NCBI GenBank assembly: GCA_036399055.1
Contig: DASWNX010000034.1
Location: forward strand, 1 to 50,779
DNA from: Jatrophihabitans sp.
GTDB taxonomy: Bacteria; Actinomycetota; Actinomycetes; Mycobacteriales; Jatrophihabitantaceae
Length of the DNA stretch: 50,779 nt
Direction: 5' to 3'
Under the pieces are notes generated by a model, which was not told the DNA's origin, did no database searches, and was given only the letters and a program-made list of their open reading frames with translations. This document shows positions 1 to 50,779 of this stretch, piece by piece. Each line of letters starts with the position of its first letter. Position 1 is the stretch's first letter. The translations under genes and the position numbers were made by a program.

Positions 1-146
1 ACGCCCGCTACTACGACTCCGAGACAGCCCGCCGCCAAGCACTCCCAGCATGGCTGCACTTCTACAATCACCACCGAGCCCACAGCGCAATCGGAGCCCT
101 ACCGCCGATCAGCCGCCTGACCAACCTGCCTGGACATCACAGCTAG
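1..146 (+). CDS. IS481-like transposase, C-terminal fragment cut by window edge
   Basis: Reading from base 3 gives 47 residues ending at TAG 144-146. They contain WLHFYNHHRAHSAIGALPPI, the typical tail of IS481/IS3-type DDE transposases (W..YN..RPHSALG..PP). The DDE catalytic core lies upstream of the window, so whether the element is intact is unknown. No terminal inverted repeat could be identified just downstream. The family call rests on this tail motif only. Confidence 0.75.
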   Translation, partial: ARYYDSETARRQALPAWLHFYNHHRAHSAIGALPPISRLTNLPGHHS

Positions 147-194
147 GGCATGGGCGGCGATCAGAGATGGCCAGCCCGCTGACGAGGTCATCTC

Positions 195-797
195 ATGACG
201 GCTCGGAAGAAGTCGTCGAAGGGCGAAACGGCCGCTGAGCTGATCGCCGAGTTGCAGGACGATCAGGAATACCAGCGCAGAACCGGAGCGGCCGAGGCGG
301 AGCGCCAGGTGCGCGTGCGGGAATTGCGCCGCGCTGAGCAGCCAATCGTGGCTGATCTGCGCGACGCCGGAGTAGAGGTCGATTCGGTCTGGGATCTGGT
401 CAACACATCGGACCCATACCCGGCGGCGCTGCCGGTGCTGCTGAAGCATCTGCAGCAAGGGGGTTACCCCGACCGGGTGATGGAAGGCATCGCCAGCGCG
501 CTAGCGGTGAAACCAGCCGCCTTCGCATGGGGCATCTTGCGAAAGCTCTATGTGAAAGCGCAGGGGCGGGGTGAGGAAGAAGGGTTGGCCGTCGCGCTGG
601 CCGCATCCGCGACTGAGCAGCACCTCGATGAGCTGATCGAGCTGCTGCACGAGGACTCCCGTGGCGATACACGCATCCACTTCCTGAGCGCCATCAAACG
701 CCTCGGCGGTCAACGAGGACGGCAGGTGCTTGAATCGCTCAGGTCCGATGCCATGTTCGGCAAGGAGGCTCGGGCCTTGCTGAAGTCGCGCGGCTGA
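195..797 (+). CDS. Hypothetical protein, probably alpha-helical repeat
   Basis: A 200-residue protein with no family I recognise. The N-terminus is lysine-rich (MTARKKSSKGE) and followed by a charged, probably coiled-coil stretch to about residue 60. The remainder is helical and leucine-rich, and reads like two or three HEAT-type helical pairs (for example IHFLSAIKRLGGQRGRQVLE near the C-terminus). No signal peptide, membrane segment or catalytic motif is visible. It sits just after a transposase fragment and just before an 8-bp microsatellite and a perfect hairpin terminator, so it looks monocistronic. It could be a small adaptor or immunity-type protein, but nothing in the sequence shows that. 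Confidence 0.6.
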   Translation: MTARKKSSKGETAAELIAELQDDQEYQRRTGAAEAERQVRVRELRRAEQPIVADLRDAGVEVDSVWDLVNTSDPYPAALPVLLKHLQQGGYPDRVMEGIASALAVKPAAFAWGILRKLYVKAQGRGEEEGLAVALAASATEQHLDELIELLHEDSRGDTRIHFLSAIKRLGGQRGRQVLESLRSDAMFGKEARALLKSRG

Positions 798-804
798 TCG
801 TCGC

Positions 805-898
805 GCACAGCCGCACAGCCGCACAGCCGCACAGCCGCACAGCCGCACAGCCGCACAGCCGCACAGCCGCACAGCCGCACAGCCGCACAGCCGCACAG
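805..898. repeat. 8-bp tandem repeat, about 12 copies
   Basis: The unit GCACAGCC is repeated head to tail 11.75 times with no mismatch, starting 8 bp after the stop codon of the preceding gene and ending 2 bp before a perfect hairpin. The unit length is not a multiple of three and the array is outside a gene. Perfect copies suggest recent slippage. Confidence 0.95.
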
Positions 899-899
899 G

Positions 900-932
900 C
901 GCAGCGCTGAGCCCGCGCGGCTCAGCGCTGCG
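900..932. terminator. Perfect 14-bp hairpin terminator
   Basis: The arms 900-913 and 919-932 are perfectly complementary around a 5-base loop (CGCGC). There is no T-tract, which is common for actinobacterial terminators. It closes the gene ending at 797. Confidence 0.7.
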
Positions 933-1109
933 CTCGGCAGCGGTCGGCAGGTCGGTCAACCCGGAGGCGGGGGTGCGCGCAGACGCCACCCGGGTCCGCT
1001 GTGTGGGCACAGTGAAGCGATTTCGGCCCGGCTTGACGGCATTGGCCCTATACGCCACCGTGTGCCTTACTTACACCCCCTTTCCGTCCCCCGACTGATT
1101 GGCTCATCC

Positions 1110-1601
1110 ATGAGAAATCGCTTTTTCGTACTCCTAGCGGGCCTGGTGATGGCGCTGACCGGCCTGGTCGCGACCAGCGCCCCGGCTTCGGCCGTCACCA
1201 AGCTGACCCACGCCCAGGCCACCTCGCAGCTGTCCAGCGCGGGCATCACCTGGAGCTCCAGCGGTAACTGCTCCAACCGCAACATCTCGACGTGCACGTC
1301 GTTCGAGCAGATCAACCAGAGCACCATCTCGGGCGTCATCACCCTCAAGCGCTCCAGCGGCTGCTCGATCAACATCACCGGTGGCACCGAGACCGGTCAC
1401 GCCAGCGGCACCTACAGCCACTGGAACGGCTACAAGGTCGACATCAGCCACCGCACCTGCGTCGACTCCTACATCAAGAACAGCTTCACCCGGATCGGCA
1501 ACCGCGGCGACGGCTACCCGCAGTGGCAGGCCGCCTCGGGCAACATCTACTGCGACGAGGGCTCGCACTGGGACATCCTGTACTACACCTGCGGCTGCTG
1601 A
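1110..1601 (+). CDS. Small secreted protein, possibly M15-peptidase-like
   Basis: A 163-residue protein with a clear Sec signal peptide: MRNRF, a hydrophobic core to about residue 25, then the AxA site APASA. The start at 1110 is chosen because the signal peptide begins there; an upstream in-frame codon at 1062 adds 16 unlikely residues. The mature part has eight cysteines that probably pair, and the motif [20 protein letters not shown]. This has the G-H-x-S-G-x-x-x-H-x-x-G-x-x-x-D spacing of zinc D-Ala-D-Ala carboxypeptidases and M15 peptidases. Peptidase activity is inferred from this motif alone. The protein is short for an M15 enzyme, so it may be a minimal or non-catalytic relative. Confidence 0.7.
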
Positions 1602-1622
1602 CAGCCGCTGCCGCCTGGCAGC

Positions 1623-1670
1623 AGAACCCGCATACCCTCCACTAGTTAGCCTGGCGGGTATGCGGGTTCT
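1623..1670. promoter_or_regulatory. 15-bp perfect inverted repeat overlapping the purD start
   Basis: The arms 1623-1637 and 1656-1670 are perfectly complementary, with an 18-base spacer that holds the likely -10 (TAGCCT, 1647-1652). The right arm contains the purD ATG (1660-1662). It could be the terminator of the secreted-protein gene, an operator, or an RNA hairpin that masks the start codon if transcription reads through from upstream. Confidence 0.7.
1647..1652 (+). promoter_or_regulatory. Likely -10 of a leaderless purD transcript
   Basis: TAGCCT is followed by a 7-base spacer and then ATG at 1660, so transcription would start at or next to the initiation codon. No Shine-Dalgarno sequence precedes purD, in line with a leaderless mRNA. 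Confidence 0.5.
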
Positions 1671-2904
1671 TGTCGTTGGCTCCGGTGCTCGTGAGCACGC
1701 CCTCTGCCTGTCGCTGGCGGCCGACCCCGCGGTCACCGCGCTGATCTGCGCTCCAGGCAACGCGGGCACCGCGACTATCGCCGAGCATCGCGGACTGGAC
1801 GCCTCGGACCCGGCCGCGGTCGCCGCGCTGGCCGTCGACGTCCGGGCCGACCTAGTGGTGATCGGCCCGGAGGCGCCGCTGGTGGCCGGCGCCGCCGACG
1901 CGGTCCGCGCCGCCGGCATCGCCTGCTTCGGACCGTCGCGGCAGGCGGCCCAGCTCGAGGGCAGCAAAGCCTTCGCCAAGGACGTGATGGCCGCGGCCGG
2001 GGTGCCCACCGCCCGGGCCGCGCTGTGCGTCACCGCCGAGCAGGTCGCCGCCGCGCTGGAGGAGTTCGGACCGCCCTACGTGGTCAAGGACGACGGCCTG
2101 GCAGCGGGCAAGGGCGTGGTGGTGACCGCTGACCGGCGCCAGGCCGCCGAGCACGCCGCAGCGTGTGGCCGGGTGCTGGTAGAGGAGTACCTCGACGGTC
2201 CCGAGGTGTCGCTGTTCTGCGTCACCGACGGAGTGAGCGTGCTGCCGTTGCTGCCGGCCCAGGACTTCAAGCGGATCGGCGACGGCGACACCGGCCCGAA
2301 CACCGGTGGCATGGGCGCCTACGCGCCGCTGGACTGGCTGCCCGCCGAGACGGTCGAGCAGGTGGTGGCACAGGTCGCCCAGCCGACCGTGGACGAGCTG
2401 CGCCGGCGAGGCACGCCGTTCGCGGGGTTGCTCTACGTCGGCCTGGCGATGACGGCGGCCGGGCCGCGGGTGATCGAGTTCAACGCCAGGTTCGGCGACC
2501 CGGAGACCCAGGTGGTGCTGGCGCTGCTGGAGTCCTCCTTGGCCGGGCTGCTGCACGCGGCGGCGACCGGCACGCTGGCCGAGCACCCGCCGCTGCGTTG
2601 GCGCGCCGGCGCGGCCGTCACCGTCGTGATCGCGGCGGCGAACTACCCTGGCCCGCCACGGCTGGACGATCCGATCACCGGCGGCGACCAGCCCGGGGTG
2701 ATCCACGCCGGCACCCGCCGCGACGGCGACGGGGTGCTGCGCTCGGCCGGCGGCCGGGTGCTGTCGGCCACCGCCGTCGGCGACACCCTGGCCGAGGCGC
2801 GCGACGCGGCGTACCGGCTGGTGGCCGGCGTCGAGTTGGCCGGCAGCCAGCACCGCACCGACATCGCGGCCAAGGCACTGGCCACCCGCTCGCCGGCCAG
2901 CTGA
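1660..2904 (+). CDS. purD: Phosphoribosylamine-glycine ligase PurD
   Basis: GAR synthetase ligates glycine to 5-phosphoribosylamine with ATP, the second step of purine synthesis, in the cytoplasm. The 414-residue product has the normal family length. The N-domain starts [15 protein letters not shown]. The ATP-grasp core carries [15 protein letters not shown] near residue 141, [17 protein letters not shown] and [12 protein letters not shown] near residue 272. The C-domain ends normally. The start at 1660 matches the conserved N-terminus, although the frame is open far upstream. The gene lies first in the dispersed pur cluster, as in mycobacteria. No ribosome-binding site is visible, and an inverted repeat covers the start codon. 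Confidence 0.97.
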
Positions 2905-3005
2905 AACACGTCCTCGACTGCTCACGGCCCCCTCATTCAGTTAACATGGACTTAATTCCGCTGCCGCGTTAGCCGGCGCGGTCGGGTGCGGGCTGAGGGG
3001 CGACG

Positions 3006-4847
3006 ATGGCGGACGGCCCCACTTCCAAGCAGGCCAAGCAGGCCAAGCAGGCCAAGCCCGAACGGTCAGACCCGACCTCCGCCGACCCGCACCGACCGAC
3101 TGTCATTGAGCAGAGCCCGGCCGCCGCGGCGGTCTGGATGCCGCCGGTGCCGGGGTTGGCCAGCGTCCAGCCGCACTTGCGGCGCAGCTCGGGCGCTGCC
3201 GAGGACCCGCTCGGCGGAACCGAGATCCCGTCCGACATCGTGTCGACCTTGCGACGCCGGGCCGGCGGCGGCCGCCCGTTGCCCCCGGGCATAGCCGAGC
3301 CGATGGGCCAGCAGCTGGGGCATGACCTGTCCGGCGTCCGGGTGCATGCCGACAACGAGGCCGCCTCAATCGCCCGCCGGGTACAGGCGGTCGCCTTCAC
3401 CTCCGGCAACGACGTCTACTTCAGCCAGGGCAGCTACAGCCCGGACTCGGCCGGTGGCCAGCGGCTGCTGGCGCACGAGCTCTCCCACGTCGCGCACGAG
3501 GCGAGAGGTTCGGCTGGGGGTGCGGCTGTGATCGGGCGCGCCGATGACCCGGCCGAGCGGGCGGCCGATCGCAGCGCCGACCAGATCGTCGGCGCGCTGC
3601 GCCGGCAAGCGGCCAGCCGGCCGGCGCCTCAGTGCGAGCACTCGCCGGCAGCGGGCACCGATGGGCCGGTCCGGCGTAGCCTGGCCGAGCCTGGCGTGCT
3701 TCGCCGCGCCCTGCTGAACAACCTGGTCGGAAACACCGTCACCGACGTCGGCATCGGCGTCGGGATGGGCGCGCGCTCGCTCGGAGGTTGGCTGGTGGGT
3801 GAAGGCCCGAGCGCCGCGCCGACGTTCGGGCCGCTGAGCAGCGGCGGTTTCGGCACCAGCATGTACACGGTGCTCGGCCCCGGTTATCCCAAAGCCGGCG
3901 GCGAGCCAGCCAACGACGCGCCCGCCATGCACGGCTGGGATCAGGTGCTGTCGCGCCGCAAGCCCGCCAATGGCAGGGGCGCGTACTACGTCCGGGCGCA
4001 CTTGCTGCGAGACAAGTTCGGCGGGCCGGCCAGTTGGAGCAACCTGGTTCCGCTGACCAACGACGGAAACAACGGCATGCAGCCGCTGTCGCATTTCCGG
4101 GCGGTCGAGCAGCTGATCCAGGCCGAGCTCGTGAACCACAAGACGATCGGTTACAAGGTGCAGCCGGTCTACTCCCAGATGCCGTTCGGGGCGCCCAGGC
4201 TGGCAGTGGGCACCCTGGCCGGGTGGCTGCCGTTCCTCGGTGAGCTGGGAGAGTTGCTGTATTGGGAGTCGCTGATTCCCACCGCCCTGACCACCAGCTG
4301 GTGGGACGCCGAGTCCTGGAATCCGGTTCCCTCGGTGCGGGTGATCCGCAACTGGGCGCACTCCGACGCGGACCTGCTGACCATGCGGATGCGGGTGAAC
4401 GGCATCGCCGGCGCCCAGGTGCTCACCGGCCAGCAGATGGTGCTGCTGGCCGTGGTGGAGGCACTCAAGCTTGCGGTGGCGGCCGGAGCGCCGCTGCTGA
4501 TCGGCGCCGCGGCCGGCGTGAGTTACGGCGAGTGGGCCGACATCCTCGGCTCGTCCACCTGGGCGACGCTGCGCCCGCTGGTGAGCATGCTGGCCGGCGC
4601 GGTCGGGCTGGGCGGGCTGGTGCCGACCGACCCGACGGTGCTGGCGGCCCTGTTTGCCGAGGTCTTTCGGCAGTTGCCGTGGTGGAGCGCGGCCGAGAGC
4701 GTCGGCCAGGTGGGCATGTCACAGCGGATGCGCCGCCTGCTCGGCGGTTACGGCGGCTTCGTGCCGTCAGCGGCCAGCATCGCCGCCGCCGTCGGCACCG
4801 CGGGGGCAGCGGCGGTGCGGCTGGCTGCCGGCCCCGCCGAAGACTGA
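3006..4847 (+). CDS. DUF4157 protein with central nuclease-like region
   Basis: A 613-residue protein. After a 9-bp-repeat-encoded lysine-rich N-terminus, residues about 88-163 form a DUF4157 domain, with the metalloprotease motif HELSH at 157-161 and flanking sequence IAEPMGQQLGHDLSGVRVHA. DUF4157 domains are known from cargo and toxin proteins linked to extracellular contractile injection systems. The centre, residues about 325-375, reads YVRAHLLRDKFGGPASWSNL and continues with VPLT..N, then H. This His/Asn-rich GG-P-x-x-W-x-N-L pattern is seen in bacterial toxin nucleases. Hydrophobic stretches near 240-260 and 490-580 could insert in membranes. No injection-system or immunity gene lies next to it. 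The DUF4157 call is firm; nuclease activity is inference. Confidence 0.8.
   Translation: MADGPTSKQAKQAKQAKPERSDPTSADPHRPTVIEQSPAAAAVWMPPVPGLASVQPHLRRSSGAAEDPLGGTEIPSDIVSTLRRRAGGGRPLPPGIAEPMGQQLGHDLSGVRVHADNEAASIARRVQAVAFTSGNDVYFSQGSYSPDSAGGQRLLAHELSHVAHEARGSAGGAAVIGRADDPAERAADRSADQIVGALRRQAASRPAPQCEHSPAAGTDGPVRRSLAEPGVLRRALLNNLVGNTVTDVGIGVGMGARSLGGWLVGEGPSAAPTFGPLSSGGFGTSMYTVLGPGYPKAGGEPANDAPAMHGWDQVLSRRKPANGRGAYYVRAHLLRDKFGGPASWSNLVPLTNDGNNGMQPLSHFRAVEQLIQAELVNHKTIGYKVQPVYSQMPFGAPRLAVGTLAGWLPFLGELGELLYWESLIPTALTTSWWDAESWNPVPSVRVIRNWAHSDADLLTMRMRVNGIAGAQVLTGQQMVLLAVVEALKLAVAAGAPLLIGAAAGVSYGEWADILGSSTWATLRPLVSMLAGAVGLGGLVPTDPTVLAALFAEVFRQLPWWSAAESVGQVGMSQRMRRLLGGYGGFVPSAASIAAAVGTAGAAAVRLAAGPAED
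3025..3057 (+). repeat. 9-bp coding microsatellite
   Basis: About 3.7 copies of CCAAGCAGG near the start of the DUF4157 gene encode repeating Lys-Gln-Ala. The unit keeps frame, so copy-number changes would alter only the length of the N-terminal tail. Confidence 0.85.
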
Positions 4848-4859
4848 GCATCGCGCAGC

Positions 4860-4884
4860 CGGCCGCCGGATAGTCCGGCGGCCG
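4860..4884 (+). terminator. Hairpin terminator after the DUF4157 gene
   Basis: The 11-bp arms 4860-4870 and 4874-4884 are perfectly complementary with a 3-base loop (TAG), 13 bp after the stop codon. No T-tract. Confidence 0.7.
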
Positions 4885-4889
4885 ACTGA

Positions 4890-5010
4890 GGCGATCAGGT
4901 CGACCAGGTCGACCAGGCGACCAGGCGACCAGGCGACCAGGTCGACCAGATCGATCAGGCGATCACTCGATCAGGTCGACCAGGTCGATCAGGCGATCAC
5001 TCGATCAGGG
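4890..5010. repeat. Degenerate 8/9-bp and 25-bp tandem repeats between convergent genes
   Basis: The stretch is built from GACCAGGTC- and GACCAGGC-type units, then two copies of a roughly 25-bp block that starts TCGATCAGGCGATCACTCG. It runs up to the stop codon of the ABC permease on the other strand (5017). It seems to be slippage-prone spacer DNA; no gene is seen in it. Confidence 0.8.
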
Positions 5011-5016
5011 GTCCTG

Positions 5017-5844
5017 TCAGGCGTCGACGCGGCGAAGCTGCCAGGCGGCCAAGCCGATCAACACCACCGCGTAGCCGCACATCACGCCGAATCCGGTCCA
5101 CGGCGCCAGCGGGTCGCTGAGGCCGTAGTCGCCGCCGACCAGCATCGCGCCGGCGTTGGATGGCAGGTACTGCGCGAAGTGGTCGGCGAATGAGGCAGGC
5201 AGCAGCATGGTCAGCGGCGGGATCACGAAGAAGGCGCCGACGAAGGTTGAGATCGCGGCGGCGGTGTTGCGCAGCAACGCACCCAACGCGACACCGGTGA
5301 TGCCCGCGACGGTCAGGTAGAGCGCCGCGCCGACGATCGAGCGAAGCGTCCCTGGCGTGGTCAGCGAGGCGTTCTGGTGGTGCCCCTCCAGCAGCGCCTG
5401 GCCGGTGACGAAGGCCGTGAAGCTGGCGATCAGCATGGTGAGAAACACCGCCGCGGCGAACACGGCCAGTTTGGCCCACAGCATCGGCAGCCGCCGGGGC
5501 ACCACGGTCAGTGAGGCGCGGATCATGCCGGTGCTGTACTCACCGCTGATCAGCAGTACCCCGAGCACGCCGATGGCCAGCTGCGCGAAGAACGTGCCGG
5601 TCAGGCTGGTCGATGTCGCGTTCTCTCCGGGGCCGAAACCGCTGGGCTGGCTGGCGGTGACGGCCGAGAACACGGCGCCGAGCCCGATCAGAAGCACAGC
5701 GGCGACCAGCAACGTGTGCAGCGTCGAGCGCAGCGAGCGGAACTTGGTCCACTCCGAACGCAGGACTCGCGGCTGCGTCACCCGCAACTGGGTGGCGCGG
5801 GCAGCCGCTGCCGAGGCCGAGGCAGGAGCCAGCGTGGCGGTCAT
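5017..5844 (-). CDS. ABC-2 type transporter permease
   Basis: A 275-residue membrane protein forming the channel half of an ABC-2 exporter. It starts MTATLAPASASAAAARATQL, then VLRSEWTKFRSLRSTL, the typical cytoplasmic entry helix of this permease family. Six hydrophobic segments follow, with the first near residues 44-62 and the last close to the C-terminus (AVVLIGLAAWQL). The start codon overlaps the stop of the ATPase gene (ATGA, 5841-5844), so the two are translationally coupled. Substrate unknown; relatives export lipids, antibiotics or peptides. It is probably controlled by the divergent TetR repressor through three operators. Confidence 0.9.
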   Translation of the reverse strand: MTATLAPASASAAAARATQLRVTQPRVLRSEWTKFRSLRSTLHTLLVAAVLLIGLGAVFSAVTASQPSGFGPGENATSTSLTGTFFAQLAIGVLGVLLISGEYSTGMIRASLTVVPRRLPMLWAKLAVFAAAVFLTMLIASFTAFVTGQALLEGHHQNASLTTPGTLRSIVGAALYLTVAGITGVALGALLRNTAAAISTFVGAFFVIPPLTMLLPASFADHFAQYLPSNAGAMLVGGDYGLSDPLAPWTGFGVMCGYAVVLIGLAAWQLRRVDA

Positions 5845-6773
5845 GCCGCCACCGCCGCAGTGCCCGCGATCTCGGTCGAGCGGTAGTCGACGGTTTCACG
5901 GGTCAGGTGCATGAACGCTTCCTCCAGTGAGGCTTGCCGGACGGACAACTCGAAAATCGGCACATGGGCCTGCCACGCGATGGCGCCGACGCGTTCGGCC
6001 GTCAGGCCGTCGATCCGCAGCACGTCGGACTGCTCCCTGGTCACGGTGATGTCCGGAAACGGCAGCAGATCCCGTAGCCGAGCCGCCTCCGGCGTGCGAA
6101 CCGTGACGGAGTTCTGTGAGGCGCGGGCGACGAATTCGGCGACCGTGGTGTCAGCGATGAGGCGGCCACGGCCGATGACCACCAACCGGGTGGCGGTGAG
6201 GGCCATCTCGCTCATCAGGTGAGATGACACGAACACCGTGTGTCCGTCGGCGGCCAGAGCCTTGAGCATGGTGCGCATCCACAGCACGCCCTCCGGGTCC
6301 AGGCCGTTGGCCGGCTCGTCGAGAACCACCGTCCTGGGATTGCCCAGCAGCGCCGAGGCCACTCCCAGCCGCTGGCCCATGCCGAGTGAGAACCCGCCGA
6401 CCCGCTTTCGGGCCACCTCGCGCAGGCCGACGAGCTCGATCACCTCATCCACCCGCTGCCGGCCGATGCCGTTGGTCTGGGCCAGCGCGAGCAGGTGATT
6501 GCGGGCCGACCGACCGGTGTGCACCGCTTTGGCTTCCAGCAGGACGCCGAGTTCGGCCATCGGTGTGGTCGCGGACCGGTAGTCGCGGCCGTTGACCGCG
6601 ACCCGGCCGGCGCTCGGCTGGTCCAGGCCCGCGATCATCCGCATCGTGGTGGACTTTCCGGCGCCGTTCGGGCCGAGGAACCCGGTGACGGTTGCGGGCT
6701 GCACCACGAAACTCAACCCGGCCACCGCCAGCTTGTCCCCGTAACGCTTGCTCAGGTTCTCTACCTCGATCAT
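5841..6773 (-). CDS. ABC transporter ATP-binding protein
   Basis: A 310-residue ATPase that powers the adjoining ABC-2 permease. It has Walker A GPNGAGKSTTMR near residue 35, signature FSLGMGQRLGVA, Walker B TVVLDEPANGLD and the H-loop SSHLMSE. The C-terminal 90 residues are the extension typical of drug or lantibiotic-type ABC-2 ATPases (LTREXVDYRS-like end). The start at 6773 begins MIEVENLSKRYGD, the standard N-terminus, with AGGCAAG upstream as ribosome-binding site. The gene is divergent from the TetR gene; the 111-bp gap holds three operator copies. Confidence 0.93.
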   Translation of the reverse strand: MIEVENLSKRYGDKLAVAGLSFVVQPATVTGFLGPNGAGKSTTMRMIAGLDQPSAGRVAVNGRDYRSATTPMAELGVLLEAKAVHTGRSARNHLLALAQTNGIGRQRVDEVIELVGLREVARKRVGGFSLGMGQRLGVASALLGNPRTVVLDEPANGLDPEGVLWMRTMLKALAADGHTVFVSSHLMSEMALTATRLVVIGRGRLIADTTVAEFVARASQNSVTVRTPEAARLRDLLPFPDITVTREQSDVLRIDGLTAERVGAIAWQAHVPIFELSVRQASLEEAFMHLTRETVDYRSTEIAGTAAVAA

Positions 6774-6805
6774 CGGCTTGCCTTTCGCTGGCGAGTGGGT
6801 CGACC

Positions 6806-6860
6806 GTACTTAGTACGAGACCGTATAGTACTTAGTACGGCCCTGTAAAGTACTTAGTAC
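6806..6860. promoter_or_regulatory. Three phased GTACTTAGTAC operators
   Basis: Identical 11-bp near-palindromes GTACTTAGTAC lie at 6806-6816, 6828-6838 and 6850-6860. They are exactly 22 bp apart, two DNA turns, so three sites face the same side. They sit between the ABC operon and the TetR gene and are very likely the TetR binding sites that repress both. Confidence 0.85.
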
Positions 6861-6884
6861 GAACCGCTCGGACTGGGGAGTGAG

Positions 6885-7577
6885 ATGGCCAAGACCGCAG
6901 ATCAGGCAGAAGTCGCCGAACGGGTTCCGCTCAGCCGCGATCGGGTGCTGGGAGGCGCCGTCGCGGTGGCCGATGCGGGGGGCATCGCGGCTCTCACGAT
7001 CCGCACGCTGGCCCATGAACTCGGCGTCAAACCGATGTCGGTCTACCACTACGTCGCCAACAAGGACGAGATCCTCGACGGCATCGTCGATCTCGTCTTC
7101 AGCGAGATCGAGCTACCGGTGGTCGGCGGGGACTGGCAGACGGAGATGCGCCGGCGAGCGGATTCAGCCCGGCAGGTGCTCAGGCGTCACCCGTGGGCGA
7201 CCCCGCTGCTGCAATCACGCCTCAACGCAGGCCCCGCGACGCTGCGACACCACAACGCGTTTCTCGGCACCCTGCGGGGGGCAGGCTTCACCGTGCAGCA
7301 GGCCGCCCATGCCTTTGCCCTGATCGACAGTTACGTCTACGGCTTCGCGATGTCGGAGAGGGCGCTGCCCATACACGGCCCCGAGAGTGTCGCCGACCTA
7401 GCCGCGGTGATGGTGAAGCGGTTTCCGGCCGATGAGTACCCACACCTGTTCGAGTTCACCATCTCCCACGTCATGCAGCCCGGTTACGACTTCGGCCTGG
7501 AGTTCCAGTTCGGACTGGACTTGATCCTCAGCGCCCTCGCCAGGTCTGTCTCCGACGCGGCGCATCCCGGCGACTGA
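6885..7577 (+). CDS. TetR/AcrR family repressor
   Basis: A 230-residue regulator. The N-terminal HTH is clear: VAVADAGGIAALTIRTLAHE followed by LGVKPMSVYHYVANKDEIL. The C-terminal half fits the TetR_C ligand-binding type found next to exporters. The start at 6885 follows GGGGAGTGAG, a good ribosome-binding site. It is divergent from an ABC-2 exporter and the gap carries three identical operators, so it most likely represses the exporter and itself until a ligand binds. It ends 13 bp before the convergent nucleotidase gene. Confidence 0.93.
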   Translation: MAKTADQAEVAERVPLSRDRVLGGAVAVADAGGIAALTIRTLAHELGVKPMSVYHYVANKDEILDGIVDLVFSEIELPVVGGDWQTEMRRRADSARQVLRRHPWATPLLQSRLNAGPATLRHHNAFLGTLRGAGFTVQQAAHAFALIDSYVYGFAMSERALPIHGPESVADLAAVMVKRFPADEYPHLFEFTISHVMQPGYDFGLEFQFGLDLILSALARSVSDAAHPGD

Positions 7578-7590
7578 CCTCCCGGCCAGC

Positions 7591-9468
7591 TCAGCCGCTG
7601 ATCTGGATCGGTTGGCCGTTAGACACCAGCTTCCAGTCGACCTTGGCGAAGACCGTCGGGTCGATCACCTTGGCGGCACTCACCCAGTCGATGATCAGCT
7701 GCCGGATCTCGACCTGGGCGTTGTAGACCACCGGCGCGGTCTTGACCCCCGGGTAGTTGCCGCCCCCGGACTGCCGGTAGTTGTTGATCGCGATCACGAA
7801 TCGCTGCCCGTCGGTCACCGGGGCGCCGCCGTAGCTCAGGTTCTTGATCCGGGACCCGACGGCCTGGGCGATGTCGATGTCATAGGTCAGCGGGGCGTCC
7901 AGGCCGCCCATGATGTCGTAGTTGTAGTCCGGGGTTCCGTTCGGCGCAGTCGCGGTGACGGCATTGGTGAGCTGGCTCGGCGAGAAGGGGCCGACTCCGC
8001 TTATCTGCTTGAAGTACGCCGCCGAGAACTCCAGGTAGGCCCTCACCTGGGCGCCGGTGAACACGATGCCCAGCAGGGTGTTGTCGAAGATGTAGAGACC
8101 GGCCACGTCGCGCACCGTCACGTCGCCGGCCGGGATCGCCGCGGCGGAGTTGAACGGGGCAGCGATCGACAGGACCGGCAGCGACGCCGAGGGCGAGCCG
8201 GCCAGCGCCTTCTTCACCGCCTCACCCTGGACGTGGTTGATGAAGTCCATCGCGGCGGTGTCCCGGTAGCGCGAGGTCGCTGCCGACATGGCGGCGGTGG
8301 ACGTTCCGACCACTCCGTTGACGTAGCTGCGCACCTTCTCGTGCTGCTGGCGGACCAGCGAGACGACCTTCTCGTCGGCGGCGACGGTGTTGGCGTTGAG
8401 CACGGTCGCGCTGGCGGCGCCGACCTGCCAGCGACCGCGGTCCTTGACCAGGTCCAGGTCCATCACGGTCAGCCGCTCACCCCAGCGCAGCGGCTCGGAC
8501 AGCAGCACCTGCTTGCCGGTAGCGGTGTTGCGCACGAAGCGCTGCGGGATCTCCTGGTGGGCGTGCCCGACCAGGATCGCGTCGATGCCGGGCACCTCTT
8601 GGGCCAGCAAGGTCGAAGCGTTCTCGGGCCAGGGCAGCGCGTCGCCGTAGCTGGAGGAGGTGTCGGCGCCGGAGTGGCAGGACACGATGACGATGTCGGC
8701 GCCGGCCTGCTTGACCTTCGGGATCACGATCTGAGCCTGCTCGACGATGCCGTTGAACTTGATCTTGCCGTCGAGGTTGGCCTTGTCCCAGATGGCGCAG
8801 CCGGGCGTCACCAGGCCGACGATGCCCACTGTGACGAACTCGCCGGTCCCCTGATGCTGAGGGCCGCGGCGTTGGCCCACCCGGACCTTTCTGAGGATGA
8901 ACTCGGGAAACGCCGGCTCGCCGGTGTTCCAGTCCAGGGCGTTGGCGCACAGCAGCGGGTGATGCAACTGCGACTGGAACTTGCGCAGAGTCTCGACGCC
9001 GTAGTTGAACTCGTGATTGCCCAGCGCGGCGGCGTCGTAGCCGATCGCGTTCATGGCGGCGGCCATCGGGTGAATCGGCGCCTTCGCGCCGGTGATCGGG
9101 TCGATCCGGGCGTAGTAATAGGCCAGCGGGGTGCCCTGAATGGTGTCGCCGGCGTCCAGGGTCAGCGTCGCCTCCAGGCCTCGCTCGGCGCGCATCGCGC
9201 TCACCAGCGTGGAGATCTTGGCCAGGCCGACGTCGTTGTGCTGGGCGTCGTCGTACTCAGCGTCCTTGAAATAGTCCCAGTTCAGGACGTTGCCGTGGGT
9301 GTCTGTCGTCCCGAGCACCGTCAGCCGGAAGCCGTCGTGGGCGTCGCGGCCCCTGCCCAGCGCCGCCGCCGGAGCGGCAGCGAAGAATGCGGCGCCTACC
9401 GTGCCGACAGCGGCGGAGGCCAGCAGTTGACGTCGGCTCATCGTGATCTCGTCCACTAGAAAGTCCAT
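7591..9468 (-). CDS. Exported 5'-nucleotidase / 2',3'-cyclic phosphodiesterase family
   Basis: A 625-residue bifunctional metallophosphatase. The N-terminus carries a Tat-like signal, MSRRQLLASAAVG then a hydrophobic run to APAAA. The metallophosphoesterase domain has LGTTDTHGNVLNWDYF near residue 52, LTLDAGDTIQGT, ALGNHEFNYG and a VSCHSGADTS segment. The C-terminal 5'-nucleotidase domain covers about residues 385-600 (ending near NNYRQSGGGNYPG). It releases nucleosides from external nucleotides for uptake. The start may be 9468 or 9441; the second leaves a shorter Tat signal with GGACGAG upstream. A small dyad, AAGCGG-N8-CCGCTT (9478-9497), precedes it. Its place among purine genes suggests a link to purine supply. 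Confidence 0.93.
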   Translation of the reverse strand: MDFLVDEITMSRRQLLASAAVGTVGAAFFAAAPAAALGRGRDAHDGFRLTVLGTTDTHGNVLNWDYFKDAEYDDAQHNDVGLAKISTLVSAMRAERGLEATLTLDAGDTIQGTPLAYYYARIDPITGAKAPIHPMAAAMNAIGYDAAALGNHEFNYGVETLRKFQSQLHHPLLCANALDWNTGEPAFPEFILRKVRVGQRRGPQHQGTGEFVTVGIVGLVTPGCAIWDKANLDGKIKFNGIVEQAQIVIPKVKQAGADIVIVSCHSGADTSSSYGDALPWPENASTLLAQEVPGIDAILVGHAHQEIPQRFVRNTATGKQVLLSEPLRWGERLTVMDLDLVKDRGRWQVGAASATVLNANTVAADEKVVSLVRQQHEKVRSYVNGVVGTSTAAMSAATSRYRDTAAMDFINHVQGEAVKKALAGSPSASLPVLSIAAPFNSAAAIPAGDVTVRDVAGLYIFDNTLLGIVFTGAQVRAYLEFSAAYFKQISGVGPFSPSQLTNAVTATAPNGTPDYNYDIMGGLDAPLTYDIDIAQAVGSRIKNLSYGGAPVTDGQRFVIAINNYRQSGGGNYPGVKTAPVVYNAQVEIRQLIIDWVSAAKVIDPTVFAKVDWKLVSNGQPIQISG

Positions 9469-9549
9469 CCTGTCTAGAAGCGGATATATGACCGCTTGTG
9501 CGCATGTCGCAGCCTAGGTGACCGGTGCGACACCCACGCGGCAGTGCGG

Positions 9550-9555
9550 AAGAAT
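9550..9555 (+). promoter_or_regulatory. Likely -10 of a leaderless purB transcript
   Basis: AAGAAT lies 6 bases before the GTG at 9562, the spacing seen at other pur genes here. No Shine-Dalgarno sequence is present. Confidence 0.35.
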
Positions 9556-9561
9556 GTCGGC

Positions 9562-11082
9562 GTGACCGACCAGCCAGCCCAGCCCGCCCACCCCGCCGAC
9601 ACCGCCGCTCCCGAGTCAGCCAAGCCAGCCATTCCCAACGTGCTTGCCCACCGCTACGCCTCGACGTCGATGGCGACCCTGTTCAGCCCGCAGCACAAGG
9701 CAGTGCTCGAACGCCAGCTGTGGCTGGCGGTGCTCATCGCGCAGCGGGACCTGGGCATCAGCACCCCGGACGGCGCGATCGAGGCCTACCGCAAGGTGGT
9801 CGAGGCCGGCGTCGAGGCCGTGGACCTGGACTCGATCGCCGAGCGCGAGCGGGTGACCAAGCACGACGTCAAGGCCCGGATCGAGGAGTTCAACGCGCTG
9901 GCAGCCGAGGGGGCGACCACCGAGCAGCCCTACGAGCTGATCCACCGGGGGATGACCAGCCGCGACGTGACCGAGAACGTCGAGCAGTTGCAGGTCCGTT
10001 CGGCGCTGAAGCTGGTCCGGACGAAGACGCTGGCGGTGCTGGTCAGGCTGGCCCGCCGAGCCGCCGAGTACGAGTCGCTGGCCCTGGCCGGCCGCTCGCA
10101 CAACGTCGCCGCCCAGACCACCACGCTGGGCAAGCGGTTCGCCTCGGTGGCCGACGAGCTGCTGGCGGCGCTGGCCCGCCTGGACGACCTGCTGGCCCGG
10201 TATCCGCTGCGCGGCGTCAAGGGCCCGGTCGGCACCGCTCAGGACATGCTCGACCTGCTCGACGGCGACTCGGGCAAGCTGGCCGAGCTCGAGCGCCGGG
10301 TCGCTGAGCACCTGGGCTTTGAGAAGACGCTGACCAGCGTCGGCCAGGTCTACCCGCGGTCGCTGGACTACGACGTGCTGTCGGCCCTGGTGCAGCTGGC
10401 CGCCGCGCCGTCCAGCTTCGCCACCACCCTGCGGCTGATGGCCGGCCACGAGTTGGTCACCGAGGGCTTCCGGCCCGGCCAGGTCGGCTCGTCGGCGATG
10501 CCGCACAAGATGAACACCCGATCGGCCGAGCGGATCAACGGCTTCGCGGTGCTGCTGCGCGGCTACGCCTCGATGGCCGGCGAGCTGGCCGGCGACCAGT
10601 GGAACGAGGGCGACGTCAGCTGCTCGGTGGTCCGCCGCATCGCGCTGCCCGACGCCTTCTTCGCCTTGGACGGCCTGCTGGAGACCACCCTGACGGTGCT
10701 GGATGACTTCGGGGCGTTTCCGGCGGTGATCGCCCGGGAGCTGGACCGCTACCTGCCGTTCCTGGCCACCACCAAGGTGCTGATGGCCGCGGTCCGGGCC
10801 GGCGTGGGGCGCGAGCAGGCGCACGAGGCGATCAAGGAGCACGCCGTCCGGGTCGCCCTGGACATGCGCGAGCAGGGCGCGGCCGGCAACGACCTGCTGG
10901 CCCGGTTGGCCGCCGACGAGCGGCTGGGACTGGACGAAGACGCCCTGACCGGCCTGCTGGCCGACCCGCTGGCCTTCACCGGCGCCGCCCAGGCCCAGGT
11001 CCGGGCCGTGATCGCCGCCGTCGAGTACGCGCTGGAGAGCGAGCCGGCCGCCGCCGGCTACGCCCCCGAGCCCATTCTGTAG
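9562..11082 (+). CDS. purB: Adenylosuccinate lyase PurB
   Basis: PurB cleaves SAICAR to AICAR and adenylosuccinate to AMP, both releasing fumarate; it is a cytoplasmic homotetramer. The 506-residue product carries the superfamily signature GSSAMPHKMN near residue 311 and the TSRDVTENVEQ segment. A proline/alanine-rich tail of about 30 residues (VTDQPAQPAHPADTAAPES) precedes the conserved IPNVLAHRYAS. The GTG at 9562 is chosen because of that tail and the -10 just before it. The last 27 bases before the C-terminus (11039-11065) recur exactly at 13334-13360, a duplication scar. The gene is convergent with the membrane-partner gene at 11099. Confidence 0.96.
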   Translation: MTDQPAQPAHPADTAAPESAKPAIPNVLAHRYASTSMATLFSPQHKAVLERQLWLAVLIAQRDLGISTPDGAIEAYRKVVEAGVEAVDLDSIAERERVTKHDVKARIEEFNALAAEGATTEQPYELIHRGMTSRDVTENVEQLQVRSALKLVRTKTLAVLVRLARRAAEYESLALAGRSHNVAAQTTTLGKRFASVADELLAALARLDDLLARYPLRGVKGPVGTAQDMLDLLDGDSGKLAELERRVAEHLGFEKTLTSVGQVYPRSLDYDVLSALVQLAAAPSSFATTLRLMAGHELVTEGFRPGQVGSSAMPHKMNTRSAERINGFAVLLRGYASMAGELAGDQWNEGDVSCSVVRRIALPDAFFALDGLLETTLTVLDDFGAFPAVIARELDRYLPFLATTKVLMAAVRAGVGREQAHEAIKEHAVRVALDMREQGAAGNDLLARLAADERLGLDEDALTGLLADPLAFTGAAQAQVRAVIAAVEYALESEPAAAGYAPEPIL

Positions 11083-11098
11083 CTACCGCAGCACCCGG

Positions 11099-12661
11099 CT
11101 ACCGCGGCGGGTCGGTGGCACGGTACGCCAGCGCCCACAGGATCGTCCCGCCGTTGACCTGCCCGCCCAGCAGTGTGGTGAGTTCGTCAGTGCGAGGGTC
11201 GTAGCTGAGGATCTGCTGGTCGGTTCCGCAGCCCACGCCCACGTCCAGGTACAGCATCTGCCGGGTGGCCTGCAAGATGTGAGCCCCTTGGCGCGTGCCA
11301 GCGCGTTTCTGGAAATTCAGCGGGCGTGCTGTGCCGTCCGGCTGCAGGACGGAGAGGTCGATATCGCCGCAGTGAAGATGGCCGTGCTCGAGGAAGGTCT
11401 TGGAACCGGCCTCAATGGCGTCATTGAACTCGATCGGGTCGGCTTGCGATGTCAGCAGCGGCGTCGCGGGCGCGCCGGTGATCGGCACCAGCCACAGCTT
11501 GGGGTCATTGTGCGTAGGGCCGGGGTAGCAGGTCATCAGCATGGTGGTGTCAGTCCACCAGCGGTGAAAAAGGCAATGCGCGATCCCTGCGGGCCTGGCC
11601 ACCCCTCGCACCACGGCGCCGTCGTTGGTGGTGACCACCCAACCCTGGTCGGTGCTGCGGATCAACTGGCTGCCGTCCGGGGTGTAGTGCCCCCCGCTCA
11701 CCTTGCCGACACCGGGCTGGGACGTCGGGTACAGCAGCTGCCGAGAGCCGTCCAGGCCGACGCGCTCGAGTCCGCTGTCGCGGCTCACCAGCAGGGCCAG
11801 GCCACGCGGCTTGGTGTAGCTGAAGGTGGCACGGCCGGGGACGCTGATCTCGCGCCAGGCGCCGGTGTCGAGATTGAGCTCCACATTGGTGGAGGTGGTC
11901 GAATTCGCGTTCGGGATCCTGCGCGCGAAGCTCGCCCGCCGGCCGTCGCCGGACCACTGCTCCAGTTGCAGGTGATGGTTCACCGGCAAGGTCGTGATCA
12001 GGTAGCGGCCTCCCACCGGGTTGACCAGGAACAGGCTTTCCGGGGCGTTTCTCAGCGTCGCACCTTGGGTGCTCTCGTCGATTTCGGTGGTCGGCGACCA
12101 CAGGGCCAACGTCCAACCAGGGCCGACCTGGCTCCACGGGACCTGGGACCGGTCGCCTTGCTTGCCGTTGCCCAGCAGCGGCGCCTGCGCCGGTGGAGTG
12201 GCGGTAGCTGACGATTGGGCGTCGCCCGACGGGGACGGCGCGGGGTCGGTGGGCGTCGGGGACAGGCTCGGCGCCGGCGTGCTTATCTGGGTGGCCGGCG
12301 GGGCAGGCGCGCGGTCGCCGTTGTTGACCGAGGTCGAGACGGCGGTGACTCCGACGGCCACCGCGATGACCGCGGCCGCTGCCAGCGCCGGAGCGAACCA
12401 GCGGGCGTGCCGGGACGAGCCGGCCGGGTGGTCGACGTCGAGCCGGGTCACCGTGGTGCGGGGCGCGAAGGGGTTACTGCCGTCAGGGTCGGCGTCGGCG
12501 AAGCCCGGGATCGTGGAGAAGTCGTCGGAGTCCGAGCCGTCGAGGTCTGCGGCGAGCAGCTGGCGCCGCTGGGCGGCGAGCTGGTCCAGGCGCTCGTCGG
12601 TGACCTGCTCGGCCTTGGCGTCGAACGCGGCGCGTAGCCGGTCCTCGGTCTGGCGGTTCAT
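11099..12661 (-). CDS. Membrane-anchored sigma-factor partner with extracytoplasmic beta-propeller-like domain
   Basis: A 520-residue protein with a cytoplasmic N-terminus (MNRQTEDRLRAAFDAKAEQV), one membrane segment at about residues 86-112, a Pro/Thr/Ser linker, then an external domain of about 350 residues. That domain has WD40/TolB-like strands such as GGHYTPDGSQLIRSTDQGW. The first codon overlaps the stop of the ECF sigma gene (ATGA, 12658-12661), so the two are co-translated. This arrangement is typical of SigE-family sigma factors and their membrane anti-sigma or sensor partner, but no zinc-binding HxxxCxxC motif is visible, so the anti-sigma role is inferred from context. A second copy lies at 13370-14722. 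Confidence 0.75.
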   Translation of the reverse strand: MNRQTEDRLRAAFDAKAEQVTDERLDQLAAQRRQLLAADLDGSDSDDFSTIPGFADADPDGSNPFAPRTTVTRLDVDHPAGSSRHARWFAPALAAAAVIAVAVGVTAVSTSVNNGDRAPAPPATQISTPAPSLSPTPTDPAPSPSGDAQSSATATPPAQAPLLGNGKQGDRSQVPWSQVGPGWTLALWSPTTEIDESTQGATLRNAPESLFLVNPVGGRYLITTLPVNHHLQLEQWSGDGRRASFARRIPNANSTTSTNVELNLDTGAWREISVPGRATFSYTKPRGLALLVSRDSGLERVGLDGSRQLLYPTSQPGVGKVSGGHYTPDGSQLIRSTDQGWVVTTNDGAVVRGVARPAGIAHCLFHRWWTDTTMLMTCYPGPTHNDPKLWLVPITGAPATPLLTSQADPIEFNDAIEAGSKTFLEHGHLHCGDIDLSVLQPDGTARPLNFQKRAGTRQGAHILQATRQMLYLDVGVGCGTDQQILSYDPRTDELTTLLGGQVNGGTILWALAYRATDPPR

Positions 12662-13158
12662 CGGGTGTCTCCCAAGATTGTTTCGAGCTTGTCCATCCCG
12701 CGGCTGGCGTTGGACTTCACCGCGCCGCGCGAGATGCCCAACGCCTCGGCGATCTCGGCCTCGGACAGGTTCGCCCAGTACCGCAGGGTCAGCACTTCGC
12801 GCTGGCGGGCGGGAAGTTGGCGGACGGCGGCCAGCACCTCCTGGTGCGCGGCGGCCAGCATCAGCTCGCTGTCGGCCGGTTCGGCGTCCTGCAGTCTTGC
12901 CAGGCTCAGATGGCGGCGGGCGGTCTGGCGCTTGCGCAGCACCGAGCGGGCGTTGTTGACGACCGTGGTGCGCAGGTAGCCGAGCGCGGCCGCCGGCTCG
13001 CGCACCCGGTCCTGGTTCTGGTGCAGCGCGGTGAACGCGTCGTGCACCACGTCCTCGGCGCTGCCGATGTCATCGACCAGCAGCACCGCCATTCGCACCA
13101 GCTTCAGCCGGTGAGCGGCGTACAAGCCGGCGATGTCGATCGTGAGGGATTGCGTCAC
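12658..13158 (-). CDS. RNA polymerase ECF sigma factor, SigE-like
   Basis: A 166-residue sigma factor. Region 2 includes SAEDVVHDAFTALHQN and YLRTTVVNNARSVLRKR; region 4 is LPARQREVLTLRYWANLSEA followed by EIAEALGISRGAVKSNASRG. The GTG start at 13158 (VTQSLTIDIAGLYAAHRLKL) is preferred over an upstream ATG at 13251 because the decayed copy at 14784 keeps the same start. It directs RNA polymerase to a regulon that probably includes its own operon. It is co-translated with the membrane partner. The region upstream is repeated next to purC, evidence of a tandem duplication. Confidence 0.92.
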   Translation of the reverse strand: MTQSLTIDIAGLYAAHRLKLVRMAVLLVDDIGSAEDVVHDAFTALHQNQDRVREPAAALGYLRTTVVNNARSVLRKRQTARRHLSLARLQDAEPADSELMLAAAHQEVLAAVRQLPARQREVLTLRYWANLSEAEIAEALGISRGAVKSNASRGMDKLETILGDTR

Positions 13159-13298
13159 TGCGCTGTCCGTTCCTGGCCGTGGAAAGCCGGCCAACGCCCC
13201 GTGCGGAGAATGTTCCGCTTGTCGGACGCACTCCGCATGCCAGGGTTGCATCGGCGATTCTGTGAACCGCCTACCGTTACCGAGGTGTGACTGAATGA

Positions 13299-13375
13299 GC
13301 CTGACAAGCGGCTGGACCTGGTTGAAGCGCTTGGCGAGCCGGCCGCCGCCGGCTACGCCCTCCGAGCCTCTAGTA
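13299..13375 (+). pseudogene. Relic of the purB 3' end
   Basis: Bases 13334-13360 are identical to purB 11039-11065 and translate in the same frame as GEPAAAGYA, against PurB SEPAAAGYA; the following bases (CCGAGCC, then TAGTAA) match the purB stop region with small changes. The relic lies beside the second copy of the membrane-partner gene, just as true purB lies beside the first. It is a by-product of a tandem duplication and is not expressed as a protein. Confidence 0.75.
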
Positions 13376-14722
13376 ACGCCGTGCTGCTCCGTCGCGGCTG
13401 GGGTAGGAGAACACCCTGTTACCGAACCCTGTGGCCAAAGTCATCTTGGCTCCGGTCACGATGTCGACCGCGATCAACGAGACCGGGTCGGGCTTGTACG
13501 AGCACTGCCTCCGCTGGTCCACGATCACGACATCCCCGTCTACGGCGTGTAACGGCGGCGGGTTAGCGATGCCTGACGGCAGCGCCAGCTTGCTGATCAC
13601 CCCGTTGCGCAGGACGTCCAGCTCGCCCGGGCCACAGCCGGACTCTTCACGCAGCAACAGACCGCCGCTGTACCGCCAGGCGTTCTGAATGCCGAACGGG
13701 GTGGCTGCGCTGGCGCCGGCCAGCTTCGTCGGGCTGCCGCCGGACACGGGTTGGAGGAAGAGTTCGGAGGGCAGAAAGATACGTTGACTCTTGATGACGT
13801 GGTTCGTGCATCTGGTCAACACCGTCGCCGCGTCCCACCACTTGATCGGGTCGCACTCGCGTTGCTCCGCCGGCGCAGGCAGCGTCCGGATGACATGACC
13901 GTCATTTCCGAGCAATGCGAGGCCGTTTCGGGCGCCGATCAGCAGCTCAGTGCCGTCGGGGCTGTACAGGGCGGTCTGGGTCGACAACTTCCCCAGGCCG
14001 GGCAGCTCGGAGGGGTAGGTCAGCTGGTGGCGGCCGTCGGTTCCAAATCTTTGCAGTGTGGTCCGCGCCGTGGATCCCTTGCCGACGGTCACCTCTACCA
14101 GGATGGCTTGACCTGTCGGCCGGGTGTAGCTGACGAACGAGGCGCCTCCAGGGATGGTGAAGGTGCGCAGCACCTTCCCGGTTGCCAGCTCCAGCTCACT
14201 GAAGTCACCTGCCCCTTCCTCTTTAAGCAGGACCCGTCTGCCGTCAGGTGACCAGGCGCGGATGTCGCCAATGGCCACCTGGCTGATCAGATACCGGCCG
14301 CCGATCGGGTTGACCAGGTAGAGCGGGGCCTTCGCTGCCTCAGGCGTGGCAGTGCTGGAGATCAGATGCCAACCGGAGCCGACTTGGCTCCACGGGATCT
14401 GGGACTGGTCTGCAAGCTGGCCGTTCCCCAGCGGCGGCGCCATCTGCGCCGGCGGGGTGGCGGTGGCCGCGGGTCTGGCCGAGCCGAGGCCGGCAGGCCG
14501 TGGCGCGGGCGTGGTGTGGCTGGGCGTCGGACTCGGACTCGGCGCCGGCGTGCTGAGCTGGGTGACCGGCTGGATGGTGGTGCGCTTGCCGTTGTCGACC
14601 GAGGTCGAGACGGCGGTGATTCCGACAGCCACCGCGACGGCGGCGGTCGCGGCCGCGGCCAGCGCCGGAATCAACCAGCGGGCGCGCCGGGGCCAAGCGG
14701 CCGGGCGTTCGAGCCGGGTCAC
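13370..14722 (-). CDS. Second, N-terminally shortened copy of the sigma-factor partner protein
   Basis: A 450-residue paralogue of the 11099-12661 product. From residue 1 (MTRLERPAAWPRRARWLIPA) it aligns with the first copy from about residue 72 (VTRLDVDHPAG), so the cytoplasmic N-terminal part is missing. It keeps the membrane segment (about residues 15-40), the Pro/Ser-rich linker, the LLGNG/PLGNG..QVPWSQVG/QIPWSQVG junction and the external domain with LYSPDGTELL. Its GTG overlaps by four bases the stop of a 21-codon sigma remnant. It could still be made as a membrane sensor without a sigma-binding region, or be a decaying copy. Frame and stop are intact. Confidence 0.7.
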   Translation of the reverse strand: MTRLERPAAWPRRARWLIPALAAAATAAVAVAVGITAVSTSVDNGKRTTIQPVTQLSTPAPSPSPTPSHTTPAPRPAGLGSARPAATATPPAQMAPPLGNGQLADQSQIPWSQVGSGWHLISSTATPEAAKAPLYLVNPIGGRYLISQVAIGDIRAWSPDGRRVLLKEEGAGDFSELELATGKVLRTFTIPGGASFVSYTRPTGQAILVEVTVGKGSTARTTLQRFGTDGRHQLTYPSELPGLGKLSTQTALYSPDGTELLIGARNGLALLGNDGHVIRTLPAPAEQRECDPIKWWDAATVLTRCTNHVIKSQRIFLPSELFLQPVSGGSPTKLAGASAATPFGIQNAWRYSGGLLLREESGCGPGELDVLRNGVISKLALPSGIANPPPLHAVDGDVVIVDQRRQCSYKPDPVSLIAVDIVTGAKMTLATGFGNRVFSYPSRDGAARRY

Positions 14723-14784
14723 CGGAGTTCCAGCCGGTGGGTCGCGTTCAAGCCGGCGATGTCAATCATCAAAGAGTGCGTCAC
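14719..14784 (-). pseudogene. Sigma-factor gene remnant (first 21 codons)
   Basis: The short frame starts GTG at 14784 and encodes VTHSLMIDIAGLNATHRLEL plus R, matching the intact sigma start VTQSLTIDIAGLYAAHRLKL at 14 or more positions. It then stops at TGA 14719-14721, overlapping the GTG of the partner copy. A deletion has joined sigma codon about 20 to partner codon about 72. The sequence upstream of the start is also nearly identical to that upstream of the intact sigma gene (CACTGCGCTGTCCGTTCCTG in both). Confidence 0.85.
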
Positions 14785-14916
14785 TGCGCTGTCCGTTCCT
14801 GGCCGTGTGTGAGCCGGCCACCGCCCCGTGTGGAGAATGTTCCGCTTGTCAGACGCGTCCCCCCTCGCGAGGTTGCACTTCAAGATCTGTCGGGCAACAT
14901 CGTTACCCGGGTGTGA

Positions 14917-14922
14917 CAGGAT
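14917..14922 (+). promoter_or_regulatory. Likely -10 of a leaderless purC transcript
   Basis: CAGGAT lies 7 bases before the GTG at 14930. The same upstream block (GTTACC..GGTGTGAC) recurs near 13275-13290 as part of the duplication, where it no longer precedes purC. Confidence 0.45.
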
Positions 14923-14929
14923 TCGGCCC

Positions 14930-15856
14930 GTGCCCTCCACACCGGCCACCGACCGCCCCGACAGCGGCCTGACCCACGTCCACTCGGGCAAGGTGCGCGA
15001 CCTGTACGCCACCGACACCGGGCACCTGGTCATGGTCGCCAGCGACCGGATCTCGGCCTTCGATTACGTGCTGCCCACCGAGATCCCGGACAAGGGCCGG
15101 ATCCTGACGGCGATGTCGGTCTGGTGGTTCGACCAGCTCGCCGACCTGGTCGACAACCACCTGATCAGCTATGACGACGAGCTGATCCCCGACGCCTGGC
15201 GCGGCCGGTCGATGCTGTGCGCCAAGCTCGACATGATCGCGGTCGAGGCGGTGGTGCGCGGCTATCTCACCGGCGGCGGCCTGCTGGACTACCAGGCCAC
15301 CGGCTCGGTCTGCGGCATCGCGCTGCCGCCGGGGCTGACCGACGGCGACCGGCTGCCCGAGCCGATCTTCACCCCGGCCGCCAAGGCCGCCGTGGGTGAG
15401 CATGACGAGAACATCAGCTTCGCGGCGGTGGTCGAGCAGGCCGGGGAGAAGACCGCCGGCCGGCTGCGCGCGCTCAGCCTGGCGATCTACGCCCGGGCCC
15501 GCGACATCGCCGCCGACCGCGGCATCATCCTGGCCGACACCAAGTTCGAGTTCGGCCTGCATTCCTGTACCGGCGAGCTGATGCTCGGCGATGAGGTGCT
15601 GACCCCGGACTCGTCCCGGTTCTGGCCGGCTGAGCAGTGGCAGCCCGGGCGCCGGCAACCCAGCTATGACAAGCAGTACGTCCGGGACTGGCTCAGCTCG
15701 CCCGAGTCCGGCTGGGACCGGCACTCCGATCAGCCGCCGCCCCCGCTGCCCGAGGAGGTGGTGGCCGCCACCCGGCAGCGATATTTGGATGCCTACGAGC
15801 GGCTCACCGGGTTACGGTTCGACGAATGGTTGGCCCCGGCCCGGACAGCTCCGTGA
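14930..15856 (+). CDS. purC: SAICAR synthetase PurC
   Basis: Phosphoribosylaminoimidazole-succinocarboxamide synthase joins aspartate to CAIR with ATP. The 308-residue product has the usual length for the actinobacterial form. Visible motifs are HSGKVRDLY near residue 15, [26 protein letters not shown], the ligand loop [10 protein letters not shown] and LADTKFEFG. The GTG start at 14930 fits the family N-terminus; the frame is open upstream but the extension would run into the duplicated sigma promoter region. Next to it on the left is the decayed sigma remnant, on the right a GNAT gene. Confidence 0.97.
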
Positions 15857-15908
15857 ACCTCGGAGCCGACTTGCCGGTCGAGGCCGAGGACGAATGGGGT
15901 GCGCCGCG

Positions 15909-16460
15909 ATGCTGTTCGGCAAGCTGGTCACGCTTCGGGCCTTGACCGACGCCGACCTACCGAGGCTGACCGAGTTCAAGAACGACGTCGAGGTCGAGCT
16001 GTTCGGCGGCGGCGACCCGCCTCGCCCTCGCTCATTCGAGGTGGTTCGCGCTGCCTACGAGGAGGAGGCGAAGGACAAGGAGAGGCAGAACTTCGCCATC
16101 GAGGCTGACGGCGTCTTCATCGGTGAGTGCGGGCTGCACAACGTCAACCGGCGCGACGGCACGGCCGAGGTGGGCATCGGCATCGGCGACCGCGCGTACT
16201 GGGGCCGCGGCTACGGCCGCGAGGCGCTGACGTTGCTGGTCGATTACGGCTTCCGGATGCAGAACCTGCGCAAGATCTGGCTGGAGACCCATGGCGGCAA
16301 CGAGCGGGCGATCCGGTCCTACCGCGCGGTCGGCTTCGTCGAGGAGGGCCGTCAGCGTGAGCAGGTGTGGTCCGGCGGCCGGTACGAGGACACCGTCCTG
16401 ATGGGCCTATTCCGGTCGGACTTCTGGTCTAGGCCGGCCGACTCAGCGCCGGCCGGCTGA
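15909..16460 (+). CDS. GNAT family N-acetyltransferase (RimJ/RimL-like)
   Basis: A 183-residue acetyltransferase that transfers acetyl from acetyl-CoA to an amine on an unknown substrate. The fold is clear: N-terminal LVTLRALTDADLPRLTEFKN, strand VGIGIGDRAYWGRGYGREAL with the acetyl-CoA pyrophosphate loop (RGYGRE), and the C-terminal NERAIRSYRAVGFVEEGRQR. The start at 15909 (MLFGKLVTLRAL) has GGGGT upstream; an ATG at 15894 would add five residues. The gene follows purC by about 50 bp and is convergent with the P-loop kinase gene. Confidence 0.9.
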   Translation: MLFGKLVTLRALTDADLPRLTEFKNDVEVELFGGGDPPRPRSFEVVRAAYEEEAKDKERQNFAIEADGVFIGECGLHNVNRRDGTAEVGIGIGDRAYWGRGYGREALTLLVDYGFRMQNLRKIWLETHGGNERAIRSYRAVGFVEEGRQREQVWSGGRYEDTVLMGLFRSDFWSRPADSAPAG

Positions 16461-16515
16461 GCCCTGGCCGACTCAGCGCCGGCCGACTGAGCCCTGGCCG
16501 ACTGAGCGCAGCCAC
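16432..16515. repeat. 30-bp direct repeats at the junction of two convergent genes
   Basis: Roughly 2.7 copies of a 30-bp unit built from GCCGGCCGACTCAGC and GCCGACTGAGCCCTG cover the last codons of the GNAT gene and run into the end of the convergent kinase gene. Nested CTCAGC/GCTGAG words can form hairpins, so the block may serve as a two-way terminator. Confidence 0.75.
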
Positions 16516-17003
16516 CGCCGGGCCTGTCTCGGTGAGCTCAGCCGGATCACCGTCAGACCGCTGCGCCGCTGGATCGCTGCTCGCGTCATAGACCGCTGCC
16601 GTGCATGGGTGCTCCACGCCCACCGGACCGGGTGCTCGGGATCGAGCCAGTCCCGGAACCCCTCGGTGTTGCCGTTGAAGATCGGTTCGCGCAGGGCGGC
16701 CCGCCGAAACGACCGTCGCAGTACCCGGTGCATCACGGTCCGGCGCGGAAAGTCCAGCCAGATCAACGTGTCGGCGCGAGCCAGCAGCAGCGGCCGGACT
16801 TGGCCGTACTGCCACTCCGACACCCACGAGTCACCGGCGGCCACCGCCTGGACATCATCGCCGAACTCCGGACGCGGCACCCAGTTCGGGCCGTGGAACA
16901 GCGAGTCCAGCTCGACGTAGGGCAGGCCCAACCGGCGCGAGAACTCCGCGGCCAGGGTCGATTTGCCCGAGCCGGACGAGCCGGCGACCAGGACGCGCTG
17001 CAC
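16473..17003 (-). CDS. P-loop kinase, adenylate-kinase-like (FlaR/topology modulation type)
   Basis: A 176-residue P-loop protein. Walker A is VAGSSGSGKSTLA at residues 6-18, followed by LGLPYVELDSLFHGPNW, the substrate segment of the small-kinase family annotated as DNA topology modulation or adenylate kinase-like. DTLIWLDFPRRTVMHRVLRR holds the Walker B strand and LID arginines. The last 15 residues are encoded by the repeat block and are probably not conserved. The true substrate is unknown; relatives likely phosphorylate a nucleotide or small metabolite. Confidence 0.85.
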   Translation of the reverse strand: MQRVLVAGSSGSGKSTLAAEFSRRLGLPYVELDSLFHGPNWVPRPEFGDDVQAVAAGDSWVSEWQYGQVRPLLLARADTLIWLDFPRRTVMHRVLRRSFRRAALREPIFNGNTEGFRDWLDPEHPVRWAWSTHARQRSMTRAAIQRRSGLTVIRLSSPRQARRWLRSVGQGSVGRR

Positions 17004-17032
17004 GGACGCCGAGGCTACGCCAGGCGCCTGGC

Positions 17033-17060
17033 TAAGCTGGCCCGCAGCCGATCGAAGGAG
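17033..17060 (+). promoter_or_regulatory. purS -10 and ribosome-binding site
   Basis: TAAGCT at 17033-17038 is a likely -10. GAAGGAG at 17054-17060 lies 4 bases before the ATG at 17065. purS is thus the one pur gene here with a standard short leader and ribosome-binding site. Confidence 0.5.
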
Positions 17061-17064
17061 ACCA

Positions 17065-17295
17065 ATGGCCCGCGTAGTAGTCGACGTCGTGATGAAGCCG
17101 GAGATCCTGGACCCGCAGGGTCAGGCCATCTTGGGCGCGCTGACCCGGCTCGGCATCGAGGGCGTCAACTCGGTGCGGCAGGGCAAGCACTTTGAACTCG
17201 ACGTCGATGACGACCTCGATGACGCCACCCTGACCAAGCTGGCCGACACCCTGCTGGCCAATCCGGTCATCGAGGACTTCACCATCTCCCGCTGA
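17065..17295 (+). CDS. purS: PurS subunit of FGAM synthetase
   Basis: A 76-residue protein that holds PurQ and PurL together in the formylglycinamidine synthase complex and helps ammonia pass between them. Family hallmarks are VVVDVVMKPEILDPQGQAIL, GVNSVRQGKHFELDV and the C-terminal LLANPVIEDF. The length is normal. The ATG at 17065 has a strong GAAGGAG site. It is 134 bp before purQ, and the gap holds a 25-bp perfect inverted repeat, so purS and purQ may not always be on one transcript. Confidence 0.96.
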   Translation: MARVVVDVVMKPEILDPQGQAILGALTRLGIEGVNSVRQGKHFELDVDDDLDDATLTKLADTLLANPVIEDFTISR

Positions 17296-17316
17296 CCCGC
17301 CGCTGACCGCCCTCTG

Positions 17317-17383
17317 CCGCATTGTGCGGCCTGAATCCGCGCCGGACTCGACTGCAACCGCGGATTCAGGCCGCACAATGCGG
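17317..17383. repeat. 25-bp perfect inverted repeat between purS and purQ
   Basis: The arms 17317-17341 and 17359-17383 are perfectly complementary over 25 bp with a 17-base loop. The arm begins CCGCATTGTGCGGCCTG and itself contains a small palindrome. It is longer than needed for a terminator and has no T-tract. It may be a terminator of purS, a regulatory hairpin or a dispersed extragenic palindrome. Confidence 0.85.
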
Positions 17384-17417
17384 AAAGGCGCAGGCGGGCA
17401 GCGGGCAACGCGACCGG

Positions 17418-17423
17418 TAGCCT
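17418..17423 (+). promoter_or_regulatory. Likely -10 of a leaderless purQ transcript
   Basis: TAGCCT, the same hexamer as at purD, is followed by 6 bases and the GTG at 17430. No Shine-Dalgarno sequence is present. Confidence 0.5.
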
Positions 17424-17429
17424 GTCGGC

Positions 17430-18107
17430 GTGAGCGTGCGCGTCGGAGTGGTGACCTTTCCCGGAAGTCTCGACGATCGCGACGCCATGCGCGCGGTCCG
17501 GCTGGCCGGCGCCGAGCCGGTGCCGCTGTGGCACGGCGACAAGTGGCTCTCCGACGTCGACGCGGTGGTGCTGCCCGGCGGCTTCTCCTACGGCGACTAC
17601 CTGCGCTGCGGCGCCATCGCCCGGTTCTCACCGGCCATGGAGTCGGTGATCGACGGCGCCCGTAACGGCCTGCCGGTGCTCGGCATCTGCAACGGCTTCC
17701 AGGTGCTGTGCGAGGCCCACCTGCTGCCCGGCGCGCTGATCCGCAACGCCGAGCGCCGGTTCGTCTGCCGCGACCAGCGGATCCGGATCGACAACGCCGG
17801 CACCCCCTGGACCACCGGCTACCAGCCCGGCCAGGAGCTGGTGATCCCGATCAAGAACATCGACGGCGGCTACGTCGCCGACCAGCGGACGTTGGACGAG
17901 CTCGAAGCCGAGGGCCGGGTGGTGGCCACCTACCTCGACGGCAATCCCAACGGCTCGTACCGCGACATCGCCGGCATCTGCAACCCCGCCGGCAACGTGG
18001 TCGGGCTGATGCCGCACCCCGAACACGCTGTGGACCCCCTCACCGGCCCCAGCGCTGACGGCCTGGGTTTCTTCAGCTCCGTCCTGTCCAAGCTGGTCAA
18101 CGCGTGA
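17430..18107 (+). CDS. purQ: PurQ glutaminase subunit of FGAM synthetase
   Basis: The 225-residue class I glutamine amidotransferase supplies ammonia to PurL. The nucleophile elbow is [11 protein letters not shown], with the catalytic Cys near residue 87; the His and Glu of the triad are in [11 protein letters not shown] near residue 194. The start [17 protein letters not shown] is preceded by two residues from the GTG at 17430. The stop overlaps the purL start (GTGA, 18104-18107), so purQ and purL are translationally coupled, giving equal amounts of the two subunits. Confidence 0.97.
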
Positions 18108-20473
18108 CCGCCACCCGGAGGGCTTCGCTGGACACGGTGCAGGTCGCCGAGGGCTCCGCCGAGCAGGTCCAGCCCTACGCCGAGCTGGGCCTGGCCAAGG
18201 ACGAGTACGCCAGGATCAAGGAGATCCTGGGCCGGCGGCCGACCAGCTCGGAGCTGGCGATGTACTCGGTGATGTGGTCCGAGCACTGCTCCTACAAGTC
18301 CTCCAAGGTGCACCTGAAGCAGTTCGCCGAGAAGAAGCCGGTGAAGGCCTCCGGCGAGAAGGACATCCTGCTGGTCGGCATGGGTGAGAACGCCGGCGTG
18401 GTCGACGTCGGGGGCGGCCTGGCGGTGACCTTCAAGATCGAGTCGCACAACCACCCCTCCTACGTCGAGCCGCATCAGGGCGCGGCCACCGGGGTCGGCG
18501 GCATCGTCCGCGACATCCTGACCATGGGCGCGCGCCCGATCGCGGTGCTCGACTCGCTCCGCTTCGGCGCTGCCGGCGCCGCTGACACCGCGCGGGTGCT
18601 GCCCGGCGTGGTGTCGGGCATCGGCGGCTACGGCAACTGCCTGGGGCTGCCCAACATCGGCGGCGAGCTGGTGTTCGACCCGAGCTACCTGGCCAACCCG
18701 CTGGTGAACGCGCTGTGCGTCGGCGTGCTGCGCGCGGATGAGATCAAGCTGGCCAAGGCCGAGGGGCCCGGCAGCCTGGTCGTGCTGTTCGGCGCCCGCA
18801 CCGGCGGCGACGGCATCGGCGGCGCCTCGGTGCTGGCCAGCGCCAGCTTCGACAACGATGACGACAGCGAGGTGAGCATCGCAGCGAGCGCCAGCGAGCG
18901 AGGAGCGGAGTCGAGCAGAAAGCGCAGCGGGCCGAGCAAGCGCCCGGCGGTGCAGGTCGGCGACCCGTTTGCCGAGAAGGTGCTGATCGAGTGCTGCCTG
19001 GAGATCTTCGCCGCCGACCTGGTGACCGGTATCCAGGACCTGGGCGCGGCGGGGCTGTCCTGCGCGACCACCGAGCTGGCCGCGGCCGGCGACGGCGGCA
19101 TGATGATCGACCTGGACCTCGCGCCCCTGCGCGATGAGACGCTCTCGCCCGAAGAGATCCTGATGAGCGAGTCCCAGGAGCGGATGATGGCGGTGGTGAC
19201 GCCGCAGAACCTGGAGGCGTTCGAGCAGGTCTGCGCCAAGTGGGACGTCACCGCCACCGTGCTGGGAACCGTGACCGAGGGCGACCGGCTGGTGATGCGC
19301 TGGCACGGCGAGACGATCGTCGACGTGCCGCCGCGCACCCTGGCCCACGAGGGCCCGGTGTACCGGCGGCCGGTGCGCCGTCCCTATGACCAGGACGCGC
19401 TCAACGGCGAGCACGGCAACGGCCTGCCGCGGCCCAAGACCGGCGAGCAGTTGCGGGCCACCGCGTTGAAGCTGATCAGCTCGCCGAACCTGGCCGACAA
19501 GTCCTGGGTCACCGACCAGTACGACCGGTACGTGCAGGGCAACACGGTGCTGGCCCAGCCGGAGGACGCCGGCATGGTCCGGCTGCCCGGGCCGGACGGC
19601 CAGGACAGCGACCTCGGCGTCGCGATCTCGGTGGACGGCAACGGCCGGTACTGCCGGCTTGACCCCTACGCCGGCGCGCAGCTGGCGCTGGCCGAGGCCT
19701 ACCGCAACGTCGCGGTCACCGGCGCCCGGCCGCTGGCTGTCACCAACTGCCTGAACTTCGGCTCGCCGGAGGACCCGGCCGTGATGTGGCAGTTCGCCGA
19801 GGCGGTCCGCGGGCTGGCCGACGGCTGCCAGCAGCTGGGCATTCCGGTGACCGGGGGCAATGTCAGCTTCTACAACCAGACTGGGACCACCGCCATCCTC
19901 CCCACGCCGGTGGTCGGGGTGCTCGGGGTCATCGACGACGTCACCCGCCGGACGCCGATGGCGCTGCGCCAGGACGGCGCCCAGCTCTACCTGCTCGGTG
20001 ACACCCGTGATGAGTTCGGCGGCTCGGAGTGGGCCCACGTCGCGCACGGCTTTCTCGGTGGCCGGCCGCCGGCAGTGGACCTCGACCGGGAGCGGTTGCT
20101 CGCCGACGTGCTGATCAACGCCTCCCGGGACGGCCTGATCGACGCCGCCCACGACCTGTCCGACGGCGGGCTGTTCGTGGCCGTGGCCGAGGCCTGCCTG
20201 CGCGGCAACGTCGGCGTCCGGCTGATCCTGCCCGAGGGCGCGGACCCGTTCGTGTTCCTGTTTTCCGAGTCGGCCGGGCGGGCGATCGTGGCAGTGCCGC
20301 GCACCGAGCAGGTCCGGTTCACCGACATGTGCACCGCTCGCGGGTTGCCCGCGCAGCGTATCGGCGTGCTCGACGTGCTCGAGTCGGCCATCGAGGTGCA
20401 GGGGCAGTTCCGGCTGCCGATGCCGGAGTTGCGGGTGGCCTGGGCCTCGACGCTGCCTGCGCTGTTCGGCTGA
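18104..20473 (+). CDS. purL: PurL synthetase subunit of FGAM synthetase
   Basis: The small-type PurL (789 residues) converts FGAR to FGAM with ATP and ammonia from PurQ. Motifs include [16 protein letters not shown] near residue 65, [20 protein letters not shown] near residue 113, and [11 protein letters not shown] in the second half. The start is the GTG overlapping the purQ stop. Oddity: between ASASFD and [11 protein letters not shown], where relatives have only a few residues, there is an in-frame insert at residues about 251-278 rich in Ser, Ala, Glu and Arg. The insert is described separately. The fold on both sides is intact, so the enzyme should be active with a surface loop. Confidence 0.97.
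18854..18937 (+). other. In-frame low-complexity insertion in purL
   Basis: About 84 bp built from AGCGAGCGAGGAGCGGAG-like words encode [20 protein letters not shown] and seven further residues. The purine-rich GAGCGA words differ from the codon pattern of the surrounding gene, and the segment lies between two strictly conserved PurL motifs. It looks like a small repeat element that landed in frame in an exposed loop. Confidence 0.7.
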
Positions 20474-20476
20474 TCG

Positions 20477-21250
20477 ATGCCCTCTGATCCGAGCCGGCCG
20501 CTGCTCGCCCAAGCCGCGCTGATGCGGGACTGGCTGGCGCAGCTGCCCTACGAGGCGTTCGGCCAGCCCAGCGTGCTGCCTGGCTGGGACGTCCGGCAGC
20601 TGACCGGGCACGTGTCGATGATCTTCCAGGGGCTGCTGGGCGCGCTGGGCTCGCCGGTCTTGACGGCTCAGGACCCGCCGCTGGCGTTGCACGACTACGT
20701 CGCCCGCTACCGGCCGGATGCCGAGCTGATCGACGCGGTCACCGCCGAGCTGGCAGCTGACCGGACGCCGGATGACCTGCTCACCGGGCTGGACCTGCTG
20801 TTGAGCCAGGCGCGCGTCCGGCTGGCTGAGCCGCTGCCCAAGGTGGTCCGGGCGCCGCGCGGGCCGATCAGCGGCGCTGATTACCTGATGACCCGGATCT
20901 TCGAGGTGCTGGCGCATTCGGAGGACCTGAGCCGGTCGCTGCCGGACCGGGAGCCGATCCGGCTGGACCGCACGGCGCTCGGAGTGGGCGTGCGCGGCCT
21001 GGCCGGCATGCTCGCGGCCAAGTACCCGGGCCGGTCGGTCGAGGTGCGGGTGCCGCCGTTCACCGCGGTGCAGTGCATCCAAGGCCCGCGGCACACCCGG
21101 GGCACCCCGCCGAACGTGGTCGAGGCCGACCCGGTCACGTTTGTGCTGTTGGCCACCGGGCGCGCGGACTGGAGCCAGGCCCTGGCCGCCGGTCAGGTCC
21201 GCGCCAGCGGCGCCCGGGCCGACCTGAGCGAGCAGTTGCCGCTGCTCTAA
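20477..21250 (+). CDS. Maleylpyruvate isomerase/MDMPI-like mycothiol-dependent family protein
   Basis: A 257-residue protein of the DinB-like maleylpyruvate isomerase family. The N-terminal helical bundle has [20 protein letters not shown], where the His is the expected metal ligand, then [11 protein letters not shown]. The C-terminal part ([30 protein letters not shown]) matches the sterol-carrier-like MDMPI C-domain. It starts 3 bp after the purL stop, so it is in the same operon. A homologue at this place between purL and purF is known in mycobacteria (Rv0807 position), and its link to purine synthesis is not understood. The substrate is unknown. Confidence 0.85.
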
Positions 21251-21252
21251 CC

Positions 21253-21306
21253 TACGGCAGTCTTGTTATACAACGTTCTTGACGTACAACAAATCTGCCG
21301 TATGTT
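21253..21306 (+). promoter_or_regulatory. Promoter of the ATPase pair with flanking dyads
   Basis: TTGACG (21279-21284), 16-bp spacer, TATGTT (21301-21306), then 6 bases to the GTG at 21313: a near-consensus promoter for a leaderless mRNA. TACGGCAG (21253-21260) and CTGCCGTA (21295-21302) form an 8-bp inverted repeat covering it, and TTGTTATAC / GTACAACAA form a second, imperfect dyad around the -35. These look like operator sites. Confidence 0.65.
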
Positions 21307-21312
21307 TGGCGC

Positions 21313-22488
21313 GTGACTTCCTCTCTCGCCATCCGACCCATGAGCACCAACCCGGGCGGGGTGGTCGACCCCGCCGACCTCATCGGTAGGGACCGTGAAC
21401 TAGGCCGGTTGCAACGCTCGGTGAGCACTGGCGGTGCCAAGATGTTGGGTGATCGGCGAATGGGCAAGACGTCGTTGCTGCACGCGCTGAGCACCAGCCT
21501 CGATAAGGCCGGGCACACGGTGATCCGGATCAGCGCCGAGTCGAAGGACCCTGAGAAATTCGGCCGCGACCTTGTCGCCGAGATGCGTCGAAACCGGCTG
21601 CTTCGCGATCACGTTCGCCGGTGGGAGGCCGATCTCGGCGGTGAGCTTAAAGTCAACGTCGGCGTAGGAGGCCTGACCCTGCAGGGCCACGCGGCTCGTC
21701 CGCGGGTTGATGTGGAAGAGGATTTGTTCCGCGCCTGCGCCGATGCCTGCCACCACATCAAGCCGTACCGGCTGGTGTTCATCTTCGATGAGATCACTGC
21801 GCTGGCAAGTCGCCTGGGCCGGCTGGTGCCGGGTGGGCCGGAGGAGTTCCTCCGTTCGCTGCGGGTGCCGCGCCAGGAACTGTCCGGGATCTCGATGATC
21901 TTTGCCGGTTCTGTCGGGCTGCACCATGTCCTGAGCGAGCAGTCGCCGGTGAACGACCTCGACCCGGTGACTGTCGGTCCGTTGAGCCAGCCAGATGCGC
22001 TTTACCTCGCGCGCTGCCTGTTGCGCGGAGCCGGCGTCGCCCAGTCGGATGAGAGGCGGGCGGCCGAGACGATTGTCGAGCAGACCTGCGCGATTCCGTT
22101 CTATATCCACCGGCTGGTTCAAGACCTGGCCGAACGAGGCGCAAACCGACTTACAGAGGCCGACATTGTGGCGATGGTTGATGACGCGCTGCGCGATGAC
22201 CGGTGGGAGATGCAGCATTACCGTGATCGGATTCCCCGGTATTACGGTGAGGACGCGGAATTGGTGAGGTCCATGCTCGATGAGTATGCGACTGCCGACC
22301 AACCGCTTACCGTAGAGAACATCGTCGACCGGCTCACCTCAACCGAGTTGGCTCAGCAGGCGCGTCGTCCGAAGGTGCTGAGCCTGGTTGGCCGGCTGGA
22401 GGACGACCACTACTTGGTGAGAGTGGGCGCCGCTGATCGGTTCGCCACCTCGTTGCTGCGCCGAGCTTGGCTGGAGATGAAGCGATGA
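21313..22488 (+). CDS. AAA/STAND-type P-loop ATPase (first of a pair)
   Basis: A 391-residue ATPase. Residues 25-45 hold a LIGRDRELGRLQ box typical of AAA/STAND ATPases; Walker A is GDRRMGKTSLLHAL near residue 47; Walker B is LVFIFDEITAL near residue 155; ISMIFAGSVGLHHVL is the sensor-1 strand. The C-terminal 100 residues look like a winged helix (PLTVENIVDRLTSTELAQQA, then VLSLVGRLEDDHYLV). This layout is that of archaeal-type ATPases with an HTH tail. It overlaps the next gene by four bases (ATGA, 22485-22488), so the two proteins are probably partners. Lower GC than the purine genes around it suggests acquisition. No known substrate. Confidence 0.8.
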   Translation: MTSSLAIRPMSTNPGGVVDPADLIGRDRELGRLQRSVSTGGAKMLGDRRMGKTSLLHALSTSLDKAGHTVIRISAESKDPEKFGRDLVAEMRRNRLLRDHVRRWEADLGGELKVNVGVGGLTLQGHAARPRVDVEEDLFRACADACHHIKPYRLVFIFDEITALASRLGRLVPGGPEEFLRSLRVPRQELSGISMIFAGSVGLHHVLSEQSPVNDLDPVTVGPLSQPDALYLARCLLRGAGVAQSDERRAAETIVEQTCAIPFYIHRLVQDLAERGANRLTEADIVAMVDDALRDDRWEMQHYRDRIPRYYGEDAELVRSMLDEYATADQPLTVENIVDRLTSTELAQQARRPKVLSLVGRLEDDHYLVRVGAADRFATSLLRRAWLEMKR

Positions 22489-25370
22489 CGGCAAGTGGGT
22501 TCGCACGTCCTCCGGGTCGCGTCCGGCCGTTCACGCCCTCGCAGGAATCGGCTGCTGACCTATCGGACCGCACGGTTGGCCGTGACGAGACTCTGGAAAT
22601 ACTGGTCGATCGACTGGTCAGTGCCGCGACCTCCGGCAACCGTGCGCACAGCCTGCTGGTCGGCCCTCGCGGGTCGGGCAAGACGCATCTGCTGAACGTG
22701 GCGCTTCACCGTGCGCTGCAACGACCCGAGGTCCGGAAGCGGCTGAGGTTCGTTCGCTTCGACGAGGACGCGGTAGGCATCACCCGCTACTTCGACATCC
22801 TGCAAGAGGTGCTGTCCGCGCTCAGCCCCCCGCAGCCAGGTAGCCGTCGGTCCGCGCTGCCTTTGAATCCTGAAGAGGCAGTCGCCGAGGCATTGGGCGA
22901 TCAGGTGCTGGTGCTGGTGATCGAGAACCTGGATCGGATCTTTCATGCGTTCGGCGAAGGTGGTCAGCAGGATTTTCGCTCCTGGGTCGAGAACTCCCGG
23001 CAAGTCATGGTGCTGGCGACGACGCCGCTGCTGTTCCCCGGTGTCAGCGATCGAGCTTTGCCGTGGTGGGGCAACTTCGGCATTTCGCATCTGGAAGAAC
23101 TCGACGTCGGACAGGGCCGCGAGTTACTGATACGCCTCGCACAGGGCTCGGGTGACACGGCGCTGGCGGAATTCCTGGCAACAGACAAGGGCGAGGCCAG
23201 GCTGCGCGCGATCAACGCCCTGGCTGGCGGCTCGCCAAGGATCTGGATGATCCTGTCCGAATGCCTGACCGTTGAGTTGCTGGACGAGCTGGTGCCGGCG
23301 GTCGAGGCACTGCTTGAGGGGCTGGTGCCGTACTACCAGCAGCTGTTGTGGGACTTGTCGCCCGTTGAACAGCGGCTGGTCCGGGAACTGGCAGACGGCC
23401 CGCATCAGGCAGCAACGGTGGCTGAGCTGGCGAAGGCGGCCGGCATCGAGCAGCGGGTGGCCGCCTCAACCCTCGGCCGGCTTGCTGACATCCGGTGGGT
23501 GCGCGCTGAGAAGGTCCCAGAACTGGACAAGAGATCAACTTGGTACCGGCTGCGTGAGCCGATGCTGCGGCACCACTTTCACTACCGCTCTGCCACCACC
23601 CAACCGCTACCGCTGATCGTCGAGATCTTGCGTGCCTGGTATGACCCTGACGAAAGGCGGGGGCAGCTTCTGCGCGCTGAGCCCGGCTCTCACGTCGAGC
23701 GATTTGCGGCAGCAACTCTACGGGCTGAGTCCCGGCGTTTTGATCTGGCTTATGGCGACCGTGACCCAGATGCCTTACAGGTTGAAGCGAGAACGTGGGT
23801 CTATGGTGCTGCAGCCGACTCGCGTACGCCTGAAGCGGGAAGCCTCATCGACACAGCAGTGATGTCGATCCGAGCCGGTGCGGCTGAGGCTCGGGATTCA
23901 ATCGAACGGCGACAGCTTGATGTGACTACTAAGCGGGTCGCGGATGTGATTGTCAAATGTGCGGCTGCTCAGGACGGTGCAGTTGCTGTGGCCGACCGAG
24001 TTGCCGAACTGCTCCGGTTAGCCGCCAAGTCGACAACCGGTATGACACACGACGTCATCGAGTTCGTGTCAGCCTGTTGGGATGCGCCCTCTGACAGCCG
24101 GACAGCGATCGCCCGTTTGCGCACGCTGGCAGCCGGACGGCAATTTGTCGATGACCGGTTAGGGCTCGATGTGCGCCACGAACTGGCGTGGTTGACCGCG
24201 GACACGGGTGACCCGGCGTCGGCGCGGGACCAGTTCGCGACTTTGGTTGTGGATCGTGCGCGGGTGTGCGGTCCTGAGGATCGTGACACGTTGAGTGCGC
24301 GACAGGGTTTGGCCTGGGCTACGGATGATGCAGTGTCGGCGCGGGACCAGTTCGCGGCCTTGGTTGTGGATCGTGCGCGGGTAGCTGGGCCTGATGATCG
24401 TGAGACATTGCGCGCGCGCCATAGTTTGGCGTGGTTCACCGGTGAGGCGGGTGACCCGTTTTTGGCACGGGACTTATTTGCGGCGTTAGCGGTTGACTTC
24501 CTAAGGGTGTTCGGGCCCTACGATCGTGACACGTTGCGCGTGCGGCGAAGTTTGGCATGGTTCACCGGTGATGCAGATGGCCCGGCGTCGGCGCGGGAGC
24601 TGTACGGGCAGCTGGTGGCCGACTTCGTGCGAATGTTCGGGCCGGATGATTCTGACACGTTAGCCACACGGGACAGCTTGGCGTGGTTCACCGCGCAGGC
24701 GGGTGACCCGGCGTCGGCGCGGGATCTGTTCGCGGCGTTGGTGGCTGATCGTACGCGGGTGTTCGGAGCTGATGATCGTGACACGTTGGACGCGCGGCGA
24801 AGTTTGGCGTGGTTCTCTGCGGAGGCGGGTGATCCGGCGTCGGCGCGGGATCTGCTTGAGGAACTGGTGGCAGACTTCGTGCGGGTGTTCGGGTCGGATG
24901 ATTCTGACACGTTAGACGCGCGGCACACCTTGGCGTGGTTCACTGCGGAGGCGGGTGATCCGGCGTCGGCGCGGGACCAGTTCGAGGCGTTGGCGGCTGA
25001 TTATGCGCGGGTGCTCGGCCCTGAAAATCGCGCCACGCTCAGAGCGCGGATCCAACTGGCTTGGCTGTCCGGTGAAGTTGGCGTCCCTCTGCAGGCGATC
25101 AACGAAGCCCGACCTGTGCTCAGGCTTGGGCCGCACAATGCCCCCGAGTTGACAGCACTGGCAAACGCAGTGATTCGAGAGAACGTCCGAAAACTGCTAT
25201 CTAGTCAAAGATCACAATTGGTGGATCCGCTAACTCTGGAGGGGCAGCTGGTGACAGATTTGCGCGTAGCGGTCGAGGGTTCGGCTGAAGCCATGGTGCG
25301 GTTGCCGTTGGAGCTGGTCGAGATCGTCGAGAGCCTGCGAGCATCACTAGAGAGCGTTGGTTCGCGCTGA
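22485..25370 (+). CDS. STAND-like ATPase with C-terminal TPR array (second of a pair)
   Basis: A 961-residue protein starting at the ATG that overlaps the previous stop. It has a VGRDETLEILVDRL box, Walker A LLVGPRGSGKTHLL near residue 60, and VLVLVIENLDRIF where Walker B is expected, with Glu-Asn in place of Asp-Glu, so hydrolysis may be slow or altered. A winged-helix region (ATVAELAKAAGIEQRVAAST) follows near residue 315. Residues about 581-871 are seven 42-residue units of the form RDLFAALVADRTRVFGADDR then DTLDARRSLAWF, the kinesin-light-chain type TPR (TPR_10/12) common in actinobacterial STAND proteins. The repeats likely bind a protein or peptide and gate the ATPase. Defence or regulatory roles are possible; neither is shown. 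Confidence 0.8.
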   Translation: MTASGFARPPGRVRPFTPSQESAADLSDRTVGRDETLEILVDRLVSAATSGNRAHSLLVGPRGSGKTHLLNVALHRALQRPEVRKRLRFVRFDEDAVGITRYFDILQEVLSALSPPQPGSRRSALPLNPEEAVAEALGDQVLVLVIENLDRIFHAFGEGGQQDFRSWVENSRQVMVLATTPLLFPGVSDRALPWWGNFGISHLEELDVGQGRELLIRLAQGSGDTALAEFLATDKGEARLRAINALAGGSPRIWMILSECLTVELLDELVPAVEALLEGLVPYYQQLLWDLSPVEQRLVRELADGPHQAATVAELAKAAGIEQRVAASTLGRLADIRWVRAEKVPELDKRSTWYRLREPMLRHHFHYRSATTQPLPLIVEILRAWYDPDERRGQLLRAEPGSHVERFAAATLRAESRRFDLAYGDRDPDALQVEARTWVYGAAADSRTPEAGSLIDTAVMSIRAGAAEARDSIERRQLDVTTKRVADVIVKCAAAQDGAVAVADRVAELLRLAAKSTTGMTHDVIEFVSACWDAPSDSRTAIARLRTLAAGRQFVDDRLGLDVRHELAWLTADTGDPASARDQFATLVVDRARVCGPEDRDTLSARQGLAWATDDAVSARDQFAALVVDRARVAGPDDRETLRARHSLAWFTGEAGDPFLARDLFAALAVDFLRVFGPYDRDTLRVRRSLAWFTGDADGPASARELYGQLVADFVRMFGPDDSDTLATRDSLAWFTAQAGDPASARDLFAALVADRTRVFGADDRDTLDARRSLAWFSAEAGDPASARDLLEELVADFVRVFGSDDSDTLDARHTLAWFTAEAGDPASARDQFEALAADYARVLGPENRATLRARIQLAWLSGEVGVPLQAINEARPVLRLGPHNAPELTALANAVIRENVRKLLSSQRSQLVDPLTLEGQLVTDLRVAVEGSAEAMVRLPLELVEIVESLRASLESVGSR
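24225..25097 (+). repeat. Seven 126-bp coding repeats (TPR units)
   Basis: One 117-bp and six 126-bp units, each ending in a nearly fixed GGTGACCCGGCGTCGGCGCG block, encode the TPR array. Units 4, 5 and 6 are the most alike at DNA level, so recent unit duplication is likely. The first unit lacks three codons (GDP). Confidence 0.85.
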
Positions 25371-25392
25371 CGGGTGCACGAGACGCCGGTGG

Positions 25393-25398
25393 CAGACT
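25393..25398 (+). promoter_or_regulatory. Likely -10 of a leaderless MOSC-gene transcript
   Basis: CAGACT lies 6 bases before the GTG at 25405. Confidence 0.35.
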
Positions 25399-25404
25399 GT
25401 CAGG

Positions 25405-25956
25405 GTGAGCAATGAGCAGCCGTCGGTGGTCGCGGTCAGCCTCGACGACCGCCACCGCTTCAGCAAGAAGCCGGTCGAGCAGATCACCCTCATCGCCGGT
25501 CACGGCGTCGAGGGCGACGCGCACGCCGGCGCCACGGTCAAACACCGATTCCAGATGCGCAGGGATAAGACCCAGCCCAACCTGCGCCAGGTGCACCTGA
25601 TGCACGCCGAGCTGTTCGACGAGCTCGCCGGGCAGGGCTTCGAGGTCGAACCCGGCCAGCTCGGCGAGAACGTCACCACCCGCGGACTCGACCTGCTCAC
25701 CCTGCCGGCCGGCACGCTGCTGCGAATGGGTCCCGAAGCAGTCGTCCAGGTCACCGGCCTGCGCGACCCGTGCGTCCTGATCGACAAGTTCCAGCACGGC
25801 CTGCTCAAGGCCGTGATCGAACGCGACGGCGACGGCCGGCTGATCGGCAAGGCCGGCATCATGGGCGTCGTCGTGCACGGCGGCCCGGTCAGCCCCGCGG
25901 ACCCGGTGACGGTCGAGCTGCCCGCGCCGCCGCACGTCGCCCTTGAGGTCATCTGA
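25405..25956 (+). CDS. MOSC domain-containing protein
   Basis: A 183-residue protein of the MOSC family, the C-terminal domain of molybdenum cofactor sulfurases. Family features are a central GVEGDAHAG loop near residue 33, VHLMHAELFDEL, PGQLGENVTTRGLDL with the Gly-Glu-Asn motif, GTLLRMGPEAVVQVTGLRDP and the invariant Cys in the DPCVLIDKF segment that would carry sulfur. It may deliver sulfur to a metal cofactor; the target is unknown. The start at 25405 (SNEQPSVVAV after GTG) fits the upstream -10. It is placed between the ATPase pair and purF. Confidence 0.88.
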   Translation: MSNEQPSVVAVSLDDRHRFSKKPVEQITLIAGHGVEGDAHAGATVKHRFQMRRDKTQPNLRQVHLMHAELFDELAGQGFEVEPGQLGENVTTRGLDLLTLPAGTLLRMGPEAVVQVTGLRDPCVLIDKFQHGLLKAVIERDGDGRLIGKAGIMGVVVHGGPVSPADPVTVELPAPPHVALEVI

Positions 25957-26057
25957 TCGCCCTAGGCGCCTGATCGCCCGAGGCCATCTGAGCCGAACGC
26001 CGGCACAGTCACGGCGTTGCCTGGCCGCTTGGGGCGCGAGCACCGGCAGCTACCCCC

Positions 26058-26063
26058 TAGACT
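26058..26063 (+). promoter_or_regulatory. Likely -10 of a leaderless purF transcript
   Basis: TAGACT is followed by 6 bases and the GTG at 26070. Another GTG at 26064 is too close to the -10 to be on the transcript. Confidence 0.5.
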
Positions 26064-26069
26064 GTGCCC

Positions 26070-27638
26070 GTGGCGCGCGGAGACGGCAGGCTGACCCATG
26101 AACTCGACCCCCACGACCAAGGACCGCAGGACCAATGCGGCGTCTTCGGTGTCTGGGCACCCGGTGAAGAGGTCTCCAAGCTGGCGTACTTCGGCATGTA
26201 CGCCCTGCAGCATCGGGGCCAGGAGGCCGCCGGGATCGCGGTGAGCGACGGCTCGTCGATCCTGGTCTTCAAGGACCTCGGCCTGGTCTCCCAGGTCTTC
26301 GACGAGTCGACGCTGGCGACCCTGAAGGGCCATATCGCCCTCGGCCACACCCGCTACTCCACCACCGGCTCCTCCACCTGGGAGAACGCCCAGCCGGTGT
26401 TTCGCACCACCAAGGCCGGCACCGGCATCGCGCTGGCGCACAACGGCAACCTGGTCAACACCGCCAAGCTGCACGAAGCCGCCAGCGGCGACGGCGGCCG
26501 CGACCGGGGGTCGCAGCTGACGGCTACCACGGACTCGGACCTGATGACCGAGCTGCTGGCCGCGTACCCCGACGTCTCGGTCGAAGAGGCCGCGATGCGG
26601 GTGCTGCCTACCATCGAGGGCGCCTTCTCGCTGGTCTTCATGGACGAGCACACCCTCTACGCCGCCCGCGACCCCCAGGGCGTCCGACCGCTGTCACTCG
26701 GCCGGCTGGACCGGGGCTGGGTGGTCACCAGCGAGTCCGCCGCGCTGGACATCGTCGGCGCCTCCTTCGTCCGTGAGGTCGAGCCCGGAGAGCTGATCGC
26801 GATCGATGAGGACGGCCTGCGCTCGCAGCGCTTCGCCAACCCCGACCCCAAGGGCTGCGTCTTCGAGTACGTCTACCTGGCCCGGCCCGACACCACCATC
26901 GCCGGCCGGTCGGTGCACTCGACCAGGCTTGAGATCGGTCGCCGGCTGGCCGCGGAGCATCCGGTCGAGGCCGACCTGGTGATGCCGACCCCGGAGTCGG
27001 GCACCCCCGCCGCGATCGGCTACGCCGAGGCCTCCGGCATTCCGTACGGCATGGGCCTGGTCAAGAACGCCTACGTCGGCCGGACGTTCATCCAGCCCTC
27101 CCAGACCATCCGGCAGCTCGGCATCCGCTTGAAGCTCAACCCGCTGCGCGACGTCATCCGCGGCAAGCGGCTGGTCGTGGTCGACGACTCGATCGTGCGC
27201 GGCAACACCCAGCGCGCGGTGGTGCGGATGCTGCGCGAGGCCGGCGCGGTCGAGGTGCACGTCCGGATCGCCTCGCCGCCGATCAAGTGGCCCTGCTTCT
27301 ACGGCATCGATTTCGCCACCCGCGCCGAGCTGATCGCCAGCGGGCTGGACGTCAACGGCATCCGCGCCTCGCTCGGGGCGGACTCGCTTGGCTTTGTGTC
27401 GCTGGAGAACCTGGTCGCGGCCACCGAGCAGCCCAAGACCCGGCTGTGCCGGGCCTGCTTCGACGGCGCGTACCCGATTCCGCTGCCCCAGGTGGTCGGC
27501 AAGCACGTCCTGGAGGGAATCGGCAGGGCGGTCAACGGCGTCAACGCCTCAGCCCAGGGCAACGGCGCGGCAGCGGTGGGCCCAGAGCCTGACCGGGTGG
27601 AAGGCCTTGCCGGCGCGGACTCGCTGCGCCTGACGTGA
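26070..27638 (+). CDS. purF: Amidophosphoribosyltransferase PurF
   Basis: PurF commits PRPP to purine synthesis, using glutamine to make phosphoribosylamine. The 522-residue product has a propeptide of 22 residues ending QDQ, then Cys23 of CGVFGVWAPGEE as the N-terminal nucleophile after cleavage. GHTRYSTTGSSTWENAQPV and HNGNLVN are glutaminase motifs; LVVVDDSIVRGNTQ is the PRPP loop. Cysteines in GCVFEY, PCFYGIDF and LCRACFDG match the four ligands of the 4Fe-4S cluster in the B. subtilis-type enzyme, so this is the oxygen-sensitive form. The stop overlaps the purM start (GTGA). Confidence 0.97.
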   Translation: MARGDGRLTHELDPHDQGPQDQCGVFGVWAPGEEVSKLAYFGMYALQHRGQEAAGIAVSDGSSILVFKDLGLVSQVFDESTLATLKGHIALGHTRYSTTGSSTWENAQPVFRTTKAGTGIALAHNGNLVNTAKLHEAASGDGGRDRGSQLTATTDSDLMTELLAAYPDVSVEEAAMRVLPTIEGAFSLVFMDEHTLYAARDPQGVRPLSLGRLDRGWVVTSESAALDIVGASFVREVEPGELIAIDEDGLRSQRFANPDPKGCVFEYVYLARPDTTIAGRSVHSTRLEIGRRLAAEHPVEADLVMPTPESGTPAAIGYAEASGIPYGMGLVKNAYVGRTFIQPSQTIRQLGIRLKLNPLRDVIRGKRLVVVDDSIVRGNTQRAVVRMLREAGAVEVHVRIASPPIKWPCFYGIDFATRAELIASGLDVNGIRASLGADSLGFVSLENLVAATEQPKTRLCRACFDGAYPIPLPQVVGKHVLEGIGRAVNGVNASAQGNGAAAVGPEPDRVEGLAGADSLRLT

Positions 27639-28762
27639 GCCAGCCGAGCGACTTGGACTCCGCCGCTTCACGCTCTGCTGCCACCAGCCCCGCCCCGGTC
27701 TCCTACGCCAGCGCCGGCGTCGACATCGAGGCAGGCGAGCGGGCCGTCGAGCTGATGAAGGCCTCGGTCCGGCGGACCGCCCGTCCTGAGGTGCTGGGCG
27801 GCCTCGGCGGCTTCGCCGGGCTCTTCCAGCTCGACCTCACCCGGTACCCGCGCCCGGTCCTGGCCACCTCGACCGACGGGGTGGGCACCAAGCTGGTGCT
27901 CGCCCAGCAGCTGGACCGGCACGACACCATCGGCATCGACCTGGTGGCGATGGTGATCGACGACCTGGTGGTGGTGGGCGCCGAGCCGCTGTTCATGACG
28001 GACTACATCGCCACCGGCAAGGTGGTCCCGGAGAAGATCGCCCAGATCGTGTCGGGCATCGCCGAGGGTTGCGTCCAGGCCGGCTGTGCCCTGGTGGGTG
28101 GCGAGACCGCCGAGCACCCGGGCGTGATGGGACCCGATGACTATGACATCTCCGGCGCCGGCACCGGGGTGGTGAACGCCGACGCGGTGCTGGGCGCGGA
28201 CCGGGTGCGACCCGGCGACGCCCTGATAGCGATCGGCTCGTCAGGGGTGCACTCCAACGGCTACTCCCTGGTGCGGCACGTGCTGGCCACCGCCGGGTGG
28301 GCGCTGTCAGACACGCCTGCCGAGCTGGCCGGCCGCAGCCTGGGTGAGGAGCTGCTGACTCCCACCCGGATCTACGCCCGGGACTGCCTGCGGCTGATCG
28401 CCGACGGCGGCCTTGCCGGGGTGCACGCGTTCTCCCACATCACCGGTGGCGGCCTGGCCGCGAACCTGGAGCGGGTGCTGCCGCCGGGGCTGAGCGCGCA
28501 GGTCGACCGGGCCACCTGGTCACCGTTGCCGATCTTTCAGGTGCTTGCCCGGGCCGGCGCGATCGAGCGCGCCGCGTTGGAGCCGGCGTTCAACCTGGGA
28601 GTGGGCATGGTGGCCGTGGTGTCGGCGGGGTACGCCGAAGCCGCGCTGGAGCTGCTGGCGGCCTGCGAGCTGACCGCCTGGCGTCTCGGGGTAGTCACCG
28701 CCGGCGACCCCGGCCAGAGCAGGGTGCGCCTTAGTGGCGATTACGCAGCTAGCAGCTTCTAG
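27635..28762 (+). CDS. purM: AIR synthetase PurM
   Basis: Phosphoribosylformylglycinamidine cyclo-ligase closes the imidazole ring with ATP to make AIR. The 375-residue protein has a Ser/Ala-rich N-terminus of about 20 residues, then YASAGVDIEAGERAVELMK, ATSTDGVGTKLVLA, VGGETAEHPGVM and GVHSNGYSLVRHVL, all typical. The GTG at 27635 overlaps the purF stop by four bases, so purF and purM are coupled. It is convergent with DUF3073, whose stop is 12 bp away. Confidence 0.97.
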   Translation: MSQPSDLDSAASRSAATSPAPVSYASAGVDIEAGERAVELMKASVRRTARPEVLGGLGGFAGLFQLDLTRYPRPVLATSTDGVGTKLVLAQQLDRHDTIGIDLVAMVIDDLVVVGAEPLFMTDYIATGKVVPEKIAQIVSGIAEGCVQAGCALVGGETAEHPGVMGPDDYDISGAGTGVVNADAVLGADRVRPGDALIAIGSSGVHSNGYSLVRHVLATAGWALSDTPAELAGRSLGEELLTPTRIYARDCLRLIADGGLAGVHAFSHITGGGLAANLERVLPPGLSAQVDRATWSPLPIFQVLARAGAIERAALEPAFNLGVGMVAVVSAGYAEAALELLAACELTAWRLGVVTAGDPGQSRVRLSGDYAASSF

Positions 28763-28774
28763 CGAAGCTGAGGG

Positions 28775-28978
28775 CTAACGGGGACCGCTCACCCAGCTCT
28801 GTTCATCCTCGATGCCGTCGTCGGCGTAGGGATCGCCGTCCGAGCCTGGCTCCGAGTAGCCGGGTTCGGCTGGATGGCCGAGCTCCCGCTGGAGTGCAGT
28901 GAAGTCAGTGCTCTGGGAGTTGTACTTCAGCTCCCGCGCCACTTTTTGCTGCTTTGCCTTAGCACGGCCGCGCCCCAT
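28775..28978 (-). CDS. DUF3073 family protein
   Basis: A 67-residue actinobacteria-specific protein, MGRGRAKAKQQKVARELKYN at the N-terminus then STDFTALQRELG, the full DUF3073 consensus. The N-terminal half is strongly basic and the C-terminal half acidic (DGDPYADDGIEDEQ), which suggests nucleic-acid or ribosome contact, but the function is unknown. It is convergent with purM in mycobacteria and Streptomyces too, which makes it a useful synteny marker. Confidence 0.93.
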   Translation of the reverse strand: MGRGRAKAKQQKVARELKYNSQSTDFTALQRELGHPAEPGYSEPGSDGDPYADDGIEDEQSWVSGPR

Positions 28979-29350
28979 GGCTCGACCCCCTCGCTCGCAC
29001 GGTCATCCGGGCGGAGTCGCTAGGGAAGTCCGCGCCGGGAATGAGTATCAATTCGTAGGTCCGAGAGTACATCGCAGATCCGCTCCGCCGCACACCGCCC
29101 GTGAACAGCGGGCGACGAGCGTCAAGTCGGCTTCGAGCGCGCATCCAGCCAGACCGCTAACACCGTGTGTTTCTGTGATCACCAACTGTGTAAGAAATAC
29201 AGCTTTGCAGCGCTTCGATGCTAAATCGTGATCTAACAAGGCAAACTTCACAGCGCGCAGACAAGAGGTTGCATCGGAAACTGGTGCATACTTCCTAGGA
29301 CGTCGCAACGGGATGCGCGTTATAAATATCCAGGAAGGGGGCGAGGGTCA
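28979..29350. promoter_or_regulatory. 372-bp gap between DUF3073 and bldC, regulatory
   Basis: Divergent starts border this gap, so it must hold promoters for both genes. It is visibly less GC-rich than the rest. TTATAAATATCC at about 29319-29330, some 20 bp before bldC, is a possible -10 area, followed by AGGAAGGGGGCGAGGG as a very purine-rich ribosome-binding region. The middle part has GTGATCACC and ATCGTGATCT words, but I see no coding sequence and no clear operator array. A long bldC leader is likely. Confidence 0.4.
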
Positions 29351-29563
29351 ATGACCAATCCTCGTCAACGTACAGAGTCTGAGCCGCTACTGACTCCGTC
29401 AGAGGTGGCGACGCTCTTCCGAGTCGACCCCAAAACGGTTACTCGGTGGGCGAAGGCTGGCAAGCTTACCTCGATTCGCACGCTTGGCGGCCACCGCCGC
29501 TACCGTGAGTCTGAAGTTCGCTCGCTGCTCGAGGGAAACACCAACACCCCCGCCGAGGTGTAA
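29351..29563 (+). CDS. bldC: BldC, MerR-like developmental regulator
   Basis: A 70-residue DNA-binding protein, nearly the whole of which is a MerR-type winged HTH: LLTPSEVATLFRVDPKTVTR, WAKAGKLTSIRTLGGHRRYR then ESEVRSLLEG. This is the BldC sequence of Streptomyces, where it binds direct repeats cooperatively and holds back sporulation genes. It lacks any effector domain, as in that family. A GAGGG site lies 4-8 bases before ATG. A 12-bp stem terminator follows. The position after purF-purM-DUF3073 is as in Streptomyces. Confidence 0.95.
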   Translation: MTNPRQRTESEPLLTPSEVATLFRVDPKTVTRWAKAGKLTSIRTLGGHRRYRESEVRSLLEGNTNTPAEV

Positions 29564-29580
29564 CCACACCGAAGCGTTGT

Positions 29581-29616
29581 CGAACGCCGCAGCTCCCGCC
29601 GGGACTGCGGCGTTCG
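29581..29616 (+). terminator. bldC terminator
   Basis: The arms 29581-29592 and 29605-29616 (CGAACGCCGCAG and its complement) form a perfect 12-bp stem with a 12-base loop that itself can pair (TCCC/GGGA). TCATTTCT follows, a short T-rich tract. Confidence 0.85.
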
Positions 29617-29872
29617 TCATTTCTGGGGGTGACCGGAGGAGCCCGAGATGGCGGGCCACTCGGGTGACGCGTGCGCCTCGTCGGGTGTCCGGGTAGCCAT
29701 CGGTCATCTTTTCCGATTCACTCGCGTGCATTTTCTTCCACCGTGCTCGCCCTCAGCGGCCCGCAAGCGACGGGGCATCGCAGAAGACTCGTCGGCGCGC
29801 CGCGGGTGCGAAGGTAGGGCGTGGCTGCTCGCCGCTGAGCCGCAGACTCCAGCGCTGAGAGGAACATCGCCG

Positions 29873-31210
29873 ATGAGCCTGATCCTGGGTGACCGCGCAG
29901 TAGTTCTGGGCGCTGGCATGGCCGGCCTGCTGACCGCGCGCGTGCTGGCAGATCGATACCGGCAGGTCGTGGTCATCGAACGCGACCCGGTCGCCGCCAT
30001 CGGCCAGGCCCGCAAGGGCGTGCCCCAGGGTCGGCACGCGCACGCTCTGCTGGCTCGGGGCCAGCGGATCCTGGAAGACCTGTTCCCCGGCCTGCAGCAG
30101 GAGCTCACCGCCTCCGGCGTGCTGAGCTGCGATCTGGCCGGCAACATCCGGTGGTATTTCAACGGCAGGCCGCTGAAGCAGCAGGAGTCCGGCCTGCTCA
30201 GCGTGTCGGCGACCCGGCCGCAGCTGGAGGGGCACGTGCGCCAGCGGGTGACCTCGATGCCCAATGTCGAGCTGCGCGACCTCACGGTGGTCAACGGCCT
30301 GCAGCTCACCGACGACGGGAGCAGGGTGACCGGTGTGCGCGTCACCGGGGTAGCCGGCGACGCCGAGCCCGAGGTGCTGACCGCCGACCTGGTGATCGAC
30401 GCCTGCGGACGGGGCAGCCGAACGCCGGCCTGGTTGGAGGAGATGGGCTACCCGCGTCCGGCCGAGGAGAGGGTCGTGATCGACCTCGCCTACACCACCC
30501 GGCTGTTCAAGCTCGGCTCAGATCCCTACGGCGCGGACCTGTCGATCAACTCGGTGGCTCATCCCGGCAACCCGCGCGGGGCGTTCTTCGCCCGCCTGGA
30601 CAAAGACGTCGCGATGCTGTCACTGACCGGCCTGCTCGGCGATCACCCGCCGCGCGAGGACGACGGGTTCCTGGAGTACGCGAAGTCCTTGGACGCCAAG
30701 GAGATCTATCAGACCGTCAAGGACTGCGTGCCCGTCGATGACGCGGTCACCTTTCACGTGCCCGCAAGCGTCCGGCGCCGCTATGACCAGCTCACCCGCT
30801 TTCCCGAGGCGTTGCTGGTCGTGGGGGACGGTACGTGCGCGTTCAACCCGGTCTACGGCCAGGGGATGACCGTGGCGGCCATGCAGGCGGTGGCGCTGGC
30901 CGAGCACCTCGACCGGGGGCCGGCCCGTCCGATCGACTTCTTCCAGGAGTGCAAGCCCATCGTCGACGTTCCGTGGGACATCTCCGCCGGCGGGGACCTG
31001 GCCTTCCCCGGCGTTCAGGGCAAGCGCACCGTGAAGGGGCGGATGGGCAATGCCTACATCTCCAAGCTGCACACCGCGGCCCAGTCCGACGGCAGGTTCA
31101 CCGCCGCGTTCTTCCGGGTGGCAGGCCTGGTCGATCGGCCCGATGCGCTGATGCGGCCCGGCCTGGTGCTCGGCGTCTTGCGCGCCGTCCGGGCGAGCCG
31201 CAAGCGCTGA
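29873..31210 (+). CDS. FAD-dependent monooxygenase
   Basis: A 445-residue flavoprotein of the PHBH/squalene-epoxidase-like group. The N-terminal Rossmann motif is RAVVLGAGMAGLLTARVLAD then VVVIERDP; RKGVPQGRHAHALLARGQRI follows the FAD loop; VIDACGRGSRTPAWLEE marks the DG-type motif; and VVGDGTCAFNPVYGQGMTVA is the GD FAD-ribityl motif near residue 317. It hydroxylates or epoxidises an unknown, probably aromatic or isoprenoid, substrate. The start at 29873 has GAGAGGAAC upstream. In the 290 bp before it I see only the bldC terminator. No operon partner is certain. Confidence 0.88.
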   Translation: MSLILGDRAVVLGAGMAGLLTARVLADRYRQVVVIERDPVAAIGQARKGVPQGRHAHALLARGQRILEDLFPGLQQELTASGVLSCDLAGNIRWYFNGRPLKQQESGLLSVSATRPQLEGHVRQRVTSMPNVELRDLTVVNGLQLTDDGSRVTGVRVTGVAGDAEPEVLTADLVIDACGRGSRTPAWLEEMGYPRPAEERVVIDLAYTTRLFKLGSDPYGADLSINSVAHPGNPRGAFFARLDKDVAMLSLTGLLGDHPPREDDGFLEYAKSLDAKEIYQTVKDCVPVDDAVTFHVPASVRRRYDQLTRFPEALLVVGDGTCAFNPVYGQGMTVAAMQAVALAEHLDRGPARPIDFFQECKPIVDVPWDISAGGDLAFPGVQGKRTVKGRMGNAYISKLHTAAQSDGRFTAAFFRVAGLVDRPDALMRPGLVLGVLRAVRASRKR

Positions 31211-31290
31211 CCGGGCTCTGAGCCGGGCGGTCGGCGGGTGGCCGCGGTCGCTGCGAGCGGGTTCATCCAGTGAGCAGCCGCCCACCCAGG

Positions 31291-31296
31291 CATGAT
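31291..31296 (+). promoter_or_regulatory. Possible -10 before the patatin-like gene
   Basis: CATGAT lies 7 bases before the ATG at 31304, in the spacing seen at other leaderless genes here. Confidence 0.3.
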
Positions 31297-31303
31297 CACT
31301 GCT

Positions 31304-32185
31304 ATGGCCCAACCCGAACCGCAGCCCGAACCGCAGTCCGAGGTGGCGTTCGTGCTGGGCGGCGGCGGGGTGCTCGGGGCGACGCAGGTGGGCATGCTGC
31401 GAGCGCTGCTGGAGCGCGGGATCCGTCCGGACCTGGTGCTGGGCACCAGCGTCGGGGCTCTGAACGGGGCGATGCTGGCCGCCGATCCCAGCCTGGACAG
31501 CGTGCGCGGGTTGACCGAGCTCTGGAAGGAGCTCGCCGCCTCTGAGGTGTTCTCCGGGTCGGTCTTCGGCCGGGCCAGGACCCTGATCAGGCACGGCACT
31601 CACCTGCACTCCTCGGACGCGCTGCGGCAGTTGGCCGCCGACCACCTGAAGGTTCGCGACATCGAGGACCTGCAGGTGCGTTTTCAGTGCGTGGCCGCCA
31701 GCATCGAGCGAGCCACCGCGCACTGGTTCACGGCCGGTCCGATCGCCGAGGCAGTGCTCGCCTCGTGCGCCGTGCCGGGTCTGCTGCCGCCGGTGGTCAT
31801 CGACGGCGAGCATTTTCTGGACGGCGGCCTGGTGCACTCGATTCCAGTCGGCCGAGCGGTGGCCTTGGGCGCTCGGACGATCTACGTCCTGCACGTGGGG
31901 CGGGTCGAGCAGCCGTTGCGGGCGCCCCGCTTTCCGTGGGAGGTCGGGCTGGTGGCCTTCGAGATCGCCCGTCGGCACCGGTTCGTCGAAGAGATGGCCT
32001 CCCTGACCGGCGACGTCGACGTCGAGGTGCATGTGTTGCCCAGCGGTGATCCGGACACGCCGCTGGTGTCGATGCGCTACCGGGACGCCTCCCGGGTCGC
32101 GGACCGGATCGAGCGGGGCTACGAAGCCTCGGCCCAATACCTGGCTGACCCTGCCCCCAGCACCCGGCCGGGCAGTGCTGGATGA
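31304..32185 (+). CDS. Patatin-like phospholipase (RssA/NTE family)
   Basis: A 293-residue serine hydrolase expected to cleave acyl chains from lipids. The glycine-rich oxyanion loop is VLGGGGVLGATQVGML near residue 16, the nucleophile is in LGTSVGALNGAML (GxSxG), and the catalytic Asp in LDGGLVHSIPVGRA near residue 178. The start may be 31304 or 31292; the first is preferred because a -10-like CATGAT lies 7 bases before it. Repeated QPEPQPEPQ at the N-terminus is low complexity. The stop overlaps the acyltransferase start by four bases (ATGA), so hydrolysis and re-acylation of lipids may be coupled. Confidence 0.92.
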   Translation: MAQPEPQPEPQSEVAFVLGGGGVLGATQVGMLRALLERGIRPDLVLGTSVGALNGAMLAADPSLDSVRGLTELWKELAASEVFSGSVFGRARTLIRHGTHLHSSDALRQLAADHLKVRDIEDLQVRFQCVAASIERATAHWFTAGPIAEAVLASCAVPGLLPPVVIDGEHFLDGGLVHSIPVGRAVALGARTIYVLHVGRVEQPLRAPRFPWEVGLVAFEIARRHRFVEEMASLTGDVDVEVHVLPSGDPDTPLVSMRYRDASRVADRIERGYEASAQYLADPAPSTRPGSAG

Positions 32186-33210
32186 CCGCCGGCCTGCCAC
32201 CGCGATGGCTGCGCCGGTGCCTGGTGGACCCGCTGTGGGTGCCGCTGGCGGTGCTGCTGAGCTGCCTGTTCGCGGTGCTGGGCGCGCTCGCCTGGCTCGA
32301 CGGGGCGCTGATCGGGCTGGTCCGGCCCGTCAACGGCAGGCTCTGGCGGCTGGCATGGCTGGCCTGGGCGTACCTGACGCTCAATCTGGTGATGGTGCTC
32401 GGCTGTTTCGGGCTGTGGTTGACCCACCCGCTACGGAGCCGGCGCGGAGCTGAGTGGTTGCCTGCCCATGTGGCGCTGCTGCGCTGGTGCCTGGACCGGC
32501 TGCAGGTCGCCAGCCACGCGCTGGTCGGGTTCACGGTGCTGACCGAGCAGCCGCTGCCGCCCCGGCAGGCCGGCTCGACGGCGCCGTTTCTGGTGTTCGC
32601 CCGGCACGCCGGCCCCGGCGACTCCTTCGCCCTGGTGCACCTGATCGCCAGCCGGCTCGACCGGTGCCCGAGAGTGGTGCTCAAGGCTGCCCTGCAGTGG
32701 GACCCAGGGCTGGACGTGCTGCTCAACCGGCTTCGCTGCTACTTCGTGCCGTCACGGTCTGGCGCCGGCGAGGACCGGGTCGAACCGCTCAGTGAGCTGG
32801 CCGCCGGCCTGGGCGGCGACGACGCGCTCTTATTGTTCCCCGAAGGCGGCAACTGGACGCCGCACCGGCACCGGCGGGCCGTCCGGCGGCTGTGGCGCTC
32901 AGGTCGGCGGCGGGCGGCCCGGGAGGCCGAGGCCAACACCCACGTCCTGCCGCCGTACCCCGGCGGCGCGCTGGCCTGCCTGCAGGCCCGCCCGGACGCT
33001 GAGGTGCTGGTCGTGGCGCACACCGGCCTGGACACCCTCACCAGCCCCGGCTTGATCTGGCGGGCGCTGCCGCTGGGTGAGCGTCCGATGCGGATCAGCT
33101 GGTGGCAGCAGAGCGCGGCCACGATTCCGGCGGACGAGGCCGGCCAGCGGGACTGGCTGGAGGCGCAGTGGGATCGGATGCAGGACTGGGTCGCGCAGAA
33201 CTCCCGCTGA
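32182..33210 (+). CDS. PlsC-like 1-acylglycerol-phosphate acyltransferase family membrane protein
   Basis: A 342-residue protein with two N-terminal membrane segments (about residues 18-45 and 60-82) and a PlsC domain. The HxxxxD box is FARHAGPGDSF near residue 138 and the second box is LLLFPEGGNWTPHRHRRA near residue 214, where FPEGT becomes FPEGG. Both are the catalytic and phosphate-binding motifs of lysophosphatidate acyltransferases. It probably acylates a lipid head at the inner face of the membrane. It is co-translated with the patatin-like enzyme, which suggests lipid remodelling. Its stop codon lies inside a 9-bp tandem repeat. Confidence 0.88.
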   Translation: MTAGLPPRWLRRCLVDPLWVPLAVLLSCLFAVLGALAWLDGALIGLVRPVNGRLWRLAWLAWAYLTLNLVMVLGCFGLWLTHPLRSRRGAEWLPAHVALLRWCLDRLQVASHALVGFTVLTEQPLPPRQAGSTAPFLVFARHAGPGDSFALVHLIASRLDRCPRVVLKAALQWDPGLDVLLNRLRCYFVPSRSGAGEDRVEPLSELAAGLGGDDALLLFPEGGNWTPHRHRRAVRRLWRSGRRRAAREAEANTHVLPPYPGGALACLQARPDAEVLVVAHTGLDTLTSPGLIWRALPLGERPMRISWWQQSAATIPADEAGQRDWLEAQWDRMQDWVAQNSR

Positions 33211-33242
33211 CTGCTCTGACTGCTCTGACTGCTCTGACTGCT
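33207..33242. repeat. Four perfect copies of a 9-bp repeat at a stop codon
   Basis: CTGACTGCT is repeated exactly four times, starting in the last codon of the acyltransferase gene; the first copy supplies its TGA stop. A looser repeat (CGCTCAGCCGATGAC, twice) follows up to the convergent CaiB-type gene. Confidence 0.95.
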
Positions 33243-33272
33243 CGCTCAGCCGATGACTGCCCGGTCGCCCGC

Positions 33273-34463
33273 TCAGCCGATGACGCCGGCGGCCCGCAGC
33301 TCAGCTTGCCGGTCAGCCGGGTACCCCAGCGCGGTCAACACCTCGTCGGTGTCGGCCCCGATCTCAGGCGGTGGCCCCGCCACGGTCGCCGGGGTGCCGC
33401 TGAAGCGGGGGACTGGTGTGGCCACCGGCACGCCGGCTACCTCCACGTAGGACCCGCGAGCCTGGTTGTGCGGATAGTCCAGCGCCTCGGCCAGGGTCAG
33501 CACCGGCGCCACGCAGGCGTCCAGGCCGGCGAACAACGCCGCCCAGTCATCGCGCGGCCGGCGGGCGAAGACGCCGGCGAGCAGATCCGCCAGCTCGCCG
33601 GCGCGAGCCGGGTCCAGCGGCGACGGGGTGCTGTCCGGGTCCAGCCCGAGGGTGCGCACCACGAGGTCCCAGAACCTCGGCTCCAGCGCTCCCACCGCGA
33701 CGTATCGGCCGTCGGAGCAGGCGTAGCAGCGGTAGTGGGGGGCGCCGCCGTCGAAGATGTTGGCCTCGCGCTCGTCGCGCCACAGCCCATGGCCGTGCAA
33801 GGTCCGCACCATCGTCGCCAGGTAGGCGGCCCCGTCGACCATCGAGGCGTCGACCACCTGGCCGGCGCCGGTGGACCGGGCGCTGAGCACCGCGGCCAGC
33901 AGCCCGACCGCCAGCGACATCGCGCCGCCGCCGAAGTCACCGACATAGTTGGCCGCCGGGATCGGCGGACCGGCTGCCGGGCCCATCCCGTGCAGCAGGC
34001 CCGAGACCGCGAGGTAGGTGATGTCGTGACCGGCGGTCAGCGCCAGCGGCCCCTCCTGCCCCCAGCCGGTCATCCGGCCGTACACCAGCCGGGGGTTGCG
34101 GGCCAGCCCCTGCGCCGGTCCGATCCCGAGCCGCTCGGCCACCCCGGGCCGAAAACCCTCGATCAGCACGTCGACCTCGGCCATCAGGTCCAGGGCCACC
34201 GCCGCGCCGGCCGGCTGGCGCAGATCGACCGCCACCGACTTGCGACCGCGGCCCAGCGGGCCCGCCGGCCCGAGCAACGTCGACAGCGGATCGGCGCCCG
34301 GAGTCCTCCGGTCGATCCGGATCACCTCGGCGCCCAGGTCAGCCAAGAGCATGCCGAGGAACGGCACCGGCCCGATCGCGGGCAACTCCAGGATGCGGAT
34401 GCCGTTCAGCGGGCCGGGCGCCGGGCTCGCCGGCGCCTGGGCGCCGGGCGGGCCCGAACTCAC
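33273..34463 (-). CDS. CaiB/BaiF family CoA transferase, alpha-methylacyl-CoA racemase-like
   Basis: A 396-residue class III CoA-transferase fold. The N-terminus has GIRILELPAIGPVPFLGMLL and DLGAEVIRIDRR; GRMTGWGQEGPLALTAGHDI then TYLAVSG is the hallmark of alpha-methylacyl-CoA racemases, with the catalytic Asp in GHDI. It would interconvert 2R and 2S methyl-branched acyl-CoAs so that they can enter beta-oxidation. The GTG start at 34463 overlaps the stop of the fadB-type gene, so it is the third gene of a beta-oxidation operon. This context supports the racemase reading over formyl-CoA transferase. Confidence 0.9.
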   Translation of the reverse strand: MSSGPPGAQAPASPAPGPLNGIRILELPAIGPVPFLGMLLADLGAEVIRIDRRTPGADPLSTLLGPAGPLGRGRKSVAVDLRQPAGAAVALDLMAEVDVLIEGFRPGVAERLGIGPAQGLARNPRLVYGRMTGWGQEGPLALTAGHDITYLAVSGLLHGMGPAAGPPIPAANYVGDFGGGAMSLAVGLLAAVLSARSTGAGQVVDASMVDGAAYLATMVRTLHGHGLWRDEREANIFDGGAPHYRCYACSDGRYVAVGALEPRFWDLVVRTLGLDPDSTPSPLDPARAGELADLLAGVFARRPRDDWAALFAGLDACVAPVLTLAEALDYPHNQARGSYVEVAGVPVATPVPRFSGTPATVAGPPPEIGADTDEVLTALGYPADRQAELRAAGVIG

Positions 34464-36634
34464 AAGGTCTCGCCGTTCTCGGCCTTCTTGACCAGCAGCG
34501 GCGGGGGGCTGAACCGGTCGCCGTAGCGCGCGGCCAGCTGTTCGGCGCGGGCGAGGAATCCCGCGACCCCGTCACCGGTGCGCCCGCGGTAGCCGTTGAC
34601 GTACTGCAGCACGCCCCCGGTCCAGGGTGGGAAGCCGATGCCCATGATCGAGCCGATGTTGGCGTCGGCGACCGTGGTGAGCACGCCTTCCTCCAGGCAG
34701 CGCACGGACTCTAGCGCCTCGGCGAACAGCATCCGCTCTCCGAGCTCGACCAGGTCCTGCTCGGCCGGGTCGCCGCGGACTTCGAACTCAGCGCCCAGGC
34801 CCGGCCAGAGCCCGACCCGCTCACCGGCGGAGTCGTAGTCGTAGAAGCCCGCGCCCCGGAGCCGGCCCGGACGCTGCAGGGCCAGCATCCGGTCCACCAC
34901 CGCCTCGCCGGGATGGGAGGCCAACGTGCCGCCGGAGGCCTGCAGCGCCGCCCGGCTCTCGTCCCGGATCTTGGCGAACAGCTCCATGTTGAGCTCGTCG
35001 GCCAGCTGCAGCGCCCCGACCGGGTAGCCGGCCTGGGTGGTGGCCTGCTCGATGGTGGCCGGGTGCACGCCCTCGCCGAGCATGGCCAGCGCCTCGTTGA
35101 CGAAGGTGCCGATCACCCGGCTGGTGAAGAAGCCGCGGCTGTCCTGAACGACGATCGGGGTCTTCTTGACCTGCCGGGCGAAGTCCAGGGCCCGCGCGAG
35201 CGCCGAGTCAGAGGTCTGCTCGCCCCGGATGATCTCCAGCAGCGGCAGCTTGTCGACCGGTGAGAAGAAGTGCAGGCCTATGAAGTCCTGCCGCCGGGTG
35301 ACGCCCTCGGCCAGCGAGGTGATCGGCAGCGTGGAGGTGTTGGAGCCGAGCAGCGCGTCCGGCGCGACCACCGGCTCGACCTCGGCGAGCACCTGGTGCT
35401 TGAGCCGGAGGTTCTCATACACCGCCTCGATGACCAGATCACAGCCGGCCAGATCGGCCACCGAATCGGTCGGCGTGATCCGGGCCAGCACCTGATCGCG
35501 CTCGTCACTGGTCAGCTTGCCGCGCGAGACGGCCTTGTCCAGCAGCTTGCGGGAGTAGTCCTTGCCCTTCTCGGCGGCCGCCGCCGAGACGTCGCGCAGC
35601 ACCACCTCGATGCCGTTGCGCGCCGCCACGTAGGCGATTCCGGCGCCCATCATGCCGGCGCCGAGCACCGCGACCCGGCTGACCAGCCGGGGCGGGAAGC
35701 CGGCCGGCCGGCTCGCGCCGGAGTTGATCGAGTTCAGGTCGAACCAGAACGCCTTGATCATGTTCTTGCTGACCTGCCCGCGTGCCAGGTCGGTGAGGTA
35801 GCGGGTCTCAATCCGCAGCGCGGTGTCGATGTCGACCTGGCTGCCTTCCACCGCCGCGGCCAGGATGTGGTGCGGCGCCGGCATCGGCGCTCCCTTGAGC
35901 TGCTTGCGCAGGTTGGCGGGAAAGGCCGGCAGCATCGCCGCGAACGACGGGTTGGCCGGGGTGCCGCCGGGGATCTTGTGCCCCTTGCGGTCCCACGGCT
36001 GGGCCGGCTCGGGATTGGCCGCGATCCAGCGCCGGGCGGCGGCCAGCAGCTCCTCGGGGCTGCTGGCCAGCTCATCGACGATGCCGGTCTCGACAGCCTC
36101 GGCCGGGCGCAGCCGCTGGCCCTTGAGCAGCAGCTTGGTCAGCGCGTCGGCGATGCCGAGCATCCGGACCGTCCGGACCACCCCGCCGCCGCCGGGCATC
36201 AGGCCGAGGGTTACCTCGGGCAGGCCGTACTGGCTGTCCGGGCGGTCCAGCGCGACCCGGTGGTGGCAGGCCAGCGCGATCTCCAGCCCGCCCCCCAGGG
36301 CGGTGCCGTTCAGCGCCGCCACGACCGGCCGGGGATAGGTCTCCAGCCGGCGCAGCTCGGCCTTGACCTTCTCGGCGGCGGCGAAGAACTCCGCCGCGGT
36401 GTCGTCGGTGACCTGGCTGAGCAGCCGCAGGTCCCCGCCGGCGAAGAAGGTGTTCTTGGCCGAGGTCAGGATCACGCCGCTGATGGCGTCCTGCTCGGCG
36501 TAGAGCTGGTCGACGACCTGCACCAGGGAGTCCTGGAAGGCGGCGTTCATGGTGTTGGCGCGCTGCTCGGGGTCATCCATCGTCAGCGTCAGGATGCCGT
36601 CGGCGTCGAGGTCCCACGTGATCATGCCGGTCAT
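34460..36634 (-). CDS. fadB: Trifunctional-type enoyl-CoA hydratase / 3-hydroxyacyl-CoA dehydrogenase (FadB/FadJ)
   Basis: A 724-residue fusion that carries out steps 2 and 3 of beta-oxidation. Residues 1-200 are crotonase-like, with SAKNTFFAGGDLRLL and ALNGTALGGGLEIALACHHR. Residues about 320-500 are the NAD-binding dehydrogenase, with AVLGAGMMGAGIAYVAARNG, and FIGLHFFSPVDKLPLLEII. The C-terminal dehydrogenase domain follows. The start at 36634 is chosen because this ATG overlaps the thiolase stop (TGATG); an upstream extension of 16 residues would lie inside fadA. It probably forms a complex with the thiolase made from the adjoining gene. Confidence 0.94.
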   Translation of the reverse strand: MTGMITWDLDADGILTLTMDDPEQRANTMNAAFQDSLVQVVDQLYAEQDAISGVILTSAKNTFFAGGDLRLLSQVTDDTAAEFFAAAEKVKAELRRLETYPRPVVAALNGTALGGGLEIALACHHRVALDRPDSQYGLPEVTLGLMPGGGGVVRTVRMLGIADALTKLLLKGQRLRPAEAVETGIVDELASSPEELLAAARRWIAANPEPAQPWDRKGHKIPGGTPANPSFAAMLPAFPANLRKQLKGAPMPAPHHILAAAVEGSQVDIDTALRIETRYLTDLARGQVSKNMIKAFWFDLNSINSGASRPAGFPPRLVSRVAVLGAGMMGAGIAYVAARNGIEVVLRDVSAAAAEKGKDYSRKLLDKAVSRGKLTSDERDQVLARITPTDSVADLAGCDLVIEAVYENLRLKHQVLAEVEPVVAPDALLGSNTSTLPITSLAEGVTRRQDFIGLHFFSPVDKLPLLEIIRGEQTSDSALARALDFARQVKKTPIVVQDSRGFFTSRVIGTFVNEALAMLGEGVHPATIEQATTQAGYPVGALQLADELNMELFAKIRDESRAALQASGGTLASHPGEAVVDRMLALQRPGRLRGAGFYDYDSAGERVGLWPGLGAEFEVRGDPAEQDLVELGERMLFAEALESVRCLEEGVLTTVADANIGSIMGIGFPPWTGGVLQYVNGYRGRTGDGVAGFLARAEQLAARYGDRFSPPPLLVKKAENGETL

Positions 36635-37848
36635 CAGACGCGCTCCACAATCGTCGCCACGCCCATGCCGCCGCCCACGCACAGGGTGGCCAGGCCATAG
36701 CGCTGGTCCCTGCGCTCCAGCTCGTCGATCAGGGTCGAGAGGATGATGGTCCCGGTCGCGCCCAGCGGGTGGCCCAACGCGATCGCGCCGCCGTTGACGT
36801 TGACCTTCTCAGCCGGCACGTCCAGGTCACGCAGGAACTTCAGGACGACGGCGGCGAAGGCCTCGTTGACCTCGAACAACTCGATCTGGTCGATGCTCAG
36901 GCCGGCCTTGGCCAGCGCCTTGCTGGCGGCCGGAGCCGGTCCGGTCAGCATGATCGTCGGCTCCTGGGCCACCACGCCGGTGGACACGATGCGGGCCCGA
37001 GGGGTCAGGCCCAGATCGGCGCCGGCCTGCTCGCTGCCGATCAGCGTCAACGCCGCCCCGTCGACGATGCCCGAGGAGTTGCCGGCGGTGTGCACGTGGT
37101 TGATCCGTTCCACCCAGTGGTACTTCTGCTGGGCGACCGCGTCGAAGCCGCCCATCTGCCCCATCGCCTCGAACGAGGCCGGCAGCTTGCCCAGCGTCTC
37201 GACGGTGGTGCCGGGTCGCGGGAACTCGTCGTGGTCGAGCAGGGTCAACCCGCTGCGGTCGCGCACCGGGATCAGCGACCTGCTGAAGGCGCCGTTGGCC
37301 TGGGCCTTGGCGGCCTTGGTCTGGGAGTCCGCGGCGAAGGTGTCGACGTCCTCGCGGCTGAAGCCCTCGATGGTCGCGATCAGGTCGGCGCTGATGCCCT
37401 GGGGGACGAAGCTGGTGGCGTAGGAGGTCTCGGGGTCCGCCGCCCAGGCGCCGCCGTCAGAGCCCATCGGCACCCGCGACATCGACTCGACACCGCCGGC
37501 CAGCAGCAGGTCCTCCCAGCCGGAACGGACCTTCTGGGCGGCCAGGTTGACCGCCTCGAGTCCCGAGGCGCAGAACCGGTTGACCTGGATGCCCGCGCCT
37601 GAGGTGGTCAGGCCGGCGGCCAACGCGGCGGTGCGGGCGATCACCGAGCCCTGATCGCCGATCGGAGACACCACGCCGAGGATCACGTCCTCGATCCGGG
37701 CCGGGTCCAGGCCGGGGTTGCGCCGCTGGATCTCCTCGATCAGGCCGACCACCAGCGAGATCGGTTTGACCTCGTGCAGCGATCCGCTCTGCTTGCCCCT
37801 GCCTCGCGGGGTGCGAATCGCGTCGTAAACAAATGCCTCGGTGACCAT
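36634..37848 (-). CDS. fadA: Acetyl-CoA C-acyltransferase (thiolase) FadA
   Basis: A 404-residue thiolase performing the last step of beta-oxidation. The acyl-accepting Cys is in [15 protein letters not shown] near residue 92; the base His is in [15 protein letters not shown] and the second Cys in [11 protein letters not shown] at the C-terminus. It begins [20 protein letters not shown], the usual start. It is the first gene of the fadA-fadB-racemase operon, and a GTTACC-N4-GGTAAC palindrome sits 27 bp upstream. Confidence 0.95.
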
Positions 37849-37874
37849 GCCACGTCCTTCGAGCTTCGCGGGTA

Positions 37875-37890
37875 GTTACCCTACGGTAAC
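37875..37890. promoter_or_regulatory. Palindromic operator upstream of fadA
   Basis: GTTACC-CTAC-GGTAAC has perfect 6-bp arms, and CCGTC-N6-GACGG follows directly. The place, 27 bp before the fadA start, suits a TetR-family fatty-acid regulator. No such regulator is adjacent in the window. Confidence 0.6.
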
Positions 37891-38036
37891 CTGCCGTCCG
37901 TTCAGACGGAATCGTCCCGGTGGCCCTTTTGTCAACAGGGCTGCCGCTGGCGGATCAGTAGCGGCCCGCGACCGGCTACCGGCGCCGCCGGCTGAGACGT
38001 CCGACGCGTGGCGGGTTCGGTGCGAAGAGTCGCTGG

Positions 38037-38822
38037 TCAACCGGCAAGCAGGTCCGGCAGCAGGCCCAGGATCGCCTGCCAGGCGGCCGAGGCCGGATCG
38101 ATGACCCCGAAATGGCCGCCGGTGACCTCGATCAAGCTGGCGTCGTCGCCAGCCGCGCGGGCTGTCTGGACGTAGTCAGCGCTTTGGGAGAACGGCACCG
38201 TGTCATCGTCCGGGCTGTGCACGCAGCGAACCGGGACGCCCAGCGGCAGCTGGTGTCGCGGGCTGGCCAGCCGGTAGCGCTCGGGAACCTCGTCCGGCAT
38301 ACCGCCGAGCAGCGCGGGCACGGCCATGCTGCCCAGGCCGTCAGCAGCACCCTGGACCAGGTCAAGCACCCCGGCCTGCGCGATCACCCCGGTCAGCCTG
38401 ACGAGGGGAGCGCCACCGACGGCGGTGTCCGGCAGCTTCGGCCGCCCGGCGGCCCAGGTGGCCAAGTGCCCGCCGGCGGAGTGCCCGATCGCCACCACCC
38501 GGCCGAGGTCGAGGCCCAGCTCGGCCAACAGGTCGATCCCAGCCGCCACGTCGGCCATCGTGTTCGGCCAGCCACCGCCGTTGCCGACCCGGCGGTACTC
38601 CAGGTTCCAGGCGGCCCAACCCCGGGCGGCGAGGTCCGCGGCCAGCGGCGCGCCGAGATCTGCGCCGTACTGGGCCTTCCAGAACCCGCCGTGGATCACG
38701 ATCACGGTGCCCGGCCGCCGGCCGCCCGCAGGCAGGTGCAACTGGCCGTACTGGGACTCGTCGCTGCCGTAGCGGCGCCGGATGACGGCGGCGCCGGTCA
38801 GGGGGTGATCGGTGTCGTCCAC
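38037..38822 (-). CDS. Alpha/beta hydrolase (esterase, arylformamidase-like)
   Basis: A 261-residue hydrolase of the group used as esterase or kynurenine formamidase. VIVIHGGFWKAQYG carries the oxyanion HGGFW motif near residue 42, AIGHSAGGHLATWAA the nucleophile Ser, and HSPDDDTVPF with VTGGHFGVIDP the Asp and His of the triad. The GTG start at 38822 (VDDTDHPLTG) is chosen because CAGACT, a likely -10, lies 7 bases upstream and the open frame beyond is arginine-rich and repetitive. Substrate unknown. It is divergent from the phosphodiesterase gene. Confidence 0.88.
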   Translation of the reverse strand: MDDTDHPLTGAAVIRRRYGSDESQYGQLHLPAGGRRPGTVIVIHGGFWKAQYGADLGAPLAADLAARGWAAWNLEYRRVGNGGGWPNTMADVAAGIDLLAELGLDLGRVVAIGHSAGGHLATWAAGRPKLPDTAVGGAPLVRLTGVIAQAGVLDLVQGAADGLGSMAVPALLGGMPDEVPERYRLASPRHQLPLGVPVRCVHSPDDDTVPFSQSADYVQTARAAGDDASLIEVTGGHFGVIDPASAAWQAILGLLPDLLAG

Positions 38823-38829
38823 GGCCGTC

Positions 38830-38835
38830 AGTCTG
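38830..38835 (-). promoter_or_regulatory. Likely -10 of a leaderless hydrolase transcript
   Basis: On the minus strand CAGACT is followed by 7 bases and the GTG ending at 38822. Confidence 0.35.
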
Positions 38836-38928
38836 CCCTGCGGGTCCCGGCGGCGGCTGTGGTCCCGGCTGCGGCTGCGGGCTTGGCTGCGCTGTGGCCC
38901 CCGGCTGCGCTGTGCGAGGCTGGTGGGC

Positions 38929-39420
38929 ATGAGGGTGGCCGTGCTGTCTGACACCCACGCGCCCCGGTACTGGAAGTCCTGCCCGCCGCCGGTCGCGCGG
39001 CTGCTGGAGCACGTCGAGGTGATCCTGCACGCCGGTGACGTCTGCACCCCGGTCGTGCTCGACGAGCTGTCGGCGTGGGCGCCGGTGCACGCGGTGCGCG
39101 GCAACAACGACGGCCCGGACGTGGCCGATTGGGGCGCCCCGGACACCCTGGAGCTGGAGCTGGCCGGCCTGCCGGTGGCGATGGTCCACGACAGCGGCGC
39201 GAGGGCCGGCCGGCCGGCCCGGCTGCGGCGCCGGTTTCCCGACGCCAAGCTGGTGGTGTTCGGGCACTCGCACATTCCGCTGAACGAGGTGCACGACGGT
39301 CAGCGGATCTTCAATCCCGGCTCACCCACAGACAAGCGCCGCCAACCCCGAGGCACCGTCGGCCTGCTGCTCATCGAAGACGGCGAGCTGGTTCAGGCCG
39401 ATCTCGTGGCGGTGACCTGA
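38929..39420 (+). CDS. Metallophosphoesterase (YfcE/MJ0936 family)
   Basis: A 163-residue single-domain phosphodiesterase. All metal-binding blocks are present: VLSDTHAPRY at residue 6, ILHAGDVCTP, VRGNNDGPD and VVFGHSHIPLNE near residue 118, with FNPGSPTDKRR at the end. Relatives need manganese and cleave phosphodiesters of unknown cellular origin. The start at 38929 (MRVAVLSDTH) is the conserved one; upstream sequence is a run of CGGCTGCGG-like words and is unlikely to be coding. Confidence 0.93.
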   Translation: MRVAVLSDTHAPRYWKSCPPPVARLLEHVEVILHAGDVCTPVVLDELSAWAPVHAVRGNNDGPDVADWGAPDTLELELAGLPVAMVHDSGARAGRPARLRRRFPDAKLVVFGHSHIPLNEVHDGQRIFNPGSPTDKRRQPRGTVGLLLIEDGELVQADLVAVT

Positions 39421-39515
39421 CCTACGGCGACTGCTGGCCCGGGCCGAGGGGATCGCTCGCCGGTTCGCCTGAGACTCCTTAGTTCATCGAACAGCCCAGA
39501 CCACGCCTATCCGGC

Positions 39516-39543
39516 TTGACGCGTGCCGATATGGGAATATGAT
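39516..39543 (+). promoter_or_regulatory. Strong promoter of the ArsR operon, leaderless
   Basis: TTGACG (39516-39521), 16-bp spacer, TATGAT (39538-39543), then 6 bases to the ATG at 39550. This is the best consensus promoter in the window and indicates a leaderless mRNA. It has the same geometry as the promoter before 21313. Confidence 0.75.
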
Positions 39544-39549
39544 TGCGCC

Positions 39550-39891
39550 ATGGCACGCGCAGCGACGACGTCGGACGTCTTCAACGCGATCGCCGAGCCG
39601 CAGCGCCGGCAGATCCTGGTGCTGCTTCGGGCGGGTGAGTGGCCAGTCACCGAGTTGGCCAAGGAGCTGGGGATGACCCAGCCGGGGGCGTCCAAGCACT
39701 TGCGGGTGCTCCGGGAGGTCGGACTGGTGCGGGACCGCAAGGCAGGCAAGCAACGCCTGTATGGCCTTGACGCCCGCGGGCTGCGACCGATTCACGAGTG
39801 GACCGACGGGTTCGAGCGGTTCTGGAACCAGAGTTTCGACCGGCTGGACGAGTACGTGCAGGACCTCAAGCAGGCAAGGCAGAAGGAGTAG
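39550..39891 (+). CDS. ArsR-family transcriptional regulator
   Basis: A 113-residue winged-HTH repressor: DVFNAIAEPQRRQILVLLRA, then WPVTELAKELGMTQPGASKH LRVLREVGLV-type recognition helix. No cysteine pair for metals is visible, so it is of the non-metal ArsR type normally found with SRPBCC proteins. The start at 39550 fits the promoter spacing; an in-frame ATG at 39523 lies upstream of the -10. It is the first gene of an ArsR-SRPBCC-RibD_C operon and probably autoregulates. Confidence 0.92.
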   Translation: MARAATTSDVFNAIAEPQRRQILVLLRAGEWPVTELAKELGMTQPGASKHLRVLREVGLVRDRKAGKQRLYGLDARGLRPIHEWTDGFERFWNQSFDRLDEYVQDLKQARQKE

Positions 39892-39894
39892 CTG

Positions 39895-40401
39895 ATGAGC
39901 GCGACAGGACGACAAGCGCCGGCGCGGTCCGCGACGGCCGACCGCGAGATCGTGATCTCCCGAGCCATCAGCGCCCCGCGCGAGTTGGTGTTCAAGGCGT
40001 TCACCGAGGTGCGGCACCTGTCGCGGTGGTGGGGGCCGGAGGGGTTCACCACCACCACGCGGGCGTTCGAGTTCGGCGTCGGCGGGGCGTGGGACTTCGT
40101 GATGCACGGACCGGACGGGACGGACTACCAGGAGTGGATCACCTGGACCGAGATCACCCCACTGGAGCGGATCGCGATGCTGCACGGTGAGTCCCGCGGC
40201 GACCCGAACGCCTTCGAGTCGGTCTTGACGTTCGCGGCCGACGGAGCGGCGACCCGGATCCAGATGCGCACGGTGTTCCCCACCAAGCAGCTGCGCGACG
40301 AGGCGGTCGAGAAGTACCACGCGATCGAGGGCGCCCAGCAGACCCTGGGCAACCTGGCTGCCTACGTCATCGAACTCGTTCGCAAGACAGCTGAGGGCTG
40401 A
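39895..40401 (+). CDS. SRPBCC family protein (AHSA1-like)
   Basis: A 168-residue START-like domain: VISRAISAPRELVFKAFTEV, HLSRWWGPEGFTTTTRAFEF, GGAWDFVMHGPDGTDYQEWI, the standard AHSA1 pattern. It forms a ligand-binding cavity for a hydrophobic molecule; the ligand is unknown. Its ATG is 3 bp after the ArsR stop and its TGA shares a base with the next ATG (TGATG), so all three genes are coupled. ArsR/SRPBCC pairs are a common actinobacterial unit in which the SRPBCC gene is a target of the regulator. Confidence 0.9.
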   Translation: MSATGRQAPARSATADREIVISRAISAPRELVFKAFTEVRHLSRWWGPEGFTTTTRAFEFGVGGAWDFVMHGPDGTDYQEWITWTEITPLERIAMLHGESRGDPNAFESVLTFAADGAATRIQMRTVFPTKQLRDEAVEKYHAIEGAQQTLGNLAAYVIELVRKTAEG

Positions 40402-41021
40402 TGACCGGAAAGGTCTTCTTCAGCGTGACGATGTCGCTGGACGGGTTCATCGCGCCCGGGTCCCTCGGGGAGTTGATGGGGCAGCAGTGGATGGAACTGC
40501 AGCAGTGGGTCTTCTCGCAGCGGTTCTTCCGGGAGAACCTCAAGCTCGGCGAAGGCGGCGAGGAGGGGCGCGACAACGACATCGTGCGGGAGACGCATCT
40601 GCGCACCGGCGCGTGCGTGATGGGCAAGCGCATGTTCGACGCCGGCGAGCAGATGTGGCCGGAGGAGGCGCCGTTCCACACGCCGGTCTTCGTCGTGACG
40701 CATTCCAAGCGCGACCCCTGGCAGCGGCCGGGCGGCACCACGTTCCACTTCGTCAACGACGGCATCGAGTCCGCGCTGCGCCAGGCCCGCGAGGCCGCCG
40801 GCGACCGGGACGTCCGCATCGCCGGCGGCGGCGCGACGATCCTGCAATACCTCAACGCCGGCCTGGTCGATGAGTTCACGATCGCGCTCTCACCCGTGCT
40901 GTTCGGTTCCGGGATCCGCCTGTTCGAGGGCGTGGACGCGAGCCGCGTGGCCCTGGAGCAGATCCGCTCGGAGCCGACGCAGCGGGTGACCCACCTGACC
41001 TACGCAGTCCGGGAACGGTGA
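40401..41021 (+). CDS. Dihydrofolate reductase / RibD C-terminal family protein
   Basis: A 206-residue reductase-fold protein: KVFFSVTMSLDGFIAPG at the N-terminus, VMGKRMFDAGEQMWPEEAPF, FVVTHSKRDPW, DRDVRIAGGGATILQYLNAG and DEFTIALSPVLFGSGIRLFE. These match the RibD_C-type NADPH-dependent reductases often annotated as YwjB-like dihydrofolate reductases. It is unlikely to be the housekeeping enzyme. It is the third gene of the ArsR operon and convergent with hutI. Confidence 0.92.
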   Translation: MTGKVFFSVTMSLDGFIAPGSLGELMGQQWMELQQWVFSQRFFRENLKLGEGGEEGRDNDIVRETHLRTGACVMGKRMFDAGEQMWPEEAPFHTPVFVVTHSKRDPWQRPGGTTFHFVNDGIESALRQAREAAGDRDVRIAGGGATILQYLNAGLVDEFTIALSPVLFGSGIRLFEGVDASRVALEQIRSEPTQRVTHLTYAVRER

Positions 41022-41076
41022 CCGTCTCGACCTCAGCGCTCCCCGCCAAGGCCGGCAGCGCGCTGAGATCCTTCGA

Positions 41077-42240
41077 CTACTCCTGGCAGCCCTCGCCAGA
41101 CCAAGCCGTGCCGCCGATCCAGACCTGCCGGATCAGCGGCACGCCCGGCCGGTAGGCCAGGTGCAGGTAGCTCGGGGCGTCCAGCGCCACCAGGTCTGCT
41201 CGCATGCCTACCGCCAGCCGGCCGATGTCGTCGCGGCGCAGCGCCTGGGCGCCGCCGGCGGTTGCGGCGTAGACCGCCTCGGCCGGGGTCATCCGCATCT
41301 CGCGGACGGCCAGCGCGATCGCCAGCGGCATCGAGGTGGAGAACCCGGAGCCGGGGTTGCAGTCGGTGGCCAGCGCCACGACCGCGCCGGCGTCGAGCAG
41401 GCCGCGGGCGTCTGGGTAGGGCGAGCGGGTGGAGAACTCGACCAGCGGCAGCAGCGTGGCCACCGTCGACGAGCCGGCGAGAGCGTCGATGTCGGAGGCT
41501 GACAGGTGGGTGCAGTGGTCGGCGCTGGCGGCGTCGAGCTCGACGGCCAGCGCCACGCCGCCGCCGGCGCTCAGCTGGTTGGCGTGCAACCGGGGCGCCA
41601 ACCCGGCGGCCATGCCGGCCCGCAGCACCGCCCGGCTCTCGGCCACGTCGAAGGCGCCCTGCTCGCAGAACACGTCCACCCAGCGGGCGTGCGGCGCGCA
41701 CGCGTCGAGCATGGGCCCGCAGACCAAGTCGAGGTAGTCGCCCCGGTCGACGCCGGCCGGCACCACGTGGGCGCCGAGAAAGCTGACCTCGGACGTCTGC
41801 TCGGCGGCCAGCCGCACCGAGCGCTGCTCGGTGGCCACATCCAGGCCGTAGCCGGACTTGCACTCGAAGGTGGTCACCCCGGCGGCGTGCAGCTCGGCCG
41901 CCAGCCGGGCCAGGTTGGCCCGCAACTGCTCATCGGTCGCCGCCCGGGTCGCGGCCACCGTGGACCGGATGCCGCCTGCCGTATAGGGCTGGCCGGTCAT
42001 CCGGGCGGCGAACTCCTCGGCGCGGTCGCCGGCGAACACCAGGTGCGCGTGTGAGTCGACGAATCCCGGCAGGAGGCAACGCCCGCCCAGGTCGAGAGCG
42101 GTGTCGGCGGCCGGCGCCTGGGCGGCCGGGCCGATCCAGGCCAGCAGCCCGTCCTCGATCACCAGCGCGGCGTTGGAGATCTCGCCGAGTTCAGGGTCCT
42201 GGGTCGCCAGCAGCCCGATCCCGCTCAGCAGCAGGCTCAC
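41077..42240 (-). CDS. hutI: Imidazolonepropionase HutI
   Basis: HutI hydrolyses imidazolone propionate to formiminoglutamate, step 3 of histidine breakdown. The 387-residue product carries the metal-binding [20 protein letters not shown] near residue 61, [35 protein letters not shown] and [15 protein letters not shown], all HutI hallmarks. The GTG start at 42240 overlaps the stop of the glycosylase gene. HutU and HutH are 6.6 kb away on the same strand, so hutI is separated from them by several unrelated genes. Confidence 0.95.
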
Positions 42241-42812
42241 GAACCGGCCTTGGCCGCGGCCTTGGCCTGCTTCTTGAAGTCGCGGACCTTCTTCAGCGAC
42301 TCGCCGTCGACCACGTCGGCGACCGACCGGAAGGCACCCGTCTCCCCGTAGGCAGCTGCCGCGGTGTCCCAGCCGACCGGCCGGACCCCGAACTGCTTGC
42401 CGAGCAGGGCGGTGAAGATCCGGGCCTTCTGCTGGCCGAAGCCGGGCAGGCCGGCGATCCGCTTGACCAGCTCCGGGCCGTCGGCGGCGGTGGTCCACAC
42501 CGAGGCGGTGTCGCCGTCATACTGCTCGACCAGCGCCCGGCACAGGTCCTGCACCCGCTTGGCCATCGCGGCCGGAAAGCGGTGCAGCGCCGGCACCCGC
42601 CGGAACAGCTCCTCGAACTCCACAGCGTCGTAGTCGGCGATCAGAGCCGCGTCCAGCCGAGGAACCCCGAGCCGCTCGGCGAGCACCTGGGGCGAGGTGA
42701 ATGCCTTCTCCATCGGGATCTGCTGGTCCAGCAGCATGCCGACGAGCAGTGCCAGTGGGTCCTGAGCCAGCAGCGCGTTGGCTGCCGGCGTCGTCGCGAG
42801 ATGCAGGCTCAT
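42237..42812 (-). CDS. HhH-GPD-type base-excision DNA repair protein
   Basis: A 191-residue compact glycosylase-like protein. [20 protein letters not shown] opens the fold, [20 protein letters not shown] holds the helix-hairpin-helix, and [16 protein letters not shown] the GPD-type region with a possible catalytic Asp. It lacks the C-terminal cysteine cluster of endonuclease III. The lysine/alanine tail ([12 protein letters not shown]) may touch DNA. The start at 42812 ([15 protein letters not shown]) has CAAGAT 6 bases upstream, again a leaderless pattern. Confidence 0.9.
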
Positions 42813-42818
42813 ATGCCC

Positions 42819-42824
42819 ATCTTG
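42819..42824 (-). promoter_or_regulatory. Likely -10 of a leaderless glycosylase-hutI transcript
   Basis: On the minus strand CAAGAT is followed by 6 bases and ATG. Confidence 0.35.
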
Positions 42825-42865
42825 GTACAGAGCGTCGGCAGCCAACTGCGCTGAGGCGCAATGGC

Positions 42866-43309
42866 CTACGGGTTGTTGGTGACCTGGTCGCGGAACTCGT
42901 CCTCGCACTGCTGCACCTGGCTCTGGTTGGTGCCGGCGTCTCGGAGGCAGTCCTGCAGGTTCTGGGCCTCATCGGAGTTGAGCAAGCTGACCCCGATCGC
43001 GATCAGCGCGACCGAGATCGCGATGCCGAGCAGGCCGAGGATGATGCCCGCGATCGCCCGGCCGCGGCCGGTGGCCAGGCCGCGACGGGCCTTGCGCAGG
43101 CCGATGAAGCCGAGAATCACCGCGAGCAGGCCCAGCAGGACACCGCCGAGGACGGTGAAAGAAGTGATCACAGCCAGGACGCCGAGCACCAGCGCCGTCG
43201 TTGCCATGCCGCTGCCGCCGACCGGCCGCGCGGGCTGGGCCTGGGGGGCTGAGGGCGGCATGGAGCCGTACGAGCTGGAACCGTAGGAACCGGGGGGATT
43301 GTCGGTCAC
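42866..43309 (-). CDS. DUF4190-type small membrane protein
   Basis: A 147-residue protein with a Pro/Ser/Tyr/Gly-rich N-terminus (PPGSYGSSSYGSMPPSAPQA), two membrane segments (about residues 35-65 and 80-103, ending with LLGIAISVALIAIGV) joined by the RKARRGLATGRGRAIAG loop, and a polar outside tail with two Cys (CLRDAG, CEDEF). This is the DUF4190 layout, common in actinobacteria, of unknown role. The GTG at 43309 has AAGGAG eight bases upstream; an earlier codon at 43333 is less likely. Confidence 0.85.
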   Translation of the reverse strand: MTDNPPGSYGSSSYGSMPPSAPQAQPARPVGGSGMATTALVLGVLAVITSFTVLGGVLLGLLAVILGFIGLRKARRGLATGRGRAIAGIILGLLGIAISVALIAIGVSLLNSDEAQNLQDCLRDAGTNQSQVQQCEDEFRDQVTNNP

Positions 43310-43542
43310 GATAGGTGCTCCTTGAGTGGGCACGGGATCGTGTTTGACCCGTTAAGTGGATCATCCTCGCACTCCTGAGCGGCAGTCAAACCAGCAGGCG
43401 CGGCGAAGGGCGTCGCGCGGGCTCCTGGAAGGGCAGTCAGAGGTCCCGCTCAGCACGAGCGTCACCGGCAGATCCGGTCCTAGGATGAGAGGCGGTGGGG
43501 ATTGGATCGAGCCCAGGCGCCCGCTACCCATCAGAGGACGAT

Positions 43543-44268
43543 GTGAACGCTGTCTTCTCCCCGCAGGCCCAGCTCGGCTGGCAGGTCGGAGCGCTGTCAG
43601 CTCGGCCGGGTCAGCCCACCGATGCGCCGCTGCCTCCTGGCCTGCACCTGTTGTCAGATGGCCGTGGCCAGGAGTCAGCGCTGTTCGTGCCCCCGGGTGC
43701 GACCAGCGCCGCGCTGCCGTTGGCGGTGCTGCTGCACGGCGCCACCTCCCATCCGCAGCGGGTGCTCCCGGTCCTGCGCGAGCAGGCTGAGCGCGGCCGC
43801 TTCCTGGTGCTGGCGCCGAAGTCGCGGGAGCGCAGTTGGGACATCGTCGGCGGCGGGTTCGGCCCGGACATCGCGATGCTGGATCGGCTGCTGAGCCAGG
43901 TGTTCGAGCACTTCGAGGTTGACCCGGCCCGCATCGCGGTGGCCGGGTTCTCCGACGGCGCCTCCTACGCGCTGTCCGTCGGCCTGATCAACGGCGAGCT
44001 GTTCAACCGGATACTGGCCTTCTCGCCGGGCTTCGTGGCGCCCGGTCGACGCAGCGGCAAGCCGGCGGTCTTCATCTCCCACGGCGACGCCGACACGGTG
44101 CTGCCGATTCAGCGCTGCAGCCGGCGGATCGTCGGCCAACTGCGGGCCGAGGGCTACCAGGTCGACTACCGCGAGTTCGCCGGCGGCCACATGGTGCCGC
44201 CTGACCTGGCGGCCGCGGCCGTCGAGCCGCTGGTCGTCCTGCCCGGCGGAGCCGCCGCCAGAGACTGA
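43543..44268 (+). CDS. Alpha/beta hydrolase, carboxylesterase/phospholipase-like
   Basis: A 241-residue hydrolase. LPLAVLLHGATSHPQ gives the oxyanion region, IAVAGFSDGASYALSVGL the nucleophile (GFSDG), VFISHGDADTVLP the Asp, and FAGGHMVPPD the His. This is the pattern of the PHB-depolymerase/phospholipase esterases. The start is uncertain: GTG 43543 has AGAGGA before it, and GTG 43495 follows a TAGGAT -10 by 8 bases and would add 16 residues. It is divergent from the DUF4190 gene. Confidence 0.85.
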   Translation: MNAVFSPQAQLGWQVGALSARPGQPTDAPLPPGLHLLSDGRGQESALFVPPGATSAALPLAVLLHGATSHPQRVLPVLREQAERGRFLVLAPKSRERSWDIVGGGFGPDIAMLDRLLSQVFEHFEVDPARIAVAGFSDGASYALSVGLINGELFNRILAFSPGFVAPGRRSGKPAVFISHGDADTVLPIQRCSRRIVGQLRAEGYQVDYREFAGGHMVPPDLAAAAVEPLVVLPGGAAARD

Positions 44269-44298
44269 GCGCATCGCCGGGGACCGGCGTCCGGCAAC

Positions 44299-45669
44299 TC
44301 AGTCGCCGCCGCCTCCACCGCCTCCGTCACCGCCGCCGCCTCCGTCACCGCCGCCGCCTCCGTCGCCGCCGCCGTCGCCGCCGCCGCTGTCATCGCCCGA
44401 TCCGCTGCCGCCGCTGTGGTCGCCGCCCGGTCGGCGCGGCGGGCGCTGACGCGCCCGTCCGACGCGCAGCCGAGCCGCGGGCAGCAGCACCGCGTCAGCG
44501 GTGATCAGCGATGCGATCCCGCCGTCGTGCAGCGAGCCGAGCAGCACGGCGTCCTCGACGATCCACAGCTGTGGCATAAGCCGCTCAGCGGACCCGAGGA
44601 CTTCACCCGCCTCGCTCTCGACGTTGGCGCCGGCAGCCGCGTGCTTGGGCGGGGGCAGCGCCGCAGACAGCGCCAAGCTGGCGATGGGGCGCTCGGCGGC
44701 CCGTGCGTAAGCGCTGCCCAGGGCGGGAAGGATCAGGGCGTGGCCCCTCTCGTCCAGGCAAGTCCTGACCCGCAGCACGGGGTGATCGCCCGAGCGCAAC
44801 GCTGCCAGGCCACGGCGCCACCGCCAGTTGTGCAGCAGCGAGAAGAACGCCAGCAGGAAGCAGCCCGCGCCGGCGCTCTGCCAGCCGGTCGAATCCCGCG
44901 GCTCGGCCACCAGCCGGACCCAGCGCGGGTCCTCGGGGTCCAGCAGCAACGGGGTGCTCGAGTGCAACGGATAAGGCGCAGTGTCGATCAGGTCGATCGT
45001 GAGCTCGCCGGCCTCGACAGCGGAGCTGTTGACCTCGAGCTTGATGTGCTCATCGCGCTGGACCTCGGTGATGCTGGCCTGGACCCGGACGGCACGGTCC
45101 AGATGAGCCTGCTCGGTGGCCACCTCGTGGCCGTACCAGGAGAAAAGTCCGATGCCCACCAGCACCAGCGCGCCGGCGAGGGCCAGCTGCCCGGCGCTCA
45201 GGTGACGGGCATCCTTCGACGCACCCGCGACGCTGCCGGCCGTGGCCCGCAGGCCGCCCGAGGCCGCAGCCGCGATCCGCCGCTGCTCGGCCGCGCCGTG
45301 CGCCAACCGCACCGCGACCAGCGCGCACAGCAGGCCATGCAGCCCGAACGCCCAACGGGCGCCAGTCACGTCGTCGTAGCGAAGCTCGGCGAGCGCGAAG
45401 GCCACCCCTGCCAGGCAGCCGAAAACCGGCATCCACCACAGCAGCACCGGCGTCGCCAGGCACACCACGACCCACAGGGCGAAGGTGGAGTCGGGCCCGC
45501 AGATAGACGGATCCTGCGGCGTGCACCGGGCGGTGTCGTTGACCACCGCCACCACGACCGCCAGCGCCCACAGCGAGGGGAGCGCGACGCTGGTGACCCA
45601 GCGGGGCAGCCCGGCGCGAATCCAGCGATCCGCGTCGGCAGGGGTGAACGGTAGGGCAGTGGGCAGCAC
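44299..45669 (-). CDS. Multi-pass membrane protein with Gly/Asp-rich tail
   Basis: A 456-residue protein I do not recognise. Membrane segments are likely at about residues 25-44, 63-80, 83-95, 107-120, 162-178 and 270-288. Between them lies an external beta-rich segment (about 185-260) with VRLVAEPRDSTGW. The C-terminal cytoplasmic part (290-410) has RTCLDERGHALILPALGSAY and ends in about 45 residues of GGGGDGGG-like repeats, encoded by GCCGCC(GTC) microsatellite DNA. Such tails occur in some actinobacterial TPM/DUF2207-like membrane proteins, but the rest does not allow a family call. A decayed hutU end lies just upstream. Confidence 0.7.
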   Translation of the reverse strand: MLPTALPFTPADADRWIRAGLPRWVTSVALPSLWALAVVVAVVNDTARCTPQDPSICGPDSTFALWVVVCLATPVLLWWMPVFGCLAGVAFALAELRYDDVTGARWAFGLHGLLCALVAVRLAHGAAEQRRIAAAASGGLRATAGSVAGASKDARHLSAGQLALAGALVLVGIGLFSWYGHEVATEQAHLDRAVRVQASITEVQRDEHIKLEVNSSAVEAGELTIDLIDTAPYPLHSSTPLLLDPEDPRWVRLVAEPRDSTGWQSAGAGCFLLAFFSLLHNWRWRRGLAALRSGDHPVLRVRTCLDERGHALILPALGSAYARAAERPIASLALSAALPPPKHAAAGANVESEAGEVLGSAERLMPQLWIVEDAVLLGSLHDGGIASLITADAVLLPAARLRVGRARQRPPRRPGGDHSGGSGSGDDSGGGDGGGDGGGGGDGGGGGDGGGGGGGD

Positions 45670-45706
45670 GTGGTGTTCTCCTCAGCGCTGCCAGCTTCGC
45701 TCGGCG

Positions 45707-45846
45707 AGCCCGGCGCAGGTGCGGTTAGGCGGGGACGGCCGAGATTAACAACCCCTGCCCGAGTGCACGGGCGATTCGCCGAACGTCTCACTGCTCAGTC
45801 GCGGTCCTGGCCTCGCATCCGCGCTCGGCGGTGACCTCGTCAGCGC
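45707..45846 (-). pseudogene. Decayed copy of the hutU 3' end
   Basis: This 140-bp stretch resembles 48822-48960, the last codons of hutU plus its downstream flank. On the minus strand it reads ADEVTAERGCEARTATEQ and stop, against Hut[18 protein letters not shown] and stop; the downstream parts (GCCCGGCGCAGGTGCGG vs GCCGGCGCAGGCGCGG) also match. The copy is full of changes and is not functional. With the true hutU end it brackets the 3-kb island. Confidence 0.75.
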
Positions 45847-46497
45847 TTTTAGGCAATCGTCTAGAGGGAAGAGGTTAAAGGACTCCGCCATTTAATTGCC
45901 CCAGTTGGTAACCGCCCCGTTCCGCAGGAAATAGCGGTTGACTGTCTGAGTAATAGGCGGGCCTGAAGTTTGGGGCTCCCTCTATAGGCGAACTGTCTAT
46001 AATTACACCCCTGTACTTCCCAAAGTAGCCTTGGCCTTGCTGCTACGGCACCCGGAAGTTTGTCTGAATTGGCTGCTCCGGGCGCTTCGAGCCTGTTCAA
46101 GCTCTCCCCGCCATCAGCCTCTCGGGACAATTGAGACCGGGATAAGTCCTAACTGGATTTGGGCAATGCCGGGTTTGGCGAAACGCAACCTGGCATACTC
46201 CGACGAGCACTCGCGCTGCTGGTCAACCCGACCCATGTCCTGGCCCTGACGGCCGGTCAGTTCAGTAACGGTCCCAGGCGGCGCTAGTCGAGACAACACA
46301 CCCCGTTCGCCCTACGCCGCAAAGGCGAAACCCCCATGCTGCACCATCCGAGCGAAGCGCATCTGAGCGCGTCAGACAGAAGGTACGTGTGTACTGCCAC
46401 GCTGGAGTGTCAACTAGTGGTGACAGATCCGAGTATGACGGGTACGGTCTGTGACGGTCGGTACGGGGGGATTGCGATGAGAAGCGGCTTGATCGGC
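45847..46497. other. AT-richer stretch without a clear gene
   Basis: About 650 bp, noticeably less GC-rich than the surroundings. No open frame has convincing codon use. On the minus strand around 45890-46035 two frames give protein-like fragments (GQGYFGKYRGVIIDSSPIEG, then PAYYSDSQ in one frame, TVNRYFLRNGAVTNWGN in the next), which could be a frameshifted relic. Several AT-rich words (TATAATTACA type) could be promoters. Otherwise I see nothing that I can name. Confidence 0.4.
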
Positions 46498-46530
46498 GGC
46501 AGGGCGCGGCCTTGTGAGCCGCGCCCTGCC
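46498..46530 (-). terminator. 13-bp perfect hairpin terminator after the ultrashort genes
   Basis: The arms 46498-46510 and 46518-46530 (GGCAGGGCGCGGC and complement) pair perfectly with a 7-base loop. It lies 20 bp downstream of the stop of the MLRHWDWS gene on the minus strand. Confidence 0.8.
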
Positions 46531-46549
46531 ACGGATCGTGTACGTAGGT

Positions 46550-46576
46550 TTACGACCAGTCCCAGTGACGCAGCAT
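46550..46576 (-). CDS. Ultrashort gene encoding MLRHWDWS
   Basis: Nine codons including stop. A strong ribosome-binding site GGAGGGGG lies 8 bases before ATG, and a perfect terminator hairpin follows. The WDW core matches the WHW core of the other three ultrashort genes in this island. It is the last of three such genes in a row on the minus strand. The role is unknown; a signal peptide, a precursor of a modified peptide, or a leader peptide are possible. Its frame is also open upstream, but only the short start has a ribosome-binding site at the proper place. Confidence 0.5.
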   Translation of the reverse strand: MLRHWDWS

Positions 46577-46659
46577 CAATAACACCCCCTCCGACAGTTG
46601 GAGTGCGCGTCCGCGTTCCCTCGGATCGCAGCCGGGCACCCCGTCTTTTTGCGGTGCAC

Positions 46660-46689
46660 TTAGGCGACCGGCCAGTGCCAGTTGTTCAT
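46660..46689 (-). CDS. Ultrashort gene encoding MNNWHWPVA
   Basis: Ten codons including stop. The first six residues are the same as in the MNNWHWG gene at 48762 although codon 2 differs silently (AAC against AAT), as expected for a sequence under protein selection. The C-terminus is extended to PVA. GGCGGGG lies 7 bases before ATG, a weaker ribosome-binding site than in the others. It is 83 bp downstream of the MNSWHWG gene's terminator arm region and 84 bp upstream of the MLRHWDWS gene. Confidence 0.5.
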   Translation of the reverse strand: MNNWHWPVA

Positions 46690-46735
46690 GATGAAACCCC
46701 GCCGTCCAGGCTTGATGACCGAAGCTCAGCAGGAG

Positions 46736-46763
46736 GCCCGAGACAGTGTCAGCTGTCCCGGGC
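46736..46763 (-). terminator. Hairpin after the MNSWHWG gene
   Basis: The arms 46736-46746 and 46753-46763 (GCCCGAGACAG and near-complement, one G-U pair) with a 6-base loop. The same hairpin sequence, little changed, follows the MNNWHWG gene at 48712-48745, so gene and terminator were copied together. Confidence 0.7.
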
Positions 46764-46784
46764 ACCCCGTTTCTGCGAGCTTGT

Positions 46785-46808
46785 TTAACCCCAGTGCCAG
46801 CTATTCAT
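46785..46808 (-). CDS. Ultrashort gene encoding MNSWHWG
   Basis: Eight codons including stop. GGGAGGAGGGG lies 7 bases before ATG, one of the strongest ribosome-binding sites in the window. The block from terminator through gene to the upstream 21-bp word (at 46828-46848) is a near copy of the block around the MNNWHWG gene at 48762, with one amino-acid change (Asn3 to Ser). It is divergent from the GGDEF-like membrane gene that starts only 40 bp away, so its promoter must overlap that gene's start. Confidence 0.55.
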   Translation of the reverse strand: MNSWHWG

Positions 46809-46848
46809 AACGAAACCCCTCCTCCCGTCCGACGACAGGCGCGCGAAA

Positions 46849-47835
46849 ATGACCCTTGCGATTGAGTACTTCGCGCTCTTGGTATTGCTGAGTCTCGCTT
46901 ATTCGACCTCTTTAAGGCGAGTAGAGCGGCTACGACGCGCCGTTACTCTTGACCGCGTTCCCGATATGACCGGCATCTGGACTTTCGCGGGAGCAGTGGT
47001 GCTCCCGTTGCCGCTCGTAGCGGCGCTCGTAATAATCGCCGCACTTGGTGAGTGGCCGTCGCGGAAGGTGCATCAGGGTGGCCGGCCGGTCAAATACGCC
47101 GTCAGCATTGCGGGGTTGGCCAGCGCATATCTGGCTGCGGCCTTTGTGGTGAGCCACGTCCCAGGGCCAAGTGGCGTCGCGCTAGCAGTGCCCACTGTCT
47201 GCCTGCTGAACGTTGGATACGTCGCGGCGCTGTACTACATCTCGGGGGGCCGCAACGGGTTGCGGATGTTCCTGGACCCGCGCCTGCATTTGATCGAGGT
47301 CAGCACCCAGGGATTGGGTGCAGTAGTGGGTTTGGCCATGCTCTACTGGCACCCGCTGCTCGCGGTGGGCGCGTTGGTGCTGCTGTACGGCTTGCACCTC
47401 GCCTCGCTCCGTCACGCCGTCGACGTCACCGAATCGTTCGATTCCGTCACGGGCCTGTGGTCCGAAGAGGCGTGGATGGTGCAGGCTCAGCAGAGGCTGC
47501 ATGACGTGTACGGTTCCGTCGCCCTGTTCATGATCGATCCGGATGAGGCGGGTCAGGAGGTGCGCATTCTGCAGACCATCGAGTCGGGTCTGCAACCCTC
47601 GGACCTGCTGGGCCGTTACGGCTCCCGGCAGATTCTGGTGCTGATCCCGGTCGGCCTGCCTGAGGGCGGGCCGTTCTTGGCCACCGGGTTCCGCAAGGAC
47701 CTGGCCGCTGCCGGGGTGCGCGCGGCGCTGGGCTGCGCGACCACAGCCGACGCCGAGCTGGAGGGCCTGCTGATCGAGGCGATGTCTGACCTGATGGGCC
47801 GGCGCGACGCGGCCGGCATCACCCGGAACTGGTAG
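46849..47835 (+). CDS. Membrane protein with degenerate GGDEF domain
   Basis: A 328-residue protein with about six membrane segments (residues 4-18, 44-67, 82-104, 110-132, 150-165, 168-184) and a C-terminal GGDEF-like domain from about 195. DSVTGLWSEEAWMVQAQQRL and VALFMIDPDEAG match the GGDEF fold (D.LTGL.NR, ..DIDhF), but the active-site loop reads RYGSRQILVLIP where RYGGDEF is normal, so it is unlikely to make cyclic di-GMP. It may bind a nucleotide or act as a receptor through its membrane part. It is divergent from the MNSWHWG gene. No ribosome-binding site is visible. Confidence 0.75.
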   Translation: MTLAIEYFALLVLLSLAYSTSLRRVERLRRAVTLDRVPDMTGIWTFAGAVVLPLPLVAALVIIAALGEWPSRKVHQGGRPVKYAVSIAGLASAYLAAAFVVSHVPGPSGVALAVPTVCLLNVGYVAALYYISGGRNGLRMFLDPRLHLIEVSTQGLGAVVGLAMLYWHPLLAVGALVLLYGLHLASLRHAVDVTESFDSVTGLWSEEAWMVQAQQRLHDVYGSVALFMIDPDEAGQEVRILQTIESGLQPSDLLGRYGSRQILVLIPVGLPEGGPFLATGFRKDLAAAGVRAALGCATTADAELEGLLIEAMSDLMGRRDAAGITRNW

Positions 47836-47883
47836 CAGGGGCAGGACTAGCTGTCCTACCTCCCGGCCGGCCACCTGCCGTGG

Positions 47884-48444
47884 CTAGCTGCCTTCTAATC
47901 CTTGAACGGCTGATGCCAGCGTGCTTTGGACTAAGGCCAGGACCGCCGCGAAGCCGGCGAGCCCCTCGGCCTGCGCCGCCTGGGTCCGGTCTCCCAGCTC
48001 GGAGACCAGGCCGGTGACTTGGCGCCGCTCGGCGGTGCTGAACGTGGAGATGTCGATCGGCGTCGGCGCAGGCACGGCCGCAGGCGCGGTGAACGCGCGA
48101 ATGAGCTCTGCCACCGCTTGCGCCTGCTCGATCGTCAGCGTCCCGGTGGAGGCCGGCAGCATCGAGGCCAGCAGCGATCGGTCCTCTGAGACGTCGATCT
48201 GGAACTGGGTGGCGTAGCTCAGCACCACCTCCCGGGCGTCCACGCCCAGAGCGCTCGCGGTGCCTTCGATGACCTCACGAGACTTCGGCCAACCCCGCAC
48301 CTCGCCCTTGCTGATCTTGCCGAACGTCTGATAAGGCACCGAGCCGCCGGAGCGCTGCTCAAGCTGGCGCAGGGTCAAGCCGGTGGCGAGCTTCTGACGG
48401 ACGAGCTCGGCGATGGGCACATGTCCGGAGGCTGAGTCAACCAC
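47884..48444 (-). CDS. XRE-type helix-turn-helix regulator
   Basis: A 186-residue regulator. The N-terminal 75 residues form an HTH: VPIAELVRQKLATGLTLRQL, then GSVPYQTFGKISKGEVRGWP with SREVIEGTASALGVDAREVV. The C-terminal 100 residues (SMLPASTGTLTIEQAQAVAE onward) are of unknown type and predicted helical, and could sense a ligand. The GTG start at 48444 is preferred because GAGAGGGG lies about 11 bases upstream; a start at 48546 would add 34 residues through an operator-like palindrome. It lies downstream of the MNNWHWG gene on the same strand, beyond its terminator. Confidence 0.8.
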   Translation of the reverse strand: MVDSASGHVPIAELVRQKLATGLTLRQLEQRSGGSVPYQTFGKISKGEVRGWPKSREVIEGTASALGVDAREVVLSYATQFQIDVSEDRSLLASMLPASTGTLTIEQAQAVAELIRAFTAPAAVPAPTPIDISTFSTAERRQVTGLVSELGDRTQAAQAEGLAGFAAVLALVQSTLASAVQGLEGS

Positions 48445-48512
48445 TGCGTTATCGGCCCCTCTCGGTGGGAAACGGCTGCGTGACTGCGGCCTCGCCAAGC
48501 GGCGCCTGGCGT

Positions 48513-48526
48513 CTACCGAAAGGTAG
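48513..48526. promoter_or_regulatory. Palindrome upstream of the XRE gene
   Basis: CTACC-GAAA-GGTAG, perfect 5-bp arms, 69 bp before the GTG. GTCTACC recurs near 48590. It may be an operator for the XRE protein. Confidence 0.4.
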
Positions 48527-48706
48527 AGGTAGCCGAACCATCCCATGCCCCGGTTCTCAGAACTACACGCCGGTAATTGTGATCATGAGGTCTACCAACA
48601 GCGGCAAGGGTCGGCAGGACGCGGCACCCGGACCCTGGCGCCAGCGGAGCTGTGCGGTGTCATCTCGCAGAGGGGGACACGGGGGTCACATCTGAAAGCC
48701 ATGCAT

Positions 48707-48745
48707 AAAAAGGTGCCCGAGACAGTCTCAGCCGTCCCGGGCACC
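48707..48745 (-). terminator. Strong intrinsic terminator after the MNNWHWG gene
   Basis: A 12-bp stem (48712-48723 with 48734-48745, one G-U pair), 10-base loop and a run of five T on the transcript side (48707-48711). It is the most classical Rho-independent terminator in the window and lies 16 bases after the stop of an 8-codon gene, which supports a separate tiny transcript. Confidence 0.88.
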
Positions 48746-48761
48746 CACTTGTGGAGCGCGT

Positions 48762-48785
48762 TTAACCCCAGTGCCAGTTATTCAT
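48762..48785 (-). CDS. Ultrashort gene encoding MNNWHWG
   Basis: Eight codons including stop. GGAGGGAGAGGGG lies 7 bases before ATG and a strong terminator follows, so a short transcript of perhaps 100-150 bases would carry only this peptide. Near copies at 46785 and 46660 keep the WHW core. It lies 119 bp downstream of the hutU stop on the same strand and 318 bp upstream of the XRE gene. A heptapeptide gene has precedent in mccA of microcin C and pentapeptide genes in biarylitide clusters, but no modifying enzyme is seen here. Confidence 0.6.
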   Translation of the reverse strand: MNNWHWG

Positions 48786-48821
48786 AGCCAAGCCCCTCTC
48801 CCTCCGACGACAGGCGCGCGA

Positions 48822-48960
48822 AAGCCGGCGCAGGCGCGGCTAACGCGGGACGGCCCGAGACTAACCAACCCTGCGCGGTCGCGCGCCAGGTCGCCGAAAA
48901 GGCCTACTGCTCCCGCATCGGGACCCGCACCCCGCGCTCGGCGGCGACCTCGTCGGCGCG
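48822..48960. repeat. Right-hand copy of the hutU-end duplication
   Basis: The native hutU 3' end and its flank, repeated in decayed form at 45707-45846. The two copies are direct repeats about 3.1 kb apart and border the island. Confidence 0.7.
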
Positions 48961-50577
48961 CGGGTAGCCGGCGTCGACGTGCCTGATCACGCCCATGCCG
49001 GGGTCGTTGCTGAGCACCCGCGCCAGCTTCTGGGCCGCCAGCGGCGTTCCGTCGGCCACGCTGACCTGGCCGGCGTGGATGGAACGGCCCATGCCCACGC
49101 CGCCGCCGTGGTGGATCGAGACCCAGGTCGCCCCGCTGGAGGCGTTGACCAGGGCGTTGAGCAGCGGCCAGTCCGCGATCGCGTCCGAGCCGTCGGCCAT
49201 CGCCTCGGTCTCGCGGTAGGGCGAGGCCACCGAACCCGCGTCCAGGTGGTCGCGGCCGATCACGATCGGCGCGCTCACCTCGCCGCGGGCCACCAGGTCG
49301 TTGAAGGCCAGGCCGGCCTTGTCCCGCTCGCCGTAGCCGAGCCAGCAGATCCGGGCCGGCAGGCCCTGAAAGTGCACCCGCTCCTGCGCCATCTTGATCC
49401 ACCGGTGCAGCGACTCGTTCTCGGGGAACAGCTCGAGCACGGCCTTGTCGGTGCGGGCGATGTCCTTGGGGTCACCGGACAGCGCCGCCCACCGGAACGG
49501 GCCCTTGCCCTCGGCGAACAGCGGGCGGATGTAGGCCGGGACGAAGCCGGGAAACGCGAAGGCGCGGGAGTAGCCGGCCAGCTGCGCCTCGCCGCGGATG
49601 GAGTTGCCGTAGTCGAAGACCTCGGCGCCGGCGTCGGCGAAACCCACCATCGCCTCGACATGGCGGGCCATCGAGGCCCGGGCCCGGCCGGTGAACTCCT
49701 CCGGCTTGCGCGCGGCGTACTCCTTCATGTCCTCGAACTCGACGCCGATCGGCAGGTAGGCCAGCGGGTCGTGCGCCGAGGTCTGGTCGGTCACGATGTC
49801 GATCGGGGCGCCGTTGGCCAGCAGCTGCGGCACCAGCGACGCGGCGTTGCCGAGCAGCCCGATCGACAGCGGCCGGCGCGCGTCGCGGGCCTCGACGGCC
49901 AGCTCCAGCGCGTGCTGCATCGAGTCGGCCTGCACGTCGAGGTACCGGTGCTCGATCCGGCGCGCGATCCGGGAGGGGTCGCACTCGATGCAGATCGCGA
50001 CGCCGTCGTTCATGGTGACCGCCAGCGGCTGCGCGCCGCCCATCCCGCCCAGGCCGGCGGTCAGGGTGATGGTGCCGGCCAGGGTGCCGTTGAACTTCTT
50101 GGCCGCGACCGCCGAGAACGTCTCGTAGGTGCCCTGCAGGATGCCCTGGGTGCCGATGTAGATCCAGGACCCGGCCGTCATCTGGCCGTACATGGTCAGC
50201 CCGAGCTGCTCCAACCGGCGGAACTCCTCCCAGTTGGCCCAGTCGCCCACCAGGTTGGAGTTCGCGATCAGGACGCGCGGTGCCCACTCGTCGGTGCGCA
50301 GCACGCCGACCGGCTTGCCGCTCTGCACGAGCATGGTCTCGTCGTCGGCGAGCGTGGTCAGGGTGCGGACGAGCGCGTCGTAGGACTCCCAGTTCCGCGC
50401 CGCCTTCCCGGTCCCGCCGTACACGACGAGCTCGGCGGGGTTCTCGGCGTTCTCGGGGTCCAGGTTGTTCATCAGCATCCGCAGCGGCGCCTCGGTCTGC
50501 CACGAGCGCGCGGTCAGCTCGCTGCCGCGGCCGGCGCGGATCGGCAGTCGTGGGTTGTCGGTTTCATGGACGGTCAT
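48904..50577 (-). CDS. hutU: Urocanate hydratase HutU
   Basis: HutU adds water to urocanate with tightly bound NAD+ to give imidazolone propionate, step 2 of histidine breakdown. The 557-residue protein has the normal length. [20 protein letters not shown] near residue 45, [35 protein letters not shown] (the NAD-binding glycine run), and [20 protein letters not shown] near the C-terminus are all family marks, along with [17 protein letters not shown]. Its ATG overlaps the hutH stop (ATGA, 50574-50577), so hutH and hutU form an operon. Confidence 0.97.
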
Positions 50578-50779
50578 TGCAGCTCTCCGATCACGGCTTC
50601 GACGGCAGCCAGGACCTGACCGTCGCGGACGAGGTTGACGGTGGCTTCGATCTCGGGCGAGAGGTGTCGGTCGGGACCGGGCCCCTCGACCCCGTTGCTG
50701 CGCAGCAGGTCGACCACCGCGGCGGTCGCGGGCGACGGCTCGAGCGGACGCCGGAGGTCCAGGGCGCGGGCCGCGGTCA
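50574..50779 (-). CDS. hutH: Histidine ammonia-lyase HutH, C-terminal end (cut by window edge)
   Basis: The last 68 residues are visible: [20 protein letters not shown], then [20 protein letters not shown] and [13 protein letters not shown]. This is the standard C-terminal tail of HutH, which removes ammonia from histidine to give urocanate. The MIO-forming Ala-Ser-Gly site lies outside the window. It precedes hutU with a four-base overlap. Confidence 0.93.

Follow-up and report, generated by a model that had tools for sequence, protein, structure and literature searches.

In microcin C, the peptide is encoded by the heptapeptide gene mccA and leaves the cell through the MFS exporter MccC. 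The biarylitides of actinobacteria start from an ultrashort gene for a pentapeptide precursor that is accompanied by a P450, and membrane-sensor diguanylate cyclases combine MASE-type domains with a GGDEF domain. In the SIP-RopB system of Streptococcus and the Firmicutes LCP class, an ultrasmall ORF (24 bp in SIP) encodes the mature peptide without a leader; in the cases described, the LCP genes are divergent from the gene of their receptor, a cytosolic RopB-type regulator, and their products are species-specific in sequence and highly hydrophobic, while in L. reuteri transporter genes lie convergent beyond the peptide gene (PMC10518010). Its main text uses neither the word "tandem" nor "Actinobacteria" (PMC10518010).

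Here we compare with these systems four mini-genes in a 50,779-nt stretch of a Jatrophihabitans sp. genome (the window), which are part of a large actinobacterial family of peptide genes, 6 to 9 codons long, that seems not to have been described. Like the LCP genes described in that paper, they are leaderless ORFs of 6-9 codons with a ribosome-binding site and a divergent layout, and their product would be the mature peptide. Unlike those LCPs, they neighbour a membrane GGDEF protein and not a cytosolic regulator of the RopB clan (RRNPP), their peptides are, judged by eye, mostly polar with one Trp (RNKSW, RDNTWT, NNHGW), and they form arrays of up to ~21 copies in actinobacteria rather than Firmicutes. 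They share with microcin C the use of a separate, very short gene for the peptide and, often, an MFS neighbour, but differ from it in their tandem arrays and in having a cyclase as the constant partner. They resemble the biarylitides as ultrashort actinobacterial genes; unlike them, many of the peptides have only one aromatic residue, and the P450 heme motif is absent from the flanks (a few kb) of all 51 loci scanned (50 array loci and the window). The cyclases are like membrane-sensor diguanylate cyclases in that most relatives keep a canonical GGDEF domain with an intact GGEEF or GGDEF, and unlike them in a sensor domain without a Pfam match (10 proteins scanned) and in the mini-gene arrays and MFS gene alongside. 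In an ammonium transporter-diguanylate cyclase of known structure (PDB 8qj3), a transporter is likewise joined to a GGDEF output domain; here the transporter is an MFS protein, is fused in only six retrieved loci, and the peptide gene lies between the two genes or opposite the linker.

Mini-genes of the window and of related actinobacteria

The four minus-strand mini-genes reported in the initial annotation are all present at the coordinates given there. Two encode heptapeptides, MNNWHWG (48762-48785, ribosome-binding site at ~48805-48793) and MNSWHWG (46785-46808, ribosome-binding site at ~46827-46816). The third encodes MNNWHWPVA (46660-46689), a peptide found in identical form beside a module on contig C33, and the fourth MLRHWDWS (46550-46576), with the sister-module relatives MLRHWEWP, MLRQWEWP, MLRNWDWS and MSRHWGWP. 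As claimed, a G-rich ribosome-binding site ends 7-8 nt before ATG, and hairpins follow each heptapeptide gene and the end of the cluster, all on the minus strand: a terminator-like hairpin with a T run at 48711-48746 (z -4.9), a hairpin with no T run at 46736-46767 (z -5.4; 94% identical to its counterpart at 48715-48746), and a closing hairpin 3' of the MLRHWDWS gene at 46491-46537 (z -6.9). There is practically no hairpin 3' of the MNNWHWPVA gene (z -1.2). The MNNWHWG and MNSWHWG cassettes are recent duplicates (three matching pieces, 87-96% identity; the minus-strand upstream pieces at 46825-46848 and 48800-48823 agree at 96%), so these two copies are not independent.

Related actinobacteria often have, divergent upstream of the membrane GGDEF gene, between 1 and ~21 mini-genes of 6-9 codons arranged head to tail. 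A ribosome-binding site precedes every one of them, and for the most part they encode peptides that are specific to the locus and keep one Trp fixed (for example RNKSW, RNHNW, RDNTWT, NNWSW, TVVNWS and NNHGW). The search of 1.03 Mb gave 52 unique arrays; all but one (51) run divergently from a cyclase gene of this family, and three passes over Markov-shuffled sequence gave none. The invariant TGG-CAC-TGG, or W-x-W, which had been proposed as the hallmark of the family, is a local variant: across the family there is as a rule a single fixed Trp, which is itself variable (MRNKDF, MATREG, MGGIEY, MRNRDT). Hairpins with z < -2 stand at the ends of 12 of 48 arrays; following the first copy, there are none in 51. 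A clear example of an array, with ~21 RNKSW mini-ORFs, occurs in the named and completely sequenced Pseudonocardia dioxanivorans CB1190 (NC_015312.1); a plasmid collection queried with this array region gave no match.

A profile search matched 66 of 246 genomes in a class sample at E <= 1e-10, and in a phylum-wide profile search of 198 genomes the genome of origin alone reached E <= 1e-15. An Rfam scan of the mini-gene regions returned no match apart from one tRNA. Searching the literature by title, with few subscription papers and no bioRxiv preprints covered, we found neither such arrays nor a cyclase-array-MFS association described. Standard pipelines would miss the family because 6-9 codons fall below annotation limits.

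Raw counts of the W-x-W pattern, expected at the outset to exceed controls, are no higher than chance. In the window's own genome, ATG-N6-TGG-CAY-TGG has 5 matches and the reversed control also 5; a looser pattern with an upstream GGGG has 18 versus 5 there, and 296 versus 437 in total for the 60 remaining genomes. What is above chance is the combination of ribosome-binding site, closed mini-ORF and position, rather than the raw pattern. In the divergent 1.5 kb, a Trp mini-ORF is present for 107 of the 187 related cyclase genes whose upstream sequence is long enough, and two or more are present for 68. The corresponding counts among 1186 control stretches taken at those loci are 25 and 0. Across six Pseudonocardia genomes, 68 of 93 mini-ORF pattern matches fall at cyclase loci and 25 elsewhere, against a total of 12 in the reversed control. 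A Trp mini-ORF is absent from the divergent 1.5 kb of 80 of the 187 cyclases, which are partly second genes of tandem pairs, partly genes with non-Trp mini-ORFs and partly genes without an MFS neighbour. Some cyclases without a Trp mini-ORF stay unexplained, for instance L213, which has an MFS gene. The original suggestion of an overlooked family is supported, and the window mini-genes look like real translated ultrashort genes.

Selection on the encoded peptide

There is strong evidence, from the comparison of array copies, that the encoded peptide is under selection, because the codons are ~95% identical, the flanks have diverged, the differences lean towards synonymous ones, and ATG and GTG starts are interchangeable. 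Over 210 adjacent copy pairs, post-start codons differ at 162 of 3318 sites (4.9%), compared with 43-50% of sites in the flanks, a figure inflated because the ungapped comparison counts indels; the start codon is exchanged between ATG and GTG in 59 of the pairs. Single-base codon differences among the distinct units of 51 arrays are synonymous in 27 cases and nonsynonymous in 20, where the expected synonymous share is ~16% (p 7e-11). A tandem DNA repeat without coding function was considered and rejected.

In one alternative, the peptide product would be of no consequence: the mini-ORFs could be cis-acting translation elements, such as leader peptides or attenuators, or mark an antisense transcript that regulates the MFS or cyclase gene, as might be suspected from their head-to-head arrangement with the cyclase, their often tail-to-tail arrangement with the MFS gene and the hairpins that some of them have. 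We consider this very improbable: codons are kept with a synonymous bias while spacers are not conserved, the scanned mini-gene regions have no Rfam match, and no recurring family is recognised downstream on the array strand in the neighbour clustering of 50 array loci, the recurrent plus-strand frames appearing antisense to MFS. Three roles were put forward in the initial annotation (signals, small modified products or leader peptides); the mini-genes are best read as encoding a signal or an exported peptide. A trp leader or attenuator was also rejected, the neighbours being XRE/GGDEF-like or MFS/cyclase genes and the scanned regions having no Rfam match.

Translation of such short ORFs can lead to peptidyl-tRNA drop-off, and many of the mini-ORFs end in a Trp codon, so that arrays of toxic minigenes might sequester tRNA as peptidyl-tRNA and act as a translational brake. 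Since the final codon is not constant (W, T, S, I, G, N, P, F, R) and the locus-specific internal residues are kept, we regard this as extremely far-fetched.

Cyclase sensor, MFS neighbour and a candidate signalling system

PF00990 is matched by seven of the ten cyclase relatives scanned, at E 1e-43 to 6e-38; L083, L086 and L015, which have no match, belong to degenerate subfamilies. The motif D..T[GKR][LM].N occurs in 32 of 54 frames, all 32 of which have GGEEF (30) or GGDEF (2). By hydropathy, the external loops of the sensor domain are all short. Peptide distance between loci correlates with sensor-domain distance when GGDEF distance is removed (0.40; 0 of 2000 permutations), while its correlation with GGDEF distance is -0.05 when sensor distance is removed; with MFS included, the values are 0.38 for the sensor, -0.02 for GGDEF and -0.06 for MFS. 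These Mantel tests are restricted to loci that combine a Trp peptide with an intact GGDEF, a set from which the window's branch is absent; shared ancestry is not fully removed, and divergence of the GGDEF domain may be a noisier measure of time. On these distances, peptide identity follows the membrane sensor domain of the cyclase; it follows neither the GGDEF domain nor the MFS protein.

Arrays set beside a membrane signalling enzyme and often an exporter-like gene suggest an overlooked peptide-signalling system. That the leaderless peptides of about 6-9 residues are the specific ligand of the neighbouring GGDEF protein's membrane sensor domain is a proposal to which we give about an even chance. 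Counting against it are the cyclases whose lack of a Trp mini-ORF stays unexplained, the missing MFS match in the window, the 15 testable arrays with no convergent MFS gene, the sister copy L019 and the short external loops of the sensor. At a typical locus, the tandem array would make the peptide and serve as a dosage device, the adjoining MFS protein would probably export it, and the membrane domain of the cyclase would perceive it and set c-di-GMP. If so, a gene-encoded peptide would be linked directly to c-di-GMP, actinobacteria would have a leaderless peptide-signalling class, and the family would offer many natural peptide-receptor pairs with built-in specificity.

The MFS gene lies convergent and immediately beyond the array at 33 of 48 testable arrays; the other 15 have no convergent MFS gene. 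Trp mini-ORFs accompany 56 of 72 MFS-adjacent cyclases versus 37 of 76 without MFS (p 3e-4), a comparison that leaves out 33 second-in-tandem and 23 short-flank cyclases, and three of the 37 (L142, L154, L166) are misfiled owing to long arrays. At six loci the MFS gene reads in frame into the cyclase; three of these frames were scanned with Pfam. PF07690 (MFS_1) scores above cut-off in 7 of 7 proteins scanned, and the H+ antiporter model TIGR00900 matches 4 of 4 MFS-bearing proteins at E 2e-28 to 9e-40, below its curated cut-off; the scanned MFS relatives resemble exporters (the TIGR00900 H+ antiporter, EntS) at scores short of the curated cut-offs.

Alternatively, free peptide, formed in step with translation of the array, could stay inside the cell and bind on the cytosolic side to the cyclase (or to the XRE protein), with the MFS protein carrying something else or acting as a transporter-type sensor partner. 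The peptides have no leader sequences, the window has mini-genes and no MFS match, the 37 cyclases just mentioned (misfiled ones included) have a Trp mini-ORF with no MFS gene in reach, and the PDB holds a transporter-cyclase fusion (8qj3, matched by profile). We nevertheless think an intracellular ligand unlikely in view of the MFS association, the read-through frames and the exporter-like MFS relatives, below curated cut-offs as these are.

Export would also be expected if the peptides were precursors of small modified natural products whose production the cyclase regulates. Their ending near a Trp, their length and the MFS neighbour recall mccA and mccC. When neighbours were clustered across 50 array loci, the cyclase and MFS families and their antisense frames were the only clusters in at least 20 loci, with smaller ones in 5-11 loci; no adenylating enzyme was recognised among the clusters in at least 20 loci. 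Together with the missing P450 heme motif and a peptide diversity that tracks the cyclase sensor and not the MFS protein, this makes modified products quite improbable. A P450-crosslinked peptide was rejected on the heme motif count. A radical-SAM pattern matched at 10 of the 51 loci; the ORFs concerned lie on assorted strands, and the matches look like chance.

The Jatrophihabitans branch

Divergent from the window mini-genes lies a plus-strand gene (46849-47835) for a membrane protein with a degenerate GGDEF domain, a pseudo-diguanylate cyclase with RYGSRQ in place of the RFGGEEF signature. Tail-to-tail with it, on the minus strand, is an XRE/phage-repressor-like gene (47884-48546; phrog_12831 transcriptional repressor, E 3.9e-25), an arrangement found at 8 of 8 modules. 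The XRE gene has 8 strong matches in 3 of 61 genomes, all of this genus, and one weak match elsewhere. Of the proposed link of the mini-genes to GGDEF-like and XRE genes, the first part identifies the core of the system and the second a local addition. Pfam and NCBIfam gave no match for the XRE-like, GGDEF-like and 456-aa proteins, and a PDB search with the XRE-like protein a single, unconvincing match (E 0.18). In one sister copy (L019), a TGA lies within the XRE gene and no mini-ORF was found.

The window represents a derived branch that has lost the GGDEF catalytic motif and gained a repressor-like XRE gene. In this lineage the peptide signal would probably be read out as transcriptional control instead of c-di-GMP, because the GGDEF motif is lost and the XRE/phage-repressor-like gene has joined. 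More broadly, and tentatively, at somewhat less than an even chance, the family may represent a new actinobacterial cell-to-cell or self-sensing language, in which arrayed leaderless peptides with dedicated MFS export and a cognate cyclase would directly set c-di-GMP, and the window would pair a dead receptor with a phage-type repressor. The pseudo-cyclase itself ends in ...GITRNW, a C-terminus whose final RNW resembles the peptide.

Arrays of ultrashort genes beside membrane cyclases

Many relatives of the GGDEF-like protein of the window are full-length membrane diguanylate cyclases, and tandem mini-genes are frequent in their divergent upstream regions. The N-terminal sensor domain of these cyclases (~230 residues, roughly six hydrophobic segments) is covered by no Pfam family in the proteins scanned, while the canonical GGDEF domain (PF00990) was matched in 7 of 10 relatives scanned (E 1e-43 to 6e-38). 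The sensor domain was found in 66 of 246 genomes in a class-wide search (E <= 1e-10), and in a phylum-wide sample only in the window's own genome (1/198; E <= 1e-15). Arrays include NNHGW x5, NNWSW-type x5, TVVNWS x7, NSNSW x7 and NNVTWR-type x4, with RDTTWS, RDNTWT and RDNNWN among the examined loci of the class-wide search. Scanning named genomes with the membrane-domain alignment gave 394 relatives, the best 80 of which were examined. Pseudonocardia dioxanivorans CB1190 carries 21 tandem RNKSW-type genes with a period of ~61 bp, plus a separate RNKSWH copy closer to the cyclase; P. thermophila has 16 RNHSWT, P. alaniniphila 13 RNHNW and P. nigra 7 RNRTWI. Single copies also occur, such as MRGKDW in three Kibdelosporangium records and one record labelled Rhodococcus rhodnii. 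A literature search taking in few subscription papers and no bioRxiv preprints found no description of such arrays.

Our detector (tandem mini-ORFs of 5-10 codons with a ribosome-binding site and peptides at least 60% identical) returned 62 arrays in 1.03 Mb, comprising the window and 127 fetched loci, or 52 once twice-fetched places and nested sub-arrays were removed. All except one in L173 (51/52; 49 by script and two from the sensor-domain start) lie divergently upstream of a cyclase-family gene, a result that concerns position within loci only, because the loci were chosen for holding a cyclase. First-order Markov shuffles yielded zero arrays in three passes. Searched genome-wide, RTGCGNAAYMRNNNNTGG matched 93 times in six Pseudonocardia genomes: 68 matches fell at the cyclase locus (19, 16, 13, 7, 7 and 6) and 25 were scattered, versus 12 matches in all for the reversed pattern. 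For 187 of 204 cyclases the upstream sequence reached 1200 nt or more; their divergent stretch holds at least one Trp mini-ORF in 107 cases, versus 25 of 1186 controls taken within these loci, and at least two with distinct stops in 68, versus 0/1186. No Trp mini-ORF was seen for the other 80 of the 187, an absence accounted for only in part.

Codon conservation, start codon exchange, synonymous excess and end-of-array folding together favour a translated and selected product over a repeat that acts as RNA or DNA. Between 210 pairs of adjacent copies, post-start codons differ at 4.9% of sites, compared with 43% in the 14 nt before the start, 48% in the 15 nt after the stop and 50% at -30 to -17, flank figures that are inflated by the ungapped comparison. 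ATG and GTG exchange as start codon in 59 of these pairs. When distinct units in 51 arrays are counted once each, single-base codon differences comprise 27 synonymous and 20 nonsynonymous changes, against ~16% synonymous expected (p 7e-11); a synonymous variant is present in 19/51 arrays, and neighbouring copies encode Ser by either AGC or TCC. The 75 nt 3' of the last copy have a fold z below -2 in 12/48 cases (median -0.85), versus 0/51 for the 75 nt 3' of the first copy (median 0.62), a pattern that separately transcribed arrays should show.

Transporter, sensor domain and proposed signalling

Neighbour clustering at 50 array loci gave, beyond the cyclase, one more widely recurrent family: an MFS protein that resembles H+ antiporters and EntS, with scores below the curated cut-offs. 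Of the 48 arrays whose flanks were long enough (those of four were too short), 33 have the MFS gene on the same strand as the cyclase and converging on the array; the median end of its open frame is 81 nt beyond where the last mini-gene begins. The remaining 15, including L173, L107 and L109, lack a convergent MFS gene there; in L107 and L109 an MFS gene lies on the opposite side of the cyclase. Trp mini-ORFs accompany 56/72 MFS-adjacent cyclases versus 37/76 without MFS (p 3e-4), with 33 second-in-tandem and 23 short-flank cyclases omitted. Thirteen of the 16 MFS-adjacent cyclases without a Trp mini-ORF, some of them near-identical sister loci, have a mini-ORF that lacks Trp and is preceded by a purine-rich ribosome-binding site (MRNKDF, ANKDT, MGGIEY and MRTREG among them). 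Neither an MFS gene nor any of these mini-ORF kinds was found in eleven Amycolatopsis-type loci (L165, L167, L169-L171, L173, L175, L177, L179, L185, L186).

At six Amycolatopsis/Kibdelosporangium loci (L141, L146, L193, L195, L196, L201) the MFS frame reads without a stop into the cyclase, a predicted and unusual transporter-cyclase fusion of 887-933 codons with a poorly conserved linker (three of the six were scanned with Pfam). An opposite-strand mini-ORF lies within the linker of five: MTNKDW in L146, AGKEW in L196, MRNKDF in L195 and L201, and ANKDT in L141; the sixth, L193, was scanned for Trp mini-ORFs alone.

Over 77 loci dereplicated from 94, peptide distance correlates more strongly with the sensor domain (0.565) than with GGDEF (0.437), and the partial correlations are 0.40, reached in 0/2000 permutations, and -0.05. 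When MFS distance is added (45 loci from 57), the partial correlation is 0.38 with the sensor, -0.02 with GGDEF and -0.06 with MFS. Contig C33 of the window's own genome holds paralogous cyclases with different peptides, NNHGW and LDNWRWP, and a sister species shares both types (NNHGW/SNHGW and LYNWRWP/LKNWRWP). Peptide and sensor domain as a receptor-ligand pair are supported, not proven, since the correlation tests correct only in part for shared ancestry.

Our best reading of the genomic arrangement is that the mini-genes encode a leaderless peptide signal, for which the MFS protein would be the exporter and the cognate membrane receptor would make c-di-GMP; tandem arrays may be a dosage device. 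At least one Firmicutes locus described in PMC10518010 has its receptor gene divergent from, and its transporter gene convergent with, a leaderless communication peptide, a layout common to both systems. However, the two differ in receptor type, in peptide chemistry, in copy number and in taxon, and for this reason we do not class the mini-gene system as a member.

In four Pseudonocardiales records (L131, L135, L138, L156), 3-4 cyclase frames stand in same-direction tandem; in L135 and L138 a later cyclase has a different single mini-gene, MRNKDWN.

The window and its sister modules

The initial annotation placed four mini-genes with ribosome-binding sites on the minus strand of the window, and all are present: MNNWHWG (48785-48762), MNSWHWG (46808-46785), MNNWHWPVA (46689-46660) and MLRHWDWS (46576-46550). 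Strong hairpins, which it had also described, follow three of the four, and the two heptapeptide copies are one duplicated cassette with pieces 87-96% identical. The W-x-W pattern it offered as the mark of a wider family showed no excess over its reversed control in the same genome (5 vs 5); a looser pattern gave 18 vs 5 there and 296 vs 437 over 60 other genomes. Clustering beside XRE or GGDEF-like genes was borne out, with 5/5 own-genome matches adjoining an XRE-like and a GGDEF-like membrane gene.

Such modules number four in this genome and two in each of two sister genomes of the genus, with the two genes tail-to-tail in 8/8. Their peptides are MNNWHWPVA, MSNWNWPVA, MTSWHWPAA, MLRHWEWP, MLRQWEWP and MLRNWDWS, together with MLRNWHWG, MTRHWDWD, MSRHWGWP, MLRSWEW and MRHWEW. 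Sister module L019, in which the XRE-like gene (5923-6324) has an in-frame TGA and no mini-gene was found, is apparently a decaying copy. Locus L021 has four widely spaced variants on its minus strand, MLRNWDWS (1365-1339), VRHWNCS (1035-1012), MRHWEW (447-427) and MRHSDWS (42-19), perhaps an array in the course of decay or diversification. A 35-codon ORF starting MHHWEWW lies between two W-x-W mini-genes in the C33 module (L015:3654-3547, minus).

The window's GGDEF-like protein (46849-47835, plus) has YGSRQ in place of the GGDEF signature and lacks the ND..GH..GD block, and is therefore not expected to have cyclase activity. The XRE-like gene (47884-48546, minus) matches a phage repressor family (E 3.9e-25) and is an addition to the system in this branch, where the peptide forms are MNNWHW and MLRHWDW; no MFS gene was found within the window. 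Ten proteins of the degenerate subfamily, that of the window (C-terminus at 47815-47832) and those of sister genes in L015-L021, L082 and L086, all end in Trp (ITRNW, VNRNW, VNRSW, VHHTW, ISARW, VSVRW), whereas L083, L087 and L090, degenerate relatives at a greater distance, do not. Several of these C-termini, ..RNW or ..RSW, resemble the canonical peptides RNKxW, and a tethered peptide mimic is possible. Beyond the mini-gene cluster, a 456-codon frame (44299-45669, minus), without match in Pfam and NCBIfam searches, encodes what is probably a membrane protein with a Gly/Asp/Ser low-complexity tail.
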